Assembly: GCF_000425105.1 (NCBI RefSeq)
Contig: NZ_AULD01000005.1
Coordinates: forward strand, 620,001 to 684,000
Reading direction: 5' to 3'
DNA length: 64,000 bases
Source: Agrococcus lahaulensis DSM 17612
GTDB taxonomy: Bacteria > Actinomycetota > Actinomycetes > Actinomycetales > Microbacteriaceae
A program made the position numbers and the translations under genes. A model generated the notes under the pieces. That model was not told where the DNA came from. It saw only the letters and a program-made list of their open reading frames with translations, and made no database searches. Positions 1 to 64,000 of the stretch are shown here, piece by piece; position 1 is the stretch's first letter, and each line of letters opens with the position of its first letter.

Positions 1-544
1 CGAGCGGTGTCGACCCGGGCGCGCACTTGCCCTTCGACCACTGCCCGCCCGACACCTCGAGCTGCCACGCGCGCTCCGAGAGGTCGTCGGCGACCGTGAC
101 GCCCGCGACGCACTCGAGCGCCTCCTCGCGAGAGCCCAGGTTCCACGACGAGCGGCCGATCACGATCGCGAGCTCGACCTCCCAGTCGAGCTTCGCGGCG
201 TGGGCCGGCAGCGGGACGTCGTCGTCGGGGCCCGCGACCGTGTTGGGGTGCTTGAGGAAGACGACAGGCTGCTCGGGCGGCGCGCTGCCCGACTCGGCGG
301 CGTGGGCAGCGTAGTTCATGCCGATGCAGACGACCGCTCCCGGCCGCGCGATCGGGGCGCCGACGCGCAGGCCGCTGCGGTCGAGCTCGGGCAGCGCGGG
401 CAGGGCCTCGCGCACTGCGTCGAGCCCGCGCTCGAGGAAGGCCGCGTCGATGTCGCGCGTCACGCTTCGCAAGTCGAGCGCGCGGTCGCCGTCGATCACC
501 ACGGGGATCTCCTCGCCCACCGGTCCGAGCCGCGCCAATCGCAT
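1..544 (-). CDS. Fumarylacetoacetate hydrolase (FAH) family protein, C-terminus cut by window edge
   Basis: The visible 181 residues are the N-terminal part of an FAH-fold hydrolase. They include the segment VCIGMNYAAHAAE, followed by FLKHPNTV and the WEVELAIVIG strand typical of the metal-binding FAH core. Start is the ATG at 544-542, and the stop lies beyond base 1. It is divergent from the L-fuconate dehydratase gene with a shared 146-bp promoter region. Family members cleave diketo acids. Beside L-fuconate dehydratase, the likely reaction is cleavage of 2,4-diketo-3-deoxy-L-fuconate to pyruvate and lactate. That substrate is inferred from context. The missing C-terminus prevents checking all metal ligands. 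Confidence 0.85.
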   Translation of the reverse strand, partial: MRLARLGPVGEEIPVVIDGDRALDLRSVTRDIDAAFLERGLDAVREALPALPELDRSGLRVGAPIARPGAVVCIGMNYAAHAAESGSAPPEQPVVFLKHPNTVAGPDDDVPLPAHAAKLDWEVELAIVIGRSSWNLGSREEALECVAGVTVADDLSERAWQLEVSGGQWSKGKCAPGSTPL

Positions 545-570
545 CCGTCGTCTCCTTCGCCTCATCGCCA

Positions 571-589
571 TCGGATGTCGAACATCCGA
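571..589. promoter_or_regulatory. Perfect palindrome, predicted FadR-type operator of the fucose genes (site 1)
   Basis: TCGGATGTCGAACATCCGA is a perfect 8+3+8 palindrome between the FAH gene and the L-fuconate dehydratase gene. It lies just downstream of a minus-strand -10-like TATAGT (607-602), so a bound repressor would block FAH transcription. A related half-rich copy lies at 640-654 and another before the FadR-family gene at 4945-4958. Binding by that regulator is inferred from shared sequence. Confidence 0.6.
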
Positions 590-634
590 ACTCTGAGCCC
601 GACTATACGGCCACGGGGGATGCCCGAGCGCGGC

Positions 635-661
635 TTGCCGTCGAAACATCCGATCTATAGT
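635..661 (+). promoter_or_regulatory. Promoter of the L-fucose operon with overlapping operator (site 2)
   Basis: A -10-like TATAGT is at 656-661, with a weak -35 TTGCCG at 635-640 (15-bp spacer). Between them sits GTCGAAACATCCGAT (640-654), which repeats the right half of the palindrome at 571-589. The layout fits repression by occlusion of the promoter. The ribosome-binding site GGAGGAGC precedes the ATG at 691. Confidence 0.5.
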
Positions 662-690
662 GTGCGAGTGTCCAGCACGGAGGAGCACCT

Positions 691-1998
691 ATGAGCACGA
701 TCGTCAGCGTCGACGTCGCCGATGTCCGGTTCCCGACCTCGCAGAGCCTCGACGGCTCGGATGCGATGAACCCAGACCCCGACTACTCCGCGGCGTACCT
801 CGTGGTGCGCACCGACGCGCTCGACGGGCTCGAGGGGCATGGCTTCGTCTTCACGATCGGGCGAGGCAACGACGTGCAGCTCGCCGCGATCGACGCGGTC
901 GCCGAGCACGTGCGCGGACGCGAGCTCGAGCCGCTGCTCGACGACATGGGCGCCACCTCGGCGTGGCTCATCGGCGACTCGCAGCTGCGCTGGCTCGGTC
1001 CCGAGAAGGGCGTCATGCACATGGCGATCGGGGCGGTCCTCAACGCGCTGTGGGATCTCAAGGCCAAGCGCGCCGGGCTCCCGCTGTGGCAGCTGCTCGC
1101 GCGCATGTCGCCCGAGGAGCTCGTCGACCTCGTCGACTTCCGCTACCTGAGCGACGCGCTGACGCGCGACGAGGCGCTCGACATCCTGCGCGCCGCCGAG
1201 CCGGGCCGCGCCGAGCGCGAGGCCCAGCTGCTCGCGACCGGGTATCCCGCCTACACGACGACGCCGGGCTGGCTCGGCTACTCGGACGAGAAGCTCGCCC
1301 GGCTGTGCCGCGAGGCGATCGCCGACGGCTTCACCCAGATCAAGCTCAAGGTCGGCGCCGACCTCAAGGACGACATCCGCCGGTTCCGCATCGCGCGCGA
1401 GGTGTGCGGCCCCGACTTCCCGATCGCGATCGACGCGAACCAGCGCTGGGACGTGCAGTCGGCGATCGAGTGGGTGCAGGCGCTCGCGCCGTTCCGGCCC
1501 CACTGGGTCGAGGAGCCGACGAGCCCCGACGACGTGCTCGGCCACGCGGCGATCGCACGCGGCATCGCGCCCGTCCCGGTCGCGACCGGCGAGCACGTCC
1601 AGAACCGCATCGTCTTCAAGCAGCTGATGCAGGCCGACGCGCTGCGCTACGTGCAGATCGACGCCACGCGCGTCGGCGGCGTCAACGAGAACGTCGCGAT
1701 CCTGCTGCTCGCGGCGAAGTTCGGTCTGCCGGTGTGCCCGCACGCGGGCGGCGTCGGGCTGTGCGAAGCCGTGCAGCATCTCTCCATGTTCGACTTCGTC
1801 GCTGTCTCGGGCACGCGCGAAGGCAGGGTCATCGAGTTCGTCGACCACCTGCATGAGCACTTCGTCACCCCGACGGTCATCGAGAGCGGCTCCTACCTCG
1901 CACCCACCGCGGCCGGCGCCGGCACCGAGATGCTGCCGGAGTCGGTGCGCCACTACTCCTGGACCGGAGCGCACCGCGCGGTGCATGCGGCAGGCTAG
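691..1998 (+). CDS. L-fuconate dehydratase, enolase superfamily
   Basis: 435 aa, the usual length for L-fuconate dehydratases. It removes water from L-fuconate to give 2-keto-3-deoxy-L-fuconate in the cytosol. Visible signature features include the substrate-loop stretch [17 protein letters not shown] and the KLKVG catalytic lysine region near residues 218-222. Metal ligands are in IDANQRWD (near 247), VEEPTSPDD (near 273) and ATGEH (near 298), and the catalytic histidine is in [11 protein letters not shown] (near 351). It is first gene of the plus-strand operon, with GGAGGAGC ahead of the ATG. The following aldo/keto reductase starts 4 bp after its stop. Related acid-sugar dehydratases share the fold, but the loop and the fucose-type neighbours favour L-fuconate. 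Confidence 0.9.
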
Positions 1999-2002
1999 CG
2001 AG

Positions 2003-2983
2003 ATGTCGATCCTCGCCGATCACCCCCTCGCCTTCGGTGCGGCGACCGTCGGCAACCTCTACCGGGAGCTCAGCGACGAGCAGGCCCTCGCGACTCTCGA
2101 GGCGGTGTGGGACGCCGGCATCCGCCACTTCGACACTGCTCCGCACTACGGCATCGGTCTCTCCGAGCGGCGACTCGGCTCCTTCCTGCGCTCGAAGCCG
2201 CGCGACGAGTTCGTGCTCTCGACGAAGGTCGGTCGCGTGCTGGAGCCGCTCGACGAGGTCGACGGAGACGACATGGCGCACGACTTCGCCGTGCCGCGCA
2301 CGCATGAGCGCCGCTATGACGCGACGGTCGCGGGCGTGCGCCGCAGCCTCGACGAGTCGCTCGAGCGCCTCGGCCTCGATCGGGTGGACATCGTCTACCT
2401 GCACGACCCCGACGCCTTCCCCGAAGGCGAGCGTGCGGCGCTCGAGGCGGGCCTGCCCGCCGTCGCGGCGCTCCGCGACGAGGGGCTCGCGACCGCGGTC
2501 GGGATCGGCTCCAAGTCGCTCTCCGCGCTCGAGGCGTCGGCCGAGAGCGGGCTCGTCGATGTGCTCATGGTGTCGAGCCGCATCACGCTGCTCGACACCT
2601 CGGCGGCCGAGCGCGTGCTGCCCGCGTGCGAGCGGCACGGCGTCGAGGCCATCGCGGTGTCGATCTTCAACTCGGGCATGCTCGCGAAGCCGCGGCCCGC
2701 ATCCGACGCCCGCTACGACTACGGCAGCGCCGATGCGGCGCTCGTCGAGCGAGCGCACCGCATCGCCGACGCGTGCGAGGCGCACGGCGTCGACCTGCCG
2801 ACGGCGGCGATCGCCTTCCCGCTCCGGCTGCCCGCCGTCGCGGCGCGCGCGGTGAGCGCGAGCTCCGCCGCGCAGGTCGAGCAGACGGCGGCGCGCGCGT
2901 CGACCCCGGTGCCGGATGCGCTGTGGCGCGACCTCGAGGACGCCGGGCTCATCGACCTCCGGTCGGGCGCGGAGCGGCCGTGA
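2003..2983 (+). CDS. Aldo/keto reductase, probable L-fucose (aldose) dehydrogenase
   Basis: 326 aa from the ATG at 2003. Upstream in-frame starts would run into the preceding gene. An AKR TIM barrel with the catalytic tetrad is visible: Asp and Tyr in DTAPHYGIGLSE (near 38-49), Lys in STKVGR, and His in YLHDPD. It matches the D-threo-aldose/L-fucose 1-dehydrogenase branch, which oxidises L-fucose to L-fucono-1,5-lactone with NAD(P). It sits between the dehydratase and the lactonase and shares a GTGA overlap with the latter, so translation is coupled. Cofactor preference cannot be read from the sequence. Confidence 0.85.
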   Translation: MSILADHPLAFGAATVGNLYRELSDEQALATLEAVWDAGIRHFDTAPHYGIGLSERRLGSFLRSKPRDEFVLSTKVGRVLEPLDEVDGDDMAHDFAVPRTHERRYDATVAGVRRSLDESLERLGLDRVDIVYLHDPDAFPEGERAALEAGLPAVAALRDEGLATAVGIGSKSLSALEASAESGLVDVLMVSSRITLLDTSAAERVLPACERHGVEAIAVSIFNSGMLAKPRPASDARYDYGSADAALVERAHRIADACEAHGVDLPTAAIAFPLRLPAVAARAVSASSAAQVEQTAARASTPVPDALWRDLEDAGLIDLRSGAERP

Positions 2984-3807
2984 GGATCGACGCTCACCTG
3001 CACGTGTGGCAGGACCCTGCCGCGCTCGACTGGCTCACCGCTGAGCTCGCGCCGATCCACCGCGGCTTCGCGCCCACCGAGGCGCGCGAAGCGATCGCGG
3101 CAGCCGGCTTCGACCGCGCGGTGCTCGTGCAGGCCGCCGACAGCGACGCCGACTCCGAGCAGCTGCTCGCGCTCGCCGAGGTCCACGAGTGGATCGCTGG
3201 TGTCGTCGGATGGGTGCCGCTCGATGAGCCGTCGCGGGCGCAGCGAAGGCTCGACGAGCTCGTCGGCCGCCCGCTCGTCGGCGTGCGCGCCCTCATCCAC
3301 GACCAGCCCGACGATCGACTGCTCGACCGCCCCGTCGTGCGAGAGACGCTGCGGCTGCTCGCCGAGCGCTCACTGCCGCTCGACGTGCCGGACGCCTGGC
3401 CCGCGCACCTGCCGGCCGCGACGCGCGCCGCGGCCGAGCTCGAGGGCCTCGTCGTCGTGCTCGACCACCTCGGCAAGCCGCCCGCGAACCTCGATGAGCT
3501 GCCGCGCTGGCGCGAGGCGCTCGCCGCGCTCGCGGCCGAGTCGACGACCTTCGCGAAGGTCTCGGGGCTCCACCACGGCGGTCGCGCGCTGCCGGACGAG
3601 GTCTTCGACGCGGTCTGGGACGCGGCGCTCGACGCCTTCGGTCCCGAGCGGCTCATGCTCGGCAGCGATTGGCCCATGCCGCTCCTCGGCGACGGCCTCG
3701 AGCCGCTCGCGGCGCAGCTGGAGCGGGCGATCGCCTCGCTCTCGCGCGCCGAGCGCCATGATCTCGAAGCGGGCACCGCGGCCCGTGCCTACCGACTGGA
3801 GGTCTGA
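2980..3807 (+). CDS. Amidohydrolase 2 family, probable L-fucono-1,5-lactonase
   Basis: 275 aa. The GTG at 2980 overlaps the previous TGA, giving a start RIDAHLHVWQDP that carries the family HxH metal motif at once. Longer in-frame starts lie inside the upstream gene and are not credible. Other visible motifs are DHLGKPP in the middle and the metal/catalytic Asp in MLGSDWPMP near the C-terminus. COG3618-type members hydrolyse sugar lactones. Its place after an L-fucose dehydrogenase supports opening of L-fuconolactone to L-fuconate. Confidence 0.85.
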   Translation: MRIDAHLHVWQDPAALDWLTAELAPIHRGFAPTEAREAIAAAGFDRAVLVQAADSDADSEQLLALAEVHEWIAGVVGWVPLDEPSRAQRRLDELVGRPLVGVRALIHDQPDDRLLDRPVVRETLRLLAERSLPLDVPDAWPAHLPAATRAAAELEGLVVVLDHLGKPPANLDELPRWREALAALAAESTTFAKVSGLHHGGRALPDEVFDAVWDAALDAFGPERLMLGSDWPMPLLGDGLEPLAAQLERAIASLSRAERHDLEAGTAARAYRLEV

Positions 3808-3808
3808 C

Positions 3809-4228
3809 GTGCTCACCGGCATCGACCCGCTGCTCACCGGGGACCTGCTCCGCCTGCTCGATCACATGGGGCACGGCGACGCTGTGCTGGTCGCCGATGC
3901 GCACTATCCGGCGCACTCGGTCGGCGCGCCGGTGATCGACGTCCACGCCGCCGCGCCGGCGGTCTTGCGCGCCATCCGCTCGGTCGTGCCGTTCGACGCC
4001 TACGAGGGCCCGTCGATCTCGCTCATGGCGCCCGAGCCCGGTGAGGGCGAGGAGGTCGGGGCCGAGCTGCGCGCTGCCGCGCGCGCTCCCGAGGGGCGGA
4101 TCGACGCGATCGACCGATTCGCGTTCTACGAGCGTGCTGCCGGCGCCTTCGTCGTCGTGCGCACCGCCGAGACCCGCAAGTACGGCAACGCGCTGCTGCG
4201 GAAGGGCGTCGTCGGCTTCGGCGACTGA
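3809..4228 (+). CDS. fucU: L-fucose mutarotase, RbsD/FucU family
   Basis: 139 aa, standard for FucU. It interconverts alpha and beta anomers of L-fucose. The GTG start at 3809 gives MLTGIDPLLTGDLLRLLDHMGHGD, and the conserved GHGD...ADAHYPA active-site region follows. The C-terminal FYERAAGAFVVVRTAETRKYGN is the conserved Tyr/Lys-Tyr-Gly part. It starts one base after the lactonase stop and ends the operon. The convergent regulator gene ends 3 bp further on. Confidence 0.9.
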   Translation: MLTGIDPLLTGDLLRLLDHMGHGDAVLVADAHYPAHSVGAPVIDVHAAAPAVLRAIRSVVPFDAYEGPSISLMAPEPGEGEEVGAELRAAARAPEGRIDAIDRFAFYERAAGAFVVVRTAETRKYGNALLRKGVVGFGD

Positions 4229-4231
4229 GGC

Positions 4232-4933
4232 TCAGCCCTCCGCGAGCGCCTCGGCCTCGCGCTCCGCCGCGCGCTGCAGCCAGTGGTCGACGCCGGCGAT
4301 GTGCACGACCATCGCCGCGCGCGCGAGCTCCGCATCGCCCTCTGCGAGGGCATCGAGGATGCGCTCGTGCTCGTGCAGCGTGCGCGGCACCGCACCGTCC
4401 TGCGTGAGCGCGCGCCACACCCGCGCGCGGGCGGTCTGGCTCGAGATCGTCTCGAGCAGGCTCACGAGGTAGTCGTTGCCCGTGGCGCTCGCGATCATGC
4501 GGTGGAACTCGACGTCGTGCGAGACGAGCTCGTCGCTCGGCGTCTCGGGACCGACCTTCGTGAGGTGCTGCCGCATGGCGTCGATGTGCTCAGGCGTCGC
4601 TCGTCGGGCGGCGAGCCCGGCGGACGCCGGCTCGACGATGCGACGCACCTCGAAGACCTCGAGCACGGCGTGCGACTCGTGGAAGTCGAGCACGAACGAC
4701 ATCGCCTCGAGCAGCAGGCTCGGTTGCAGGCTCGTGACGTAGGTGCCGTCTCCGCGGCGAACATCGAGGATGCGCATGGCCTCCAGCGCCTTGACCGCCT
4801 CGCGCATCGACGAGCGCGAGAGCCCCAGCCGCTCCGACAGCTCCTGCTCCGGTGGCAGTCGATCGCCAGGGCGGAGCTCGCCCTGCTGGATCATCTGCTT
4901 GATCTTGCCGATCGCGTCGTCCGTCACTGCCAC
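4232..4933 (-). CDS. FadR-subfamily GntR transcriptional regulator
   Basis: 233 aa. The N-terminal winged helix-turn-helix (about 1-75) reads LPPEQELSERLGLSRSSMREAVKALE and ends in the wing RRGDGTYV. The C-terminal all-helical FCD domain (about 95-225) contains metal-binding type residues in DVEFHRMIASATGND and HIAGV. Such proteins usually repress sugar-acid or deoxysugar genes until a pathway metabolite binds. It is convergent with fucU. CGAAAGATCCGA (4946-4957), nearly identical to the operator in the fucose promoter, lies just upstream of its start and suggests autoregulation. Confidence 0.88.
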   Translation of the reverse strand: MAVTDDAIGKIKQMIQQGELRPGDRLPPEQELSERLGLSRSSMREAVKALEAMRILDVRRGDGTYVTSLQPSLLLEAMSFVLDFHESHAVLEVFEVRRIVEPASAGLAARRATPEHIDAMRQHLTKVGPETPSDELVSHDVEFHRMIASATGNDYLVSLLETISSQTARARVWRALTQDGAVPRTLHEHERILDALAEGDAELARAAMVVHIAGVDHWLQRAAEREAEALAEG

Positions 4934-4944
4934 GACGACAGCCT

Positions 4945-4958
4945 ACGAAAGATCCGAC
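4945..4958. promoter_or_regulatory. Predicted operator before the FadR-family gene (site 3)
   Basis: CGAAAGATCCGA at 4946-4957 differs by one base from CGAAACATCCGA at 642-653 in the fucose promoter. It lies 12 bp upstream of the regulator's start codon on the opposite strand. This fits autorepression. It is inferred from pattern only. Confidence 0.5.
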
Positions 4959-4972
4959 GTCTGCGCGCCGCC

Positions 4973-6979
4973 TCAGGCCAGCGCGTCCGGCACCGGCTCG
5001 GCGCCGAGCACGTGCTGATCGCAGAAGCCGAGCACCGCCTCGTTCCACGTGCGCGCGTTCGAGGGCCGTAGCACCCAGTGGTTCTCGTCGGTGAACTGCA
5101 GGAAGCGGTGCGGCATCGACTCGGGGGAGCCCGGCCAGCCCGAGACGAGGTCCCACCACAGCCGCAGCGCCTCGCTCACCGGCACGCGGTAGTCGCGGTT
5201 GCCGTGCGTGACGAGCATCGGGGTCGTGATGGCGGATGCGTGGTGGTGCGGTGAGTACGCGCGGTACCAGTCGGGCAGCTCGTCGGCGTGGCCGTGCACG
5301 CGCACCTTCTGCGCCGCGGCATCCGTCGTCGCGTGCTGCTGGTCGAGCGCCCAGAGCCCCGCGTGCGTGACGATCGCCTTGAACCGCTCGGTGTGCCCGG
5401 CGATCCAGTTGGTCATATAGCCGCCGAACGAGCCGCCGAGCACCGCGGTGCGCTCGCCGTCGAACTCCGGCCGCTCGAGCACGGCGTCGAGCAGCGCCTC
5501 GCACTCGCGCCAGACGACGTCGGCGAGGCGCGGCCAGCCGCGGTTGAGCCCCGTGTGCCCGTAGCCGGTCGACATCGCCGGGTCGGGCAGCAGCACGGCG
5601 TAGCCGCGCGCGACGGCGAGCCACGGGTTCCAGCGCCAGCTCCACGCATTGTAGGAGCCGTGCGGGCCGCCGTGGATCCAGAGCATGACGGGCGCGGGCT
5701 CGGCGGCGCTCGCGGCGTGCGGCGTGCAGAGCCAGCCGCCGACCGTCACGCCGTCGACGTCGGCCTCGACCCACTCGAGCGCTCCGGGCAGCTCGCCGAT
5801 GCCGCCCGGCGCCGGGATGCTCGCCGAGCTGCCGTCCTCGAGCGAGATCCGCACGGGCGCCGCCGGCGTCGCCATGTCGGTGCGGAGCGCGAAGACCGCG
5901 CCAGCCTCGGCCGCTGGCGCGAGCGCCGCGTGCGGCGCGTCATCGACGAGCGTGCGCACGGCGCCCGTCGTGCCGTCGACCACGAGCACGGCACCGCGCG
6001 AGTGCAGGTCGCCGACGACGATCAGCCTCGACGCATCCGCCCATGCGTAGTCGGTGATCGTGACGTCGCCGACCTCGACGGTCACGGGGTCGCCGCCGTC
6101 GAGCCGGTGCAGCTCGAGGAAGTCGTAGGTCGTGTCGGTCGGCGTCGAGGTCGTCAGGCGCGTGACGGCGACGCGCGTGCCGTCGGGCGAGACGGCCGGG
6201 CTGCTCCACTGCTCGCCGGCCGTCGCCGGCAGCAGTTCGCGCCGCTCGAGCGACGCGGTGTCGATGAGCGCGATCGACGAGCGGGTCTCACCGCCCGCGA
6301 CGCGCTCGGTCCAGGTGGTGACGATCGCCGACCCGTCGGGCACGAGGTCGGCGGATGCGTTCACGAGCGCGACCGTGTCGGCGTCGGGCGTGAGGTCGCG
6401 CAGCTCGCCGCTCGGGGAGACGAGCACGAGCCGGGGGCTCACGTCGCCGACCTCGTGGTCCCAGTAGCGGATGGGCATGCCGGTGTGCCAGATGCCGGTG
6501 CGCTTCGCGTCCTTCCGCGATTTGCGGCGCTCGGCGTCGTCGTCGAGCGAGCCGCCCGCGAGCACCTCGGTCGATGCGAGGAGCGTGCCGTCGTCGGCGA
6601 CCGCGACCAGGCTCAGCCCGCCGGGCGCCGAGGCGACGACGCTCGCCTCGCCGCGCTCGGGCAGCCTCCAGATCGCCGGCACGTCCTCGTCGGCGACGCC
6701 GGTCGGGTCGGGCCGCGCCGAGGAGAAGAGGAGCGAGCCGTCGGGGGCGAAGCGCGGCGCGCTCTCGCCCTTGTCGGACCACGTGAGCCGGCGAGCCTCG
6801 CGCTCACCGGCCGGGTCGAGCTCCCAGAGCGACGAGACCATTCGCGAGCCGTGCTCGTCCGCCTGCTGGATCGCGGCGACGAGGCGCTCGCCGCCGGGCG
6901 AGGCCGCGAGGCCCGCGAGGCGCGGCAGGTGCAGCAGGCCGTCGATGTCGGTGAAGTCGTCGAAGCGTACGGAGTCCAT
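4973..6979 (-). CDS. Prolyl oligopeptidase family serine peptidase (S9)
   Basis: 668 aa. The N-terminal two thirds look like a WD/beta-propeller domain (repeated SPDGTRVAV-like and ADDGTLLAS strands). The C-terminal alpha/beta hydrolase begins near residue 410 with the oxyanion segment WIHGGPHGSY. The catalytic triad is visible: Ser517 in GGSFGG, Asp596 in HGNRDYR and His634 in DENHW. No signal peptide, so it is probably a cytoplasmic dipeptidyl- or acylaminoacyl-peptidase-like enzyme acting on short peptides. It lies alone between the fucose and rhamnose loci and has no obvious link to either. Confidence 0.9.
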   Translation of the reverse strand: MDSVRFDDFTDIDGLLHLPRLAGLAASPGGERLVAAIQQADEHGSRMVSSLWELDPAGEREARRLTWSDKGESAPRFAPDGSLLFSSARPDPTGVADEDVPAIWRLPERGEASVVASAPGGLSLVAVADDGTLLASTEVLAGGSLDDDAERRKSRKDAKRTGIWHTGMPIRYWDHEVGDVSPRLVLVSPSGELRDLTPDADTVALVNASADLVPDGSAIVTTWTERVAGGETRSSIALIDTASLERRELLPATAGEQWSSPAVSPDGTRVAVTRLTTSTPTDTTYDFLELHRLDGGDPVTVEVGDVTITDYAWADASRLIVVGDLHSRGAVLVVDGTTGAVRTLVDDAPHAALAPAAEAGAVFALRTDMATPAAPVRISLEDGSSASIPAPGGIGELPGALEWVEADVDGVTVGGWLCTPHAASAAEPAPVMLWIHGGPHGSYNAWSWRWNPWLAVARGYAVLLPDPAMSTGYGHTGLNRGWPRLADVVWRECEALLDAVLERPEFDGERTAVLGGSFGGYMTNWIAGHTERFKAIVTHAGLWALDQQHATTDAAAQKVRVHGHADELPDWYRAYSPHHHASAITTPMLVTHGNRDYRVPVSEALRLWWDLVSGWPGSPESMPHRFLQFTDENHWVLRPSNARTWNEAVLGFCDQHVLGAEPVPDALA

Positions 6980-7010
6980 CCTTCGACGCTACAGCGGGAC
7001 GCCGCGCCGC

Positions 7011-8432
7011 TCAGCGAGCGCGCGGCCGGTACTCGACGAGTTCGTGCGTCGCGCGCACGAGCGCCCGCAACTCCTCGAGGGAGGCGGGCGCGGCACCGAG
7101 CGCGCGCGCCTGCACGAGCACGTTGCCGATCGCGGAGGCCTCGACGGGGCCGGCGACGACGGGCAGCCCCGTGCGGTCGGCCGTCAGCTGGCACAGCAGC
7201 GCGTTCCGCGCACCGCCGCCGACGACGTGCACGCGCTCGATCGCCTGCCCGCTGATCGCGGCGGCATCGCGGAGCGCCCGGGCATAGCCCTCGGCGAGCG
7301 ACTCGAGGATGCAGCGCACGACCTCCGCCCTGCCCTGCGGCGGCCGCTGCCCGCGCTCCTCGAACCACGAGCGGATGCGCGCGGGCATGTCGCCGGGCGG
7401 GTAGAAGGCGTCGTCGGTCGGGTCGAAGACGGGCACGGCCCAGTCGACCGCCGCGGCCGCAGCGAGCAGCTCGGGCAGGCCGAGCCGCTCGCCCGCCGCC
7501 TGCCACGTGCGCACCGACTCGCTCAGGATCCACAGCCCCATGACGTTCTTGAGGAAGCGCGTGCGGCCGTCGACGCCGCCCTCGTTCGTGAACGACGCGT
7601 CGAGCGCCGCGGGCGTCGCGATCGGCGCGGCCGTCTCGATGCCGACGAGCGACCACGTGCCGCTCGAGACGTAGGCGCCGCCCGGTTCCATCGGCACGGC
7701 GACGACGGCGGATGCGGTGTCGTGCGAACCGACGGCGAAGACGTCGGGCGCGCCCTCGATCCCGTAGTGCGAGCGCGTCGCGGCGTCGATCGGGCCGATG
7801 CGCGTGCCGGGGTCGACGACCTCCGCGAGCAGCGAGGCCGGGATGCCGAGCATCGCCATGAGCTCGGTGTCCCACTGCTCGTCGAGCCGCATGAGCCCGG
7901 TGGTCGACACGTTCGTGCGCTCGGCGACCATGCGGCCCGTCATCCAGTAGCCGAAGAGGTCGGGGAGCATGAGCAGCCGGTCGGCGACCTCGAGGAGGCC
8001 GCGCTCGCGGTCGACCATGAGCTGGTTGATCGTCGTGAACGGCATGCGCTGCAGCCCGCAGCGCTCGTAGAGCTGCGGCTGCGCGATGACGCGGTCGACG
8101 AGCTCGAGCCCGCGCGCCGTGCGGTCGTCGCGGTACGAGAACGGGATGCCGAGCAGGCTGCCGCGCCGCAGGAGGGCGTAGTCGACCGCCCACGAGTCGA
8201 CCGCGACCGACGCGAGCGACGCATCCCCGGGCATCCTCGACGCGGTCGCGACGCCGCGCATCGCCTCGTCGTAGAGCGAGGGCACGCTCCAGTGCAGCCC
8301 ATCGGCGATGCGCACGGGCCGGTTCTCGAAGCGCGCGACCTCCTCGAGCCGCAGCGTCGCGGGGCCGACCTCCGCCCGCACGACCCGACCGCTCGTCGCG
8401 CCGAGGTCGACCGCCGCGACCGTCGCCGTCAT
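7011..8432 (-). CDS. rhaB: Rhamnulokinase (FGGY family)
   Basis: 473 aa. It phosphorylates L-rhamnulose to L-rhamnulose 1-phosphate. The ATP-binding start AVDLGATSGRVV, the RhaB segment GLHWSVPSLYDEA, the FGGY-type SHDTASAVVAVP (phosphate motif) and the C-terminal HVVGGGARNALLCQ adenosine motif are all visible. Length fits RhaB. The ATG at 8432 overlaps the end of the aldolase-dehydrogenase gene by 4 bp. It is last in the minus-strand rhaM-rhaI-rhaD-rhaB operon. Confidence 0.93.
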   Translation of the reverse strand: MTATVAAVDLGATSGRVVRAEVGPATLRLEEVARFENRPVRIADGLHWSVPSLYDEAMRGVATASRMPGDASLASVAVDSWAVDYALLRRGSLLGIPFSYRDDRTARGLELVDRVIAQPQLYERCGLQRMPFTTINQLMVDRERGLLEVADRLLMLPDLFGYWMTGRMVAERTNVSTTGLMRLDEQWDTELMAMLGIPASLLAEVVDPGTRIGPIDAATRSHYGIEGAPDVFAVGSHDTASAVVAVPMEPGGAYVSSGTWSLVGIETAAPIATPAALDASFTNEGGVDGRTRFLKNVMGLWILSESVRTWQAAGERLGLPELLAAAAAVDWAVPVFDPTDDAFYPPGDMPARIRSWFEERGQRPPQGRAEVVRCILESLAEGYARALRDAAAISGQAIERVHVVGGGARNALLCQLTADRTGLPVVAGPVEASAIGNVLVQARALGAAPASLEELRALVRATHELVEYRPRAR

Positions 8433-10462
8433 CGCAGGAACGCCGCCGCCACGCCCGAGTCGACCGGCACGTGCAGGCCGGTCGTGTGGGTCAGCTCGTC
8501 GCCCGTGAGCACCGCGACGGCGTTCGCGACGTGCTCGGGGAGCACCTCGCGGCCGAGCAGCGTGCGGCCGGCGTAGTACTTGCCGAGCTCCTCCTCCTTC
8601 ACCCCGTAGACCTTCGCGCGCGAGGCGCCCCAGCCGGAGGCGAAGATGCCCGAGCCGCGCACGACGCCGTCGGGGTTGATGCCGTTGACGCGCACGCCGT
8701 GCTGGCCGAGCTCGGCCGCGAGGAGCCGCACCTGGTGCGCCTGGTCGGCCTTCGTCGCCGAGTAGGCGATGTTGTTCGGGCCGGCGAAGACCGCGTTCTT
8801 CGAGGAGATGTAGATGATGTCGCCGCCGAGGCCCTGGTCGATGAGCGCCTTCGCCGCGGCGCGCGAGACGAGGAACGAGCCCTTCGCCATCACGTCGTGC
8901 TGCAGGTCCCAATCGGCCTCGGTCGTCTCGAGCAGCGACTTCGAGAGCGAGAGCCCGGCGTTGTTGACGACGAGGTCGAGCCCGCCGAACGCGAGCAGCG
9001 CCGCGTCGACCGCGGCCTGCACCTGCTCGGCCTGCGTGACGTCGCACTGCACGCCGATCGCGACGTCGGTCGAGCCGAGCTCTGCCGCGGCGGCCTGCGC
9101 CTTCTCGAGGTCGAGGTCGGCGATCACGATGCACGCCCCCTCGGCCGCGAGGCGCGTCGCGATCGCCTTGCCGATGCCGCTCGCGGCGCCGGTGACGAGC
9201 GCGATGCGGCCCGCGTGCGAGCGCGGCTTCGGCATGCGCTGCAGCTTCGCCTCCTCGAGCGACCAGTACTCGATGCGGAACTTCTCGGCGTCCGAGATGG
9301 GCTGGTAGCGCGAGATCGCCTCGGCGCCGCGCATGACGTTGATCGCGTTCGTGTAGAACTCGCCCGCCACGCGCGCGGTCTGCTTGTCCTTGCCGAACGA
9401 GAACATCCCGACGCCCGGCACGAGCACGATCGCCGGGTCGGCGCCGCGCATCGCGGGCGACTCGGGTGTCGCGTGCGCCTCGTAGTAGGCGGCGTAGTCG
9501 GCGCGGTACGCCTCGTGCAGCTCGCCGAGCCGCTCGATCGCGCGCTCGAGCGGCGCGTCGGCGGGGAGGTCGAGCACGAGCGGCTTGACCTTCGTGCGCA
9601 GGAAGTGGTCGGGGCACGAGGTGCCGAGCGCCGCGAGCCGCGGGTGCTCGGCGCACGCGAGGAAGTCGGTCACGACCTCCGCGTCGCTGAAGTGGCCGAC
9701 CATCGGACGGTCGGCCGAGGCGATGGCCCGGATGTGCGGGGCGAGCGCCGCCGCTCGCGCACGCCGCTCGTGCTCGGGCAGGGCGGCGTAGCCGTCGAGC
9801 TCGGCGCCGAACGGGTCGGGGCGCCCGTGCTGCTCGATGTACTCGGCGGCGGTGCGGATGATCCAGAGCGAGTTCCGCTCCGACTCCTCGCTCGAGGCGC
9901 CCCACGCCGTGATGCCGTGCCCGCCCAGGATGCAGCCGACCGCATCCGGGTTGGCACGCTGGATGTCGCGGATGTCGAGCCCGAGCTGGAAGCCGGGGCG
10001 GCGCCACGGGACCCACACGACCCTGTCGCCGAAGATGCGGCGCGTGAGCTCCTCGCCGTCGACGGCCGTCGCGATCGCGATGCCCGAGTCGGGGTGCAGG
10101 TGGTCGACGTGCGGGAGGTCGACGAGCGCGTGCATCGACGTGTCGATCGACGGCGCGGCGCCGCCGCGGCCGTGGAGGCAGTAGTCGAATGCCGCGACCA
10201 TCTCGTCCTCGCGCTCCACGCCGGGGTAGACGTCGACGAGGCCGCGCACGCGGTCGAGCCGCAGCACCGCGAGCCCGGACTCCGTGAGGGTGCCGAGGTC
10301 GCCGCCGGAGCCCTTGACCCACAGCAGCTCGACGGGCTCGCCCGTCGCGGGGTCGACGTCGGTGCCCTTCGCGGAGGTGTTGCCACCGGCGTAGTTCGTG
10401 TTGCGGGGATCGCTGCCGAGCGCGTTGCTGCGCGCGAGCAGGTCGCTGACTGCCTGGTTCAT
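8429..10462 (-). CDS. rhaD: Bifunctional rhamnulose-1-phosphate aldolase / lactaldehyde dehydrogenase
   Basis: 677 aa fusion. Residues 1 to about 400 are a class II (zinc) aldolase with GGNTSAKG, the zinc pair in DHLHPDS and the later GGHGITAWG. From about residue 420 a short-chain dehydrogenase follows with the NAD motif TGAASGIGK, NNAG, and catalytic YSATK. The aldolase splits rhamnulose-1-phosphate to DHAP and L-lactaldehyde, and the fused dehydrogenase is expected to oxidise the lactaldehyde to lactate. Fusions of this size are common in actinobacteria, rhizobia and Bacillus. It lies 33 bp after rhaI. Confidence 0.93.
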   Translation of the reverse strand: MNQAVSDLLARSNALGSDPRNTNYAGGNTSAKGTDVDPATGEPVELLWVKGSGGDLGTLTESGLAVLRLDRVRGLVDVYPGVEREDEMVAAFDYCLHGRGGAAPSIDTSMHALVDLPHVDHLHPDSGIAIATAVDGEELTRRIFGDRVVWVPWRRPGFQLGLDIRDIQRANPDAVGCILGGHGITAWGASSEESERNSLWIIRTAAEYIEQHGRPDPFGAELDGYAALPEHERRARAAALAPHIRAIASADRPMVGHFSDAEVVTDFLACAEHPRLAALGTSCPDHFLRTKVKPLVLDLPADAPLERAIERLGELHEAYRADYAAYYEAHATPESPAMRGADPAIVLVPGVGMFSFGKDKQTARVAGEFYTNAINVMRGAEAISRYQPISDAEKFRIEYWSLEEAKLQRMPKPRSHAGRIALVTGAASGIGKAIATRLAAEGACIVIADLDLEKAQAAAAELGSTDVAIGVQCDVTQAEQVQAAVDAALLAFGGLDLVVNNAGLSLSKSLLETTEADWDLQHDVMAKGSFLVSRAAAKALIDQGLGGDIIYISSKNAVFAGPNNIAYSATKADQAHQVRLLAAELGQHGVRVNGINPDGVVRGSGIFASGWGASRAKVYGVKEEELGKYYAGRTLLGREVLPEHVANAVAVLTGDELTHTTGLHVPVDSGVAAAFLR

Positions 10463-10495
10463 GTCGTCTCCGTGAGTCTCTCGAGGGGAGGGCGC

Positions 10496-11656
10496 TCAGG
10501 CGCCCCAGCCGGCCTGGGTGCCGCCGACGCGCTCGGCGGCGATGCGCTCGAGGTAGCCGGAGGCGACGAAGGCGCGCATCGGGTCGGCGGGCAGGCCCTT
10601 CGCCTCGCGGTAGTCGGCGAGCAGCGGCCGCACGTCGGTCGCGAACGCGTCCATGAGGATGTCGTTCGCGAGCAGCACGTCGCACTCGCGGCGCGCGACG
10701 GCGAGCGCCTCGGTGTCGAGCGAGAGCGCCTTCGCGACGGCCTCCTGCACGTTGAGCACGCTGCGGATCTGGCCCGGCACCTTCTCCTCGATGTTGTGGC
10801 ACTGGTCGAGCACGAGCTGCACGTCGCGGTCGCCGTAGCCGCCGCCCGCGATGAGCTCGACGATGATGCGGAAGAGCTGGAACGGGTCGGCGGCGCCGAC
10901 GATGAGGTCGTCGTCGCCGTAGAAGCGCGAGTTGAAGTCGAAGGCGCCGAGCTTCCCGAGCCGCAGGAGCTGCGCGACGATGAACTCGATGTTCGTGCCC
11001 GGCGCGTGGTGGCCGGTGTCGAGCACGACCTTCGCGCGCTCGCCGAGCGCGAGGCAGTGCACGTAGCTCGTCCCCCAGTCGGGGATGTCGGTGTGGTAGA
11101 ACGCCGGCTCGAAGAACTTGTACTCGAGCACCATGCGCTGGTCGTCGGCGAGCCGCGCGTAGATCTCGGCGAGCGACTCGGCGAGCCGGTCCTGGCGCTC
11201 GCGGATCGAGTCCTGACCGGGGTAGTTCGTGCCGTCGGCGAGCCACACCTTGAGGTCGCGCGAGCCCGTCTCGTGCATGACGTCGATGCACTCGAAGTGG
11301 TGGTCGATCGCCTTCCGGCGCACGCGCGCATCCGGGTGCGTGAGCGAGCCGAACTTGAAGTCGTCGTCCTGGAAGGTGTTGGAGTTGATCGTGCCGAGCG
11401 CGACGCCGAGCTCCTCCGCGCGAGCGCGCAGCGCCTGCCAGTCGTCCACCTTGTCCCACGGGTAGTGCAGCGCGACGGTCGGCGCGAGCCCCGTGTGCTT
11501 GTGCACCTCGGCGGCGTCGGCGAGCTTCTCGAACGGGTCGCGCGGCGTGCCGGGCGTCGTGAAGACGCGGAAGCGCGTGCCCGAGTTGCCGTAGGCCCAG
11601 CTGGGCACTTCGATGCGCAGCTGGTCGAGCTGCTCGGGGGTGGGGGTGACGGCCAT
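10496..11656 (-). CDS. rhaI: L-rhamnose isomerase
   Basis: 386 aa from the ATG at 11656, the length of the RhaI (not E. coli RhaA) subgroup. A xylose-isomerase-like TIM barrel with metal-binding residues is visible in EYKFFEPAFYHTD, LDTGHHAPGTN and FDFNSRFYGDDD. It converts L-rhamnose to L-rhamnulose. This subgroup often also accepts L-lyxose and other aldoses, which may matter for the kinase/epimerase genes of the divergent operon. It starts one base after the rhaM stop, so translation is probably coupled. Confidence 0.93.
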   Translation of the reverse strand: MAVTPTPEQLDQLRIEVPSWAYGNSGTRFRVFTTPGTPRDPFEKLADAAEVHKHTGLAPTVALHYPWDKVDDWQALRARAEELGVALGTINSNTFQDDDFKFGSLTHPDARVRRKAIDHHFECIDVMHETGSRDLKVWLADGTNYPGQDSIRERQDRLAESLAEIYARLADDQRMVLEYKFFEPAFYHTDIPDWGTSYVHCLALGERAKVVLDTGHHAPGTNIEFIVAQLLRLGKLGAFDFNSRFYGDDDLIVGAADPFQLFRIIVELIAGGGYGDRDVQLVLDQCHNIEEKVPGQIRSVLNVQEAVAKALSLDTEALAVARRECDVLLANDILMDAFATDVRPLLADYREAKGLPADPMRAFVASGYLERIAAERVGGTQAGWGA

Positions 11657-11657
11657 G

Positions 11658-12044
11658 TCAGCTCCTCGGTTCGGGGCGGGATTCGGTTCGGCTCGCCGCG
11701 AGCTGCGCGTCGAGGTCGAAGGCGAGCGGGATGAGCTCGAAGGACTCGTCGGCGGGCCGCTCGAGCCCCTCGAAGAAGGGCTGCATCTCGGCCTGCCAGC
11801 GCGCATTCACCTCGCGCGCGGCCATGCCGGCGAGGGATGCGTCGAGGTCGAGGGTGCGGAACGTGCCGATGCACGTCCCGTCGTCGGCGACGAAGATGCG
11901 GTAGTCGAGCCAGCCGGTCGCCTCGAGCGCCTCGAGCATCTCGGGCCAGACCGCGGCGTGGCGCTCGCGGTACGCGTCGACGAGCTCGGGCCGCACGCGC
12001 AGGCGGAAGCACACGGGCAGGGGCTGCGTCGCCGTGCTCGCCAT
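11658..12044 (-). CDS. rhaM: L-rhamnose mutarotase
   Basis: 128 aa dimeric ferredoxin-like fold. It has VCFRLRVRPELVDAYRERHAAVWPEM with the conserved catalytic-region HAxVWPEM, YRIFVADDGTCIGTF and the WQAEMQPFFEGLE end. It equilibrates the anomers of L-rhamnose for the isomerase. It is the first gene of the minus-strand rhamnose operon. A run of CCTCCT (reverse of AGGAGG) at 12056-12061 provides the ribosome-binding site. Confidence 0.93.
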   Translation of the reverse strand: MASTATQPLPVCFRLRVRPELVDAYRERHAAVWPEMLEALEATGWLDYRIFVADDGTCIGTFRTLDLDASLAGMAAREVNARWQAEMQPFFEGLERPADESFELIPLAFDLDAQLAASRTESRPEPRS

Positions 12045-12104
12045 AGTCGCTCCTGTCCTCCTCGACGGGTCGCGACTGATCGCCGAGGCCAGTCGCGCCC
12101 CGCC

Positions 12105-12192
12105 AGCATGCCCCGTTGCAGTTTCGAACGCAAGCGCAAGTGTTGCGATTCGGTATCGGTGACTTGCGAAGCGACTTTCGGATGCGTACTGT
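12105..12192. promoter_or_regulatory. Divergent rhamnose promoter region with CGCAA/TTGCG operator boxes
   Basis: On the plus strand, TTGCGA (12164-12169), a 17-bp spacer and TACTGT (12187-12192) form a promoter for the DeoR gene. On the minus strand, TTGCGT (12133-12128), 17 bp and CATGCT (12110-12105) could serve rhaM. The region carries CGCAA at 12129 and 12135, TTGCG at 12143 and 12164, including the palindrome CGCAAGTGTTGCG (12135-12147), and TTTCG at 12122 and 12176. These repeated boxes are likely DeoR-family binding sites for both promoters. Confidence 0.55.
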
Positions 12193-12220
12193 CGCCACCA
12201 TCACCGACAAGGGAGACGCC

Positions 12221-13063
12221 GTGATCAGTCGTGAGGCGCGCATCCTCGACGCCCTCGGAGCCCAGGGCTCCGTGCAGGTCGCCGAGCTCGCCCGCGACCT
12301 CGACGTCTCCGAGGTGACGATCCGCAAGGACCTCGACGCGCTCGCGCGCCGGCAGCTGCTGCGCCGCACGCGCGGCGGCGCCGTGCTGCCGGAGCGCGGG
12401 GACGAGGGCGCCTTCCGGGATCGCCTGCAGCGCGAGTCGGCCGCGAAGCGCGCGATCGCGGTCGAGGCGGCGAAGCTCGTCGCGGACGGCGACGTCATCG
12501 CGCTCGACACCTCGAGCACCGCGCACTACCTCGCGCTCGAGCTGCTGCACCGGCAGGGGCTCGTGGTCATCACCCAGTCGCTCCCGACCGCGACCGTGCT
12601 GATGGAGCGCTCCGACGCGCGCGTCATCATGCCCGGCGGCACCCTCCGCCGCGAGAGCTCCGGCCTCGTCGGCCCGATCACCGACGCGCTCGTCGGCCGC
12701 GGCCGCGTGCACCGGGCGTTCGTCGGCGTCGTCGGGCTCTCGCCCGAGCGCGGCCTGCTCGAGCTCGCGACCGACGAGGCCGTCTCGAAGCAGGCGCTCG
12801 TCGCGTCGACCGACGAGGTGCACGGGCTGTTCGACTCGAGCAAGGTCGGCGGCTTCGCGCTGCACTCGTTCGCCCGCACGGAGCAGGTGACGAGCCTCAT
12901 CACGGATGCCGACGCATCCGACGACTTCGTCGAGGAGTGGCGCGCCGTCGGCGTGCCGGTGGCCCGAGTGCCGCTCCCCGACGCTCAGACGACCGGCACG
13001 GCGCCGGTCTCGGCACGGGCGGAGACCGCCTCCCGTCGCCTCACCCTGAAGGAGCATCGATGA
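12221..13063 (+). CDS. DeoR family transcriptional regulator of rhamnose genes
   Basis: 280 aa from the GTG at 12221, preceded by GGGAG. Longer in-frame starts (12116, 12182) fall inside or upstream of the predicted promoter. The N-terminal DeoR helix-turn-helix (about 5-60) reads VQVAELARDLDVSEVTIRKDLDAL with the RTRGGAV wing. The C-terminal sugar-phosphate sensor domain (about 75-235) has ALDTSSTAHYLA, the TVLMERSD...PGGTLRRES stretch and KVGGFALHSFA. It is first in the importer operon with an ATGA overlap to the binding protein, the same order as in rhizobial rhaR-rhaSTPQ. Effector identity is unknown. Confidence 0.88.
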   Translation: MISREARILDALGAQGSVQVAELARDLDVSEVTIRKDLDALARRQLLRRTRGGAVLPERGDEGAFRDRLQRESAAKRAIAVEAAKLVADGDVIALDTSSTAHYLALELLHRQGLVVITQSLPTATVLMERSDARVIMPGGTLRRESSGLVGPITDALVGRGRVHRAFVGVVGLSPERGLLELATDEAVSKQALVASTDEVHGLFDSSKVGGFALHSFARTEQVTSLITDADASDDFVEEWRAVGVPVARVPLPDAQTTGTAPVSARAETASRRLTLKEHR

Positions 13064-14109
13064 AGATCTCACGCAAGATCGCGGGTGCACTGGCGCTCTC
13101 GGCGGCCGCTGCCGTCGTGCTGGCCGGCTGCACGTCGCGCAACACCGACACCGGATCGTCGGCCGCACCCGGCGCGACCGACGGCGCGAGCGCGGAGGAC
13201 CTCACCATCGCGTTCGTGCCCAAGCTGCAGGGCATCCCCTACTTCGAGGCCATGAACACGGGCGGCCAGCAGGCGGCCGAGGAGCTCGGCTTCGAGTGGC
13301 TCTACCAGGGCCCGACGACCGCCGACGCCGCCGCGCAGGCCGACATCGTGCGCTCGTTCATCCAGCAGGGCGTCGACGTGCTGTTCGTCGCCCCGAACGA
13401 CCCCAACTCGATGGCGCCGCTGCTCGAGGAGGCGCAGGCCGCCGGCATCCACGTCGCCACGACCGACACCGACGCGCCCGACTCGGTGCGCGAGGTCTTC
13501 GTGAGCCAGGCCTCGGTCGAGGGCATCGGCCAGCAGCTCACCGACTCGCTCCTCGAGGCGATGGGCGGCTCCGGCAAGTACGCGATCGTCTCGTGCGGCG
13601 AGACGGCGGCGAACCTCAACGCGTGGATCGAGGTGCAGGAGGCCTACACCGCCTCGGAGTACCCCGACGCCGAGATCGTCGACATCGTCTACGCCGGCGA
13701 GGACCAGGCGATGGCGACGCAGATGGCGACCGACCTCATGAACAGCCACCCCGACCTCACGGGCCTCGTTGGCGAGTGCACCTCGAGCGCTCCGGGCGTC
13801 GCGCAGGCCGTGCAGGACGCGGGCCGCATCGGCGAGGTCTTCACCGTCGGCCTCGGCACGCCGCAGTCGATGCTCCCGTACCTCGAGTCGGGCGCGTCGA
13901 GCGCGTCGATCCTGTGGGACGTCGAGGGCCTCGGCTACCTGACCGGCTGGGCCGGCGTGCAGCTCGCGACCGACGGCGACCTGGGCGACACGTCGAGCCT
14001 GTCGAACGAGGCGCTCTCGGAGGTCGAGTACGACGAGGCGACGGGCGTGCTGCTGCTCGGCCCGCCCACCGTCTTCACCGCCGAGAACGCGGGCGACTAC
14101 GACTACTGA
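13060..14109 (+). CDS. rhaS: Rhamnose ABC transporter substrate-binding lipoprotein
   Basis: 349 aa. A signal peptide with lipobox LAGC (Cys near 25) anchors it to the membrane. A periplasmic-binding-protein type I sugar-binding domain follows (IAFVPKLQGIPYFEAMNTGGQQAAEELG, VDVLFVAPNDPNS, the QATTDTDAP-like segment). It is the high-affinity receptor of the RhaSTPQ importer. Start ATG at 13060 overlaps the regulator's TGA. A strong hairpin follows the stop before the ATPase gene. L-rhamnose as ligand is inferred from the operon. Confidence 0.88.
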   Translation: MKISRKIAGALALSAAAAVVLAGCTSRNTDTGSSAAPGATDGASAEDLTIAFVPKLQGIPYFEAMNTGGQQAAEELGFEWLYQGPTTADAAAQADIVRSFIQQGVDVLFVAPNDPNSMAPLLEEAQAAGIHVATTDTDAPDSVREVFVSQASVEGIGQQLTDSLLEAMGGSGKYAIVSCGETAANLNAWIEVQEAYTASEYPDAEIVDIVYAGEDQAMATQMATDLMNSHPDLTGLVGECTSSAPGVAQAVQDAGRIGEVFTVGLGTPQSMLPYLESGASSASILWDVEGLGYLTGWAGVQLATDGDLGDTSSLSNEALSEVEYDEATGVLLLGPPTVFTAENAGDYDY

Positions 14110-14126
14110 TCGCCTGATCGACTGAC

Positions 14127-14156
14127 GCCGGGGCGCGGCTCGCGCCGCGCCCCGGC
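14127..14156 (+). terminator. Strong intra-operon hairpin after the binding-protein gene
   Basis: A perfect 13-bp GC stem (14127-14139 with 14144-14156) closes on a TCGC tetraloop, directly after the binding-protein stop. There is no T-run. A further GC-rich hairpin (GGCCCCCGGGCC) follows. Such structures commonly stabilise or partially terminate the transcript so that the binding protein is made in excess over the membrane components. Confidence 0.6.
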
Positions 14157-14227
14157 ACCCCCTCCGGCCCCCGGGCCGGCCCGCAGGCAGCCCGCCGGCC
14201 ACCGCGCCGGCGACGACGAGGAGCACC

Positions 14228-15787
14228 ATGACCGACACCGCCCAGCGGGCCCGCCCCACGCCGGGGCACGACTCCACGCCGCGGCTCGAGATGCGCGACA
14301 TCTCGAAGCGCTACGGCGGCGTGCGCGCCATCCGCCACGCCGACATCACCGTCATGCCCGGCACCGTCCACGCGCTCGTGGGCGAGAACGGCGCAGGCAA
14401 GTCGACGCTCATCAAGATCCTCGCGGGCGCCGAGCAGGCCGACACCGGCACGATCGCGATCGACGGCTCGGCCGTCTCGATCGGCTCGACGACCGACGCG
14501 ATCGCCCTCGGCGTGCAGACGGTCTACCAGGAGCCGCAGCTCTTCCCCGAGCTCACCGTCGCCGAGAACTTCTTCGTCGGCCGCGAGATCACCCGCGGCC
14601 CCATGATCGACTGGCGCGCCCAGGCGCCCCGCATGCTCGAGCTGCTCGACACCGTCGGCCTCGACCGCGGCGTCGCCTCGCAGCCGCTCGGCGGCCTCTC
14701 GATCGCCCAGCAGCAGCAGGTCTCGATCGCGAAGGCGCTGCTCGAGCAGGCGAGCATCCTCATCCTCGACGAGCCGAGCGCCATCCTCACCGACGCCGAG
14801 ATCGAGGTGCTCTTCGGCGTCGTGCGGCGACTCGCCGCCGACGGCGTCTCCATCATCTACATCAGCCACCGCCTCGACGAGCTCTTCCGCATCGCCGACG
14901 CGGTGACGATCATGCGCGACGGCGAGACCGTCTCGACCGAGCCGATCGGCGAGCTCTCGGTGCGCGAGATCGCCGAGCGCATGGTCGGCGGCGCGATCGA
15001 CGAGGGCGAGCACGTGCCCGGCGAGCACGGCGAGACCGTGCTCGAGCTCGAGGGGCTCACGCTCGACGGCGCGTTCGCCGACGTCTCGCTCTCGGTGCGC
15101 GCCGGCGAGGTGCTCGGCCTCTACGGCCTCATCGGCTCCGGCGCGGCCGAGGTCGGCGAGGTCGTCTACGGGATGCGCCGCGCGACGAGCGGCCGGATGC
15201 GCGCCGTCGGCAGCGACCGGCAGCCCGGCACGCCCGCCGACGCGAAGCGCCGCGGCATCCGCATGGTGCCCGCGAACCGCTCGTCGCAGGGCTCCTTCTC
15301 GTTCCAGAGCATCGCCTTCAACATCACCGTCGGCTCGCTCGGCCTGCTCGGGAAGCTCCCCGGCTGGGTGTCGCCGAAGGCCGAGCGGCGCATCGCCGAC
15401 GACCTCATCGGCCGCCTCGCGGTCAAGACGCCCACGTCGCGGCAGCCGCTCGGCGCGATGTCGGGCGGCAACGCGCAGAAGGTCGTGCTCGCCCGCCAGA
15501 TCGTCGAGCAGCCGAAGCTCCTCGTGCTCGCCGAGCCGACGCAGGGCGTCGACGTCGGCGCGAAGGAGGAGATCCACCGGATCATCGCCGACCTCGCCGC
15601 GCGCGGCACGGCCGTGCTCGTGATCACCACCGACCTCGCCGAGGTCCAGCGCATCGCCGACCGCGTGCTCGTCTTCCGCTCGGGGCGCGTCGCCCGCGAG
15701 TTCCCGCCGAGCGCGAGCCAGGCGTCGCTGCTCGCGGCCGCCGCCGGCGCCGAGGACGAGCCCGTCACCCAGGAGGACGACCGATGA
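14228..15787 (+). CDS. rhaT: Rhamnose ABC transporter ATP-binding protein (tandem domains)
   Basis: 519 aa with two ABC ATPase halves, as in RbsA-type sugar importers. The first half has Walker A GENGAGKST, signature LSIAQQQQVSIAK and Walker B ILILDEPSA. The second half (from about residue 265) has a degenerate Walker A (GLIGSGAAEVGE), signature MSGGNAQKVVLAR and LLVLAEPTQGVDVGAKEE. It energises uptake through the two permeases that follow and overlaps the next gene by 4 bp. GAGGAG sits ahead of the start. Confidence 0.9.
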   Translation: MTDTAQRARPTPGHDSTPRLEMRDISKRYGGVRAIRHADITVMPGTVHALVGENGAGKSTLIKILAGAEQADTGTIAIDGSAVSIGSTTDAIALGVQTVYQEPQLFPELTVAENFFVGREITRGPMIDWRAQAPRMLELLDTVGLDRGVASQPLGGLSIAQQQQVSIAKALLEQASILILDEPSAILTDAEIEVLFGVVRRLAADGVSIIYISHRLDELFRIADAVTIMRDGETVSTEPIGELSVREIAERMVGGAIDEGEHVPGEHGETVLELEGLTLDGAFADVSLSVRAGEVLGLYGLIGSGAAEVGEVVYGMRRATSGRMRAVGSDRQPGTPADAKRRGIRMVPANRSSQGSFSFQSIAFNITVGSLGLLGKLPGWVSPKAERRIADDLIGRLAVKTPTSRQPLGAMSGGNAQKVVLARQIVEQPKLLVLAEPTQGVDVGAKEEIHRIIADLAARGTAVLVITTDLAEVQRIADRVLVFRSGRVAREFPPSASQASLLAAAAGAEDEPVTQEDDR

Positions 15788-16797
15788 CCACCGCGACCGA
15801 AGCCCGCGCGCCGCAGGCGGTGAGCATGCGCCGCATCCTGCCCCCGATCGTGACGGGGCAGGAGGTCGTGCTGCTCGTCGTGCTCGCCGTGCTGTGGGTG
15901 CTGCTCGGCATCTTCACGCCCGCGTTCCTCACGCCCGGCTCGATCGGCCCGCTGCTCGTGCAGGTCGCCCCGATCGCGCTCATCGGCGTCGGCATGACGT
16001 TCGTCATCATCACCGCCGGCATCGACGTCTCGGTCGCGGGCATGATCATGGTCTCCGCCGTCGTGACCGCGCGCGTGCTCGTGAGCTACGACGTGCCCGC
16101 GATCGTCGCGGTGGCGCTCGCGATCGTCATCGGCGCAGCCCTCGGCGCGCTCAACGGCATCCTGATCGCCTACGGCCGCGTGCATCCGATCATCATCACG
16201 TTCGGCACCGCCAACGTCTTCACGTGGCTCGGGCTGCGCGTCTTCGACTCGTCGACCGTCAACGGCATCCCGTCGACGCTCGAGTTCTTCGGCCGCGGCG
16301 CGGCCGGCTCGACGCTCGGCGTGCCCCACTCCTTCGCGATCGCGGTGCTCGCCGTCGCCGTCGCGTGGTGGTTCCTGCGCTACGCGAAGTCGGGCCGCAA
16401 CCTCTACGCGATCGGCGGCAACCAGAACGCCGCGCGGCTCGCGGGCATCAAGGTGCAGCCGCGGCTCGTCTGGGTCTACCTCATCACCGGGGCGCTCGCG
16501 GGCCTCGCCGCGTGCATGATCATCGCGACGGGCACCTCGACCCTCGACCAGTCGGTCGGCTCGGGCAAGGAGCTCCAGGTGATCGCCGCGGTCGTCATCG
16601 GCGGCACGTCGATCCTCGGCGGCCGGGGCAGCGTCGTCGGCACCCTGCTCGGCGCGATCCTCGTGCAGACCGTCGTCTCGGGCGTCACGCAGCTCGGCTG
16701 GCCCACCCAGCTCGGCTTCCTCTTCGTCGGCATCTTCATCCTGATCGCCGTCGGCACCGACATCATCCGCGAGCGAGCCAGGAGGGCGCGCGCATGA
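15784..16797 (+). CDS. rhaP: Rhamnose ABC transporter permease
   Basis: 337 aa integral membrane protein of the RbsC/BPD_transp_2 family, with about 8-9 hydrophobic segments. The conserved GIDVSVAGMI, the GRNLYAIGGNQNAARLAGI cytoplasmic loop and ILGGRGSVVGTLLGA are visible. It pairs with the following permease to form the channel. ATGA overlaps on both sides show tight translational coupling in the operon. Confidence 0.9.
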   Translation: MTTATEARAPQAVSMRRILPPIVTGQEVVLLVVLAVLWVLLGIFTPAFLTPGSIGPLLVQVAPIALIGVGMTFVIITAGIDVSVAGMIMVSAVVTARVLVSYDVPAIVAVALAIVIGAALGALNGILIAYGRVHPIIITFGTANVFTWLGLRVFDSSTVNGIPSTLEFFGRGAAGSTLGVPHSFAIAVLAVAVAWWFLRYAKSGRNLYAIGGNQNAARLAGIKVQPRLVWVYLITGALAGLAACMIIATGTSTLDQSVGSGKELQVIAAVVIGGTSILGGRGSVVGTLLGAILVQTVVSGVTQLGWPTQLGFLFVGIFILIAVGTDIIRERARRARA

Positions 16798-17927
16798 CCG
16801 CCACCACGACGACCCCCGCCCCGGAGCGCCGGGCGGAGCCGACCTCTCGCGTGCGCGAGTGGCTCGGCTCGGGCATCCTGCGCGACCGCGCGGTGCTGCT
16901 GCTCGCGCTCATCATCGTGCTCCTCGTCGCGATGTCGATCCTCGACGCCCTCGGGCTCACGAGCGGCACGTTCAACAGCGACTACCTCGCCTCGACGCTC
17001 ATCGCCTACGTGCCGCTCGCGCTCCTCGCGCTCGCGGAGCTCTTCGTCATCACGTCGGGCCGCGGCGGCATCGACCTCTCGGTCGGCTCGATGGTGTCGC
17101 TCACCGGCATCGTCTTCGCGATGCTCTACCAGCAGGCCGGGCTCCCGCTGCTCGTCGCGATCGTGCTCGCGGTGCTCTTCGGCGCGCTCCTCGGCGCGAT
17201 CAACGGCGTGCTCACCGCCTACCTCGGCTACCCCGCGCTCATCACGACGCTCGCGACCTTCTACGCCTACCGCTCGATCGCGCTCGTCGTCAGCGAGCAG
17301 CGGCCGATCTCGGGCCCCGAGATCTCGGAGTTCTACAACGCGGCGAAGGCCGTCGAGCTCCCCGTGATCGGCGGCTCGCTGCCGCTCGTGCCGCTCGGCG
17401 TCTTCACGTTCCTCATCCCGGTCGCGATCGTCGCCTGGTTCGTGCTCAACCGCACGACCTACGGCCGCAAGCTCTACGCGATCGGCACGAACGACACGGC
17501 CGCGCAGTGGGCGGGCATCGACACGCGCCGCACGCGGATGATGGCGTACGTCACGGCCGGCGCGATCTCGGGCCTCGTCGGCGTCTACACCGTCGCGCAG
17601 TTCGCCTCCGCCCGCCCCGACGCGGGCACGAGCGGCAGCGGCATGGCGCTGCCGGCGATCACGATCGCCGTGCTCGGCGGCGTCGCCATCACGGGCGGCA
17701 TCGGCAAGCTGAGCGGCATCCTGCTCGCGGCGCTGCTCATCGTGTGGCTCAACGCCTCCATCCTGCTCGTCGTGCCCGGCAACGAGGGCGCGCAGGCGCA
17801 GCTGCTCGCGCTCGGCATCGTGCTGCTCGGCGCCTCGCTGCTCTCGAACGCCACGATCCGCAGGCGCCAAGCCGGAGCGCCACGGCGGCTCGCGGTGCCG
17901 GCGACCGCGCCCGGGGCGCCGAAGTGA
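16794..17927 (+). CDS. rhaQ: Rhamnose ABC transporter permease
   Basis: 377 aa from the ATG at 16794 (overlapping the previous stop). A basic 40-residue N-terminal tail is followed by RbsC-type membrane segments, the GGIDLSVGSMVSLTG motif, the GRKLYAIGTNDTAAQWAGI loop and GGVAITGGIGKLSGILLAALL. It forms the second half of the importer channel. The class II aldolase gene begins at the GTGA overlapping its stop. Confidence 0.9.
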   Translation: MTATTTTPAPERRAEPTSRVREWLGSGILRDRAVLLLALIIVLLVAMSILDALGLTSGTFNSDYLASTLIAYVPLALLALAELFVITSGRGGIDLSVGSMVSLTGIVFAMLYQQAGLPLLVAIVLAVLFGALLGAINGVLTAYLGYPALITTLATFYAYRSIALVVSEQRPISGPEISEFYNAAKAVELPVIGGSLPLVPLGVFTFLIPVAIVAWFVLNRTTYGRKLYAIGTNDTAAQWAGIDTRRTRMMAYVTAGAISGLVGVYTVAQFASARPDAGTSGSGMALPAITIAVLGGVAITGGIGKLSGILLAALLIVWLNASILLVVPGNEGAQAQLLALGIVLLGASLLSNATIRRRQAGAPRRLAVPATAPGAPK

Positions 17928-18694
17928 CCGACCCGGTCGACGAGCTGCTGCGGCTCGCGCACGCCGTGGGCGAGCCGCAGCGCGAGCTCGTCATCCTCGC
18001 GGAGGGCAACGTCTCGGCGAGGCTCGACGACGAGCGGATGCTCGTGAAGGCCACGGGGTCGTCGCTCGCGTCTTCGGGGCCCGACGACCTCGTCGAGTGC
18101 CGCCTCGCGCCGATCCTCGAGCTGCTCGACGACCCGACCGCGTTCGAGGGCGGCGCGGGCGACGCGCGCGTCGCCGAGGCGCTCATGGCCTCGCGCGTCG
18201 ACCAGGGCGCGAAGCGGCCGAGCGTCGAGGCGCTCCTGCACGCCGTCGTGCTCTCGACCGGTGCGGGCGCGGCGTGCCACACGCATCCGATCGCCGCGAA
18301 CGCGGTGCTGTGCTCCGACCGGGCCGAGCTGCTCGCCGCCGGTGCGCTCTTCCCCGACCAGATCGTCGTGCTCGGCACCCGGACGCTGCTGGTGCCCTAC
18401 GTCGACCCGGGCCTCAGCCTCGGCCGCCTCATGCGCGACGAGCTGCGCGCCTTCGCCGACCGGCACGGCGCGCTCCCGAAGGTCGCCTGGATGCGGAACC
18501 ACGGCATCTTCGCGATCGGCGCGACTCCCGCCGAGTGCCTCCGCATCACCGAGATGGCCGACAAGGTCGCGCGCATCCTCGTCGGTGCGCTCTCGGTGGG
18601 CGAGCCGGCCTTTCTCCCCGACGACGTCCTCGACCGCATCGACGGCCGGGACGACGAGCACGTGCGTCGCGCGATCCTCGACGCGGCGCGATAG
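17924..18694 (+). CDS. Class II aldolase/adducin family protein (second aldolase of the locus)
   Basis: 256 aa from the GTG at 17924, which overlaps the permease stop. Family features are LAEGNVSARL near residue 28, the zinc ligands in CHTHPIAAN and the later MRNHGIFAIG. The C-terminal metal/active-site helix TEMADKVARIL follows. It is distinct from the aldolase domain of the rhaD fusion. Members cleave or epimerise sugar phosphates or act as lactaldehyde-producing aldolases. The substrate here is not evident. Its fusion-like coupling to the importer suggests a step in the metabolism of the imported sugar. Confidence 0.8.
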   Translation: MTDPVDELLRLAHAVGEPQRELVILAEGNVSARLDDERMLVKATGSSLASSGPDDLVECRLAPILELLDDPTAFEGGAGDARVAEALMASRVDQGAKRPSVEALLHAVVLSTGAGAACHTHPIAANAVLCSDRAELLAAGALFPDQIVVLGTRTLLVPYVDPGLSLGRLMRDELRAFADRHGALPKVAWMRNHGIFAIGATPAECLRITEMADKVARILVGALSVGEPAFLPDDVLDRIDGRDDEHVRRAILDAAR

Positions 18695-18715
18695 ACCACT
18701 AGCGAAGGAGCAATC

Positions 18716-19585
18716 ATGCAGATCGGCGTCCACGGCCTCGTCTTCACCGGCACGTTCGACGAGGCGGGTCTCGAGACCGCCATCGCCGGCACCCAGCGAG
18801 CGGGGTTCGACCTGCTCGAGCTGCCGCTCATGGATCCGTTCGCGATCGACGGCGCGCTCGTGCGCCGCATGCTCGACGACCACGGCGTCGCGATGACCTC
18901 GAGCCTCGGCCTCGACGCCGCGCACGACCTCTCGAGCGAGGATGCCGCGGTGAGCCGCGAGGGCGAGACGCTCCTCGAGCGGGCGATCGACGTCGTCGCC
19001 GAGGCGGGCGGGCAGCACCTCTGCGGCGTCATCTACTCCGCGATGCAGAAGTACACGACCCCGGCGACCGAGGCCGGGCGCGCGAACTCCGCCGCCGCGC
19101 TCCGCCGCCTCGCCGACCGCGCGGCCGCGGCCGGGGTGACGCTCTCGCTCGAGATCGTCAACCGCTACGAGACGAACATCGCGAACACCGCGCGCGGGGG
19201 ACTCCGATTCCTCGAGGAGATCGGGCACGACAACGTGCACCTGCACCTCGACACGTACCACATGAACATCGAGGAGTCGGGGATGCTCGAGCCCGTCCTC
19301 GACGCGGGCGAGCGGCTGCGCTACGTGCACATCGGCGAGAGCCACCGCGGATACCTCGGCACCGGCTCGGTCGACTTCGGCTCCTTCTTCCGCGGCCTCG
19401 CGCGGCTCGGCTACGACGGCCCGATCGTCTTCGAGTCGTTCTCGAGCGCCGTCGTCTCCGAGTCGCTCTCGAACACGCTCGGCATCTGGCGCAACCTCTG
19501 GGAGGACTCCGACGACCTCGCCGCGCACGCGAACCGCTTCATCCGCGACCAGCTGCGCTCCGTCGAGACGATCGCGCTCCACTGA
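18716..19585 (+). CDS. Sugar (phosphate) isomerase/epimerase, tagatose/L-ribulose 3-epimerase-like TIM barrel
   Basis: 289 aa, preceded by GAAGGAG. The AP-endonuclease-2-like barrel has the metal/catalytic residues expected of ketose 3-epimerases: Glu in [10 protein letters not shown], Asp in [11 protein letters not shown], His in [13 protein letters not shown], and Glu in IVFESFSS. Relatives interconvert ketoses at C3 (D-tagatose/D-sorbose, L-ribulose/L-xylulose). Whether it acts on free or phosphorylated ketose cannot be seen. The neighbouring AraD and kinase suggest a pentulose. Confidence 0.82.
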
Positions 19586-19587
19586 GC

Positions 19588-20310
19588 ATGCAGACGTCAC
19601 GGCTCGACGCGACGACGCTCGCGGCGGTCGACGCCGTGCGCGAGGACGTCGCGCGGCTCCATCGCGAGCTCGTGCGCTACGGCCTCGTGGTGTGGACGGG
19701 CGGCAACGTCTCGGGCCGCGTGCCGGGCGCCGACCTCTTCGTCATCAAGCCCTCCGGGGTCGACTACGACGACCTGACGCCCGAGCGGATGATCGTGTGC
19801 GACCTCGACGGCGCCGTCGTGCCCGGCACCGCCGGGAGCGACGCGAGCCCCTCGAGCGACACCGCCGCGCACGCGTACGTCTACCGCCACATGCCCGAGG
19901 TCGGCGGCGTCGTGCACACCCACTCGACCTACGCGACCGCATGGGCCGCGCGCGGCGAGGAGATCCCGTGCGTGCTCACCGCGATGGCGGACGAGTTCGG
20001 CGGGCCGATCCCGGTCGGGCCGTTCGCGATCATCGGCGACGACTCCATCGGCCGCGGCATCGTCGAGACCCTGCGCGAGCACCGCTCGCGCGCCGTGCTC
20101 ATGCAGAACCACGGCCCGTTCACGATCGGCAGGACGGCGAGGGATGCGGTGAAGGCGGCGGTCATGGTCGAGGACGTCGCCCGCACGGTCCACCTCGCGC
20201 GCGAGGCGGGGCCCCTCATCCCCATCGCGCAGGCCGACATCGACCGGCTGCACGAGCGCTACCAGCACGTCTACGGCCAGCGCCCGGCCGAGCCGCAGGG
20301 CGACCGATGA
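19588..20310 (+). CDS. araD: L-ribulose-5-phosphate 4-epimerase
   Basis: 240 aa class II aldolase-fold epimerase. It has GGNVSGRV, the KPSGVDY phosphate/substrate segment, zinc ligands in [12 protein letters not shown], the AMADEFGG stretch of AraD/SgbE/UlaF enzymes, [10 protein letters not shown], and the C-terminal ERYQHVYGQ. It converts L-ribulose 5-phosphate to D-xylulose 5-phosphate, the entry into the pentose phosphate pathway. It begins 3 bp after the TIM-barrel epimerase stop and overlaps the kinase start by 4 bp. Confidence 0.88.
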
Positions 20311-21902
20311 GCGCCGCGGCGATCGAGGCGGGCCGCACGGCGCTCGGCATCGAGCTCGGCTCGACCCGCATCAAGGCGTGCCTCGTCGACGCCGACGATC
20401 CGGCTCGCGTGCTCGCCGTCGGCTCCCACGCGTGGGAGAACCGCTTCGAGGAGCGCACGTGGACGTACGCGCTCGACGACGCGTGGGCCGGGCTGCAGGC
20501 GGCGTTCGCGGCGCTCCGCGACGACGTGCGGGCGCGCCACGGCACGGTGCTGCGCAGCGTCGGCGCGATCGGCGTCTCGGGCATGATGCACGGCTACCTC
20601 GCCTTCGACGAGGCGGGCGAGCTGCTCGTGCCCTTCCGCACCTGGCGCAACACGTCGACCGGTCGCGCCGCGGCGGAGCTCACCGAGGCGTTCGGCGTCA
20701 ACATCCCGCTGCGGTGGTCGATCGCGCACCTCCACCAGGCGATCCTCGACGACGAGCCGCACGTGCCGCGGGTGCGCTCGATCACGACGCTCGCCGGCTA
20801 CGTGCACCGCGCCCTCACGGGACGAGCCGTGCTCGGCGTCGGCGACGCATCCGGCATGTTCCCCCTCGACGCGGCGGGCGCCGACTACGACGCCGAGCAC
20901 GTCGCGCGCTACGACGCGCTCGTCGGCGACCGGCTGCCGGTGTCGAGCGTCGCCGAGCTGCTGCCGACGGTGCTCCGCGCGGGCGAGCCCGCGGGCGAGC
21001 TCACCGCGGAGGGCGCGCGGCTGCTCGACCCGAGCGGCGCGCTGCAGCCGGGGGTGCCGCTCTGCGCGCCTGAGGGCGACGCCGGCACGGGCATGGTGGC
21101 GACGAACGCGGTCGCGCCGCGCACGGGCAACGTGAGCGCCGGCACGAGCATCTTCGCGATGGTCGTGCTCGAGCGACCGCTCGAGCGGGTGCACGCCGAG
21201 CTCGACCTCGTCGCGACGCCCGCGGGCGACCCCGTCGCGATGGTGCACTGCAACAACGGTGCGAGCGAGCTCGCCGCGTGGGTGCAGGTGTTCGCGCGCT
21301 TCGCGGCGGCGGCCGGCGCCCCGGTCGATGACGACGCCGCCTTCGACGCGCTCTTCCGCGAGGCGCTCGCGGGCGAGGCCGACGCGGGCGGCCTGCTCGT
21401 GTACAACCACGTCGCGGGCGAGCCGATCGCCGGCCTCGACGAGGGCAGGCCGTTGCTCGTGCGCACGCCCGAGAGCCGGCTCACGCTCGCGAACCTGATG
21501 CGCGCGCACCTCTACGGCGCGTTCGGCACGCTCGCGCTCGGCATGCGGGTGCTCGACGAGGAGGGCGTGCGGCTCGACCGGATGTTCGCGCACGGGGGCA
21601 TGTTCCGCACCGCGGGCGTCGCGCAGCGCTTCCTCGCCGGAGCGCTCCGCGCGCCCGTGTCCGTCGGGGAGACGGCGTCTGAGGGCGGCGCGTGGGGCAT
21701 CGCGGTGCTCGCGGCGTTCGCGCGAGCGGCCGCGGGCGGGGATGCGCGGAGCCTCTCGGGCTACCTCGACGAGGTCGTCTTCGCGGGCGCCGAGCAATCG
21801 ACGCTCGAGCCGGATCCCGACGACGTCGCCGGCTTCGCGGCCTACCTCGAGCGCTACCGCGCGGGGCTCGCGGTCGAGGCCGCGGCGGTCGAGGCGCTCT
21901 GA
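20307..21902 (+). CDS. FGGY family carbohydrate kinase, probable pentulose kinase
   Basis: 531 aa from the ATG at 20307. The two actin-like domains show [17 protein letters not shown] (phosphate 1), [32 protein letters not shown] (phosphate 2, with the catalytic-type Asp) and a C-terminal [17 protein letters not shown]. It is longer than RhaB and differs from it clearly, so it is not a second rhamnulokinase. Last gene of the operon and coupled to araD. It probably phosphorylates L-ribulose or L-xylulose; the exact sugar is inferred. Confidence 0.85.
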
Positions 21903-21917
21903 GCGGAGCGGTGCGGT

Positions 21918-22442
21918 TCAGGCCGTGAAGACGGCGTGCGCGCTCGGCACGCGCTCGCGCCCGCCGAGCGCCGTGAGCTCGAGCACCACCGCGACGCCGG
22001 CGACCTCGCCGCCGAGCTGCTCGATGAGCTGCGCCGCCGCGACGAGCGTGCCGCCGGTCGCGAGCACGTCGTCGACGAGCAGCACGCGCCGGCCGGTGAG
22101 GTCGCCCGCTGCCTCGATCGTCGCGACGCCGTACTCGAGGGTGTAGTCGACGGATGCGGTGGGCCTCGGCGTCTTGCCGGCCTTCCGGACGGGGAGGAGG
22201 CCGGTCCGAGCGGTCGCCGCCACGGTGCCCGCGAGCAGGAAGCCGCGCGCCTCGACGCCCGCGACGAGGTCGAAGCCGCCCGCGAACGGTGCGGCGAGTG
22301 CCTCGGTGACGGCCGCGAGCGCATCCGCGTCGGCGAGCATCGGACCGATGTCGCGGAACAGCACGCCGGGGGTCGGGAAGTCGGGCGTGAGCGCGATGAG
22401 CGACTCGGCGCGGGCGAGCTGGTCGGGGGTGGGTATCGGCAC
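21918..22442 (-). CDS. apt: Adenine phosphoribosyltransferase
   Basis: 174 aa, normal for Apt. It makes AMP from adenine and PRPP. FPTPGVLFRDIGPM is the Apt N-terminal signature, GVEARGFLLAG the hood region, LPVRKAGKTPRPT the flexible loop, and VLLVDDVLATGGT the PRPP-binding motif (near 123-135). It is convergent with the kinase operon (15-bp gap) and divergent from the ATP-grasp cluster. Confidence 0.93.
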   Translation of the reverse strand: MPIPTPDQLARAESLIALTPDFPTPGVLFRDIGPMLADADALAAVTEALAAPFAGGFDLVAGVEARGFLLAGTVAATARTGLLPVRKAGKTPRPTASVDYTLEYGVATIEAAGDLTGRRVLLVDDVLATGGTLVAAAQLIEQLGGEVAGVAVVLELTALGGRERVPSAHAVFTA

Positions 22443-22520
22443 CGTCCGAGGCTAGCCGCCGCGGCTCGTCGCCCGCCGCGCTCGCAGGGACGCAGCCGCC
22501 GTCGCCAGTAGGCTCGCGCC

Positions 22521-24254
22521 ATGGGCGACCTCTTCGACGACTACGACAAGCCCTTCGCCGTGCCCCGCAAGCGGCAGGGCACGCCGTGGGACGAGATGTT
22601 CGAGCGCAAGGGCGACGCTCGCGGCCCCTACAAGCCGCTGTACGACGCGCTCTCGGAGATGTCGAAGGACGACCTCCGCGCTCGCGCCGACGCGCTCGCC
22701 ACCTCCTACCTCGCGCAGGGCGTGACGTTCGACTTCGCGGGTGAGGAGCGGCCGTTCCCGCTCGACGCGGTCCCGCGCATCATCACCGCGGAGGACTGGA
22801 AGCACGTCGAGTCGGGCGTGCAGCAGCGCGTGCGCGCGCTCGAGGCGTTCCTCGCCGACATGTACGGCCCGCAGCGCGCCGTCGAGGACGGCATCATCCC
22901 CGCGAAGCTCATCAGCACATCCACGCACTTCCACCGCCAGGCCGCCGGCGTCGTCGGCGCGAACGGGGTGCGCATCCATGTCTCGGGGATCGACCTCATC
23001 CGCGACGAGGAGGGCGAGTGGCGCGTGCTCGAGGACAACGTGCGCGTGCCGTCGGGCGTCAGCTACGTCATCTCCAACCGCCGCGTGATCGCGCAGACGC
23101 TGCCCGAGATGTTCTCGTCGATGCGCGTGCGGCCGGTCGGCGACTACTGCGACAAGCTGCTGCACGCGCTGCGCGCCGCCGCCCCCGCGGGCGTCGACGA
23201 CCCGCGCGTCGTCGTGCTCACGCCCGGCGTCTACAACTCCGCCTACTTCGAGCACACGCTGCTCGCGCGCCTCATGGGCGTCGAGCTCGTCGAGGGCCGC
23301 GACCTGTTCACGTCGGGCGGCCGCGTCTACATGCGCACGACCGAGGGGCCTGCGCGCGTCGACGTCATCTACCGCCGCGTCGACGACGACTTCCTCGACC
23401 CGCTGCAGTTCCGGGCCGACTCGATGCTGGGGAGCCCCGGCCTCATGCTCGCCGCGCGGCTCGGCAACGTGACGATCGCGAACGCGGTCGGCAACGGCAT
23501 CGCCGACGACAAGCTCGTCTACACCTACGTGCCCGACCTCATCCGCTACTACCTCTCCGAGGAGCCGATCCTCAAGAACGTCGACACGTGGCGGCTCGAG
23601 GATCCGGGCGCGCTCGAGGAGGTCATCGACCGCTTGCACGAGCTCGTCGTGAAGCCCGTCGACGGCTCGGGCGGCAAGGGGCTCGTCGTCGGTCCCGACG
23701 CGACGCCCGAGGAGCTCGAGGCGCTCAAGCAGCGGCTGCTCGATGACCCGCGCGGCTGGATCGCGCAGCCCGTCGTGCAGCTCTCGACCATCCCGACGCT
23801 CGTCGACGACGGCATGCGGCCGCGTCACGTCGACCTCCGCCCCTTCGCCGTCAACGACGGCAAGGATGTGTGGGTGCTGCCGGGCGGGCTCACGCGCGTC
23901 GCGCTCCCCGAGGGACAGCTCGTCGTGAACTCCTCGCAAGGCGGGGGCTCGAAGGACACGTGGGTGCTCGCCGGGCCGCGCGAGCAGCTGCCGATCATCG
24001 ACCACGACGCTGAGTTCGGCGCCTCGGGCGAGCCGATGACGCGGCCCATCCCGCTCGTCACGGCGGCTGCCGCCGCGGCCGCGGCGGCGGGGGAGCACCC
24101 GCAGGATCAGTCGCCGCAGGATGCGCCGACCTCGAAGTCGACGCAGGCCGAGCAGCAGCAGCAGTCGCAGCGCGACGAGCCCTCAGCCGCTCGTCGAGCA
24201 GCCGGCGAAGCCGGCGCATCGAGACGCCCCGTCGACGGAGGTGACCCCCGATGA
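22521..24254 (+). CDS. Circularly permuted ATP-grasp protein (COG2308 type)
   Basis: 577 aa. The core (about 60-500) is the circularly permuted ATP-grasp seen in COG2308: YGPQRAVEDGIIPAKL, LEDNVRVPSGVSYVI(S)NRR, TPGVYNSAYFEH, VDVIYRRVDDDFLDP, KPVDGSGGKGLVVGP (nucleotide loop) and DLRPFAV. It is predicted to form a peptide or amide bond with ATP, probably with the next two genes. The last 90 residues are low-complexity (poly-Ala, Gln runs). Codons 558-569 are a copy of the genome's palindromic repeat read in frame. ATGA overlap to the alpha-E gene. Confidence 0.88.
   Translation: MGDLFDDYDKPFAVPRKRQGTPWDEMFERKGDARGPYKPLYDALSEMSKDDLRARADALATSYLAQGVTFDFAGEERPFPLDAVPRIITAEDWKHVESGVQQRVRALEAFLADMYGPQRAVEDGIIPAKLISTSTHFHRQAAGVVGANGVRIHVSGIDLIRDEEGEWRVLEDNVRVPSGVSYVISNRRVIAQTLPEMFSSMRVRPVGDYCDKLLHALRAAAPAGVDDPRVVVLTPGVYNSAYFEHTLLARLMGVELVEGRDLFTSGGRVYMRTTEGPARVDVIYRRVDDDFLDPLQFRADSMLGSPGLMLAARLGNVTIANAVGNGIADDKLVYTYVPDLIRYYLSEEPILKNVDTWRLEDPGALEEVIDRLHELVVKPVDGSGGKGLVVGPDATPEELEALKQRLLDDPRGWIAQPVVQLSTIPTLVDDGMRPRHVDLRPFAVNDGKDVWVLPGGLTRVALPEGQLVVNSSQGGGSKDTWVLAGPREQLPIIDHDAEFGASGEPMTRPIPLVTAAAAAAAAAGEHPQDQSPQDAPTSKSTQAEQQQQSQRDEPSAARRAAGEAGASRRPVDGGDPR
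24192..24226. repeat. 35-bp GTCGAG...TCGAGAC palindromic repeat, inside the ATP-grasp coding sequence
   Basis: Starts CGTCGAGCAGC and ends GCATCGAGACG around a CCGGC-GAA-GCCGG core. It has the same length and plan as the intergenic copy at 38530-38564. It is translated in frame as RRAAGEAGASRR near the C-terminus of the COG2308 protein. Confidence 0.65.
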
Positions 24255-25183
24255 TGCTCTCCCGCATCGCCGAGAGCCTGTTCTGGATCGGCCGGTACAT
24301 CGAGCGCGCCGACGGCACCGCGCGCATCCTCGACGTCTACCTCCAGCTGCTGCTCGAGGACGTCGCGGTCGACGAGGACACCGCGTGCCGCGCGCTCCTC
24401 GGCGTCATGGGGCACGACGCCCCGCCCGAGCGGAAGCTGACGCGCGTCGACGTCGTCAACACGCTCGCGACCGACCGCTCGCAGCCGGCGTCGATCGCCT
24501 ACTCCGTCAACGCGGCCCGCGAGAACGCGCGGCGCGCGCGCGAGATCATCTCGACCGAGCTGTGGGAGGTGCTCAACGCGACCTACGCGAACATGCCGCG
24601 GCGCGTGAGCCCCGAGCAGGTGCACGTCATGTTCGGCTGGGTGCGCGAGCGGGCGGCGCTCGCGGGCGGCATGGCCGACTCGACCGCGAGCCGCGACGAC
24701 GCGTGGAGCTTCCTCAACCTCGGCCGCTTCATCGAGCGCGCCGACATGGTCGCGCGGCTCCTCGCCACGCGAGCGCTCACCGAGGCGTCCGGCCCGTCGT
24801 GGACGACGATCCTCCGCTCGGTCGGCGCCTACGAGGCCTACCTGCGCACCTACCGCGGCGTGCCCTCGTCGACGAACGCGGCCGAGTTCCTGCTGCTCGA
24901 CCGCCTGTTCCCGCGCTCGATCCTGTTCTCGATCCGGGGCGCGGAGGACTGCCTGCACGACATCGAGCCGAGGCACGACCGCGTCGGCTACGTCGACCCG
25001 GCCCAGCGGATGCTCGGGCAGATCCGCGCGGAGCTCGAGTTCACGCCCATCCAGGAGATCATCGAGCGCCTGCCGACGGTGATGGACAAGGTGCAGTCGA
25101 CCACGACGGCCGTGTCGCACGCGGTGCGCGAGCGCTACTTCCCGACCCACAACCTGCCCGCCTGGACGAGGGAGGCCTCGTGA
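24251..25183 (+). CDS. Alpha-E domain protein (COG2307 type)
   Basis: 310 aa, nearly all helical. It opens with the family signature MLSRIAESLFWIGRYIERADGTARILDV and has a second copy of the same pattern in SFLNLGRFIERADMVARLL (near 155-175), as in the two-repeat alpha-E fold. It always travels with the cp-ATP-grasp and transglutaminase partners and is thought to assist them. No catalytic residues are recognisable. It overlaps both neighbours by 4 bp. Confidence 0.88.
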   Translation: MMLSRIAESLFWIGRYIERADGTARILDVYLQLLLEDVAVDEDTACRALLGVMGHDAPPERKLTRVDVVNTLATDRSQPASIAYSVNAARENARRAREIISTELWEVLNATYANMPRRVSPEQVHVMFGWVRERAALAGGMADSTASRDDAWSFLNLGRFIERADMVARLLATRALTEASGPSWTTILRSVGAYEAYLRTYRGVPSSTNAAEFLLLDRLFPRSILFSIRGAEDCLHDIEPRHDRVGYVDPAQRMLGQIRAELEFTPIQEIIERLPTVMDKVQSTTTAVSHAVRERYFPTHNLPAWTREAS

Positions 25184-26025
25184 GCCGGCTCCGCATCCGC
25201 CACACCACCGGCTACCGCTACGAGCGGCCCGTCGTCGCCTCCTACAACGAGTCGCGCATGCTGCCGTCGACGAGCGACGGCCAGTTCGTCATCTACTCGA
25301 ACCTCGACGTGCGCCCGAGCACCTCGGTCAACACCTACGACGACTACTGGGGCACGAGAGTCGTGTCGTTCGACGTGCTCGCGCCGCACACCGAGCTGCA
25401 GCTGACGGCGACGAGCCTCGTCGAGGTGCGGCCGCGGCTCACCGGCGGGCACGAGCTCTCGTGGGAGCAGCTCGAGAAGGTCGCGGCGCGAGCGACGCAG
25501 TACGTCGAGCAGCTCGGGCAGACGCGGCGCACGCGCCCGTCGGCCGATCTCGTGGCGTCGGCGCGGGAGATCGCGGATGCGTCCGAGACGCCGGGCGCCG
25601 CGGCGGCGGCGATCGCCCGGATGGTCGGCGAGCAGATCGAGTACATGTCGGGCGTCACGCACGTGCACACGCTGGCCTCCGAGGCATGGGAGAACCGCAA
25701 GGGCGTGTGCCAGGACATCGCGCACATCACGATCGGGGCGCTGCGCTCGGTCGGGATCCCGGCGCGCTACGTCTCGGGCTACCTGCACCCGAAGCGCGAG
25801 CCGGTGATCGGCGAGACGATCCGGGGCGAGTCGCACGCGTGGGTCGAGTGGTTCACCGGTGAGTGGAACGCATGGGACCCGACGAACCTCATCGACATCG
25901 GCGACCGCCATGTGAAGGTCGGCCTCGGCCGCGACTACAACGACGTGCCACCGCTGCGCGGCGTCTACGCCGGAGCGGGCAAGAGCGAGCTGTTCGTCTC
26001 GGTGGAGATCACGAGGGAGAGCTGA
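25180..26025 (+). CDS. Transglutaminase-like cysteine protease family protein
   Basis: 281 aa from the GTG at 25180 overlapping the previous stop. The N-terminal beta domain (LRIRHTTGYRYERPV...) is followed by a transglutaminase core. Catalytic Cys is in WENRKGVCQDIAHI, His in RGESHAWVEWF and Asp in WNAWDPTN. The HVKVGLGRDYNDVPPLRGVY end is typical of COG1305 partners of COG2307/COG2308. It could hydrolyse or transfer peptide amides made by the ATP-grasp partner. Substrate unknown. Confidence 0.9.
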   Translation: MSRLRIRHTTGYRYERPVVASYNESRMLPSTSDGQFVIYSNLDVRPSTSVNTYDDYWGTRVVSFDVLAPHTELQLTATSLVEVRPRLTGGHELSWEQLEKVAARATQYVEQLGQTRRTRPSADLVASAREIADASETPGAAAAAIARMVGEQIEYMSGVTHVHTLASEAWENRKGVCQDIAHITIGALRSVGIPARYVSGYLHPKREPVIGETIRGESHAWVEWFTGEWNAWDPTNLIDIGDRHVKVGLGRDYNDVPPLRGVYAGAGKSELFVSVEITRES

Positions 26026-26053
26026 GCCCCGGCCGGCTCGGCCCGTGCACCGA

Positions 26054-27667
26054 TCAGGTGCGCCGCACGAGGTTGCGTCGACCGTGGAAGTCGGCGACGG
26101 CGCACCTCGGGCCCCTGCGCCTGTCGCCCAGGCGGTGCAGCAGCCTGCGCTCCGTGAGCGATGCGCTCGCCCTCCGTCCACCGCGCGGCGGCCGAACCAC
26201 CGTCGAGGGCGCAGAAGGCGGCGGCAGGTCCGGCAGCTTCACCGCGAGCGATGCCGCGGCGGCAGCTGGTGCGGTGGCCGCGCCGGTGGTGATCGCGCGC
26301 AGCGGCTCGCCGGTGCGAACGGCACGGGCATAGGGATCGCTCGGCCGCAGCTGCGGCACGACGCGCCAGTCGCCCGGCGTGCCGACGACGAGGAGCCGGC
26401 CCGCGTGCACCTCGTGATGGCAGTGCGTGCAGAGCAGGATCCCGTTCTCGGTGTCGGTCGGCCCGCCTCGACTCCACCACACGACGTGGTGCGCCTCGGT
26501 CCAGGCGACCGGCATGTGGCAGCCAGGCGTCGCGCAGCCCTCGTACTGGACGGCGAGTGCCATGCGCTGCGGCTTGGTGAAGAGGCGCTGCTCGCGACCG
26601 AGGTCGAGCACGTGACCGCGCTCGTCCACGACGGCGCGCTGCACGACTGCCTCGCACAGCAGTCGCCCGAGCGCCTCGACGGGCACGAGGTCGCCGGTGT
26701 GCTCGATCGTGAGGGTGCGATCGCGGTGCTCCGCGTTCTGCATGTACGCGTCGAACGCCTCGATGGTGCCGTTGAGGACGATGCGCGGTGGCGCACCACC
26801 AGCGAGGGGAGCGTCGTCGAACGCCGCGTGCGCCGCGACGAGGCCCATGAGCACGTCGTGCCGCTTCTGCCCGAGCGAGCGGGTGTCGATGTCGGCCTCG
26901 GCTCCATCGTCGGCCTCGGTGTCGTCGACGAACCGCACCTTCGCGCGCGGCGCGGTGTACGCATCCAGCATGGCCTTGAACTGCGAGCCGGGCTCCGCCG
27001 GGGAGTCGCCCTCGAAGTGCCACATGCCGTTCTGCCGCTGCCAGATGCGCAGGTCGCGCTGCGCGTACTGCCGTTCCGCGTTCGGCAGCACGCCGTCGGG
27101 ATCGAGCACCGTGACGAACGCCTTCGCGCGGACGGCGAGCAGCTCTGGGACGAGCGGCGCTGCGACGTCGGTCGCCGCCTCGACGAGCTCGCGCTCGGCC
27201 CAGGCGAGCTGCTCGAGATCTGCCCTCGGGGCCGCTGGTGAGAGCTCGGAGACGATGGTACGGACCTGCGCGAGCGAGATCGCGCCCGCGTCGAGCGCCG
27301 CGGCCACGAGCGGGAAGGGCGCCTCGACCGTGCCACCGCTGATGCCGACCGATCGACTGGTCGCCCGGGCTATCGTGAGCAGCTCGGTCGCCTGACCCAC
27401 ACGGATGCCGAACACCGAGGCGACGGCCTCCTTCGGGTTGCGCTTGCCCATCAGCGCGCAGATCGACGACTCCTCCGGCCCCTTCGAGCGCTGCTCGATC
27501 TCGCCGGCGAGCCGAACGCGCTGCGCGTCGACGATGCGGGCGAGCTCTGCCGTCTGGCTCAGCAGATCGACGACCTCCTGGCGTGGGGCGTGGGAGATGG
27601 AGGCGAGGTCGTCGAGCACGGCGCGGGCGGCGCGGATCGCTGCCGCGGCCTGCTCGGTAGTCGACAT
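26054..27667 (-). CDS. DUF222 / HNH endonuclease domain protein (13E12 type)
   Basis: 537 aa. The N-terminal DUF222 helical region covers about 1-330. The C-terminal HNH nuclease has CATPGC (near 398), EAHHVVWWSRGG and NGILLCTHCHHEVH (Zn cysteines and catalytic histidines all present). Proteins of this type occur in many copies in actinobacteria and are probably mobile or domesticated nucleases of unknown role. It is convergent with the transglutaminase gene and stands alone. The last 60 residues are low-complexity Ala/Pro/Arg. Confidence 0.88.
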   Translation of the reverse strand: MSTTEQAAAAIRAARAVLDDLASISHAPRQEVVDLLSQTAELARIVDAQRVRLAGEIEQRSKGPEESSICALMGKRNPKEAVASVFGIRVGQATELLTIARATSRSVGISGGTVEAPFPLVAAALDAGAISLAQVRTIVSELSPAAPRADLEQLAWAERELVEAATDVAAPLVPELLAVRAKAFVTVLDPDGVLPNAERQYAQRDLRIWQRQNGMWHFEGDSPAEPGSQFKAMLDAYTAPRAKVRFVDDTEADDGAEADIDTRSLGQKRHDVLMGLVAAHAAFDDAPLAGGAPPRIVLNGTIEAFDAYMQNAEHRDRTLTIEHTGDLVPVEALGRLLCEAVVQRAVVDERGHVLDLGREQRLFTKPQRMALAVQYEGCATPGCHMPVAWTEAHHVVWWSRGGPTDTENGILLCTHCHHEVHAGRLLVVGTPGDWRVVPQLRPSDPYARAVRTGEPLRAITTGAATAPAAAAASLAVKLPDLPPPSAPSTVVRPPRGGRRASASLTERRLLHRLGDRRRGPRCAVADFHGRRNLVRRT

Positions 27668-27824
27668 CGCTGCCTCCTCGAATCTCTGTTCCGCACAGAC
27701 TATCGAAGGCTACCCACGCGGCGGGTCGGTGCGGGGCCGCCTGTGGAGAACTCGAGCGCCCGCCGTCGAGGTCCCCGAGCACCGGTCTCTGGCGCGGCTC
27801 GACGACCGGACCTACCCTGCCTGC

Positions 27825-28109
27825 ATGTGCAGGAACATCACCGAGCTCCGCGGCCTCGAGCCCGCCGCGAACAACGAGGAGATCGAGGCCGCTGCGCGTC
27901 AGTACGTCCGCAAGGTCTCGGGCATCACGCATCCGACCGACCGCACTCGCGACGCGTTCGAGCGGGCGGTCGCTGAGGTCGCGCACATGACGCAGCACCT
28001 GCTCGACGACCTGCCTAATCGACGACAGCCGCCGAAGACCGTCCCGCCGCTGCGGCGGCCCGAGGTGCGCGCCCGCATCGCGGAGCGCGAGGCGGCGCTC
28101 GTCGAGTAG
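27825..28109 (+). CDS. DUF2277 family protein
   Basis: 94 aa from the ATG at 27825. The start MCRNITELRGLEP followed by ATNEEI-like helix, ARQYVRKVSG and the AHMTQHLLDDL helix is the DUF2277 pattern, a small conserved actinobacterial protein of unknown function. A longer in-frame reading back to 27405 would cross the divergent DUF222 gene and is not credible. The stop codon TAG lies in a GTCGAGTAGC context like that of the genome repeat, but without a full copy. Confidence 0.82.
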   Translation: MCRNITELRGLEPAANNEEIEAAARQYVRKVSGITHPTDRTRDAFERAVAEVAHMTQHLLDDLPNRRQPPKTVPPLRRPEVRARIAEREAALVE

Positions 28110-28135
28110 CCGCCGCGCGGCCGTGAGCGCCGCGC

Positions 28136-29119
28136 CTACGCGCCCGAACGCATCCGCTCGGTGATCTCGTCCATCACGCGCATGATCGCCACCGTCTCGT
28201 CGAGCCGCATCAGCTCGCTCTCGAGCCGGCCCTCGCCGATGCAGCGCTCGACCTCGGCCGCCTGGAACTGCATCCCACGCCCGACGAGCTGCGGCTCGAA
28301 CTCCTCCACAGCGGTCGAGTGGGCGGATGCGTGCCTGCGGCGGTAGCGCGTCCACGCGTAGAACGCGGGGTCGAGCTCGATGACGCCGTCGGTGCCGGCG
28401 ATGGTCGCGCGGTTCGAGCCGAGCGTCATCATCGAGAAGGTGTGCGTCGAGATGCCGCCGTTCGCGTGCTCGAGGATCGCCGAGCCGCGGTGGTCGACGC
28501 CGAAGCCGTCGACGACGCCCGAGGCCTGGATGCGCGTGACCGGCCCGAGGATCGCATGCGCGAGCGACACGCAGTAGACGCCGAGATCGAGCAGCGCGCC
28601 GCCGCCGAGCGCCGCCTCGATGAGGCGGCTGCCGGGGGAGAGGTCGAGCATCTGCGAGTGGTCGGCCTGCACGCTCAGGACGTCGCCGAGCTCCCCGGCG
28701 GCGATGCGCTCGCGGACCGCGACCATGGTGGGGAGGAATCGGGTCCACATCGCCTCCATGGCGAAGACGCCCTTCGCACGAGCCGCGTCGACGACCGCCT
28801 GCGCGTCGTCGCCGTTGGTCGTGAAGGCCTTCTCGACGAGCACGTGCTTGCCCGCCTCGATCGCGAGCAGCGCGTGCTCTCGGTGGTGGGAGTGCGGGGT
28901 GGCGACGTAGATGACGTCGACCTCGGGGTCGGCGACGAGCGCCTCATAGCTAGCATGCGCGTTCGGGATGCTGTGCCGCTCAGCGAATCCGCGGGCGCGC
29001 TCGCCGTCGCGGCTCCCGACCGCGACCGTGCGCATGCCTGCGGTCGCGAGGTCGCGGGCGAAGGCGCCGGCGATGCCCCCGGCGCCGAGGATGCCCCAAC
29101 CGGGGGAGGAGGTCGTCAT
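28136..29119 (-). CDS. Gfo/Idh/MocA family NAD(P)-dependent oxidoreductase
   Basis: 327 aa. The N-terminal Rossmann domain has GILGAGGIAGAFA and YVATPHSHHREHALLAIEAGKHVLVEKAF, with the catalytic Lys of the EKxx motif. The C-terminal alpha/beta domain has GGGALLDLGVYCVSLA. Family members oxidise or reduce sugars, cyclitols or trans-dihydrodiols. Nothing in the neighbourhood gives the substrate. A separate transcription unit. Confidence 0.87.
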   Translation of the reverse strand: MTTSSPGWGILGAGGIAGAFARDLATAGMRTVAVGSRDGERARGFAERHSIPNAHASYEALVADPEVDVIYVATPHSHHREHALLAIEAGKHVLVEKAFTTNGDDAQAVVDAARAKGVFAMEAMWTRFLPTMVAVRERIAAGELGDVLSVQADHSQMLDLSPGSRLIEAALGGGALLDLGVYCVSLAHAILGPVTRIQASGVVDGFGVDHRGSAILEHANGGISTHTFSMMTLGSNRATIAGTDGVIELDPAFYAWTRYRRRHASAHSTAVEEFEPQLVGRGMQFQAAEVERCIGEGRLESELMRLDETVAIMRVMDEITERMRSGA

Positions 29120-29190
29120 GCGGAGACCCTAGTGCGATCTCCGACGGTGGAGGGAGGCGCGCGCGGGTGCCGCTCCGTAGCGTGACGTGC

Positions 29191-29442
29191 ATGAACGAGA
29201 AGCGAGCAGGGATGTTCGGCGCGGGCATCGCGATCGGCCTCGCCGTCGGCGCGGGGATCGGCGTCGCCATGGACAACCTCGCGCTCGGCATCGCGATCGG
29301 CATGGGCATCGGCATCGCGTTCGGCGCGGCCTTCGGGGCGGCGCAGGACGGCAAGGGTGAGGAGACGGGAGGCGACGAACCGACTAGCGGCGACGACGCC
29401 CCTGACTCGCCCGATGACCCCATCGTGCCGCCGCGAGGTTAG
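29191..29442 (+). CDS. Small glycine-zipper membrane protein
   Basis: 83 aa. After a short basic start (MNEKRAG), residues 8-52 form two hydrophobic stretches rich in GxxxG-like steps (GAGIAIGLAVGAGIGVA and LGIAIGMGIGIAFGAAFGAA), a glycine-zipper pattern. The remainder is an acidic Asp/Glu/Pro tail. It probably inserts in or crosses the membrane. The function is not recognised. Its TAG overlaps the TAA of the convergent PKD gene by two bases. Confidence 0.65.
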   Translation: MNEKRAGMFGAGIAIGLAVGAGIGVAMDNLALGIAIGMGIGIAFGAAFGAAQDGKGEETGGDEPTSGDDAPDSPDDPIVPPRG

Positions 29443-30278
29443 CCGCAGCCGGCCGCCGTCGGGTTGGCCATGCAGTCTCCATCGGTGAGCACCGTGCCGA
29501 CCTCGAAGACCTTCACGGGCACGCTCGGCGCCGCCACCGGCAGTGTGCCGGGCACCGGGAACCAGCCGCCGCCCGCGTCGACCTCAGCGGTGAAGACGAC
29601 GGTGAGAGATGCGGTCACGTCGTCGCGGGACGCATACGTGTGGCTCGTGCTCGTCTCCGTCCACGACTCCTCGGGGCCTCGCCATGGGGTTCCGGATGCG
29701 TCGCTCGTCTCCGAGGTCCCGTCGCCGTAGTCGAACACGTACGAGGTCGGCGTCCACCGCACTTCGATCGGCACGTCGAACAGCTCGCCGCTCATCGTGT
29801 GCGTCTCGGCGGTCGCGTAGAAGTTGGTCGGTGTGCCGACGACGCCCCAGCCGTCGGGCTCGACGATCAGTTCACCGACGAGCGGGCGGAAGGCCGCGAG
29901 GTCGCTCATCGTGATGGGGTCAACCGGCTGAGCTACCGGGTCGAGCGGTTCGCCCGGCGGAGGAGGCGGTGGCGGGCATTCCGCTGGATCTTCGCCCATA
30001 TCGATACATCGGTCGTGGAGCGCTTGAAGGTATGCCCGCCAAGCGCGCTCCGCTTCAGGGTTCGGCGCAGCGATGATCGCCTCGCCTTCTCCGGCGCCTG
30101 GCTCCGCGGGCCCGATGCCGGGATGTATCAAGGATCCGCCGACAACGAGCTCGCCTGTGGCCGGGTCGATGAAGCACGCGCCGTTGGCGAGGTCGAGCTC
30201 GTCGCATGCACCGCCGCCAGACCCGGCGGAGTACATCAACGCCAGCGTGGCGCCTACCGCGAGTGCTAGAGCCCGCAT
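29439..30278 (-). CDS. Secreted PKD-domain-like protein, function unknown
   Basis: 279 aa. It has a short hydrophobic N-terminus (MRALALAVGATLALMYSAG) likely to be a signal sequence, and a proline run near residue 105. A beta-rich region (about 125-255) contains the PKD signature VFDYGDGTSET and HTYASRDDVTASLTVVFTA. Four to six cysteines suggest extracellular disulfides. Its start overlaps the lipoprotein gene by 13 bp, so the two are co-transcribed. Base composition is a little less GC-rich than in the metabolic operons. Confidence 0.75.
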   Translation of the reverse strand: MRALALAVGATLALMYSAGSGGGACDELDLANGACFIDPATGELVVGGSLIHPGIGPAEPGAGEGEAIIAAPNPEAERAWRAYLQALHDRCIDMGEDPAECPPPPPPPGEPLDPVAQPVDPITMSDLAAFRPLVGELIVEPDGWGVVGTPTNFYATAETHTMSGELFDVPIEVRWTPTSYVFDYGDGTSETSDASGTPWRGPEESWTETSTSHTYASRDDVTASLTVVFTAEVDAGGGWFPVPGTLPVAAPSVPVKVFEVGTVLTDGDCMANPTAAGCG

Positions 30279-30790
30279 ATCGACTGGTCTTGCAGCGGCT
30301 GCAGGTTGGCCAGCAGCAGCCCGCTATCGGAATCTTCGAACTCGGCGGACCACGCGACCAGACCGGATGGCGGGATCCGCAAGCCCTGCGGGTCGGTCGT
30401 GACGATGTTCCGACCGTCGGTGCATAGTCGCACGCGGATGCCGTCGACCACGACTTCCTCCGCCTCTATGGCGGTCACTTCGAGAACTCCGCGACTCACC
30501 TGACCTGCCGCCAAGTCTTCCCGAATGAAGCCCGCCCATCGCTCGGCTAAGTCAGAAGTCGCATGCTCGCTGAGCGCGTCTGCAGAAGCGACGCCTGCAG
30601 CGAACTGCGCGTCGACCGCCGCGTAGAAGGCTTCGAAGGTGCTCTGAGCTTGCTCCGTCGTCGGCGGAGGCTGACTTGTCGACGTCGTGGTGGGGGCCGG
30701 TTCCGAAACCTCGGGCATGGGCTGGGTGCAGCCACTCAGTGTGATGGCGGCCAGCACAAGTGCGGCGCCACCAGCCAGCCTTCGAAGCAT
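30266..30790 (-). CDS. Small lipoprotein, function unknown
   Basis: 174 aa from the ATG at 30790. An upstream in-frame ATG at 30868 would bury the signal peptide. The signal MLRRLAGGAALVLAAITLSGC has lipobox LSGC. A Pro/Thr/Ser linker (to about 45) precedes a helical-then-beta domain resembling small NTF2-like lipoproteins (STFEAFYAAVDAQFAAG...). It is the first gene of a pair with the PKD protein and is probably exposed at the cell surface. Confidence 0.75.
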   Translation of the reverse strand: MLRRLAGGAALVLAAITLSGCTQPMPEVSEPAPTTTSTSQPPPTTEQAQSTFEAFYAAVDAQFAAGVASADALSEHATSDLAERWAGFIREDLAAGQVSRGVLEVTAIEAEEVVVDGIRVRLCTDGRNIVTTDPQGLRIPPSGLVAWSAEFEDSDSGLLLANLQPLQDQSICGL

Positions 30791-30919
30791 GCGGGCAGAG
30801 TACGCGAGCCGGCTCCGCCGCCGACAGTGCTCTCCACAGGCGCACGGGCGACGGTGGGAGTCAGACACTCGCTTATGTCCCCCAATAGAAACTCGGTCGG
30901 AGAAATGTCGCGAATGGAC

Positions 30920-30947
30920 TTGCGCTTCTTGGCTCGACCGTTATACC
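30920..30947 (+). promoter_or_regulatory. Predicted promoter for the small-ORF transcript
   Basis: TTGCGC (30920-30925), a 16-bp spacer and TATACC (30942-30947; overlapping TTATAC). It points to the 18-aa reading frame 45 bp downstream and to the 63-aa gene, with a terminator at 31535-31564. Confidence 0.5.
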
Positions 30948-30993
30948 TTCGTGACCGCGAACTTCCACGCCAAGCTGAAAGGAGGAGCTCGCG

Positions 30994-31050
30994 ATGTTCA
31001 TCACCGACATGATTCCCGCTGGGACCCTCCTCGCTGGCGGGGTCTGCTAG
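30994..31050 (+). CDS. 18-residue peptide with strong ribosome-binding site
   Basis: MFITDMIPAGTLLAGGVC, starting 6 bases after the near-perfect Shine-Dalgarno AAAGGAGGAG (30978-30987) and 47 bp after a good -10 element. It is far too short for homology. It could be a leader peptide for downstream regulation or a free small peptide. The ribosome-binding site is stronger than that of most long genes here, which argues for real translation. Ends with a single Cys. Confidence 0.45.
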   Translation: MFITDMIPAGTLLAGGVC

Positions 31051-31142
31051 CGGCGGAGCGCACGGGCCGACGGCTGCCGAGTCCACCATGGACTCGCACT
31101 TGCCACGCCACAGCAGGCTTCTGAGCCCTGCGTCTCCTCCCT

Positions 31143-31256
31143 TCACCGCACGCTGATCACGGCAGCTGCACGGCGCCCGGACCACTTGCCGGCCGCTCTG
31201 CTCCCGCCGCACTCCGCGCATCCGCATTCGTCATCCGAGTGCTTCGAGCGCGCCAT
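31143..31256 (-). CDS. Possible 37-aa Cys-containing protein
   Basis: Reads MARSKHSDDECGCAECGGS followed by a basic tail. The CxCxxC cluster could bind metal. Only a weak GTGGGA precedes the ATG at 31256 and there is no independent support. It is listed as a possibility only. Confidence 0.25.
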   Translation of the reverse strand: MARSKHSDDECGCAECGGSRAAGKWSGRRAAAVISVR

Positions 31257-31274
31257 TCCCACACAATTCACCGT

Positions 31275-31309
31275 GCGATATCTCGCGCCCATCGACGGGG
31301 CGATATCGC
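31275..31309 (+). promoter_or_regulatory. Hairpin just upstream of the 63-aa gene
   Basis: GCGATATC (31275-31282) pairs with GATATCGC (31302-31309), with a partly complementary GCCC/GGGG inside the loop. It ends 22 bp before the ATG at 31332, so it may influence translation of that gene. There is no T-run. Confidence 0.4.
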
Positions 31310-31331
31310 CATGCCAGAAAGCAGAACGACC

Positions 31332-31523
31332 ATGTCGAATTCGACGCTGGTGCTGCCGGCTCCGCGCCGGCTCGCACTCCACGCATCGCGCCACCTCGAG
31401 CGCTGGGCCCTCAAGGCGCAGCAGCTCGAGGAGCAGCGACGCGAGGCCGAGGCTTACGAGGCGGCGCTCGCCGCTCGTGAGCAGCTCGCCCTCGACGCGC
31501 TCGCGCGCTCCCTGCTGCGATGA
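31332..31523 (+). CDS. Small helical protein, unknown function
   Basis: 63 aa. Starts MSNSTLVLPAPRRLALHASRHLERWA and continues as one long charged helix rich in Ala, Glu, Gln and Arg (about 20-60), a likely coiled coil. No recognised domain. A good terminator follows 12 bp after the stop and a promoter lies 390 bp upstream, so it is probably expressed. An upstream in-frame start at 31239 adds only unlikely sequence across the hairpin. Confidence 0.6.
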   Translation: MSNSTLVLPAPRRLALHASRHLERWALKAQQLEEQRREAEAYEAALAAREQLALDALARSLLR

Positions 31524-31534
31524 CCGCAGCCACG

Positions 31535-31564
31535 GCGGGGCCGTCCCTTCGGGGTCGGCCCCGC
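31535..31564. terminator. Terminator between the 63-aa gene and the beta-lactamase-like gene
   Basis: GCGGGGCCG (31535-31543) pairs perfectly with CGGCCCCGC (31556-31564) around a 12-base loop. TTCTCGTT follows on the plus strand. It lies between convergent genes and could serve both. Confidence 0.7.
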
Positions 31565-31578
31565 TTCTCGTTGCCCCG

Positions 31579-32385
31579 CTACGCCGCGACGAGCCGGCGC
31601 AGCTCGGCACCGAGCCCGCGCATCGAGGCGAGCACCGCGTCGGTCGCGTCCGTCTCGGGCACCCAGTTCGCGAGCGCAGCGTAGGCGAGCGTGCGGCCGG
31701 GGCCGAGCACGAGTCCCGCATCGACGCGGACACCGGCGTCTGTGCCGGTCTTGTTCACGATCCTCGCCAGATCCGCCTCGACGCCATGCGAGAGCGGATC
31801 CTTGCCGAATGCAACGGCGACCATGCTGAGGTCGACCGAGTGGCGCAGCCACCCGAGCACCCGCTCGCTGACCGCGGCCGACCCGAGCGTCCGGGTCGCG
31901 AGTCGCGCCATGAGCCCCGTCAGCCCTGAGGCGGATGCGGTGCCGAGCCGGGCGGGATCCCCCGGTCCGCGGTGGTCGCGCACGCGATCGTGCAAGTGAA
32001 CCCCCGCGATGCCGAGCTCCGCGCGCACGCTCTCGACCGCATCCAGCCCGATCCGCTCGAGCAGCACGTTGGTCGCGAGGTTGTCGCTCACGGATCCGAC
32101 GAGCATCGCGGCGTCGTCGGCGGTGAGCGTCGGCTGGGCGAGGTGCTGCCACAGCCCGGAGTCGCCGACCGGCTCGACGCTCGACCGGTCGAGCCGCTCG
32201 TCGAGGTCGAGCTGCCCGCGCTCGGCGAGCACCGCGCTCGCGACCAGCAGCAGCAGCTTCGACGCCGAGGCAGCCGAGAGCTCGAGTTCGGGCGAGCGCG
32301 AGAGGAGCGCCTCGCCGCTCGCGACGTCGCGCACGAGCACCGACCAGGTCGCGCTGTCGGTGAGGGGCGGATGCGCTTGGGTCAT
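31579..32385 (-). CDS. Serine hydrolase, class A beta-lactamase-like
   Basis: 268 aa from the ATG at 32385. The three catalytic motifs of the penicillin-binding/beta-lactamase fold are visible in order: SASK (40-43), SDN (100-102) and KTG (212-214). No signal peptide or lipobox is present, unusual for a true beta-lactamase, and the omega-loop Glu of ExxLN is not evident. It is more likely an intracellular esterase/amidase of the family than a resistance enzyme, unless it is exported by an unseen route. Divergent from the 71-aa membrane protein. Confidence 0.82.
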   Translation of the reverse strand: MTQAHPPLTDSATWSVLVRDVASGEALLSRSPELELSAASASKLLLLVASAVLAERGQLDLDERLDRSSVEPVGDSGLWQHLAQPTLTADDAAMLVGSVSDNLATNVLLERIGLDAVESVRAELGIAGVHLHDRVRDHRGPGDPARLGTASASGLTGLMARLATRTLGSAAVSERVLGWLRHSVDLSMVAVAFGKDPLSHGVEADLARIVNKTGTDAGVRVDAGLVLGPGRTLAYAALANWVPETDATDAVLASMRGLGAELRRLVAA

Positions 32386-32523
32386 CGTTCGGGAGTCTAC
32401 GAAGAAGTGCGAGATGCGAGCGCAGCTGCCGGGGCGGCGCCCTCGACTCACCCGCCCGGGGGAGTCTGCAGCTCCGCCGCCCGCCTGATCCGCTCGGCAG
32501 CGCCGTTCCGTAGCGTCGGAGTC

Positions 32524-32739
32524 ATGCACCGCGAACTCGCCGCCATCCTCGCCATGATCCTCATCGCCCTCGGCGCCGTGGGCGGCGCCGTCTTCGCCGC
32601 GCTGCAGCTGGGCAACCCCTTCTTCGCGCTCGCGCTGCCCGGCGTGCTCGGCGCTGTCACGACCGCCGTCGTCGTCATCCTGCGGCAGCGCCGACAGCGC
32701 CGGCAGCGCGAGTCGGCGCTCGCGACCGGCGCCGCCTGA
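32524..32739 (+). CDS. Small two-helix membrane protein
   Basis: 71 aa. Two hydrophobic segments (about 5-29 and 33-53) are separated by a short turn, followed by a strongly basic cytoplasmic tail (RQRRQRRQRE). Function unknown. It lies 46 bp upstream of the FUSC-type gene in the same direction and may be co-transcribed. Confidence 0.65.
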   Translation: MHRELAAILAMILIALGAVGGAVFAALQLGNPFFALALPGVLGAVTTAVVVILRQRRQRRQRESALATGAA

Positions 32740-32785
32740 CCGGCGCCCTCCGCTCGCCCGCAGGCGGCGCGGCTACCGTGGCCGC

Positions 32786-33922
32786 ATGGCCCGCCCGTCG
32801 TCATCGTCTGCCGGCGCGCCGGAGAGCCGCGCCGCATCCATCGCGCCGAAGGCCAAGCGCGCGCTCTACCGCTGGCTGCCGCCCGACCGCATCGCGATCG
32901 CCGTGCGCACCGCGATCGCGGCGATGGTCGCGCTCGCGATCGGCGCGGCGCTGCCGGACGGGCTCTCGGACTACGCGTACGCGGCTCCGCTCGGCGCCTT
33001 CATCACCGTCGGCACCACGTTCTTCACCATCGCGCGCGCCGCGCTGCAGCAGGCGCTCGGTCTCGTGCTCGGCGCCGCGCTCGGAATGGCGATGCTGTGG
33101 ATCGACATCCCGGCGCTCGCGAAGATCGGCATCATCGGCGCGGTGGGCGTCGTGCTGCAGGGCGCGGCGACGCTCGGCATCGGCGCGAGCGTCGTGCCGG
33201 TCGTCGCGGTGCTCGTCATCCTCTTCGGCGGCGCTGACCCTGACGGCTACGCGACCGGCTACGTCGGCCAGTTCACGCTCGGGCTCGTCGTCGGCGTGCT
33301 CGTCAATGCGCTCGCGCGGCCGCCGCTCTGGGACCGTGAGGCGCACCGACGCATCAACTCGGCGGTGCTCGAGCTCGCCGAGCGCTTCGAGGAGCTCGCC
33401 GACACGCTCCGCGGCGAGTGGCCGCCGGAGCGCGAGGACTGGGCCGGCTGGGGCGCCGAGCTCGAGGGCTGGGTGGATGCGCTCGCCGACGACGTGCGCG
33501 AGGCTCGCGAGAGCCGTCGGCTCAACCCGCGAGCGAAGTTCCGCCCGCACGACGTCGAGCGCGACGCCGAGGCCGTCGCGGCGCTGCGGGCGGTGGTGCA
33601 CCGGGCGATCGATGTGCTCGACGCGCTCTCGAGCGCCGCGTGGGCCGAGCCGGTCGCGGTGAGCATCGACGAGGCCGAGCGGCAGGTCGCCGCCGACGCG
33701 ATCGACGCCCTCGCCGCGCACTTGCGCGCGTGGGAGGAGCTCGACGGCATCGAGCAGGCGTCGGATGCGTCGGCCAAGGCGATCGACGCCCTCTACGAGG
33801 AAGCGGTCACCCGGGCCCGCCCTGAGTCGGGTCTCGCCGCGGTCGTGTTCGCCCTGCGGGCGATCCGCAGCCGCATCGATCGCGAGGCGGCATCCGCTGC
33901 GTCGCAGGTGCAGAGCCCGTAG
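32786..33922 (+). CDS. FUSC / aromatic acid exporter-type membrane protein
   Basis: 378 aa. The N-terminal half has about six hydrophobic segments (residues 40-170), beginning IAVRTAIAAMVALAIGAAL and continuing with AAPLGAFITVGTTFFT, the pattern of FUSC/DUF939-like proteins. The C-terminal half is a soluble helical domain of heptad character. Relatives export aromatic acids or other small molecules, but the substrate is unknown. A long inverted repeat follows the stop. Confidence 0.75.
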   Translation: MARPSSSSAGAPESRAASIAPKAKRALYRWLPPDRIAIAVRTAIAAMVALAIGAALPDGLSDYAYAAPLGAFITVGTTFFTIARAALQQALGLVLGAALGMAMLWIDIPALAKIGIIGAVGVVLQGAATLGIGASVVPVVAVLVILFGGADPDGYATGYVGQFTLGLVVGVLVNALARPPLWDREAHRRINSAVLELAERFEELADTLRGEWPPEREDWAGWGAELEGWVDALADDVREARESRRLNPRAKFRPHDVERDAEAVAALRAVVHRAIDVLDALSSAAWAEPVAVSIDEAERQVAADAIDALAAHLRAWEELDGIEQASDASAKAIDALYEEAVTRARPESGLAAVVFALRAIRSRIDREAASAASQVQSP

Positions 33923-33947
33923 CCGCCGTCGCGCACGTTCCTGGCAC

Positions 33948-34008
33948 GCAGATGTGTGGCGATCCGCGCTGAATAGCGGGCGATGAGCGCCGATCGCCAC
34001 ACATCTGC
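33948..34008. repeat. Long perfect inverted repeat between convergent genes
   Basis: GCAGATGTGTGGCGATC (33948-33964) is repeated inverted at 33992-34008, with a 27-base loop. No T-run follows either arm. It may act as a bidirectional terminator, but the length and perfection of the arms suggest a mobile palindromic element. Lies 26 bp after the FUSC gene and 25 bp from the LMF-like gene's stop. Confidence 0.7.
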
Positions 34009-34032
34009 TGACCCGGGTGCCGCCGCGACGCG

Positions 34033-35556
34033 TCAGTCGTCGCCGACGACTGCCGAGCCCCGCATCGGCGCGACGAGCAGCGCTCCGCCTTCGCGCATCC
34101 ACACCTGCCCCGTCGCGCGCTTCTCCTCCCGCGTCGCGAACCGGTAGCGGTAGACGCGCGCCCGCACCCACGTGGGGCGACGTCCGCCGAACGGATCTCG
34201 CGCGAGCAGCCGCAAGGTAGGCCGGTCGGCTTCCAGCAGGCGCACGAGCAGCATCCGGAACCACGGCCCGCGCGCGCCGAGCGCGAGGAACCACATGAGC
34301 CAGTCGAGCCGCAGGTGGTACGGCGCGAACCAGCCCGGCACGCGCCGCACGTCGCCCGGCTTGCCCTTGAACTCGTACTCGACCCAGTCGCCGTCGCGCG
34401 GCTCCGCCTCGAGCGTGCCCTCGATGACGATCTCGTCGCGCTGCTTCGTGACGGTGCCGAAGGCGCCGTAGGCGTTCGCGAGCCGCCAGCGGTTGAACGA
34501 CGCGTTCATGAGCTGGCGGCGCGAGAAGAGGTTGCGCACCGAGGGGATCGACAGCCACGCGTAGCCGACGAAGAGGACGATGGTGAGGATGCCGAACCAC
34601 ACGGGCGTCGGCTCGTACTCGCGCGTCGACGGCCAGGCGGGCACGAACCGCGCGACGACGCGATCGTCGACGGCGGCGAAGCCGAGCACGATCGTGATCC
34701 AGTTGAGCCATGCGAAGTTGCCGGTGATGACGAGCCAGCCCTGCGTGAGGATCATCACCGCAGCGGCGACGGTCGCGACCGCGGCGAACGCGAGCGAGAT
34801 GCCCGCGGCGGGCCCCTCGCGGCCGATCGCGCCGGCGGCCACCGAACCGAGCACCGCGACGACGAGCACCCACGGCGCGATGAGCTGCGCGAAGTGGTTG
34901 CCCAGCACCTCGAGCTTGTGCCACCACGCGGGCGCGAGGTGCGCCAGGCGGCTGAGCGGGCCCGGCATCGGCTGCGTCTCGTGGTGGTACATGAGCGCCG
35001 TGAGGTCGCGCCACTCGCTGCCGCCGCGGAGCTTGATCATGCCCGCGCCGAACTCGAGGCGGAAGACGAGCCACACGATCAGCAGGATGGTGAGCGCCGG
35101 GGGAGCGTGGTCGTCGGAGCCGAGGAACGCGACGAGGAAGCCCGCTTCGCACAGCAGCAGCTCCCAGCCGAAGCCGTAGAACGTCTGCCCGATCGGCAGG
35201 ATCGAGAGGTAGACGATCCAGAGCGTGAGGAAGGCGAGCATCGGCGCCCACGGCGGCCCCGACTGCAGGAAGCCGGTGACGAGGGCGAGCGAGATCGCGA
35301 TGCCGACGAGGCAGAGGATGCGCAGGAACCGGTCGGAGTAGTGCCACCGGAAGATGCTGGGCACGCCCTCGAGACCGCCGGCGGCGATGTAGCGCGGGGC
35401 GGGCTGCAGGCCGCGCTCGCCGAGCAGCGCGGGGAACTGGAGGAGCGTCGAGAGGAACGCGATCGCGAAGATCGCTGCGGTGCCGCGCTGCAGCACCTGC
35501 CTCGCGAGCTCGGCGTGCGGGGCGTCGAGCCACTCCAGCCACTCCAGCCCGACCAT
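34033..35556 (-). CDS. Lipase maturation factor family membrane protein
   Basis: 507 aa from the ATG at 35556, preceded by GGGGAGGAG. Upstream in-frame starts would overlap the Fic gene region. It has about ten hydrophobic segments, and the LMF signature with VWLVFRLEFGAGMIKLRGGSEWRDLTALMYHHETQPMPGPLS (in parts) near 165-205. A soluble C-terminal domain ends in RVYRYRFATREEKRATGQVW. In animals LMF1 helps fold lipases. Bacterial members have no proven client. No lipase gene lies in this window. Confidence 0.85.
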   Translation of the reverse strand: MVGLEWLEWLDAPHAELARQVLQRGTAAIFAIAFLSTLLQFPALLGERGLQPAPRYIAAGGLEGVPSIFRWHYSDRFLRILCLVGIAISLALVTGFLQSGPPWAPMLAFLTLWIVYLSILPIGQTFYGFGWELLLCEAGFLVAFLGSDDHAPPALTILLIVWLVFRLEFGAGMIKLRGGSEWRDLTALMYHHETQPMPGPLSRLAHLAPAWWHKLEVLGNHFAQLIAPWVLVVAVLGSVAAGAIGREGPAAGISLAFAAVATVAAAVMILTQGWLVITGNFAWLNWITIVLGFAAVDDRVVARFVPAWPSTREYEPTPVWFGILTIVLFVGYAWLSIPSVRNLFSRRQLMNASFNRWRLANAYGAFGTVTKQRDEIVIEGTLEAEPRDGDWVEYEFKGKPGDVRRVPGWFAPYHLRLDWLMWFLALGARGPWFRMLLVRLLEADRPTLRLLARDPFGGRRPTWVRARVYRYRFATREEKRATGQVWMREGGALLVAPMRGSAVVGDD

Positions 35557-35654
35557 GACTCGCTCCTCCCCTGCGACCACAACCAGCGTGACGTCTCGCG
35601 ATCCGGACGGCAATGAGCCCGGTGGGCGCGATGCCTGCTCGCGGACAGCTGAGC

Positions 35655-36896
35655 TCAGGCGCGACCGGACGACGCCCGCCGTATGCGCTCTGCAAGGCGG
35701 TCGAGAACGCCGAGCACGTCGTCGCTCTGCCATACCCGGTTCCTGCGACCGGCCGTCGTCTGTCGCAGCACGCCGTCCTCCTCGAGCCGGGCAAGTGCCG
35801 CGCCAGCGGTGGGGGCGGACACCCCAAGCCGCTGCATCACGAACTTCGTGTTCACGACCGGCTGTCCTATGAGCAGGTCGATCAGCGGCCAAGCCGACGA
35901 ATGGGACCGTGCAGTCGTTCGATCCCGCATCGACGCGCGGGCTTCGGCGAGCCCATCGATCAGACTCGTGCCGAATGATGCCGCTTGCCTGGCAGAGCGA
36001 GCAAAGGTCTCCAGGATGGGTCGAGCGTCGCCTTGGCGGAAGGCGGTCAGAGCAGTGAAGTAGCCCTCCGGGTCAGTCAGCAGCCCGGCAGAGATAGGCG
36101 TGGCGACACGACGGGTGGTGCCCGCGCGTCGCAGCATCGCATGCACGAGCGCGCGCCCGGTCCTGCCGTTGCCGTCGGTGAAGGGGTGGATCGTCTCGAA
36201 CTGCGCGTGTGCGAGCGCCGCGTGCGCGAGTGAAGGGAGGTCGTTGCGCTCGATGAATGCCGCGAGATCTTGCATGTCGGCTGCGACGCGCTGATGGAGC
36301 GGCGGCACGAACGATGCGGTTCGGGGCCCCGCTCCACCGCCGATCCACACCTGCTCGGCGCGGAAGGCTCCCGGCGTGTGCCGATCTTGTCCCCGCATGA
36401 GCGCCCGGTGCATCTCCAGGATGCTCGCAACGCCCGGCCGCTCAGCCAAGCGCAGCGCCGCGTCCATGGCGCGGACGTTCCCATGCACCTGCATCGCGTT
36501 GGTGCCGGTCTCCTCACCGATCTCGGCCAGGGCCAGCTTCCTCGCGCTCGCCGTCAGGCCCTCGATCTGCGACGACGACGCACTCTCGGTGCGCAGGAGG
36601 ATCGACTGCAGCGGAGCGATCTCTGCTCCGCCTCGAAGCTGCTCATCGGCGTGTGCATCGAGACGCACGAGCGCACCGGTCGCTTCGTCGAGGTCAGCGG
36701 CGAGGTCGGCAGGCAGGCGCACCTCGAGCTCCGAGACATGAGGCACGACCGCAGCCTGGAAGTCGCCCCGGTTCAGCTCGGCTTGGCGGCGCGAGAGCCC
36801 AGAATCTTCATCGACCTGCCAACGCGCCGTCTCGTACTCGAGAGGGGGCCATGAGGCGATGGGTGGGGCCGAGGCTCCGCCGGCAACCTTGCTCAT
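35655..36896 (-). CDS. Fic family protein (AMP-transferase fold) with N-terminal inhibitory motif
   Basis: 413 aa. The N-terminal Fic_N region (about 35-120) carries the inhibitory helix S-x-x-x-E in SSSQIEG (108-113). The Fic core has the active-site loop HPFTDGNGRTGR (237-248), complete with catalytic His and phosphate-binding residues. The C-terminus (about 325-400) is a winged helix (NTKFVMQRLGVSAPTAGAALARLEEDGVLRQ). It probably transfers AMP to a protein target and is self-inhibited. Base composition is lower in GC than flanking operons, suggesting transfer. No separate antitoxin gene is seen. Confidence 0.9.
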   Translation of the reverse strand: MSKVAGGASAPPIASWPPLEYETARWQVDEDSGLSRRQAELNRGDFQAAVVPHVSELEVRLPADLAADLDEATGALVRLDAHADEQLRGGAEIAPLQSILLRTESASSSQIEGLTASARKLALAEIGEETGTNAMQVHGNVRAMDAALRLAERPGVASILEMHRALMRGQDRHTPGAFRAEQVWIGGGAGPRTASFVPPLHQRVAADMQDLAAFIERNDLPSLAHAALAHAQFETIHPFTDGNGRTGRALVHAMLRRAGTTRRVATPISAGLLTDPEGYFTALTAFRQGDARPILETFARSARQAASFGTSLIDGLAEARASMRDRTTARSHSSAWPLIDLLIGQPVVNTKFVMQRLGVSAPTAGAALARLEEDGVLRQTTAGRRNRVWQSDDVLGVLDRLAERIRRASSGRA

Positions 36897-36964
36897 ACAC
36901 CCACGTTACTAAAGTTTTCGCATGAAACCCTGAATAAGTCATCCACCTGTTGAAGGTTTCTTAA

Positions 36965-38416
36965 CTAGCCGAGAGTTCCGTCGCTCATGACAGTCTCGTG
37001 CACGCCGATCTCCTTGAGCGCCGCGTGCGCCGCGTGCCACCCGCTCATGCCGTGCACGCCGCCGCCCGGCGGTGCCGACGACGAGCACAGGAAGATCCGG
37101 CCCGGCATCGGCACGCGGTAGGGGTTCGCGAGCACGGGCCGCGCGAGCTGCTGCGTGCCCGCGAGCGTGCCGCCGCCGATCGAGCCGCCGATGAGGTTCG
37201 GGTTCCACAGCTCGAGCGCCGCGGGCGTCATCGGCCGACGCTCGAGGATGCGGTCGCGGAAGCCGGGGGCGAAGCGCTCGATCTGCGCCTCGATGGCATC
37301 GGATGCGTCCCCAGGCCATCCGTGCGGCACGTGCGCGTAGGCCCACAGCGTGTGCCGCCCCGCGGGCGCTCGCTCGGGATCGGCGACGCTCGGTTGCGTC
37401 GCAAGCACGAACGGCTGCTCCGGCATGCGGCCGAGCGCGACCTCGCGCTCGGCGTGCGCGATCTCGGCGAGCGTGCCGCTCAGGTGCACGGTGCCGGCGC
37501 GGCCGACGCGCTCGTCCTCCCACGGCACCGGTCCGTCGAGCAGCAGGTCGAGCTTCGAGACCGCCGGGCCGTACTTCCACGTCTCCATCCGCTTCGCGTA
37601 GAGCCCCTCGATGCGGCCGTGCGCGACGCGCAGCAGCTGCCGCGGGGTGAGGTCGAGTAGCACGAGGTCGGCCGGCGGCAGGTCGCGCAGGTCGGCGACG
37701 TCGACGCCGGTCTCGATCCGGCCGCCGTGTGCCTCGATGACGCGACCCAGGGCATCCGCGATCGACTGCGACCCGCCCCTGGCGAACGGCCACCCGGCCG
37801 AGTGGCCGACGCCGCCGAACGCGACGCCGAACGCGCTCGTGAGCGGATGCCCGAGCGGCAGCGTGGCGTGCGTCACCGACCCGGCGAAGAGGGCTTGCGC
37901 GGCGCCCGAGCGGAAGACCGAGCGGGCGAGCAGCGTCGCCGGCCACGCACCGCGCAGCCCGAAGCGCGCGAGCAGCACCGGGTCCTTCGGCCACCGCAGC
38001 AGCGGCCCGAGGATCGCCTCGGCGGTCGCATTCGGATCCTCGGTCGCCGGCGCGTGCAGTCGCAGCCACGCCTTCGCGTCGACGCCGAGCTCGCGCGCGG
38101 TCTGCTCGGCGTCGCGATGCAGGATCGCCGCTCGACCGCCCGGCAGCGGATGCGCCATCGGGTAGTGGGCGTGCACCCACTCGAGCCCGTGCTGCTCGAG
38201 CCCGAGCGAGCGGAAGGCCGGGCTCGTGATGCCGAAGGGGTGTCCGGATGCGCCCGGGTCGATGATCGCCTGGTTGCCGAACGCCGGGATCGACGCGCTC
38301 GCCCCGCCGATCGTCTCATTCCGCTCGAGCACCGTGACCTCGAGCCCGGCGCGCGCGAGCACCGCGGCGGCGGTGAGGCCGTTCGGCCCCGCCCCGACGA
38401 CGACAGCGCTGGTCAT
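36965..38416 (-). CDS. Phytoene desaturase-like FAD-dependent oxidoreductase (COG1233)
   Basis: 483 aa. The N-terminal FAD-binding dinucleotide motif VVVGAGPNGLTAAAVLARAG is followed by VLERNETIGG. The second FAD motif is near the C-terminus (CSSSAPPGGGVHGMSGWHAAHAAL). Family members desaturate or isomerise isoprenoids or other non-polar substrates. No carotenoid synthase or other terpenoid gene lies nearby, so the substrate is open. Separate unit, low-GC patch just upstream of its stop. Confidence 0.85.
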   Translation of the reverse strand: MTSAVVVGAGPNGLTAAAVLARAGLEVTVLERNETIGGASASIPAFGNQAIIDPGASGHPFGITSPAFRSLGLEQHGLEWVHAHYPMAHPLPGGRAAILHRDAEQTARELGVDAKAWLRLHAPATEDPNATAEAILGPLLRWPKDPVLLARFGLRGAWPATLLARSVFRSGAAQALFAGSVTHATLPLGHPLTSAFGVAFGGVGHSAGWPFARGGSQSIADALGRVIEAHGGRIETGVDVADLRDLPPADLVLLDLTPRQLLRVAHGRIEGLYAKRMETWKYGPAVSKLDLLLDGPVPWEDERVGRAGTVHLSGTLAEIAHAEREVALGRMPEQPFVLATQPSVADPERAPAGRHTLWAYAHVPHGWPGDASDAIEAQIERFAPGFRDRILERRPMTPAALELWNPNLIGGSIGGGTLAGTQQLARPVLANPYRVPMPGRIFLCSSSAPPGGGVHGMSGWHAAHAALKEIGVHETVMSDGTLG

Positions 38417-38529
38417 GCGGCCTCCCGAGATCGTGACGAGCGGATGCGTCGGCCCGGCCGGGCACGTCGCAAGCCTTGCGCGGGCAGGCTACGCCCACAA
38501 CCCGCACGCGGCCTCCACCTCAGCGCGTT

Positions 38530-38564
38530 GGTCGAGTAGCCCGCGCAGCGGGCGTATCGAGACC
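38530..38564. repeat. 35-bp GTCGAG...TCGAGAC palindromic repeat, intergenic copy
   Basis: Starts GGTCGAGTAGC and ends GTATCGAGACC, with an inner CCCGC/GCGGG stem. It lies just after the stop of the lipoprotein nuclease gene. A diverged copy of the same length is at 24192-24226. Repeats of this form are widespread in Microbacteriaceae genomes. Confidence 0.75.
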
Positions 38565-38565
38565 C

Positions 38566-39330
38566 TCAGCCGCACGCCTCCAGCACGTCCACGAGCATCC
38601 GCTTGTCCTCGCTCGAGACGGCGAGCGCGTAGTCGTGCGCGATGCTCGTGTAGCGAGCCGCGTACTCGCACCAGAACGCCGGATCCTCCGGCATCCAGTC
38701 CGACGGCCCGCGATCGCTCTTGGTCGAGTTCGTCGGCCCGTCGACGGCGAGGAGCGTCGCCGGATCGTTCGCGAACGCGACGCGCTCGTCGAAGCTCCAC
38801 TCCCACGCGCCGCCGCGGTGCGCCGCCGAGAGGCTGATGATGTGGTCGATCTGCACCGCTTGGCTGTCGCCGCCGATGCGGTCGTGCGCGAAGTCGATCG
38901 TCGCGCCCGTGTACGGGTCGGCGGGCAGCGTGCCGGTCAGCACGGTGCAGCCGTCGTCGGCGAGCGCCTCGCCCTCGAGATCGCGCTGCAGGATGTCCTG
39001 CCGCGTCGAGCATCCGTTGCGGTCGACGTCGACCCATCCGTCACCGAAGTCGGCACGGCGGTAGGGCGGGATCTCGATCGACTCGTCGATGACGTCGAGC
39101 GCGGCCGCGGTCGCCTGCAGAGCGCTCGGCTCGGGTGCCGCAGCCGTCGCCGCGGGCGTCGCCGGGGCGGCGCTCGGCGTCGGGGCCGGCAGCGCGGTCG
39201 CTCGCGTCGGCGGCTCGACGGTGAGCGCACCGGCGGCGCTGCAGCCGGTCAGCAGCACGGTGCCGAGCAGGGCTGCGGCGGCAACAACGCGCGCCGCGCG
39301 CGATGGCGCGTGCCGTTGGGCTGGCGGCAT
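38566..39330 (-). CDS. Lipoprotein HNH endonuclease (DUF1524 type)
   Basis: 254 aa. The signal peptide AARVVAAAALLGTVLLTGC has lipobox LTGC. An Ala/Pro linker runs to about residue 75. The nuclease domain (about 85-250) has the two-Cys CSTRQDILQRDL...CTVLTG segment, the HNH-type core QIDHIISLSAAHRGGAWEW and NSTKSDRGPSDWMP. It probably degrades extracellular DNA at the outer face of the membrane, for nutrient use or defence. Role inferred. Confidence 0.85.
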   Translation of the reverse strand: MPPAQRHAPSRAARVVAAAALLGTVLLTGCSAAGALTVEPPTRATALPAPTPSAAPATPAATAAAPEPSALQATAAALDVIDESIEIPPYRRADFGDGWVDVDRNGCSTRQDILQRDLEGEALADDGCTVLTGTLPADPYTGATIDFAHDRIGGDSQAVQIDHIISLSAAHRGGAWEWSFDERVAFANDPATLLAVDGPTNSTKSDRGPSDWMPEDPAFWCEYAARYTSIAHDYALAVSSEDKRMLVDVLEACG

Positions 39331-39474
39331 GGCGATCTCCGTTCGAGGCGGCGCCGGGCGCGAACGAGCGATCGTCGCGCCGACAGGCGGCTGGGGACCG
39401 CGGCGGCTGTTCCGTCCGCGCCATCGTATGCACGCGCGCCGGGCGACCGGCCGAGCGGGCCCGCGCGCCGCGCG

Positions 39475-39990
39475 TCAGCCGGCGAACCGCTCCCGCACCG
39501 TCTCGTGGCTGATCCGCTGCACCTCGGCGATCTGGTGCTCCGACCGCCGCACGAGGTCGTCGAGCAGCGCCCGGTCGAAGCGCGAGTCGGTCGCCGACAG
39601 CTCGATGAGCGCCTGCCACATCGAGAGCTTGCCGCGCACGGCGCCCGTGAGGAAGTCGAGCTCGAGCTGCGTCATCGAGCTGCGCCGCATTCGCAGCAGG
39701 TTGACCGGGTTGACGCTCCCGCCGGCGCGGAGCAGCAGCGTGAGCGCGCGCTTCCAGCCCTTCGGCCGGTAGCCGAGCTGCTGGATGATCTTCGCGAGGT
39801 CGCGCCGATCGCGATCGACCTCCTCGGCGAGTGCGACGAGCACCTGCTCGTGCGGTGTCCCCTCGAACGTCCTCGCCGCCGCGTGGAACGCCTTCACACC
39901 ACCCTCGGACGCGAGCAGATGCTCGTTCAGGTAGGTCGAGAGGTTTCCGTGGGCGTCGGCGGATGCGTCGGCTCGCGCTGCGTCGTTCAT
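39475..39990 (-). CDS. Helical protein of unknown function
   Basis: 171 aa, predicted all-alpha. A first helix pair (LSTYLNEHLLASEGGVKAFHAAARTFEGTPHEQVLVALAEEVDRDRRDLAKII, in parts) is followed by a basic loop and a second pair ending in RRSEHQIAEVQRISHETVRERF. The spacing of Glu and His residues recalls ferritin-like four-helix bundles, but I cannot assign a family. A separate transcription unit just left of the low-GC operon. Confidence 0.7.
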   Translation of the reverse strand: MNDAARADASADAHGNLSTYLNEHLLASEGGVKAFHAAARTFEGTPHEQVLVALAEEVDRDRRDLAKIIQQLGYRPKGWKRALTLLLRAGGSVNPVNLLRMRRSSMTQLELDFLTGAVRGKLSMWQALIELSATDSRFDRALLDDLVRRSEHQIAEVQRISHETVRERFAG

Positions 39991-40222
39991 GGTCGCCTCC
40001 GGTCGCGGTTCGAGGGAAACGGTACCGATGGCGGCTGGTGAGCGGCTGAGGGCGACAGCGCCTGCGACCGGAGTCTTGGCTCGCCTCGCGTGTTCGGCGA
40101 CGAGACGGCCGCTGAAGGTGCTCGGGTCGATCGGTTCGACGCGTCAGCCAAAGCCCGCTGCTTGCGATCGGGTGGATAGCATGCGATGACTTGACGCTCG
40201 CGAAGAGATCGGTTCCCAAACG

Positions 40223-41839
40223 TTGTCCACCTCATCACGGTTCCTCAGCAATGTTGCCGAGTACATCAAAGCTCGCCACCCGATCCTCGTCGTGGAGACG
40301 CAGGAGGGCGATCGCGTCGTCACTCTCATGGGAAAGGTGGCCGTCAGTCCAGGGCTGAGAACCCAGCGTCGGGTCATCCAGTTCACGTTGACGAACGGTC
40401 TACATGCACCCGGCGAGTCCGGCTCGCCCCTACCCCTTGAGGCGGCGCTCGTCCAGGCAGCGAAAGCGACTGAACCGACGATCTACGTCTTCTTTGACGT
40501 GCACCATGAACTTGGCTCCGAAGGTCGGCCTGGATCCGGCAGGACCGTTCGCGCGCTGCTCGACGCCGCGCAGGCGTTTCGCACCGGTCGTGTCCAACAC
40601 ACGCTCGTCTTGGTGTCGCCCGTTCTAGCACTTCCCGCGGACCTTGAGAAGGAAGCGACGCTTGTCGACCTTCCTCTCCCCGACGCGAGTGAGATTCGCG
40701 ACGTGCTGGACGGGATGATCGAGGCAAACGCTCAAGCCATAGAGGTTGCGCTTGACGCTGAGGGCCGCCACAAACTCGTGCAGGCCGCGCAGGGCCTCAC
40801 TCTTGGTGAAGCGGAGAACGCCTTCGCGCGGGCAATCGTCAACGACCGTCGGCTTGATGAGGACGACATCGCGGTCGTCTTGGAGGAGAAGGGTCAAACG
40901 ATCCGCAAGTCCGGGCTCCTCGAGCTGATTGAGCCCGCCGGCTCACTCGAGGATGTTGGCGGCTTGGAGAACTTGAAGCGTTGGCTCAAGAAGCGTGACG
41001 GGGCCTGGATGGGCGCGGCGGCAGACTGGGGTATCCCGGCACCGAAGGGGGCGCTGATCACTGGCGTGCCGGGTTGTGGCAAATCGCTGACTGCATCATG
41101 CGTCGCAACCGCTTGGCAGCTGCCACTGCTTCGGATGGATGTAGGCCGGATGTTCTCAGGCCTCGTCGGCTCGAGCGAGAGCAACATGAGGCAGGCATTG
41201 CGGCTCGCCGAAGCTGTCTCGCCGTCCATCCTTTGGATAGACGAGATTGAAAAAGGATTCGGTAGTCAAGGGGGAGGCGACTCTGGCACCAGCACGCGGG
41301 TCTTCGGCACGTTCCTTACATGGATGCAAGAAAAGAAGAACTCGGTGTTCGTCATCGCGACCGCCAACAAGATCGACGGACTTCCCCCTGAATTCCTACG
41401 CAAAGGCCGGTTTGATGAGGTGTTCTTCGTCGACCTGCCGACGCTCGAAGAGCGCCTTACGATCTGGTCGCTGCATCTTCAGAAGCGGCTCGCTCCCCCG
41501 TCGAGAGCCGCCGGAGCGCTCAACATCGACAACGAACTAGTCGACCTATTGGCGCAGGCCTCAGAGGGTTTCTCTGGCGCTGAGATAGCCCAGGCGGTGA
41601 TCTCAGCATGCTTCGATGCCTTCTCGGAAGACCGGGCCGTGCTGCAGGGGGACCTGCTTCGCGCGATCGAAACCACTGTTCCGCTATCCGTGACGCAGGC
41701 GGAGCAAATCACCGCAATCCGAGAATGGGCTTCGAGCCGCGCGGTATCGGCAACGGCGAACAGCCATCGGAATAGTTACAGCGGCGACCGCCTCGAGGAC
41801 ATCTCGCAATGGCGCGGCGGTCGCCAGATCGACTTCTGA
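40223..41839 (+). CDS. Ycf46-like AAA+ ATPase
   Basis: 538 aa from a TTG at 40223. The next in-frame start would remove the conserved N-terminus FLSNVAEYIKARHPILVVET. An N-terminal helical/Rossmann-like domain (1-220) is followed by a single AAA+ module. Walker A is GVPGCGKS (281-288), Walker B ILWIDE (336-341), then DSGTSTRVFGTFLTWMQEK, sensor 1 ATANK (379-383) and LRKGRFDE with the arginine finger (393/396). This closely follows the Ycf46 type of cyanobacteria and chloroplasts. It is first in a five-gene operon of lower GC. Likely a remodelling ATPase for one of the partner proteins; function unproven. Confidence 0.9.
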   Translation: MSTSSRFLSNVAEYIKARHPILVVETQEGDRVVTLMGKVAVSPGLRTQRRVIQFTLTNGLHAPGESGSPLPLEAALVQAAKATEPTIYVFFDVHHELGSEGRPGSGRTVRALLDAAQAFRTGRVQHTLVLVSPVLALPADLEKEATLVDLPLPDASEIRDVLDGMIEANAQAIEVALDAEGRHKLVQAAQGLTLGEAENAFARAIVNDRRLDEDDIAVVLEEKGQTIRKSGLLELIEPAGSLEDVGGLENLKRWLKKRDGAWMGAAADWGIPAPKGALITGVPGCGKSLTASCVATAWQLPLLRMDVGRMFSGLVGSSESNMRQALRLAEAVSPSILWIDEIEKGFGSQGGGDSGTSTRVFGTFLTWMQEKKNSVFVIATANKIDGLPPEFLRKGRFDEVFFVDLPTLEERLTIWSLHLQKRLAPPSRAAGALNIDNELVDLLAQASEGFSGAEIAQAVISACFDAFSEDRAVLQGDLLRAIETTVPLSVTQAEQITAIREWASSRAVSATANSHRNSYSGDRLEDISQWRGGRQIDF

Positions 41840-41842
41840 ACC

Positions 41843-42268
41843 GTGAGCGTCGAACTCGTCCTCATCCCGATCGGGATCGCTGCCGTGGCCGCGCGCCGGA
41901 TGGCGCGGGCATCGTCGCTCTGTGAGAGGTGCCGGGCGACCATCGTCGCGGATCGCACTCTCGTCGTCGAAGCATTGACGGTGCTCGACTGGCAGATCCT
42001 CGATCAGGGCAATGAGTTCGTCTGCGCACGAACACCTTGGGGCCCTTCGTTGTTCCGGCAGATCGGCGAAGTCTATCTCGCTCGTGTCGACGGGGCGAGT
42101 GATGAGGTGACGCTCGAAATGATCAAGGTGTTTGACGCTGCAGCGGGCCGAATTGCACAGATGCGAGGTGTGCAGCGTGCGATGCAACAAGCAACGGAGA
42201 TGGGATTGCGCCTGATCGAGCAGCGGGACGAGGGCGGACAAGTCCGCCTCGTCTTTGAGGAGGCTTGA
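41843..42268 (+). CDS. DUF1257 (Ycf35)-like protein with N-terminal hydrophobic helix and CxxC
   Basis: 141 aa from the GTG at 41843, 3 bp after the ATPase stop. Residues 35-141 match the DUF1257 plan: DRTLVVEALTVLDWQI near the start and the C-terminal RAMQQATEMGLRLIEQRDEGGQVRLVFEE. In front is a hydrophobic stretch (5-17) and CERC (27-30), which I do not expect in ordinary Ycf35 proteins. Recurrent partner of Ycf46-like ATPases. Role unknown. It may bind the small DUF2997-like protein or the radical SAM enzyme. Confidence 0.7.
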   Translation: MSVELVLIPIGIAAVAARRMARASSLCERCRATIVADRTLVVEALTVLDWQILDQGNEFVCARTPWGPSLFRQIGEVYLARVDGASDEVTLEMIKVFDAAAGRIAQMRGVQRAMQQATEMGLRLIEQRDEGGQVRLVFEEA

Positions 42269-42269
42269 G

Positions 42270-42485
42270 ATGGCGAAATTCGTGATGACTGTAGATGCCG
42301 ACGGCACGATTCGTACCGAGATTCAAGATGCGCCGGGCGAGGCGTGCTTGGGCCACATTGACACTGCTCGACGTCTCTCGCCCGGTGCGTTGGTGGTCGA
42401 GTCCCGCGCAACAGAACAGTTCGCGCGGACATCCGTCGAACAACAGTCGCGCATCACCGAAGGAGTGCAGGGTTATGACGCCTGA
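42270..42485 (+). CDS. DUF2997-like small protein
   Basis: 71 aa, starting one base after the previous stop. It has the short beta-hairpin start FVMTVDADGTIRTEI followed by the conserved small loop with Cys (PGEACLGHI, Cys near 27) and a helix-sheet end, as in DUF2997. It overlaps the next gene by 11 bp. The family is found with Ycf46/DUF1257 proteins. It could be a substrate, a carrier or a structural partner; the sequence does not decide. Confidence 0.7.
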   Translation: MAKFVMTVDADGTIRTEIQDAPGEACLGHIDTARRLSPGALVVESRATEQFARTSVEQQSRITEGVQGYDA

Positions 42486-43146
42486 GGAAAGACTGTGTAG
42501 CCCGAGGTGGAAGACGTTGCACTCTGTGTGGCTGGTCGCCCCCGTCATCGCAGTCGGCCTGGGAACATGGATTGGCTTCCTGTTCATCGGGCTGCGGGCG
42601 AAGCGCAAGCTGTGGCTGACGTACGCCGTCGCGTACTTTGTCGCGACGATCGCGCTGATGTATCTAGTGTCGGCGGTTCCCACCGGTACCAAGGAGGAGC
42701 CGGAAAACACCTGGGTCGGTGGAGTGCTCATCGCCTTCTGGGCCGCAGGGGTAGTTCATAGTGCGCTGACCAACAAGGCTTGGCTGCGCCATCGCGCGTA
42801 CAGGAGAAGCGATAGCACGTCTACGCCGGCGCCGCTCAAGCCACCCTCGGCTCAGGAGCACGCTGGACGCGAGTTGAAGGCAACAGAGATCAGTCAGCGT
42901 GATCCCATTGACATCAACTCGGCAGATGTGGACGCCCTCGTCGCAGCTGGCCTCGCAGCCGAGGAGGCGGACGCGGTTGTTCGGGCGCGCGCCTTGGGCG
43001 GGGACTACGCGCAGGTCACGGACCTCATCTCTCGTGCTGACCTGCCTCCCCATCGATTCGCGATGGTTCGCACGCAACTGGTGGCGCTTCGACGGAACTC
43101 ACGCAGCTCCACCACTCCCTCCTCCGGTCGGCGTCTCGACCTGTGA
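42475..43146 (+). CDS. Membrane protein with C-terminal helix-hairpin-helix domain
   Basis: 223 aa from the ATG at 42475 (AAGGAG upstream). Three hydrophobic segments (about 18-41, 47-68, 80-99) are followed by a polar Ser/Pro-rich linker. A C-terminal ComEA/GspK-like helix-hairpin-helix pattern follows (DINSADVDALVAAGLAAEEADAVVRARA...QVTDLISRADLP, about 145-205). HhH motifs bind DNA or partner proteins. It probably tethers the system to the membrane. GTGA overlap to the radical SAM gene. Confidence 0.75.
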   Translation: MTPEERLCSPRWKTLHSVWLVAPVIAVGLGTWIGFLFIGLRAKRKLWLTYAVAYFVATIALMYLVSAVPTGTKEEPENTWVGGVLIAFWAAGVVHSALTNKAWLRHRAYRRSDSTSTPAPLKPPSAQEHAGRELKATEISQRDPIDINSADVDALVAAGLAAEEADAVVRARALGGDYAQVTDLISRADLPPHRFAMVRTQLVALRRNSRSSTTPSSGRRLDL

Positions 43147-43739
43147 AGGTTCGTATAGCGCGAGTCCTCAATTCGACCGTCGCTGAGGGGCCGGGCGTCC
43201 GCACTGCGGTTTGGTTCCAGGGCTGCACCATTAGGTGCCGGGGCTGCGTGAACCCGCACCTCTTTCGTGCGGACGGCGGGGCTCTGGTGGATAGCTCCGA
43301 CATCGTCGCCAGTGCAGTCGCAGCCGGTGACGAGGGCCTTACGTTCATAGGGGGTGAACCCTTCGACCAAGCGCCTGCGGCCGCCGCGCTGGCGCGCGTC
43401 GCAAGCGAACAAGGATTGGGAGTCATCTGCTTTACCGGTTACGAGTACGAGACTCTCGTAGCTCGGAGCGCCGATGCGCGCTCGCTGATCGAGCACATCG
43501 ACCTCCTCGTTGATGGCCCCTACATTGCGGACCGCGCCGAACGATCCAGACCTCTCGTCGGATCGACCAACCAGAGGTTCATCCACCTAACCGAGCGCTA
43601 TCGCACCAGCATCGAAAGCACTCGCAACCGGATCGAAGTTCGTTTGGCAATCACGGGTCAGGTGGACGTCGCTGGGTTCACCGACGCACCGGGCGTGGCG
43701 TCGTTGCAACGCACGTTGGGCCGGCGGCGGCGCCCGTAG
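43143..43739 (+). CDS. Radical SAM enzyme of the NrdG/activase type
   Basis: 198 aa from the GTG at 43143. The 4Fe-4S motif CxxxCxxC is C28, C32, C35 in WFQGCTIRCRGCVNP, and GGEP (70-73) binds SAM. The N-terminal NSTVAEGPGVRTAVWFQGC is the class III ribonucleotide reductase activase signature. No nrdD or other glycyl-radical enzyme is nearby, so it probably serves the operon partners instead. It could act on one of the small proteins, but that is speculation. Last gene of the operon. Confidence 0.87.
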   Translation: MKVRIARVLNSTVAEGPGVRTAVWFQGCTIRCRGCVNPHLFRADGGALVDSSDIVASAVAAGDEGLTFIGGEPFDQAPAAAALARVASEQGLGVICFTGYEYETLVARSADARSLIEHIDLLVDGPYIADRAERSRPLVGSTNQRFIHLTERYRTSIESTRNRIEVRLAITGQVDVAGFTDAPGVASLQRTLGRRRRP

Positions 43740-43988
43740 TACGGGATCTGCCTCGCACGTCGCTCGCTTCGCTCTAAGAACTGCGCTCGTCGGGCAGCAA
43801 GCTACCGCCAGCCATAGGAGCGCGATCAGATGCGCTGCTTATCAAACGGGAAGCGGAGCAGTTCACGATCGACGCGAGGTAGTCGGGTACGCGACGCTCG
43901 GGATTGCTCGCGGTCTGTGCACGCGACGAGACGCTGCTCGCGGAGCTACGACGGCTTCCTTCGAGCGTCCATGCGGCACGCTTGCGGC
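43740..43988. other. 249-bp gap right of the low-GC operon
   Basis: Mixed base composition. No promoter, terminator or RNA gene stands out. The minus strand can be read as a short frame ending near 43774 (RRVPDYLASIVNCSAS...), which may be the remains of a gene, but nothing supports it further. It marks the return to high-GC chromosomal sequence. Confidence 0.4.
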
Positions 43989-44510
43989 ATGCACACCGAG
44001 GGTCACGCATCCACTCGCTCCGATGCGGCGCTCGTCGCCGCCGGCTGGGTCGCCGTCATCGCGCCGCTCGTCGCGATCGCGCTCAAGCTGCCGACCGGCG
44101 GCTGGCTGCTCGTCGGGATGTTCTTCTCGTTCCCGATCTGGCTGCTCGGCTACGCCGCCGTCATCACCGCCGCGGTCAGCATGCTGCGCCGTCGCGGGGC
44201 GCTCCGCGCGCCAGGGCACCGCACGAGGGCGATCATCTGGGCGTGGCTCACGTCGATCGGCGTGATGGTCGCCGGCTTCACCGTCGTCGACAGCGGCGAC
44301 ACGAGCGAGTCCGTCGCCTCGACGCTCGCGCTCGTCGCCGGCCAGACGGGCGTCGACTCGCCGGTCAACGACATCTCGAACGCGATCGCGGGAGTGGCCG
44401 CGATCGCCTGGCTCGCCGGCTGGCTCGCGCTCGTCGTCGAGTGGATGATCGCGATGGCGAGGCCTCGCCAGGATGCGCCGCGCGTCGCGCCTCCCGTCGT
44501 CAATCCGTAG
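43989..44510 (+). CDS. Membrane protein of unknown function
   Basis: 173 aa from the ATG at 43989. The in-frame start at 43830 would add an unlikely Arg/Ser-rich leader. Four hydrophobic segments (about 13-34, 38-62, 78-98, 132-158) are separated by short basic or acidic loops. No recognised family. High GC, unlike the operon to its left. Confidence 0.65.
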   Translation: MHTEGHASTRSDAALVAAGWVAVIAPLVAIALKLPTGGWLLVGMFFSFPIWLLGYAAVITAAVSMLRRRGALRAPGHRTRAIIWAWLTSIGVMVAGFTVVDSGDTSESVASTLALVAGQTGVDSPVNDISNAIAGVAAIAWLAGWLALVVEWMIAMARPRQDAPRVAPPVVNP

Positions 44511-44556
44511 CGCGACCTCGGCGCGCCCTCCAGCCCGCCGTCGATACGGTTGAGGG

Positions 44557-45165
44557 ATGCCAGAGCTCGCCAACGGGAAGTACGTCTCGCAAGCCGACGC
44601 CATCCGCAGGTGGTGGCCCGCCGCGCGCGACGCGCTCATCGAGACCGCCGGCGAGTACGGAGCGTGGATGTCCTTCCAGGCGCTGAGCGGCCGCGTGCAG
44701 GCGCGCACCGGCATCACGACGAACCAGCCGCCGGAGGAGTGGATCCCGCGCGTGCTCGGCGCGGTGGCGACGGATGCGGAACGACGCGGCGAGCCCCGGC
44801 TCACGTCGCTGTGCGTGACGGCCGAGCTCCTCGTCGCGGAGGACTATGCCGGCGTGCCGGCTGGAACGGACGCCCGCACGCGCGAGCGCATCGCAGCCGA
44901 GGACCGGCTCGAGTGCTACCGATTCTTCGGCGCTGCGATGCCCGACGACGGCGGCACCGCGACGGTGCTCGCGCCGCTGCCGGCCATCGCCGCCCGAGCG
45001 GCCCGCCCCGCTCGCGCCGAGCGGCCTGCCCGCACTCGCGCGACGACCCCGAAGGCCGCGCCCGCGGCCAGCAGCGGCATGCGTGAGACCACCTGCCCGC
45101 ACTGCTTCATGGTGGTGCCTGTCGCGCCGACCTGCCGCGACTGCGGTGGTGCGCTCGCGGCCTGA
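44557..45165 (+). CDS. Hypothetical protein with C-terminal zinc ribbon
   Basis: 202 aa. The first 130 residues form a helical domain beginning LANGKYVSQADAIRRWWPAARDALIETAGEYGAWMSF that I do not recognise. An Ala/Pro/Arg linker follows. The last 27 residues carry CPHC and CRDC (TTCPHCFMVVPVAPTCRDCGGAL), a four-cysteine zinc ribbon. A shorter, decayed copy of this ribbon occurs at 63630-63695. Possibly a nucleic-acid or protein-binding factor. Confidence 0.7.
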   Translation: MPELANGKYVSQADAIRRWWPAARDALIETAGEYGAWMSFQALSGRVQARTGITTNQPPEEWIPRVLGAVATDAERRGEPRLTSLCVTAELLVAEDYAGVPAGTDARTRERIAAEDRLECYRFFGAAMPDDGGTATVLAPLPAIAARAARPARAERPARTRATTPKAAPAASSGMRETTCPHCFMVVPVAPTCRDCGGALAA

Positions 45166-45172
45166 CGCCGCG

Positions 45173-45571
45173 TCAGAAGGCGGCAGCGCCCGCCTCTGCG
45201 ACCGAGTGGTCCTGCTCGCCCGAGCCGCCGCTCACGCCCACCGCGCCGACGACCTGACCGTCTCGCATGAGCGGCACGCCGCCGGCGAAGATGGCGACCT
45301 TGCCGCCGTTCGTCGTGTGGATGCCGAAGAACTGCTGCTGCGGCTGCGCGTTGTCGCCGAGGTCCTTCGTCGTGATGTCGAACGCGCGCGACGTCCACGC
45401 CTTGCTGATCGAGATGTCGATGCTGCCGATCCAGGCGCCGTCCTGCCGCACGTGGGCGACGAGGTTGCCGCCGGCGTCGACGACGGCGATGTTCATCGGC
45501 TGGCCCATCTCATCGGCCCTCGCCTCGGCGGCCGCGATGATGCGGCGGGCGTCCTCGAGCGTGACGTTCAT
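45173..45571 (-). CDS. GlcG/HbpS family heme-binding protein
   Basis: 132 aa from the ATG at 45571. It opens NVTLEDARRIIAAAEARADE, then NIAVVDAGGNLVAHVRQDGAW, SISKAWTSRAF and AGGVPLMRDGQVVGAVGVSGGSGEQDHSVAEAG, the full GlcG/HbpS pattern. Members bind heme or act as accessory proteins in glycolate- and diol-related operons. Divergent from the glycerol operon, which may share its regulatory region. Start 45571 is chosen because earlier in-frame starts enter the leader of the other operon. Confidence 0.88.
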   Translation of the reverse strand: MNVTLEDARRIIAAAEARADEMGQPMNIAVVDAGGNLVAHVRQDGAWIGSIDISISKAWTSRAFDITTKDLGDNAQPQQQFFGIHTTNGGKVAIFAGGVPLMRDGQVVGAVGVSGGSGEQDHSVAEAGAAAF

Positions 45572-45810
45572 GGTGCTCCCTCTTCTTCGGCGATGACGGA
45601 TGCGTTGCACGGCCCGGCGCACGGGTCGCGCTCCCTGGTCTGCCTGAGTGAAGCAGTGCGGCCTGTCGACCCGCCAGCGCCGAGGGGGCGAGGGCCACCC
45701 GCCGAAGACGCGCGTACTGCAGCGACTCACGCGGGTGGCGGCCCGTCCCAGTGGCGACGGGATCGTGGATCCGCGGCGATCGGAGATCTTCATCGCGTGG
45801 CCCGAGACTT

Positions 45811-45839
45811 TTGCATCGGCCCTGAACGCCGTGTATGGT
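45811..45839 (+). promoter_or_regulatory. Promoter of the glycerol operon
   Basis: TTGCAT (45811-45816), exactly 17 bp, TATGGT (45834-45839). Transcription would start near 45846, so the terminator-like hairpin at 45850 is at the very 5' end of the message. Confidence 0.65.
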
Positions 45840-45849
45840 CGCTCGCACA

Positions 45850-45893
45850 GGGCAAGACGAAGATTCCTGGCAGGAGTCTTCGTGTGCCCTTTT
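45850..45893 (+). terminator. Leader terminator, predicted GlpP antitermination target
   Basis: GGGCA (45850-45854) and ACGAAGA (45857-45863) pair with TCTTCGT (45877-45883) and TGCCC (45885-45889) across a 13-base loop. TTTT follows at 45890-45893. The hairpin sits between the promoter and the MFS gene, and the same operon encodes a GlpP homologue, the protein that overrides such leader terminators in Bacillus when glycerol 3-phosphate is present. Function inferred from this arrangement. Confidence 0.75.
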
Positions 45894-45942
45894 GTCATGT
45901 AGGCGTTGCACCTGTCGGGGCTGACAGAGAGGTCAACTTCCC

Positions 45943-47379
45943 ATGGCAACGAGAATCCTCCACGGCGTCTCCGACGTCGTCTCCTACATCGACTCCCGCA
46001 CCGGCATCCGAGGGCGGGCGGGCGTCATCTGGTGGCTCGCGCTCGGCGGGCTCTTCCTCGACGCGTTCTCCAACTCCGCGCTGAGCGCGGGCCTCGGGCC
46101 GATGACTCGCGACATGGAGCTGAGCTCGACGCAGATCGCGATCCTCACTTCGATGGCCTCGTGGGTCGCGCTCGCGTTCAATCCCATCGGTGGCTGGATG
46201 GCTGACCGCTGGGGCCGCATCCCTCTGCTGCTGCTCGCCAAGGTGCTCGCACTCGCGGGCGCCGGCATCGCCGCCTTCGCCCCGACCTTCGAGCTCGTCG
46301 TCGCCGGCCGCTTCTTCGTCGGCGCCGCCTACGGCATCGACTTCGCGATCGCGATGGCGCTGCTCGCCGAGTTCACGCCGGCTCGCTTCAAGAGCCGCCT
46401 CAACACCTGGCAGGGCATCTGGTACACGGCTGTCTGCTCGAACCTGCTGCTCGCGATCATGTTCTACAACTGGAACGTCGGCGACGCGATCTGGCGCTAC
46501 GCAGTCGGTGCTGCCGGTGTGGTCGCGCTCACGCTCTTCATCCTCCAGGCGACGTTCATGGTAGAGAGCCCGACGTGGCTGGCCCGCAAGGAGCGGCTCG
46601 AGCGCGCCGCGGTCTCGATGACCAAGATCTACAAGGAGAAGTTCGAAGCGGCTCCCGTCGAGGACCGCGTCCCCGTGGTCAACCTCGCCACGAAGGGCGT
46701 GCGGAACGTCGCGCTCATCTTCCGCGGCACGTACCTGCCGCGCACGATCCTCGCGTCGACCGTGCAGATGGCGCAGTCCATCCAGTACTTCGCCGTCGGC
46801 TGGTACCTGCCGATCATCTCGATCGCGCTGTTCGGCGAGGGCGACTTCGTGCTCGCGACGCTCGGCACGCTCGTGTTCAACGTCTTCGGCATCATCGGCG
46901 GCTTCTCGTCGTCGTTCATCGCCGGCAAGCTCGGCCTCCGCAAGGCATCGGCGATCGGATTCGGCGCCGTATTCCTGATGCTCGTCATCCTCGGGCTGTT
47001 CTTCGAGTCGATGCCGCTGTGGCTCGCCTTCATCGTGCCGTCGCTGTTCATCCTGTTCCACTCCGGTGGCCCGGGCGCGAACGGCAAGAGCCTCTCGACG
47101 CTGTCGTTCCGCAGCGAGCTCCGCGCCGGCGCCAACGGCATCATCGGCGCCATCGGCTCGCTCGGCGCCGCGCTCGGCCTGATGGTGTTCCCGATCCTGC
47201 GCGAGCAGCTGGGCCTCGGGACGACGTTCCTCATCCTCGCGCTCGTGCCGCTGATCGCCTGCATCATCTGCAGCGTCATCAAGTGGGAGCCGACGAAGGC
47301 CGCTGTGAGCCCCGACGAGGAGCTCGACGCGCCGCAGTTCGCCGACGCCGCTGAGCGCGACGCCGAGCTCGTCCGCTGA
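45943..47379 (+). CDS. MFS transporter, first gene of the glycerol-type operon
   Basis: 478 aa with about twelve hydrophobic segments and MFS signatures (GGWMADRWGRIPLLL between helices 2 and 3, GRFFVGAAYGIDFAIAMALLAEFTPARFKSR). It takes the place a GlpF channel or GlpT antiporter has in other glp operons. The substrate may be glycerol, a glycerol phosphate ester or another polyol. It lies behind the leader terminator and 10 bp ahead of the kinase gene. Confidence 0.87.
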   Translation: MATRILHGVSDVVSYIDSRTGIRGRAGVIWWLALGGLFLDAFSNSALSAGLGPMTRDMELSSTQIAILTSMASWVALAFNPIGGWMADRWGRIPLLLLAKVLALAGAGIAAFAPTFELVVAGRFFVGAAYGIDFAIAMALLAEFTPARFKSRLNTWQGIWYTAVCSNLLLAIMFYNWNVGDAIWRYAVGAAGVVALTLFILQATFMVESPTWLARKERLERAAVSMTKIYKEKFEAAPVEDRVPVVNLATKGVRNVALIFRGTYLPRTILASTVQMAQSIQYFAVGWYLPIISIALFGEGDFVLATLGTLVFNVFGIIGGFSSSFIAGKLGLRKASAIGFGAVFLMLVILGLFFESMPLWLAFIVPSLFILFHSGGPGANGKSLSTLSFRSELRAGANGIIGAIGSLGAALGLMVFPILREQLGLGTTFLILALVPLIACIICSVIKWEPTKAAVSPDEELDAPQFADAAERDAELVR

Positions 47380-47389
47380 GGGGCTGAGC

Positions 47390-48913
47390 ATGAGCATCCG
47401 TCGCGGCATCATCGCGATCGACGAGGGCACGACCGGCACGCGCGCCGCGTGGGTCGCGGCCGACGGCACCGTGGGAGGGCTCCACTACGAGCGCCTCGCG
47501 GTCTCGTCGCCGCGCCCCCGCGTCGTCGAGCAGGACGCCGCTGAGATCCTGAGGAAGACGACGGATGCGGTGCACCACGCGGTCGCGGACGCGGCCCGAG
47601 AGGGGGTGGCGATCGTCGGCCTGGCGATCGCCACCCAGCGCGCCACCACGGTGCTGTGGGACACGGTCAGCGGAGAGCCGCTCGTGCCGGCCATCGTCTG
47701 GCAGGACACGCGGCACGCCGACGAGCTCGCGACCCTCGCGCCGGAGTGGGACCCGTGGCTCGTGCCTCGCGTCGGGCGCCCAGTAGGTGTCCGCTCGCCC
47801 TACGTCACAGCGCTCCGTCTCATCGAGACGGACGAGCGGGTGCGCGAGGCGCACCGCGCCGGGCGGCTCGGCTTCGGCACGGTCGAGAGCTGGCTGCTGT
47901 GGAACTACGTGCAGGGCCGGCCGCTCGCGACGACCGCGACGACCGCGACGAGCTGCGGCGCGTACGTGATCGGCGAGCACCGCTACGCGACGGAGTACCT
48001 CGACGCGCTGGGCTTTCCGGCCGAGCTGCTCCCGGCGCTCCGCGACGACCAGGACGCGTTCGGCATGTCCGACCCGGCGGTGCTCGGCATCGAGGTGCCG
48101 GTGACGGCGGTGCTGGGTGACCAGCATGCGGGGCTCGTGGGCCTCGGGGCCGTGTCCGCCGGCGACGCGATGTGCGTGCACGGCACGGGCTCGTTCGTCG
48201 ACCTCAACATCGGCGACGCGACTCCGGCTCGTCCCGGTCTCTACGAGGGAGCACTATCGCTCGTGGCGTGGCGGGCGCAGCAGCGCTCGCTGTTCACGGT
48301 CGAGACGTTCACGGCGGCGACCGGGAGCGCGCTCGACTGGCTCTGCGGCTCGCTCGGCTGGTTCGATGACGCGAAGGCGATCTCCGCGGCGGCGGCCGAG
48401 TCCTCGGGCCGGCGCCAGGTGCAGTTCATGCCCGCCATGACCGGGGTGCGCATGCCCGTGGTCGAGCCGCGCGTGAAGTCCATGCTCACGGGCTTCGACT
48501 TCTCGACGAAGAAGGCTGACGTCGCCGCGGCCGTGCTCGAGGGCATCGCGCACTCGGTGGCGTGGAGCCTCGAGGCCGACGCCGAGGTCGCAGGCGTCGA
48601 CGTCACGAGCATGCTCGTCGGCGGTGGGCTGTCGCAGAGCGACCCGCTGCTGCAGATGCAGGCGGACCTGACGCAGGTGCCGCAGCGGCGGCTGCGCGAG
48701 ACCGAGGTGGCGAGCCTGCGGGGCGCGGCCTTCCTCGGCGGCGTCGGATCGCTGTGGCCCGACCTGGAGCACGCGGTCGCGCTGCTCGAGGAGGAAGCGG
48801 TCTTCGAACCGCGGCTCGCGCGCGCGGAGCGCGACGAGCAGGTGCACGCCTGGCGTGCCCGGGTGGAACTCGAGGTGCGGCTCGCCCGCGCCGGTCAGGA
48901 GCTGAGGGACTGA
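47390..48913 (+). CDS. FGGY family kinase, glycerol kinase-like
   Basis: 507 aa, the size of glycerol kinases. AIDEGTTGTRAAWV (phosphate 1), GLAIATQRATTVLWDTVSGEPLVPAIVWQDTR (read in parts; the GlpK substrate segment), LGDQHAGLVGLG (catalytic Asp region) and LVGGGLSQSDPLLQMQADLTQVP (adenosine) are all visible. Together with GlpD downstream it most likely phosphorylates glycerol. A closely related polyol cannot be excluded, so no symbol is given. Starts 10 bp after the carrier and ends one base before GlpD. Confidence 0.85.
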   Translation: MSIRRGIIAIDEGTTGTRAAWVAADGTVGGLHYERLAVSSPRPRVVEQDAAEILRKTTDAVHHAVADAAREGVAIVGLAIATQRATTVLWDTVSGEPLVPAIVWQDTRHADELATLAPEWDPWLVPRVGRPVGVRSPYVTALRLIETDERVREAHRAGRLGFGTVESWLLWNYVQGRPLATTATTATSCGAYVIGEHRYATEYLDALGFPAELLPALRDDQDAFGMSDPAVLGIEVPVTAVLGDQHAGLVGLGAVSAGDAMCVHGTGSFVDLNIGDATPARPGLYEGALSLVAWRAQQRSLFTVETFTAATGSALDWLCGSLGWFDDAKAISAAAAESSGRRQVQFMPAMTGVRMPVVEPRVKSMLTGFDFSTKKADVAAAVLEGIAHSVAWSLEADAEVAGVDVTSMLVGGGLSQSDPLLQMQADLTQVPQRRLRETEVASLRGAAFLGGVGSLWPDLEHAVALLEEEAVFEPRLARAERDEQVHAWRARVELEVRLARAGQELRD

Positions 48914-48914
48914 G

Positions 48915-50633
48915 ATGAAGATGAAGACGGTGGGCCTGCCGGCCCGCAAGACCGACCGCGCGCGCGAGCGCATGACGATCACCGAGCCGCTCCAGCTGCG
49001 GCGTGCCGACCAGGCCGAGCGGCTGCGCAGCGAGCGCTTCGACATCATCATCGTCGGCGGCGGCATCACCGGCGCCTACGCCGCCATGGATGCGGCGCTG
49101 CGCGGCTACAGCGTGGCGCTGCTCGAGAAGGACGACTTCGCCTCGGGCACGTCGTCGAAGTCGTCGAAGATGATCCATGGCGGCCTCCGCTACATCGAGC
49201 AGGGCAACCTCCCCCTCGTGCGGCACTCGCTGCTCGAGCGCCAGCGGCTGCGGAAGAACGCGCGCCACCTCGTGCAGCGGCTGCCGTTCCTGTTCCCCGT
49301 GCTGAGCGTCGACGGCGTCTTCGACCGCCGCCTCGCTGCCGGCTTCGAGTCCCTCCTGTGGACGTACGACCTCGCCGGCGGCTGGCGCGAGGGCATCCTG
49401 CACCAGAAGCTCTCGAAGAGCGAGGTGCTCGCCCACTGCCCGACGTTCAAGGCCGAGAACCTCGACGGCGGCTTCCTCTACTTCGACGCGCGCGCCGACG
49501 ACGCGCGGCTCACGCTCGCGATCGCCCGCACCGCGGCGCTGCACGGCGCGGTCGTGCTCAACGGCGCGAAGGTGACGGACGTTCGGCGTGGCGGCGGCAA
49601 GGTCACCGGCGTCACGGCCGAGGTCGACGGCGAGGAGATCGCGGTGAGCGGGCGCTCCGTCGTCATCGCGGTCGGCTCCTGGCTGCGCGACTGGAACGGC
49701 GCCGGTAAGGACGTCGACGCGCCCAACATCCGCCCGGCGAAGGGCGTGCACGTCGCCGTGCCGTGGCTGAAGATCCAGAACGACTGCACCGTCACCATCC
49801 CGGTGCCCGGCCGCAACCGCCGCGCGACGATCACGCGCTGGGGCGACACCGCCTACCTCGGCACGACCGACGAGGACTACCAGGGCGACCTCGACGACGT
49901 GCACTGCACGCGCGAGGAGCTCGACTTCCTGCTCGACGGCGCCCGCACCGCGCTCAACGTCGACATCGAGCCCGAGGATGCGCTCGGCTCGATCGCCGGC
50001 ACCCGACCGCTCGTCGCCCCGCCCGGCGGCAAGACGATCGAGGTCAAGCGCAACCACGAGATCCGCACCGACCCGGACGGGCTGGTCACGGTCGTCGGCG
50101 GCAAGCTCACCACCGCCCGCCACATGGCGGAGCAGACGATCGACGCCGCCCAGCGGGTCCTCGGCGAGCGCCGCCGCGTGCGCACGAAGGACGCGTACGT
50201 GCTCGGCGCTGCGGGCTACGATCCGGAGGCGGTGGTCGCCTCCGGCGGCCTGCGCGCGCACCTCGGCGAGCGCTACGGCACCGAGTCGGCATTCGTCAGC
50301 CAGATCCTCGCCGCCGACCCGTCGCTCGGCGCGCCGGTCGTCGAGGGCCTGCCCTATCTCGAGGCCGAGGTCGTCTATTCGGCCCGGCACGAGCTCGCCC
50401 GCAGCGTCGACGACGTGCTGAGCCGCCGCACCCGCAGCCGCATCCAGGCGCGCGACGCATCCGCTGCCGCGGCGCCCCGCGTCGCCGAGCTCCTCCAGCG
50501 CGAGCTGGGCTTCAGCGACGCCGAGCGCGACCGGCAGGTGCACGACTACGAGGCGGCGACCGCGAAGGAGAAGGCCATCCTCCTCGGGTCCGAGCCCGCC
50601 ATGCAGACCCCAACGATCGGAGAAGCAGCATGA
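48915..50633 (+). CDS. glpD: Glycerol-3-phosphate dehydrogenase (FAD)
   Basis: 572 aa. FAD motif IIIVGGGITGAYAAMDAALRGYSVALLEKDDFASGTSSKSSKMIHGGLRYIEQG (in parts) is the GlpD hallmark, followed by GDTAYLGTTDEDYQGD, SIAGTRPLV and VVGGKLTTARHMAE, and a C-terminal helical cap (HELARSVDDVLSRRTR). It oxidises glycerol 3-phosphate to dihydroxyacetone phosphate with electron transfer to quinone, peripheral at the membrane. An alternative start at 48972 is possible. ATGA overlap with the next gene. Confidence 0.93.
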   Translation: MKMKTVGLPARKTDRARERMTITEPLQLRRADQAERLRSERFDIIIVGGGITGAYAAMDAALRGYSVALLEKDDFASGTSSKSSKMIHGGLRYIEQGNLPLVRHSLLERQRLRKNARHLVQRLPFLFPVLSVDGVFDRRLAAGFESLLWTYDLAGGWREGILHQKLSKSEVLAHCPTFKAENLDGGFLYFDARADDARLTLAIARTAALHGAVVLNGAKVTDVRRGGGKVTGVTAEVDGEEIAVSGRSVVIAVGSWLRDWNGAGKDVDAPNIRPAKGVHVAVPWLKIQNDCTVTIPVPGRNRRATITRWGDTAYLGTTDEDYQGDLDDVHCTREELDFLLDGARTALNVDIEPEDALGSIAGTRPLVAPPGGKTIEVKRNHEIRTDPDGLVTVVGGKLTTARHMAEQTIDAAQRVLGERRRVRTKDAYVLGAAGYDPEAVVASGGLRAHLGERYGTESAFVSQILAADPSLGAPVVEGLPYLEAEVVYSARHELARSVDDVLSRRTRSRIQARDASAAAAPRVAELLQRELGFSDAERDRQVHDYEAATAKEKAILLGSEPAMQTPTIGEAA

Positions 50634-52162
50634 TCAGCAAGGAAGCCGTCAAGCGCGGGTACAACCGCGGCAACTACACGGTCGGCGCGCCCACGCAGCC
50701 GGCGTGGGCGCCCGAGACGCCGGCCCCGGCAGAGCGCGCGTCGCTCGCCTTCGCCGCCACCCCGGTGCCGGAGGCGGTGCTCGCGCAGCTGCGGGACGCA
50801 TCCGATGAGGTCATCACCGACCAGGCTGGCGTCATCCACGGCACGCGCGACTGGTGGGCGCGCACGATGGTCGCCGAGACGAGCGGTGCGCCGGCGGTCA
50901 TCGACGCGGTGATCGCGAAGGTCTCGACCGAGGAGCAGGTGCAGCGCGTGATGTGCATCGCCTCCGAGCACGGGATCCCAGTCACGGTCTCGGCGGGCCG
51001 CTCGAACGTCACCGGCGCGGCGCTCCCGCTTGCGGGCGGCATCGTGCTCGACGTGTGCGGGCTCGACAAGCTCGTCTCGTGGGACGAGCAGAGCCAGATC
51101 GTCGAGGTCGAGGCTGGCATGTTCGGCGACCTCTTCGAGGAGATGATCCAGCGCGACTTCGGCATGACGATGGGCCACTGGCCCTCGTCCTACGCGATCT
51201 CCACGGTCGGCGGCTGGGTCGCGTGCCGCGGCGCCGGACAGCTCTCGACCCGCTACGGGAAGATCGAGGACATGGTCGTCGGGCTCGACGTCGTGCTCGC
51301 GAACGGCGAGAAGGTCACGCTCGGCGGCACGGCCCGCGCCGCGGTCGGCCCCGACCTCATGCAGCTGTTCATCGGCTCCGAGGGCGTGCTCGGCGTCGTC
51401 ACGCGCATCCGCTTCAAGCTTGAGCGGCTGCCCGACTACGGCCGCGCGATCGCCTACGGCTTCGACTCCTTCTCCGACGGCCTCGAGGCGTGCCGGCTCA
51501 TCATGCAGGAGGGCGCGACGCCGGGCGCGCTGCGCCTCTACGACGCGCTCGAGAGCGGCCTGCAGTTCGACGAGCCCGAGCGGCACGTGCTGCTCATCGC
51601 CGACGAGGGCCCGCAGGGGCTCGTCGACGCCGGAATGGCGATCGCCGAGGACGTGTGCCGTCGCGTCGGCGGCGCTGAGCTCGACAGCGACGCGATCTTC
51701 GAGCGCTGGCTCGACACCCGCTACTTGACCGGCAAGAGCGCCGAGGGCTTCAAGAAGAGCCCCGGCTTCGTCGCCGACACGCTCGAGATGATCGGCCGCT
51801 GGCGGGACCTGCCGGCCATCTACGACGAGGTCGTCGATGCGCTGCAGCAGGTGCCCGGCACGCTCGCCGGCTCGGCGCACCAGTCGCACGCCTACGTCGA
51901 CTCCGCCTGCCTCTACTTCAGCCTGCGCGGCGAGGTCGCGGTCGAGGACCGCGCCGACTGGTACCAGGCGGCGTGGGATGCGGCGAACGCGGTGATCATC
52001 CGCCACGGCGCGACGCTCAGCCACCACCACGGCGTAGGGCTGCTGCGGGCGCGGTTCATGGAGCCGTCGCTTCAGGGCGGCTTCGAGGTGCTGCAGGCGG
52101 TCAAGCGTGCGCTCGACCCGCAGGGCGTCCTGAACCCCGGCAAGCTGGGGCTCGCTCGCTAG
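50630..52162 (+). CDS. FAD-binding oxidase, alkyldihydroxyacetone-phosphate synthase-like
   Basis: 510 aa from the ATG at 50630. A PCMH/FAD_binding_4 domain (about 90-270) has VTVSAGRSNVTGAALPLAGGIVLDV, GHWPSSYAISTVGGWVACRGAGQLSTRYGK (in parts) and GSEGVLGVVTRI. The C-terminal FAD-oxidase domain ends HHHGVGLLRA...LDPQGVLNPGKL. This is close to AGPS and glycolate/lactate-type oxidases. Within a glp operon it may act on a glycerol-derived ether or hydroxy acid; the substrate is not known. Confidence 0.87.
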   Translation: MISKEAVKRGYNRGNYTVGAPTQPAWAPETPAPAERASLAFAATPVPEAVLAQLRDASDEVITDQAGVIHGTRDWWARTMVAETSGAPAVIDAVIAKVSTEEQVQRVMCIASEHGIPVTVSAGRSNVTGAALPLAGGIVLDVCGLDKLVSWDEQSQIVEVEAGMFGDLFEEMIQRDFGMTMGHWPSSYAISTVGGWVACRGAGQLSTRYGKIEDMVVGLDVVLANGEKVTLGGTARAAVGPDLMQLFIGSEGVLGVVTRIRFKLERLPDYGRAIAYGFDSFSDGLEACRLIMQEGATPGALRLYDALESGLQFDEPERHVLLIADEGPQGLVDAGMAIAEDVCRRVGGAELDSDAIFERWLDTRYLTGKSAEGFKKSPGFVADTLEMIGRWRDLPAIYDEVVDALQQVPGTLAGSAHQSHAYVDSACLYFSLRGEVAVEDRADWYQAAWDAANAVIIRHGATLSHHHGVGLLRARFMEPSLQGGFEVLQAVKRALDPQGVLNPGKLGLAR

Positions 52163-52172
52163 CATCGCGAGC

Positions 52173-52769
52173 ATGAGTGCATTGACGCGTCGCCGGCTGC
52201 TGGTGTCGACCCAGCTCCGCACCCGGCCGGCGATCGCGTCGCTCTTCTCGCCCGATGATGTCGACGAGTTCCTCGACACCGACGCGCCCGTCTGCATCGT
52301 CGCGAACGGCGAGCTGCTCCGGCTCGAATCGGTGGTTGCCCGCATGGCGGAGGCTGACCGCTTCGCCTTCATCAACGCCGACACCGTCTCGGGCCTCGCG
52401 CCAGATCGCGGCGGCATCGACTTCCTCGCGAAGATCGGTGCCGCCGGGGTCGTCACCACCCGGGCCGCGATGATCGCTCGGATCGAGCAGCACGGCATGC
52501 TCGCGATGCAGAAGCTCTTCATCACCGACCGCCTGAACCTGCCGCGATCGACCCATGGGCTCGAGGGATCTCAGCCGAGCTTCGTGCAGATCATGCCCGC
52601 CCCCGTATTGCCGTACATCCTCGACGAACCGGTGATGCGCATCTCGCCCGTCATCGCCGGCGGATTCGTCGCGAACGAGCGCTCGCTCGAGGCCGCCATC
52701 GCCTGTGGAGCGGCCGGCGTCTCGACCAGCGAGCGCACGCTCTGGACCTACAGGAAGAACCAATCATGA
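52173..52769 (+). CDS. glpP: GlpP-type glycerol-3-phosphate responsive antiterminator
   Basis: 198 aa TIM-barrel-like protein matching GlpP along its length. It has CIVANGELLRLESVVARM, ADRFAFINADTVSGLAPDRGGIDFL, GAAGVVTTRAAMIARIEQHGMLAMQKLFITDR, FVQIMPAPVLPYI and VIAGGFVANERSLEAAIACGAAGVSTSERTLW (each read in parts). In Bacillus GlpP binds the glp leader RNA with glycerol 3-phosphate and prevents termination. A terminator hairpin stands at the head of this operon (45850-45893), so the partner RNA is present. It overlaps the monooxygenase gene by 4 bp. Confidence 0.9.
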   Translation: MSALTRRRLLVSTQLRTRPAIASLFSPDDVDEFLDTDAPVCIVANGELLRLESVVARMAEADRFAFINADTVSGLAPDRGGIDFLAKIGAAGVVTTRAAMIARIEQHGMLAMQKLFITDRLNLPRSTHGLEGSQPSFVQIMPAPVLPYILDEPVMRISPVIAGGFVANERSLEAAIACGAAGVSTSERTLWTYRKNQS

Positions 52770-53071
52770 GCCAGCACTACATCGTCATCGCCACCTACAT
52801 CGCCAAGCCTGAGGCCGCCGACCGCGTCGCGCAGCTGCTGCCGACGCTCGCGGCCGAAAGCCGGCAGGAGCCGGGCAACATCTCCTACTCGATCGCCCGT
52901 GATCTCGAGCGCCCCAACGTCTTCACGATCGTCGAGGTCTATGATGATGCGGATGCGTTCACCGCGCACCGCGAGAGCGCCCACTTCGCGTCGATCGGCA
53001 AGATGCAGATCATCCCGATGCTCGAGAGCCGTCACGTCGTCGGCTACTCGGGCGATGGCGCGATCGACTGA
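52766..53071 (+). CDS. Antibiotic biosynthesis monooxygenase (ABM) domain protein
   Basis: 101 aa dimeric ferredoxin-like domain. It has IATYIAKPEAADRVAQLLPTLAAESRQEPGNISYSIARDLERPNVFTIVEVYDDADAFTAH (in parts) and ESAHFASIG, as in YgiN/LsrG-type proteins. Members oxidise quinols or isomerise small phosphates. Last gene of the glycerol operon, translationally coupled to glpP. Role there unknown. Confidence 0.85.
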   Translation: MSQHYIVIATYIAKPEAADRVAQLLPTLAAESRQEPGNISYSIARDLERPNVFTIVEVYDDADAFTAHRESAHFASIGKMQIIPMLESRHVVGYSGDGAID

Positions 53072-53096
53072 GCGTCAGCCTGCCGAGCCGTCGCCT

Positions 53097-53726
53097 TCAG
53101 GCAGTCTCGGTCGCGCTCTTGGCCGCCCGCTCCACCGCGGCCACGACCGCCTCGACGGCGAGCTCGAAGCCCGCTTCGGCCCTCGCCTCGTCATCGCCCG
53201 CCGCCGCCACCTCACTCAGCTCGCGGAATCCGTGGCCTGCGGAGCGCCACAGCGGCACCGGCGAGCCCGCGTCGACCGCAGAACCGAGCACGACCGCGTC
53301 GACCATCGCCGAGCAGGCGACCCGCAGCGCCGCTGGCACGCCGGCGTCCCGCAGGATCACGAACAGCGCTTCGTAGATCGCGAGCGTCCGGGCATCCTGC
53401 ACGGGTGCACCCACGAGCACGGGCACGACTGCAGGCATCCGCGCAGTAGCGTCTCGGTACTTGCGCATCCAGCGACGGAGACGCTCGAGCGGCGGCACCG
53501 AGATGTCGAGCGTCGGCTCGAGGTCGATCTCGCTGTAGAGCTCCTCGCGCATGCGGTGCACGATCGCCAGCCTGCCGCCGGGCAGGTGGTGGTAGAGCGA
53601 CGACGGATGGACGCCGAGGGCCGCAGCGACGCCGGGGATCGTGAAGTCCCCCTTCGTCGCCACGAGCCGGAGCGCGGCCCGTGCGATCGCGCGCTGGGAG
53701 AGGATGTTCTGCTTCGGCCTGGCCAT
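53097..53726 (-). CDS. TetR/AcrR family regulator
   Basis: 209 aa. The N-terminal helix-turn-helix (about 10-55) reads AIARAALRLVATKGDFTIPGVAAALGVHPSSLYHHLPG (in parts), the TetR pattern. The C-terminal ligand domain (TetR_C-like) is variable. First described partner of the ADH/NCS1 operon, whose genes begin 24 bp upstream on the same strand. The palindrome at 56555-56579 is its likely operator. Confidence 0.88.
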   Translation of the reverse strand: MARPKQNILSQRAIARAALRLVATKGDFTIPGVAAALGVHPSSLYHHLPGGRLAIVHRMREELYSEIDLEPTLDISVPPLERLRRWMRKYRDATARMPAVVPVLVGAPVQDARTLAIYEALFVILRDAGVPAALRVACSAMVDAVVLGSAVDAGSPVPLWRSAGHGFRELSEVAAAGDDEARAEAGFELAVEAVVAAVERAAKSATETA

Positions 53727-53750
53727 GACTCACCGTTCCGGTCGCGGGAC

Positions 53751-54842
53751 TCAGAACAGGATGACGCTTCTGCCCTTCGCTCCTGCCCGCATGAGCTCGA
53801 AGGCATCGTTGACGCCGTTGAGGTCGAAGCGGTTGGTGATGAGCCGGTCGACCGGCAACTTCCCGTCGAGGAACAGCTGCGCGAGCATCGGGAAGTCTCG
53901 TGCGGGCACTGTGGAGCCGTAGTTGGAGCCCAGCAGCGACTTGCCCTCCTCAGCGAGCGCGAGCGCATCGATCGGGACCGGTCGGTCCTGCGGGGGCAGC
54001 CCGACGACCACGGCCGAGCCGCCGCGCTTGAGGGTCGCGGGCATGAGGGCGATCGTCTCGGGTCGCCCGATCGCTTCGAAAGCGAAGTCGGCGCCCTCGG
54101 GCACGATCTCCCGCACGCGCTCGGGCAGGTCGTCGCCGGAACGGACGACGTGCGTCGCGCCGAACTGCCGCGCGAGCTCGAGCGACTCCTCGGTGACGTC
54201 GGCGGCGATGATCGGGCTCGCGCCGGCGAGCGCCAGACCCATGATGATGCTGAGGCCCACGCCGCCCGCACCGATGACGAGCGCCGAGCGCCCGGGCCTC
54301 ACGGCGGCATCGTTGACGACCGCGCCGACGCCAGTTGCGATCGAGCAGCCGATGAGCGCCGCTACCTCGAACGGCACCTCCTTCGGCACCCGCACGGCAG
54401 CCTGCTCAGCGACGATGATGTGCTCGCTCATCGAACCGACCGCGAGGTACGGGTAGGCGACCGTGCCGTCGAGCTGCATGGGCGTCGAGCCGTCGGGCAG
54501 CAGGCACTCCTCCGAGCGCGAGCCGGTGCACACCCATGTGCGGCCCTCGCGGCAGCTCGTGCACGAGCCGCACGGATAGAACCACGTCATGATCACGTGG
54601 TCGCCCGGCTCGAGCGAGCGCACGCCCTCGCCGACGGCCTCGACGACGCCCGCGCCCTCGTGGCCCATGATCGTCGGCGTCGGCATCTCCCAATCGCCGT
54701 CGAGCACATGCCGGTCGGAGCCGCAGACGCCCGAGGCGCCGACGCGCACGAGCACCTCTCCCGGTCCCGGCTCGCGGAGCGTCACCTCGCGGATCGCGAG
54801 CCGCGAGTCGCCGTCGTACACGGCCGCACGCGTCGCGGTCAT
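53751..54842 (-). CDS. Zinc-dependent alcohol dehydrogenase (MDR family)
   Basis: 363 aa from the ATG at 54842, overlapping the permease stop. Catalytic zinc ligands are in GASGVCGSDRH and GHEGAGVVEAVG. The structural zinc set CGSCTSCREGRTWVC (CxxCxxCx7C) is complete, and the NAD motif is GAGGVGLSIIMG. Oxidises an alcohol or aldehyde; its substrate is probably the compound brought in by the NCS1 permease or a product of the divergent nitrilase. Confidence 0.88.
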   Translation of the reverse strand: MTATRAAVYDGDSRLAIREVTLREPGPGEVLVRVGASGVCGSDRHVLDGDWEMPTPTIMGHEGAGVVEAVGEGVRSLEPGDHVIMTWFYPCGSCTSCREGRTWVCTGSRSEECLLPDGSTPMQLDGTVAYPYLAVGSMSEHIIVAEQAAVRVPKEVPFEVAALIGCSIATGVGAVVNDAAVRPGRSALVIGAGGVGLSIIMGLALAGASPIIAADVTEESLELARQFGATHVVRSGDDLPERVREIVPEGADFAFEAIGRPETIALMPATLKRGGSAVVVGLPPQDRPVPIDALALAEEGKSLLGSNYGSTVPARDFPMLAQLFLDGKLPVDRLITNRFDLNGVNDAFELMRAGAKGRSVILF

Positions 54843-56284
54843 GAGCGCGCCGCCTCGGTCGTGCGGCTCCGGTTCAGGAGTGCCGAGAGGGCGAGGTAGA
54901 CGATCGCCGCGACGATCGCCGCCGGCAGCGAGGCGGTGATGAACGAGAAGACGCCCTGCGTCTCGAGCGTGATCGGGTTGTAGAGCCACAGGTAGAAGGC
55001 GGCGCCGACCGCGAGCCCGATGAGACCGGCCCAGTTGATCCCGCCTGGATAGGCGTAGAGGGTCCCGCGCTGGGCGAGGTGGAGCTCACGCAGGTCGACG
55101 CGCTGCTTGCGCAGCACGAAGTAGTCGGCGAGGGCGACGCCGCAGATGGCGGTGAGGAAGGCGCCTGAGAGCGACACGAACACCATGAACTGCTCGTACA
55201 TGAACTGGGGGAAGAAGGTCATGATCGCCGGCACCACGAAGAAAGAGGCGGTGAGCACCTTCCAGGGGACCTTCGCCAGCGCCCGCCCGGAGGACTGCCG
55301 AATCGCAAGGATCGTCGAGTAGACGATCGACGACATCGAGGTGATGTTGGCGAAGGCGATGAAGATGAGCACGGCGACGCCGAGCACTGCACCGCCGAAC
55401 GGCACCATCCACACGGTCGGGTCGGAGTCACCGAGCGTGAGCGCCGCGGCCATGCCGACGGTCTGAGCGATGAGCGTCGCGATGAGCAAGCCGCCATACG
55501 CGGGCCAGAGCGCGGCCTTCCGGCTCCGAGTCATTCGAGCGAGCGAGCCCATCACCGGGTACCAGGAGACGCCCACGCCGACGTTGAACTCGACGGCGAC
55601 CATGAAGTTGAGCGTCTCGTCCTCGAACGGCGCGATGGGAGAGGCGCTGACGAGGGCGTCCCATGACGTGTTCGCGACGAGGAAGACCATCATCACGACC
55701 GTGATGATGGCGAGGCCCGGCGCGATCACGGCATTGAAGCGGCCGATCGTGACCGGGCCTCGAGACAGCACCCACCAGGCGATCACGATCGCGACCAGAC
55801 CGCCGATCGTGACGACCGGCCCGTACTGGCCAAGGTCGGTGCCCGCGACGGTGGACGCCACCTGGCTCGTAGCGCGGCCCGCCATGACTGCCAGTAGCGA
55901 CGACCAGCCCATCTCGGTCACGAGGATGACGGTGAAGACGATGATGCCGACGCCGACGACCCCGAAAGCGCCGCGCAGCAGTGTGTACTGCTCGGAGCCC
56001 CAGCGCTGCGAGGCGACGACCGAGGCGAGCACCATGAAGCACAGGCCGATGGCGTTGCCGATGATCATCGCTGCGATGCCGTCCTGGAAGCCGACCAGGA
56101 GCGCCGTCGAACCGCCGACGAGGAAGGCCCAGGTGGCGATCGCGAGGGCAGTGTTGACCCACGTGAAGTCGAGCGCGCTCCAGCTGCGTTCCCGCTTCAG
56201 CAAGGGGAAGGTGCCGAAGACGTGCTCCTCAGCGAGCTTCGGGTCGGTGCTCGCGTCGATCTGGCGCTTGGTCGCCTCGCTCAC
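54839..56284 (-). CDS. NCS1 family nucleobase/cation symporter-like permease
   Basis: 481 aa with about twelve hydrophobic segments. It opens GTFPLLKRERSWSALDFTWVNTALAIATWAFLVGG (in parts), the cytosine/purine permease start, then WGSEQYTLLRGAFG. Imports nucleobases, hydantoins or related small nitrogen compounds in known members. ATGA overlaps on both sides link it with the small membrane protein and the dehydrogenase. Confidence 0.87.
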   Translation of the reverse strand: MSEATKRQIDASTDPKLAEEHVFGTFPLLKRERSWSALDFTWVNTALAIATWAFLVGGSTALLVGFQDGIAAMIIGNAIGLCFMVLASVVASQRWGSEQYTLLRGAFGVVGVGIIVFTVILVTEMGWSSLLAVMAGRATSQVASTVAGTDLGQYGPVVTIGGLVAIVIAWWVLSRGPVTIGRFNAVIAPGLAIITVVMMVFLVANTSWDALVSASPIAPFEDETLNFMVAVEFNVGVGVSWYPVMGSLARMTRSRKAALWPAYGGLLIATLIAQTVGMAAALTLGDSDPTVWMVPFGGAVLGVAVLIFIAFANITSMSSIVYSTILAIRQSSGRALAKVPWKVLTASFFVVPAIMTFFPQFMYEQFMVFVSLSGAFLTAICGVALADYFVLRKQRVDLRELHLAQRGTLYAYPGGINWAGLIGLAVGAAFYLWLYNPITLETQGVFSFITASLPAAIVAAIVYLALSALLNRSRTTEAARS

Positions 56285-56514
56285 AGGATCACCACCACGA
56301 TGCCCAGGGCGACCGCCGCGATCGAGACGCCGACGTAGCCGACCAGCTCGCGGGCAGACATCGGCAGGCGCGACGCGTCGTCGCGCTCATCGTGCTCGAC
56401 GATGCGGATCCGCCGCTCGAGCTCGGCCGCGACGGCCGGATCGGTGCCGCCGTCGGCGAGCGTGCGCTCGAACGGCAGGGTCGCGGCGCTCGCACGCTGC
56501 TGGGGTGACGTCAT
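56281..56514 (-). CDS. Small single-pass membrane protein
   Basis: 77 aa. The ATG at 56514 is chosen because AAGGAG stands at the right distance in front. An ATG at 56532 adds six residues. It has a soluble acidic/basic N-terminus with VAAELERRIRIVEHDERDDASRLP and one C-terminal hydrophobic helix (about 55-77, VGYVGVSIAAVALGIVVVIL). First gene of the permease operon, 4-bp overlap with the permease. It may be an accessory subunit of that carrier. Confidence 0.7.
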   Translation of the reverse strand: MTSPQQRASAATLPFERTLADGGTDPAVAAELERRIRIVEHDERDDASRLPMSARELVGYVGVSIAAVALGIVVVIL

Positions 56515-56554
56515 CGCTGGCTCCTTCGCCATGCTTCCGGCTGGCCGCGAGCGA

Positions 56555-56579
56555 CTAAACCGAATCCGATTGGGTTTAG
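56555..56579. promoter_or_regulatory. 25-bp palindrome between permease operon and nitrilase gene, predicted TetR operator
   Basis: CTAAACCGAATC (56555-56566) and GATTGGGTTTAG (56568-56579) are reverse complements apart from one base, around a central C. It lies 41 bp ahead of the small membrane protein's start and 78 bp ahead of the nitrilase start. The nearby TetR-family gene is the obvious candidate to bind it. Inference. Confidence 0.65.
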
Positions 56580-56656
56580 CGCCATACTGGAGCACCTCGG
56601 GCGCCGTCGTCAACTGCGAAATCATGAGCGGCGCGGGGCGAAGGGATGATGAGCGG

Positions 56657-57499
56657 ATGAGAACTAACAGTCACGCGATCGGCGTCGCGCAGGGCGCCGC
56701 GGTGATCGACGACGTCGACCGGAACCTCACGACGCTCGAGAGCCTCGTGCGCGAGGCGAAGCGACAGGGCGCCGAAATCGTCGTGACGCCCGAGCTCTAC
56801 GCGACCGGCTACGCGCCCGACCGAGCGTGGCAGCACGACGGCGCGGCGATCCGCACCGCCCTCGCGGGCATCGCACGCACGCACGGTGTCGCGGTCGTCG
56901 CCTCGAGCGTCGATTCGGACCGATCCGACGACAGCGCGGGCGCGCGGCATCGGATCGCGGCATCGCTCTTCGACGCCGACGGACGGGAACTCAGTCGCAT
57001 CCACAAGCGGCACCTGTTCGGCGGCGCGGAGCAGCAGTGGATGACGCCCGGCGCTGCCTACGGTGAACCCATCGCCTGGAGCGGCTCGAACTGGGGAATC
57101 GGCGTCTGCTACGACGTCGAGTTCCCTGAGTTCGCCCGCTCGCTCGCCAGCGCGGGCGCTGACATCTTGCTGGTGCCGACCGCCGTGCCGACCGTAGAGG
57201 AGGGCTTCGACGGGATGGGGGATGCGTGGCACTACTCAGCGACGCAGATCTCGACCCTGCAGGTGCCAGCACGCGCGCTTGAGAACGGCGTCGTCATCGC
57301 CTACGCGAATCACTGCGGGCCGGGCTTCACGGGCGGCTCCTGCATCGCGACGCCGTTCGGGCACAATGCAGTGCTTCTCGGTGACGAGCCGGGTGTCGCG
57401 GTCGTGCAGGTCCCGAGCGACGCGATCACTCGAGCACGCTCGATCAACACGTACCTGGACGACCTCGAGCGGGGGCAGGGGCTGTCCGCGCGAGGTTGA
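56657..57499 (+). CDS. Carbon-nitrogen hydrolase (nitrilase superfamily)
   Basis: 280 aa from the ATG at 56657. The catalytic triad is visible: Glu in VVTPELYATGY, Lys in IHKRHLFGG, and Cys in GVCYDVEFPE. Hydrolyses an amide, nitrile or carbamoyl group. Divergent from the NCS1/ADH operon with a shared palindrome, so the pair may take up and degrade one nitrogen compound. Confidence 0.88.
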   Translation: MRTNSHAIGVAQGAAVIDDVDRNLTTLESLVREAKRQGAEIVVTPELYATGYAPDRAWQHDGAAIRTALAGIARTHGVAVVASSVDSDRSDDSAGARHRIAASLFDADGRELSRIHKRHLFGGAEQQWMTPGAAYGEPIAWSGSNWGIGVCYDVEFPEFARSLASAGADILLVPTAVPTVEEGFDGMGDAWHYSATQISTLQVPARALENGVVIAYANHCGPGFTGGSCIATPFGHNAVLLGDEPGVAVVQVPSDAITRARSINTYLDDLERGQGLSARG

Positions 57500-57533
57500 T
57501 CGTCCGCTCGCATCGGCACGCTCGCAGCCGCGA

Positions 57534-57563
57534 GCCCGGGGCCGATCGTCTCCGTCCCCGGGC
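57534..57563. terminator. Bidirectional terminator between convergent genes
   Basis: GCCCGGGG (57534-57541) pairs with CCCCGGGC (57556-57563) around a 14-base loop, between the nitrilase stop (57499) and the DadA-like stop (57590). No clear T-run. Confidence 0.5.
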
Positions 57564-57589
57564 CCTCAGTCACTCGGCGCTGACTTCGC

Positions 57590-58756
57590 TCAGCGCACCG
57601 GCGCCCAAGCCCCCGTGCCGACCTCCGCGCGCTCCTCGTCGCCGCTGAACCGGTCGAGCGTGAACGGCGCGAGCACCGGCGACGGCGTGCCCGTGACGAT
57701 CTCCTCGGCGAGCAGCTCGCCCAGGATGAGGCCGAGCGTCGCACCCGAGTGCGTGAAGAGCGTGTAGAGCCCGTCGATCGTCGGCACGCGGCCCGCGACC
57801 GGCTCGCCGTCGCCCGGGATCGGCTTGAGCCCCGCCGCGACGCGCTGCGCGGTGAGCTTCGGGTTGCCCGCGAGCACCTTCGAGCCCTCCTCGAGCAGTC
57901 CCTCGACGGATGCGTCGGGCACCGTGATCGAGCCGTCGTCGCCGACGACGATCGACTTCTCGGCCCAGTCCGCGTCGAGCACGAGGCGGCCGTCGGGCAT
58001 CGGGCGCACGGCGACGCGCGGCGTGTTGAGCACCGTCCGCACCTCGACGTCGACCGGCTCGGTGATGAGCACGAACGCGGTGGGCGTCGCATCCGGCACC
58101 TCCACGCCGAGCGCCGCGAGGTGCACCGGCACCGAGCCGCCGGTCGCGAGCACGACGCGGTCGGCAGCGATGCGGGTGCCGTCGCCGAGCACGACGCCGA
58201 TCGCGGTGCCGCCCTGCACGTCGACCCGCGCGTCGCCGGCCTGCTCGATCACGCGAGCGCCGTTCGCGACCGCCTCGTCGACGAGCGCGGCGATGAGGTC
58301 GGGCAGGTTGACCCAGCCCTCGCCCGGGTTGAAGATCGCGCCCTCGTCGGCCACGGCATCCGGGTCGACGTCGGGGGCGATCGCCGCGACGTCGGCGCGG
58401 TCGACCCAGACCGCGTCGTAGCCGCCCGCCCGCTCGAAGGCGAACGTCTGGGCGAAGCTCTCGTCAGCGCTGCCCCACTTCAGCGCGCCGTCGAAGCGCA
58501 GGTAGGCGCTGCTCTCGGGGTGGCGCGCGCTCCAGGTGCGGTAGCGGTCGAGGGCGATGAGGCGCAGGTAGTGGTAGGCGGCCGAGCGGTCGCCGGAGGA
58601 GTTGAGCCACGCGATCGAGCGGCCCGAAGCGCCGTCGGCGAGCGCGCCGGCGGTCACGAGGGTGACGGATGCGCCGGCGCGGGCCAGGTGCGCGGCCGTC
58701 GAGGCGCCGAGGATGCCGCCGCCGAGGACGACGACGTGGGAGGGGGAGGTGGTCAT
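57590..58756 (-). CDS. FAD-dependent oxidoreductase, DadA/DAO family
   Basis: 388 aa. FAD motif VVVLGGGILGASTAAHLARAGASVTLV at the N-terminus, GASGRSIAWLN, and the C-terminal FAD contact GLYTLFTHSGATLGLILGELLAEEI. DAO-family members oxidise amines such as D-amino acids, sarcosine or fructosyl-amino acids. Last in a minus-strand set with a Gfo/Idh/MocA dehydrogenase and a polar amino-acid ABC importer. No signal peptide. Confidence 0.85.
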   Translation of the reverse strand: MTTSPSHVVVLGGGILGASTAAHLARAGASVTLVTAGALADGASGRSIAWLNSSGDRSAAYHYLRLIALDRYRTWSARHPESSAYLRFDGALKWGSADESFAQTFAFERAGGYDAVWVDRADVAAIAPDVDPDAVADEGAIFNPGEGWVNLPDLIAALVDEAVANGARVIEQAGDARVDVQGGTAIGVVLGDGTRIAADRVVLATGGSVPVHLAALGVEVPDATPTAFVLITEPVDVEVRTVLNTPRVAVRPMPDGRLVLDADWAEKSIVVGDDGSITVPDASVEGLLEEGSKVLAGNPKLTAQRVAAGLKPIPGDGEPVAGRVPTIDGLYTLFTHSGATLGLILGELLAEEIVTGTPSPVLAPFTLDRFSGDEERAEVGTGAWAPVR

Positions 58757-58787
58757 GCGGATGCTTCGCTTTCTGGTGAGAGGGAGG

Positions 58788-59840
58788 TCAGAGCAGGGCG
58801 GCCGAGGTGGCGTGCGCCCGCTCGATGATGCGGAGGGTGGCGACGGCGTCGGCGGGGTCGACGGGCAGTGGCCCGCCGGTGCGGAGCGCCTCGGCGAGGC
58901 CGCGGTAGAAGGCGCCGTAGTCGCCGCGCAGCGTCGGCACGCGGCGGGTGTCGCGGTCGGTGCCGACGATGCCCCACCGCGATTCGGGCGTCTCGCCGAA
59001 GCCCGGGTCCTCGGGGCGCGCGCCGGCGAGCAGCGCGGGCTCCTGGCCGTCGAGGCCCCACGAGGTGTAGGCGGCGCGGGCGCCGAGCACGTGGAAGCGC
59101 GGCCCGAAGGTCGGCGCGACCGCGTTCATCGACAGGTGCGACACGACGCCCGACTCGTGCTGCAGCGCGAGGAAGACGTCGTCGTCGGCGGCGGCGCCGG
59201 GGCGGCGGCGGAAGACCTCCGCGTACACCTCGTCGACCGCGCCGAAGAGCTGCAGCGCCTGGTCGATGAGGTGGGTGCCGAGGTCGTAGAGGATGCCGCC
59301 GGCCTCGGCCACGGTCGCCTCCGACTTCCAGCCGGCGCGCGGCTCGGGCTGCCACCACTCGAAGCGCGACTCGAAGCGTCGCACCTCGCCGAGCGCGCCC
59401 TGCCCGATGAGCCGCCGGAGCGTCTGGAAGTCGCCGTCCCAGCGGCGGTTCTGGTAGACGGTGATGCGCCGGCCGAGGCGCTCGGCCTGCGCGATGAGCG
59501 CCTCGCCCTCCTCGGCGGTCGCCGCGAAGGGCTTGTCGACGACGACGTCGAGCCCCGCGTCGAGCGCGGCTGACGCGAGCTCGGCGTGCGTGCCGCTCGG
59601 GGAGCCGATCACGACGAGGTCGAGCTCGCCCGCCTGCGCCCACAGCGCATCCGGAGTCGGCACGACGCGCGCACCCGGGTGCTGCGCCTCCGCCGCCGCC
59701 CGCCGGTCGTCGTTCGCCGTCACGATGACGTCGAGCGAGTAGTCGGGGTCGGCCGCGAGGAACGGAGCGTGGAAGATGCGGCCGGAGGTGCCGTAGCCGA
59801 TGATCGCCGTGCGGATCGGCGCGTGCGTGCTCGCCGGCAT
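58788..59840 (-). CDS. Gfo/Idh/MocA family oxidoreductase
   Basis: 350 aa from the ATG at 59840, which overlaps the ABC ATPase stop by one base. The NAD motif IIGYGTSGRIFHAPF, VVDKPFAATAEEG (the DKP/EKP-type catalytic Lys), then NRRWDGDFQTLRRL and GGILYDLGTHLIDQALQLFG are typical of the YvaA/MocA-like branch. It oxidises a sugar, inositol or opine sugar moiety. Coupled to the importer, so it probably handles the imported compound. Confidence 0.87.
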   Translation of the reverse strand: MPASTHAPIRTAIIGYGTSGRIFHAPFLAADPDYSLDVIVTANDDRRAAAEAQHPGARVVPTPDALWAQAGELDLVVIGSPSGTHAELASAALDAGLDVVVDKPFAATAEEGEALIAQAERLGRRITVYQNRRWDGDFQTLRRLIGQGALGEVRRFESRFEWWQPEPRAGWKSEATVAEAGGILYDLGTHLIDQALQLFGAVDEVYAEVFRRRPGAAADDDVFLALQHESGVVSHLSMNAVAPTFGPRFHVLGARAAYTSWGLDGQEPALLAGARPEDPGFGETPESRWGIVGTDRDTRRVPTLRGDYGAFYRGLAEALRTGGPLPVDPADAVATLRIIERAHATSAALL

Positions 59841-60610
59841 CACAGCACCTCGGAGAGGAAGCGCTGCAGGCGCGGGCTCTTGGGGTGCTCGAAGAGGTCG
59901 CTCGGGGCGCCCGACTCGACGACGCGACCCTCGTCCATGAAGACGACCTGGTCGGCGACCTTGCGGGCGAAGCCCATCTCGTGGGTGACGACGAGCATGG
60001 TCATGCCGCGCTGCGCGAGCTGCGCCATGAGGTTGAGCACGCCCTTGACGAGCTCGGGGTCGAGCGCGCTCGTGGCCTCGTCGAAGAGCATGACCTCCGG
60101 CTCCATGGCCAGCGCGCGGGCGATCGCGACGCGCTGCTGCTGGCCGCCGGAGAGGTCGCGCGGCCGGTGGTCGGCGCGCTCGGCGAGCCCGACCTCCTCG
60201 AGCCGAGCCTCGGCCACGCGCCGCGACTCGGCCTTCGAGAGGCCCTTCACGTGCCGCACGGCGAGCGCGACGTTCTCGAGCGCCGTGTGGTCGGGGAAGA
60301 GGTTGAAGTGCTGGAAGACGAGGCCGATGCGCTTGCGCACCGCATCCGGCTTCTGGGTCAGCACGCTCTCGCCCGCGAGCAGCACGTCGCCCGACTTCGG
60401 CTCGTGCAGCCGGTTGACGCCGCGCAGCAGCGTCGACTTGCCCGAGCCGGAGGGCCCGATGATGCACGTCGTCGTGCCGGGCGCGACCTCGAGGCTCACC
60501 TCGCGGAGCACCTCGATGTCGCCGTAGGCCATGGTCAGGTCGCGCAGCTCGAGGCTCGAGCCGGCGTAGAAGTGTCCGTCGGTGATGGGGACGGGGGTGG
60601 TGTAGGTCAC
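59840..60610 (-). CDS. Polar amino-acid type ABC transporter ATP-binding protein
   Basis: 256 aa from the GTG at 60610 overlapping the permease stop. Walker [11 protein letters not shown]-loop [11 protein letters not shown], signature [15 protein letters not shown], Walker [15 protein letters not shown] and H-loop [12 protein letters not shown] are the GlnQ/HisP pattern. It powers the adjacent permease. Confidence 0.92.
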
Positions 60611-61395
60611 GTGTTGCTCCCGTAGGTGAGGGCCGGCGTGGGCGTGAGCTCCTCGAGCTCGTCGAGTCCGCTCTTCGGCGGTGCGGGCTTGCGGCGGCCC
60701 GTGCGGAAGCGGTCGTCGAAGTAGTTCACGAGGTGCGTGAGCGGCACCGTGATCACGAGGTAGAAGACGCCCGCGAGCACGAGCGGCGAGAGGTTGCCCG
60801 TCAGCACCGCCGCGTCCTGGCCGACGCGGAACAGCTCGCGCTCGGTGACGAGCAGGCCGAGGAAGTAGACGAGGCTCGAGTCCTTCACGATCGCGATGAA
60901 CTGGTTCACGAGCGCGGGAAGGACACGGCGGATGCCCTGTGGCACGACGACGAGGCGCATGGCGGCCCCGTAGCTCATGCCGAGGGCGCGGCAGGCCTCG
61001 AGCTGCCCGCGGTCGACGCTCTGGATGCCGGCGCGGAAGATCTCGCCGATGTAGGCGCTCGCGATGAGGCTGAGGGCGAGGATGCCGAGCGGATAGGGGG
61101 AGGGGCCGAAGATCTGCTGGCTGATGCGGGCGAAGCCCTGCCCGATGAGCAGGATCGTCAGGATCGCGGGCAGGCCGCGGAAGATGTCGGTGTAGACGCG
61201 AGCCGGGACCCGCAGCCACTTCGAGGGCGAGATGCCCATGATCGCCACGATCATGCCGAGCACGACGCCGATGGCGGTCGCCGCGAGCGAGATGACGAGC
61301 GTGTTGACGAGTCCGACGCCGAGTAGCTGGGGGAGGACCAGCCACATGGCTTCGAAGTCGAGGAAGGTCTTGATGAGGTTGTCGAGCCAGTCCAT
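60607..61395 (-). CDS. Polar amino-acid type ABC transporter permease
   Basis: 262 aa from the ATG at 61395. Five or so hydrophobic segments (first at about 20-45) and the cytoplasmic EAA loop [35 protein letters not shown] (in parts) identify the HisM/GlnP family. The basic C-terminal tail is longer than usual. Only one permease gene is present, so the channel may be a homodimer. Confidence 0.9.
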
Positions 61396-61464
61396 GGTGT
61401 GCTCCGTTGCAGTTGAGGTGTCCGGTGCGGCGCGGTCAGGCCGCACCGGACACCGAGGGTTCGA

Positions 61465-62316
61465 TTACTCGGACTGCTCGCTCGACGGGAGGTACTGCTC
61501 GGGCATGGGGGAGCCCGGGAACCACTTCTCGTAGAGCTCCTTCCAGGTGCCGTCCTCCATCGCGGCGGCGAGCGCCTCGTTGAGCGCAGCCTGGAACTCG
61601 GGCTTGTTCTTCGCGATCGCGAAGCCGGCCGGCGCGTCGAACGACGGGATGTCGATCGCGTTCTCGAGCCCGTACTGCTCGGCGTACTCCTTCGCCGCCT
61701 CGTAGTCGAGGAAGTGGGCGTCGATCGAGCCGCTGTTGACGGCAGAGATCGCCGCGTTGTTGTCGGGGAACCGCACGAGCTCGGTGTCGGTGAAGTTGTT
61801 GACCGCGTACGCCTCCTGCAGCGTGCCCTGCACGACGCCGAGGCGCGTGCCGGCGAGGTCCGCCTCGTCGGCGATGCCCGCGTCGGGGCTCGCCATGACG
61901 GTCAGGTAGCCGGCGAGGTAGCCGTCTGAGAAGTCGACGGTCTGCTGGCGCTCCTCGGTGATGCCGATCGCGGCGACGCCGACGTCGAACTGCCCGTTCG
62001 CGACCGCGGCGAGCAGGCCCGAGAAGTCCTGGCCGGTGAAGACGACGTCCTCGACCCCCATGCGCTCGGCGACATCGGTGAAGAGCTCGACGTCGAAGCC
62101 GGTGAACTCACCCGACTCGTCGGTGAACGTGTAGGGCCGGGCGTCGCCCAGGCTCGCGACGCGGATCTGGCCGGGCGTGATGAGACCGTAGGGGTTGTCC
62201 TCGGTCGCCGACTCGGAGGCGCTCGGCGAGCCTCCCGAGCAGGCCGCGAGCGCGAGGGCCGCGGCCGCCGCGACGGCGGCGATCGCCGTGCGGCGGTGGT
62301 TGGGGCGGAGCTTCAT
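61465..62316 (-). CDS. Extracellular substrate-binding lipoprotein, family 3
   Basis: 283 aa from the ATG at 62316. Signal peptide with lipobox LAACS (Cys near 26). The SBP_bac_3 fold has [37 protein letters not shown] (in parts), [37 protein letters not shown] and the C-terminal [23 protein letters not shown]. Known members bind amino acids, opines or related amines. First gene of the minus-strand operon, transcribed away from lacI with two palindromic operators between. Confidence 0.9.
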
Positions 62317-62377
62317 GGTGGTCCTCTCGATGGTGCAACGCCGGTGGTGCTGCATCGGATGCTGTTGGTCCCGTTGC

Positions 62378-62391
62378 TGAGACCGGTCTCA
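62378..62391. promoter_or_regulatory. LacI-type operator 1
   Basis: TGAGACCGGTCTCA is a perfect 14-bp palindrome with the central CG of LacI-family sites, 62 bp upstream of the binding-protein start. A second copy lies at 62402-62417, centre to centre 25 bp. Confidence 0.8.
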
Positions 62392-62401
62392 CTCGGTTAT
62401 G

Positions 62402-62417
62402 TTGAGACCGGTCTCAA
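62402..62417. promoter_or_regulatory. LacI-type operator 2
   Basis: TTGAGACCGGTCTCAA is a perfect 16-bp palindrome between the importer operon and the lacI-type gene. Paired with operator 1 it would allow one repressor to control both directions. Confidence 0.82.
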
Positions 62418-62479
62418 CCCGTTTGCTGGGACAGTACGGCACGACACGGCGAGACGTCAACACTCGAATCGGAGGAACG

Positions 62480-63559
62480 GTGAGCGAACCGGCAGCCACG
62501 GGCAACGGGCGGCGGGAGGTCACGGTGAGCGACGTCGCGGTCGCGGCCGGCGTGTCGAAGGCGACCGCCGCCCGCGCGCTCGGCGACTACGGCGCGGTGA
62601 GCGACGCCGTGCGCGACCGCGTGCTGGGCGCCGCCGATCGGCTCGGATACCGGCCGAACGCGCTCGCCCGCACCATGAGCACCGGCCGCTCGAACACGCT
62701 CGGCATCGTCGTCGGCGACATCGAGAACCCGTTCTTCGCGCAGGCGACGCGCGGCGCGGCCGACGTGGCGGCGGCGGCCGGCTTCGACCTGATCCTCTCG
62801 AACTCCGACGAGGACCTCGAGACCGAGGCGAAGGCGATCGGCGTCCAGCTGGCGAAGCGCGTCGACGGGCTCCTCGTCGCCTCGGCCTCCTCGGTCGAGA
62901 CCGAGAACCTGCGCTCCGTCGTCGACGCGGGACGGCCGCTCGTGCTCTTCGACCGCACGGCGCAGGGCGTCGAAGTGGATAGCGTCATCGCCGCGAACCG
63001 CAGCGGAGCACGCGAGCTGACCTCGCTGCTCGTCGACGCCGGGCACCGGCGGGTCGCCTTCATCTCGACCATGACGCACCCGACCGACTTCGACCGGTCC
63101 GCCGTGGTAGCGACGTCGTCGGTCGCCGAGCGCATCGAGGGCTTCCTCGATGCGCTGACCGCCGGCGGCATCGAGCACCCCGAGCGGCACGTGCACCTTA
63201 ACGCCCGCCGCGAGGGCGTCGAGCGGATGGCGACACGGCTGCTCACGGGCCCTGAAGCGGTGACTGCCATCGTCGCCTCCGACAGCCTCATCGCGCTCGG
63301 GGTCTTCCGGGCCGCGCGCGAGCTCGGCCTGCAGATCCCGCGCGATCTCTCGCTCGTCGCGTTCGACGACGCGGACTGGACGGGCGTCGCGACGCCCGGC
63401 ATCACGGTGATGGCGCAGCCGATCCACGAGATCGGCGCCGAGGCGGCGGAGCTGCTCATCCGCCGCGTGCGAGGCGACGGCCGCCCACCGGTGACGCGGG
63501 TGCTCAAGCAGCACCTCGTCGAGCGGCAATCGGTCGCACCGCCGGCCAGTCCAGGATGA
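62480..63559 (+). CDS. LacI family transcriptional regulator
   Basis: 359 aa from the GTG at 62480, with GGAGGAAC just ahead. A longer frame from 62399 would run through the operator. Helix-turn-helix and hinge TVSDVAVAAGVSKATAARALGDYGAVSDAVRDRVLGAADRLGYRPNALAR (in parts) at 20-70, then the sugar-binding fold (GIVVGDIENPFFAQATRG, HRRVAFIST, AIVASDSLIALGVFRA, SLVAFDD). It probably represses the divergent importer and itself. A LacI regulator with an amino-acid type importer hints at a sugar-containing inducer. Confidence 0.9.
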   Translation: MSEPAATGNGRREVTVSDVAVAAGVSKATAARALGDYGAVSDAVRDRVLGAADRLGYRPNALARTMSTGRSNTLGIVVGDIENPFFAQATRGAADVAAAAGFDLILSNSDEDLETEAKAIGVQLAKRVDGLLVASASSVETENLRSVVDAGRPLVLFDRTAQGVEVDSVIAANRSGARELTSLLVDAGHRRVAFISTMTHPTDFDRSAVVATSSVAERIEGFLDALTAGGIEHPERHVHLNARREGVERMATRLLTGPEAVTAIVASDSLIALGVFRAARELGLQIPRDLSLVAFDDADWTGVATPGITVMAQPIHEIGAEAAELLIRRVRGDGRPPVTRVLKQHLVERQSVAPPASPG

Positions 63560-63587
63560 GTGCGGGTCCTCAAACTACGCGAGGAGG

Positions 63588-63761
63588 ATGTCGTCCGCGA
63601 GTGGCTTCGACCTCCAGCGGGACGAGCTAACCACCTGCCCGCGCCGCTCCATGATGGTCCCGGTCGGACCTCCCTGCCGCGACTGCGGCGATCCACTTCC
63701 GGACTGGAGACGGCGGCGCGAAAACGTGCTTCTTCCGCGTCGACGCGCACGCCACTGTTAG
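63588..63761 (+). pseudogene. 57-codon frame with decayed zinc-ribbon, related to the C-terminus of the 44557-45165 protein
   Basis: From the ATG at 63588 (GAGGA just before). It contains TTCPRRSMMVPVGPPCRDCGDPL, which aligns with the last 23 residues of the 202-aa protein at 44557 (TTCPHCFMVVPVAPTCRDCGGAL), but the second cysteine of CPxC is lost. The 27 residues after it are a Arg-rich tail with no ribbon. Most likely the end of a deleted gene of the same family. It could also be a short functional peptide. Confidence 0.5.
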
Positions 63762-63814
63762 CCCGCTTGTCGCTCGCCGTGTGACTCGAGGCAGCCGAGC
63801 CACCGCGGCGCGCG

Positions 63815-64000
63815 TTAGGGTAAGTCCGGGCCTACCGCTTCTGCGATCGCCCCAATCACGCTGATCCTTTCGTCCGATGCTTCACTGTCCACGCGCACAA
63901 ACTCGACGGTGATGAGCTCGTCGTCGGCGAGCTGCCGTGCTTCTCAAGGAGCAGGCGCCGTCGATACGCCAGGTCGGCGGTATCGACGATGCCTTCGAGC
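63815..64000 (-). pseudogene. Frameshifted gene fragment at the right edge
   Basis: Two frames join: LEGIVDTADLAYRRRLLLE from 64000 down to about 63945, then ARQLADDELITVEFVRVDSEASDERISVIGAIAEAVGPDLP (in parts) ending at TAA 63817-63815. A one- or two-base shift near 63941-63945 separates them. The family is not recognised. Sequence error or a true pseudogene cannot be told apart, and the upstream part is outside the window. Confidence 0.4.

What the first reader, a model, noticed from the sequence alone, without database searches (positions are those of the whole stretch)
40223..43739. Five-gene low-GC operon: Ycf46-like AAA+, DUF1257-like, DUF2997-like, membrane-HhH protein and orphan radical SAM activase
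Seen: five genes in one direction with 0-3 bp gaps or overlaps, GC clearly below the flanks, a TTG start for the first gene, all key ATPase motifs (Walker A 281-288, Walker B 336-341, Arg 393/396) and the radical SAM CxxxCxxC plus GGEP. Established: Ycf46-like ATPases, DUF1257 and DUF2997 proteins recur together in many bacteria, but no function is known. NrdG-like enzymes normally activate a glycyl-radical enzyme, and none is here. Inference: a mobile module in which an AAA+ machine and a radical SAM enzyme act on or through the small DUF2997 protein, tethered at the membrane by the HhH protein. It could be a stress, defence or protein-modification system.
Basis: partly seen in the sequence, partly recalled or inferred. 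Interest (0 to 1): 0.85.

Follow-up and report, generated by a model that had tools for sequence, protein, structure and literature searches.

The report
Tail-sharing AAA/radical-SAM membrane module
A small foreign gene block, found scattered across many unrelated bacteria, pairs a protein-remodelling motor with a radical enzyme and marks both the motor and its membrane partners, in some bacteria a DNA-cutting enzyme, with the same short C-terminal tail, which points to an uncharacterised membrane machine that may defend against invading DNA.

Summary
In detail: five co-directional genes at 40223-43739 (double-AAA ATPase, DUF1257-like, DUF2997-like, TM+HhH protein, NrdG-like radical SAM). They sit in a ~3.9 kb foreign insert (GC 0.626 vs 0.7175); a genus-mate has the empty site. 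No NrdD or glycyl-radical domain was found in the genome. The set is conserved elsewhere: all five in 58 of the 80 rSAM-anchored loci kept, in several phyla and gene orders, on actinobacterial plasmids, and in 17 of 17 loci picked afterwards by DUF2997. Presence is patchy.

New here: the ATPase and the HhH proteins end in the same tail, G-R-x-[ILV]-[DE]-hydrophobic. Of 31,887 ORFs in the loci then held, 110 end in it: 56 ATPases, 51 HhH proteins and 3 in-operon, membrane-anchored Mrr-type nucleases; 17 of 17 later ATPases have it. In five genomes searched by DNA pattern, only operon proteins turned up. Best explanation: a membrane-docked, p97-like remodelling machine whose tail-tagged partners are plug-in clients or effectors, probably against invading DNA. 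The tail is shown; its role, the rSAM target and defence are inferred. It resembles FtsH ternary systems but lacks MoxR and vWA in its insert.

The parts
40054..43951 (.). foreign insert, 3898 bp, present here and absent at the same site in genus-mate G265 (32 bp there)
   Evidence: empty site; GC 0.626 vs 0.7175. No clear target-site duplication or terminal repeat
40223..41839 (+). AAA+ ATPase, 538 aa, p97-like: inactive first AAA (no Walker A in 1-240) plus active second AAA (Walker A 281-288, D340/E341, R393/R396)
   Evidence: (5c18_F p97 Z 26.0, rmsd 8.5, 403 aligned)
41819..41836 (+). C-terminal tail GRQIDF of the ATPase, shared with the HhH protein
   Evidence: (G533, R534 at least 90% in 60 rows)
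41843..42268 (+). DUF1257 (Ycf35)-like protein, 141 aa; predicted b-a-b4-a-bb fold; Gln106 invariant in 50 rows
42270..42485 (+). DUF2997-like small protein, 71 aa, G23 and C26 invariant in 63 rows
42475..43146 (+). membrane protein, 223 aa, three hydrophobic segments and a ComEA-type HhH domain (HHH_3 residues 143-202, 25.9 of 27 bits)
43126..43143 (+). C-terminal tail GRRLDL of the HhH protein
   Evidence: (R219 at least 90% in 45 rows)
43143..43739 (+). radical SAM enzyme of the NrdG-like group, 198 aa; C28xxxC32xxC35, GGEP 70-73, C-terminal extension with invariant G178-F179
   Evidence: (TIGR02491 E 1.4e-25 but 90 bits, below its 126.1 cut-off)

Best explanation
It is a mobile, membrane-docked protein-remodelling module. 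A p97-like ATPase ring (dead first AAA, active second AAA) works with two small partners (DUF1257 and DUF2997) and a radical SAM enzyme on membrane-anchored client proteins that carry the C-terminal tail G-R-x-[ILV]-[DE]-[FVLY]. Clients are mostly TM+HhH proteins; in some Gastranaerophilales and gut Clostridium loci they also include TPR+HhH proteins and membrane-anchored Mrr-type nucleases. The ATPase carries the same tail, so tail recognition probably couples clients to the ring: either both dock on one receptor, or the ATPase tail is a built-in pseudo-client that competes with them. ATP turnover would then load or release the clients. The likeliest biological use is action on DNA arriving at the membrane (defence). 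Shown: anatomy, tail sharing, mobility, patchiness, wide conservation. Inferred: tail as docking or addressing signal, ring-client coupling, rSAM as a maturation step on a module protein, defence.
For: Strict tail in 110 of 31,887 ORFs of loci L001-L130 (L001 is the window's own operon): 56 ATPases, 51 HhH, 3 others, all 3 in-operon Mrr-type proteins, with two more in the later set; all five have TM-like segments and a D...QCK signature. In the 58 complete loci the tail ends 50 of 58 ATPases (55 of 58 within 3 residues of the end) and, G not required, 60 of 67 HhH-profile proteins, but 0 of 59 DUF1257, 1 of 58 DUF2997, 0 of 58 rSAM and 7 of 20,746 other ORFs of L015-L094. Later loci: 17 of 17 ATPases strict; HhH 17 of 20 strict, 2 loose, 1 lacking the last residue (3 of 20 loci dropped as duplicates). 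Own genome: only the two operon proteins; four more genomes, F/Y-ending form: only operon proteins among ORFs over 51 aa. p97-like model. At least one TM-like segment in 53 of 65 HhH and 35 of 57 DUF1257 proteins (the window's own DUF1257 has none by this rule). Components keep together in many gene orders. Mobility.
Against: No receptor for the tail is identified; the modelled ATPase tail has only pLDDT about 66. Tails of ATPase and HhH co-vary only weakly within loci (46 of 2000 shuffles reach the observed value, relatedness not controlled). Mrr-type clients were seen in only five loci, two to three of them closely alike. Neighbours show no defence-island enrichment that I could test (no background control). 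The profile rings in 40 of 146 genomes of one family, which would also fit a physiological role. In three loci (L032, L039, L063) the ATPase lacks the tail while the HhH keeps it. The raw DNA pattern is not enriched in four genomes (13 matches, 11 for the reversed control), so exclusivity rests on reading frames.
Confidence: 0.4

Rival explanations
1. The tail is the substrate of the radical SAM enzyme: it chemically matures the C-termini of the ATPase and of the clients, as radical SAM enzymes do on peptides.
For: In 17 of 17 later loci, picked by DUF2997 and not by rSAM, the tail-bearing genes have an rSAM gene beside them (the 58 complete loci include rSAM by definition). Kaur et al. 2020 (PMC7159879, section 21 read) propose that the rSAM of simpler FtsH ternary systems modifies a peptide effector. 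AAA proteins without an annotated rSAM nearby lack the strict tail (0 of 9).
Against: rSAM without the tail: two Anaeromyxobacter loci read (L031, L037) with ATPase, DUF1257-like and DUF2997-like genes, and the ATPases of four helicase/PIN-type and four FtsH-ternary-type loci printed. No SPASM domain was found (Pfam). The most constant tail residue is Arg, not an obvious radical target. A Vibrio plasmid system without annotated rSAM has related tails.
Confidence: 0.17
2. The tail is a degron or unfolding tag pulled into the ATPase pore, so the module is a membrane-protein quality-control or turnover system.
For: C-terminal, short, hydrophobic last residue, on membrane proteins; the ATPase model resembles p97 and Vps4, which extract and disassemble membrane complexes (recalled).
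Against: The ATPase carries the tail itself. No protease domain among the five proteins (Pfam). Tail-bearers found are dedicated operon members rather than general proteins.
Confidence: 0.13
3. The radical SAM enzyme modifies DUF2997 (invariant G-x-x-C), and the ATPase and DUF1257 deliver or release it: a protein-based effector or cofactor system.
For: G23 and C26 invariant in 63 DUF2997 rows; all 17 later loci picked by DUF2997 have an rSAM gene.
Against: The G-x-x-C is also kept in two systems without annotated rSAM nearby (Geminocystis L009; Vibrio plasmid L142). Does not explain the shared tail.
Confidence: 0.15
4. An NrdG-type activase serving a glycyl-radical enzyme, with unrelated neighbours.
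For: Best NCBIfam match is NrdG, E 1.4e-25.
Against: Below the NrdG cut-off (90 of 126.1 bits); no NrdD and no Gly_radical domain in the genome; conserved with four other genes.
Confidence: 0.03

Closest known systems
FtsH ternary systems (Kaur, Burroughs, Iyer, Aravind 2020, PMC7159879; passages, outline and section 21 read)
   Same: ATPase with two FtsH-type AAA domains, the first inactive; a radical SAM gene in the simpler subtype. Some of the 80 rSAM-anchored loci (L058, L065, L073, L078, less closely L072) carry accessory genes of these systems: proteins tested from L058, L065 and L073 hit Pfam fvmX3-analog, X7, and X5 plus X6. Their MoxR and vWA genes were not looked for.
   Different: No MoxR or vWA domain among the five genes of the 3.9-kb insert; has DUF1257, DUF2997 and tail-bearing HhH proteins. 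Profile link DUF1257 to fvmX5 is weak (28.6%, 34 columns) and DUF2997 to fvmX3-analog is absent (0.4%).
Ycf46/Ycf35 (DUF1257)/DUF2997 group of cyanobacteria and plasmids
   Same: ATPase, DUF1257 and DUF2997 near each other (Geminocystis, Pseudanabaena, Planktothrix, Manganitrophus). In Synechocystis DUF2997 and Ycf35 lie beside fed7 (PMC4284462, one passage read).
   Different: No annotated rSAM or HhH gene in the stretches shown, no strict tail on these ATPases.
IetA anti-phage ATPase (PADLOC/NCBIfam)
   Same: AAA domain similarity, E 2.4e-22 and 1.2e-18.
   Different: Similarity covers residues 268-505 only; 67.5 bits against a cut-off of 510; no protease domain among the five proteins.
p97/CDC48 and Vps4
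   Same: Predicted double-AAA architecture; short functional C-terminal tails are known for such ATPases (recalled).
   Different: No Walker A in the first AAA; different partners and a different tail.

Membership tests
FtsH ternary system | MoxR ATPase and vWA protein beside the double-AAA protein | tested here: not met
   The 3898-bp insert holds the five genes; Pfam of the five shows no vWA or MoxR domain. The rest of the genome was not searched for them
FtsH ternary system | Double FtsH-type AAA, first inactive | tested here: met
FtsH ternary system | Accessory fvmX proteins | tested here: inconclusive
   weak DUF1257-fvmX5 profile match, none for DUF2997-fvmX3-analog
DUF1257 (PF06868) | Profile match | tested here: inconclusive
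   window protein no Pfam hit and no PF06868 match in the genome; 4 of 50 homologues hit; profile-profile 94.5% to annotated DUF1257
DUF2997 (PF11211) | Profile match | tested here: inconclusive
   window protein 13.7 bits against 24.1; 62 of 63 alignment rows hit at E 0.01 or better
NrdG (TIGR02491) | Score over the curated cut-off | tested here: not met
   90 bits against 126.1
NrdG (TIGR02491) | NrdD partner in the genome | tested here: not met
   0 matches, with positive controls; no Gly_radical domain either
Radical SAM superfamily | CxxxCxxC and family profile | tested here: met
   motif invariant in 7 rows; Fer4_12 E 6.3e-30 over cut-off, Radical_SAM 26 bits below its 29.5
IetAS | IetA score over the curated cut-off | tested here: not met
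   67.5 against 510 bits
KA1 or BamC-like fold for DUF1257 | Clear structural match | tested here: inconclusive
   VIA-align 2yh6_A Z 8.6, rmsd 2.1, 76 aligned; 5wi2_A Z 8.5, rmsd 2.4, 74 aligned; near the noise level stated by the tool; Foldseek best E 0.1

The most novel reading that the evidence does not exclude
A plug-in effector system with its own C-terminal address code: a p97-like ATPase and its clients, from HhH membrane proteins to Mrr-type nucleases, end in G-R-x-[ILV]-[DE]-hydrophobic; the ATPase tail is a pseudo-client that is displaced on activation, the radical SAM enzyme matures a component, and new effectors join simply by acquiring the tail. It would be an undescribed membrane-based defence system against incoming DNA.
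Probability: 0.22. Interest if true: 0.88.

Novelty: new variant of a known kind. Interest (0 to 1): 0.72.

Why it matters
DUF1257 and DUF2997 are Pfam families of unknown function that recur with this type of ATPase. A shared C-terminal tail on the motor and on its partners gives a concrete, testable handle: who binds the tail, and what does the radical enzyme modify? It also offers a way to find further clients or effectors by their last six residues, and connects a radical SAM enzyme to a p97-like machine and to Mrr-type nucleases at the membrane.

Tried and rejected
Glycyl-radical activase: disfavoured, no NrdD or Gly_radical domain in the genome. IetA defence ATPase: similarity only in the AAA domain. 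A recurrent sixth gene: in-operon extras look lineage-specific (by reading); 140 neighbours from 36 of the 80 loci gave no Pfam family in more than 2 members (25 of 206 families shown, sorted by members). Defence-island context: a few PADLOC matches among the same 140 neighbours (for example SngA, SngB, BrxD, 25 of 35 families shown), no background rate, so undecided. Direct homology of DUF1257/DUF2997 to fvmX5/fvmX3-analog: not established. Fold of DUF1257: KA1- and BamC-like matches near noise. Terminal repeats, promoters, RNA families: nothing usable (Rfam gathering scan of 39000-45200 gave no match). Solved structures: none for DUF2997; for DUF1257 only weak Arc-repressor helix and designed-protein matches, best 1u9p_A E 1.7e-4 with no stretch passing on its own, not taken as homology. 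Viral contigs: 36 loci with rSAM relatives, of which one (L127) also has the ATPase and a DUF2997 match; not pursued. Literature: nine searches listed no paper that by title, start of abstract or the passages opened describes this five-gene module or the tail; one search showed 40 of 48 papers, and the library lacks most subscription journals. PMC10853773 (passages) was not relevant.

Rows dropped: three of the 20 later loci (L199, L200, L211) were duplicates of the discovery set. L001, the window itself, was left out but is included. L026's HhH is cut by the contig end and counts as a miss. The 20 later stretches were 10 of the 40 matching genomes and 10 of the 15, mostly high-scoring; the weakest matches were not taken.
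Full report
Observation. Start codons are TTG, GTG, ATG, ATG and GTG; spacings are +3, +1, -11 and -4 bp. Composition is foreign: GC 0.626 for the insert against 0.7175 for the rest of the window, outside the range of 524 overlapping same-length windows (0.687-0.744), and third-position GC of 0.64-0.74 against 0.92-0.95 in four host genes.

A foreign insert. In a genus-mate (G265) the flanks ending at window 40053 and beginning at 43952 are 32 bp apart, whereas here 3898 bp separate them. The insert therefore contains the operon and little else. No clear repeats or duplication mark its ends. Five actinobacterial plasmid records hold both the ATPase and the DUF1257-like gene; in the four that I opened the five genes lie together in the order of the window.

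Conservation. Profiles of the other four families, iterated within these loci, found all five components in 58 of the 80. By record title these include Pseudarthrobacter, Cryobacterium, Microbacterium, Amycolatopsis, Micromonospora relatives, Bacilli, Clostridia, Gastranaerophilales and a Prevotellaceae record. Several of the other 22 are cut by contig ends; the rest are other systems (below). Gene order varies: 22 runs in the order of the window, 13, 7 and 6 in three other complete orders, and several single ones (this table covers all loci held then, including the window's own and the plasmid loci, and gene-calling gaps split some runs). Rearrangement without loss is strong evidence for functional linkage. 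A second set was picked by a DUF2997 profile trained on the first set: 17 of 17 non-duplicate loci contained all five families (20 stretches from two lineages, mostly high-scoring hits, three dropped as duplicates). Presence is patchy: the DUF2997 profile rings in 2 of 396 Actinomycetota genomes including this one, 40 of 146 genomes of the family of L046's genome and 15 of 299 of the order of L043's genome. The DUF1257-like protein gave 5 of 299 genomes of the window's own family at E 0.001; apart from the window's own these were partial matches of 20-25 bits.

The shared C-terminal tail. The ATPase ends GRQIDF and the HhH protein ends GRRLDL. This is general. Of 31,887 stop-to-stop ORFs of 30 aa or more in loci L001-L130, 110 end in GR.[ILVMF][DE][FLVYIMW]: 56 ATPases, 51 HhH proteins and 3 others, all three in the same operons (L001 is the window's own operon). 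In the 58 complete loci 50 of 58 ATPases end in the tail and 55 of 58 have it within three residues of the end; 60 of 67 HhH-profile proteins end in it if G is not required (47 strict); of DUF1257, DUF2997 and rSAM proteins 0 of 59, 1 of 58 and 0 of 58 do; of 20,746 other ORFs of L015-L094, 7 (3 strict, the same three). The motif was defined on these loci, so the later loci are the fairer test: 17 of 17 ATPases strict; 17 of 20 HhH proteins strict, 2 loose, 1 lacking the last residue. In the window's genome a DNA pattern for the tail (Arg as CGN, last codon NTN) gives five places, against one for the reversed control: the two operon genes, one at the end of a very short frame behind lexA, and two not followed by a stop. 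In four further genomes (pattern with F or Y last) there are 13 matches against 11 for the reversed control, but every match at the end of an ORF over 51 aa is an operon ATPase or HhH protein. Within these limits the tail is an operon-exclusive mark on two otherwise unrelated proteins.

A third class of tail-bearer. The five remaining strict tail-bearers (three in the first set, two in the later set) are all Mrr-type restriction-endonuclease proteins (Mrr_cat E 3.4e-21 to 2e-23, with weaker matches to the inactive NA-iREase1 family) with two or three hydrophobic segments and a D...QCK signature (the catalytic reading of that signature is recalled). They lie in L027, L050, L074, L195 and L196. 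HhH proteins are modular too: 37 of 45 carry HHH_3 and at least 6 carry TPR repeats; one short protein in L055 has the membrane part and the tail but no HhH visible on reading. The tail is therefore more constant than the domains before it. In three loci (L032, L039, L063; Micromonosporaceae, recalled) the ATPase lacks a proper tail while the HhH protein keeps it.

Where the tail is absent. Nine ATPases of this type without an annotated rSAM in the stretch looked at have no strict tail (four of the nine also lack annotated DUF1257 and DUF2997 nearby). Two Anaeromyxobacter loci that I read (L031, L037) have ATPase, a membrane protein, DUF1257- and DUF2997-like proteins and a nearby rSAM on the other strand, but no HhH and no such tail; a third (L071) has the same ATPase and rSAM arrangement. 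In other plasmid variants the last residues of the ATPase and of a neighbouring protein look alike but differ from the main motif (Paenibacillus L011: RRISH and SRVIHF; Vibrio L142: GRKVSV and KRKVILD); this is anecdotal. Within loci, tails of ATPase and HhH match slightly better than shuffled (46 of 2000 shuffles reach the observed value), without control for relatedness.

Structures. The ATPase model (mean pLDDT 88.9) matches p97 over both AAA domains (5c18_F, Z 26.0, rmsd 8.5, 403 aligned) and Vps4 over the active one (6bmf_B, Z 25.9, rmsd 3.1, 275 aligned); there is no Walker A in residues 1-240. The last eight residues have pLDDT about 66, against 53 for the ten before, which hints at but does not show docking onto the ATPase itself. 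DUF1257 is a confident small a/b fold (86.1) with only near-noise matches to KA1 and BamC domains. DUF2997 has invariant G23 and C26 and no solved relative. At least one TM-like segment: 53 of 65 HhH proteins and 35 of 57 DUF1257 proteins by a hydropathy rule; the window's HhH protein has three and its DUF1257 none.

Mechanism. Shown: a mobile operon, five linked proteins, a p97-like ATPase, membrane partners, a shared tail, Mrr-type tail-bearers. Inferred: the tail is an addressing or docking signal that couples clients to the ring; the ATPase tail is either a second docking point or a pseudo-client; the radical enzyme matures a module protein; the outcome concerns DNA at the membrane. The last step rests on HhH domains (DNA-binding in ComEA, recalled), Mrr-type nucleases in five loci, patchy mobile distribution, and the helicase and PIN-domain proteins of a related AAA/rSAM operon type (L083). 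The tail as rSAM substrate is a real rival, but rSAM without the tail exists.

Known relatives. Some of the 80 loci (L058, L065, L073, L078, less closely L072) carry accessory genes of FtsH ternary systems; Pfam fvmX3-analog, X7, X5 and X6 hits were obtained on proteins of L058, L065 and L073. Kaur et al. 2020 (PMC7159879; passages and section 21 read) describe these with a MoxR-vWA pair, a double FtsH-type AAA protein with a dead first domain, and in the simpler subtype a radical SAM that likely modifies a peptide effector. The present module works in a comparable style but has no MoxR or vWA in its insert, and links between accessory proteins are not established; it is not filed as a member. 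No paper listed in nine searches describes the module or the tail, as far as titles, starts of abstracts and opened passages show.

Noticed in passing
L083:901-10573, also L079, L086, L088, L091, L094: A different operon type: large protein (SF1-helicase-like in L083), a PIN-domain protein (L083), a 375-aa protein, AAA ATPase and NrdG-like rSAM; Pfam was run on L083 only, the others by size and order. Possibly an undescribed nucleic-acid-directed system.
   Followed up: partly
L074:16179-16925, L027:7809-8549, L050:16723-17448, L195:12128-12913, L196:2387-3151: Membrane-anchored Mrr-type nucleases that carry the operon's C-terminal tail.
   Followed up: yes
L031:543-3976, L037:9923-13386: Anaeromyxobacter version without HhH and tail, with the rSAM on the opposite strand; L071 looks alike.
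   Followed up: partly
L010:5345-9569: Treponema plasmid with rSAM and ATPase directly before a gene annotated as phage baseplate assembly protein V.
   Followed up: no
L142:3626-7388: Vibrio conjugative plasmid with ATPase, DUF1257- and DUF2997-like genes and a membrane-type protein; ATPase and that protein end alike (GRKVSV, KRKVILD) without annotated rSAM in the stretch.
   Followed up: partly
L023:11004-12179, L074:10171-15585: HhH clients with unusual N-terminal parts (a different N-terminal region in Amycolatopsis, TPR repeats in a gut Clostridium bin).
   Followed up: no
window 35655-36896: Fic-like protein gene (by reading, not tested) in a region of lower GC (0.665 at 36001-37000).
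   Followed up: no
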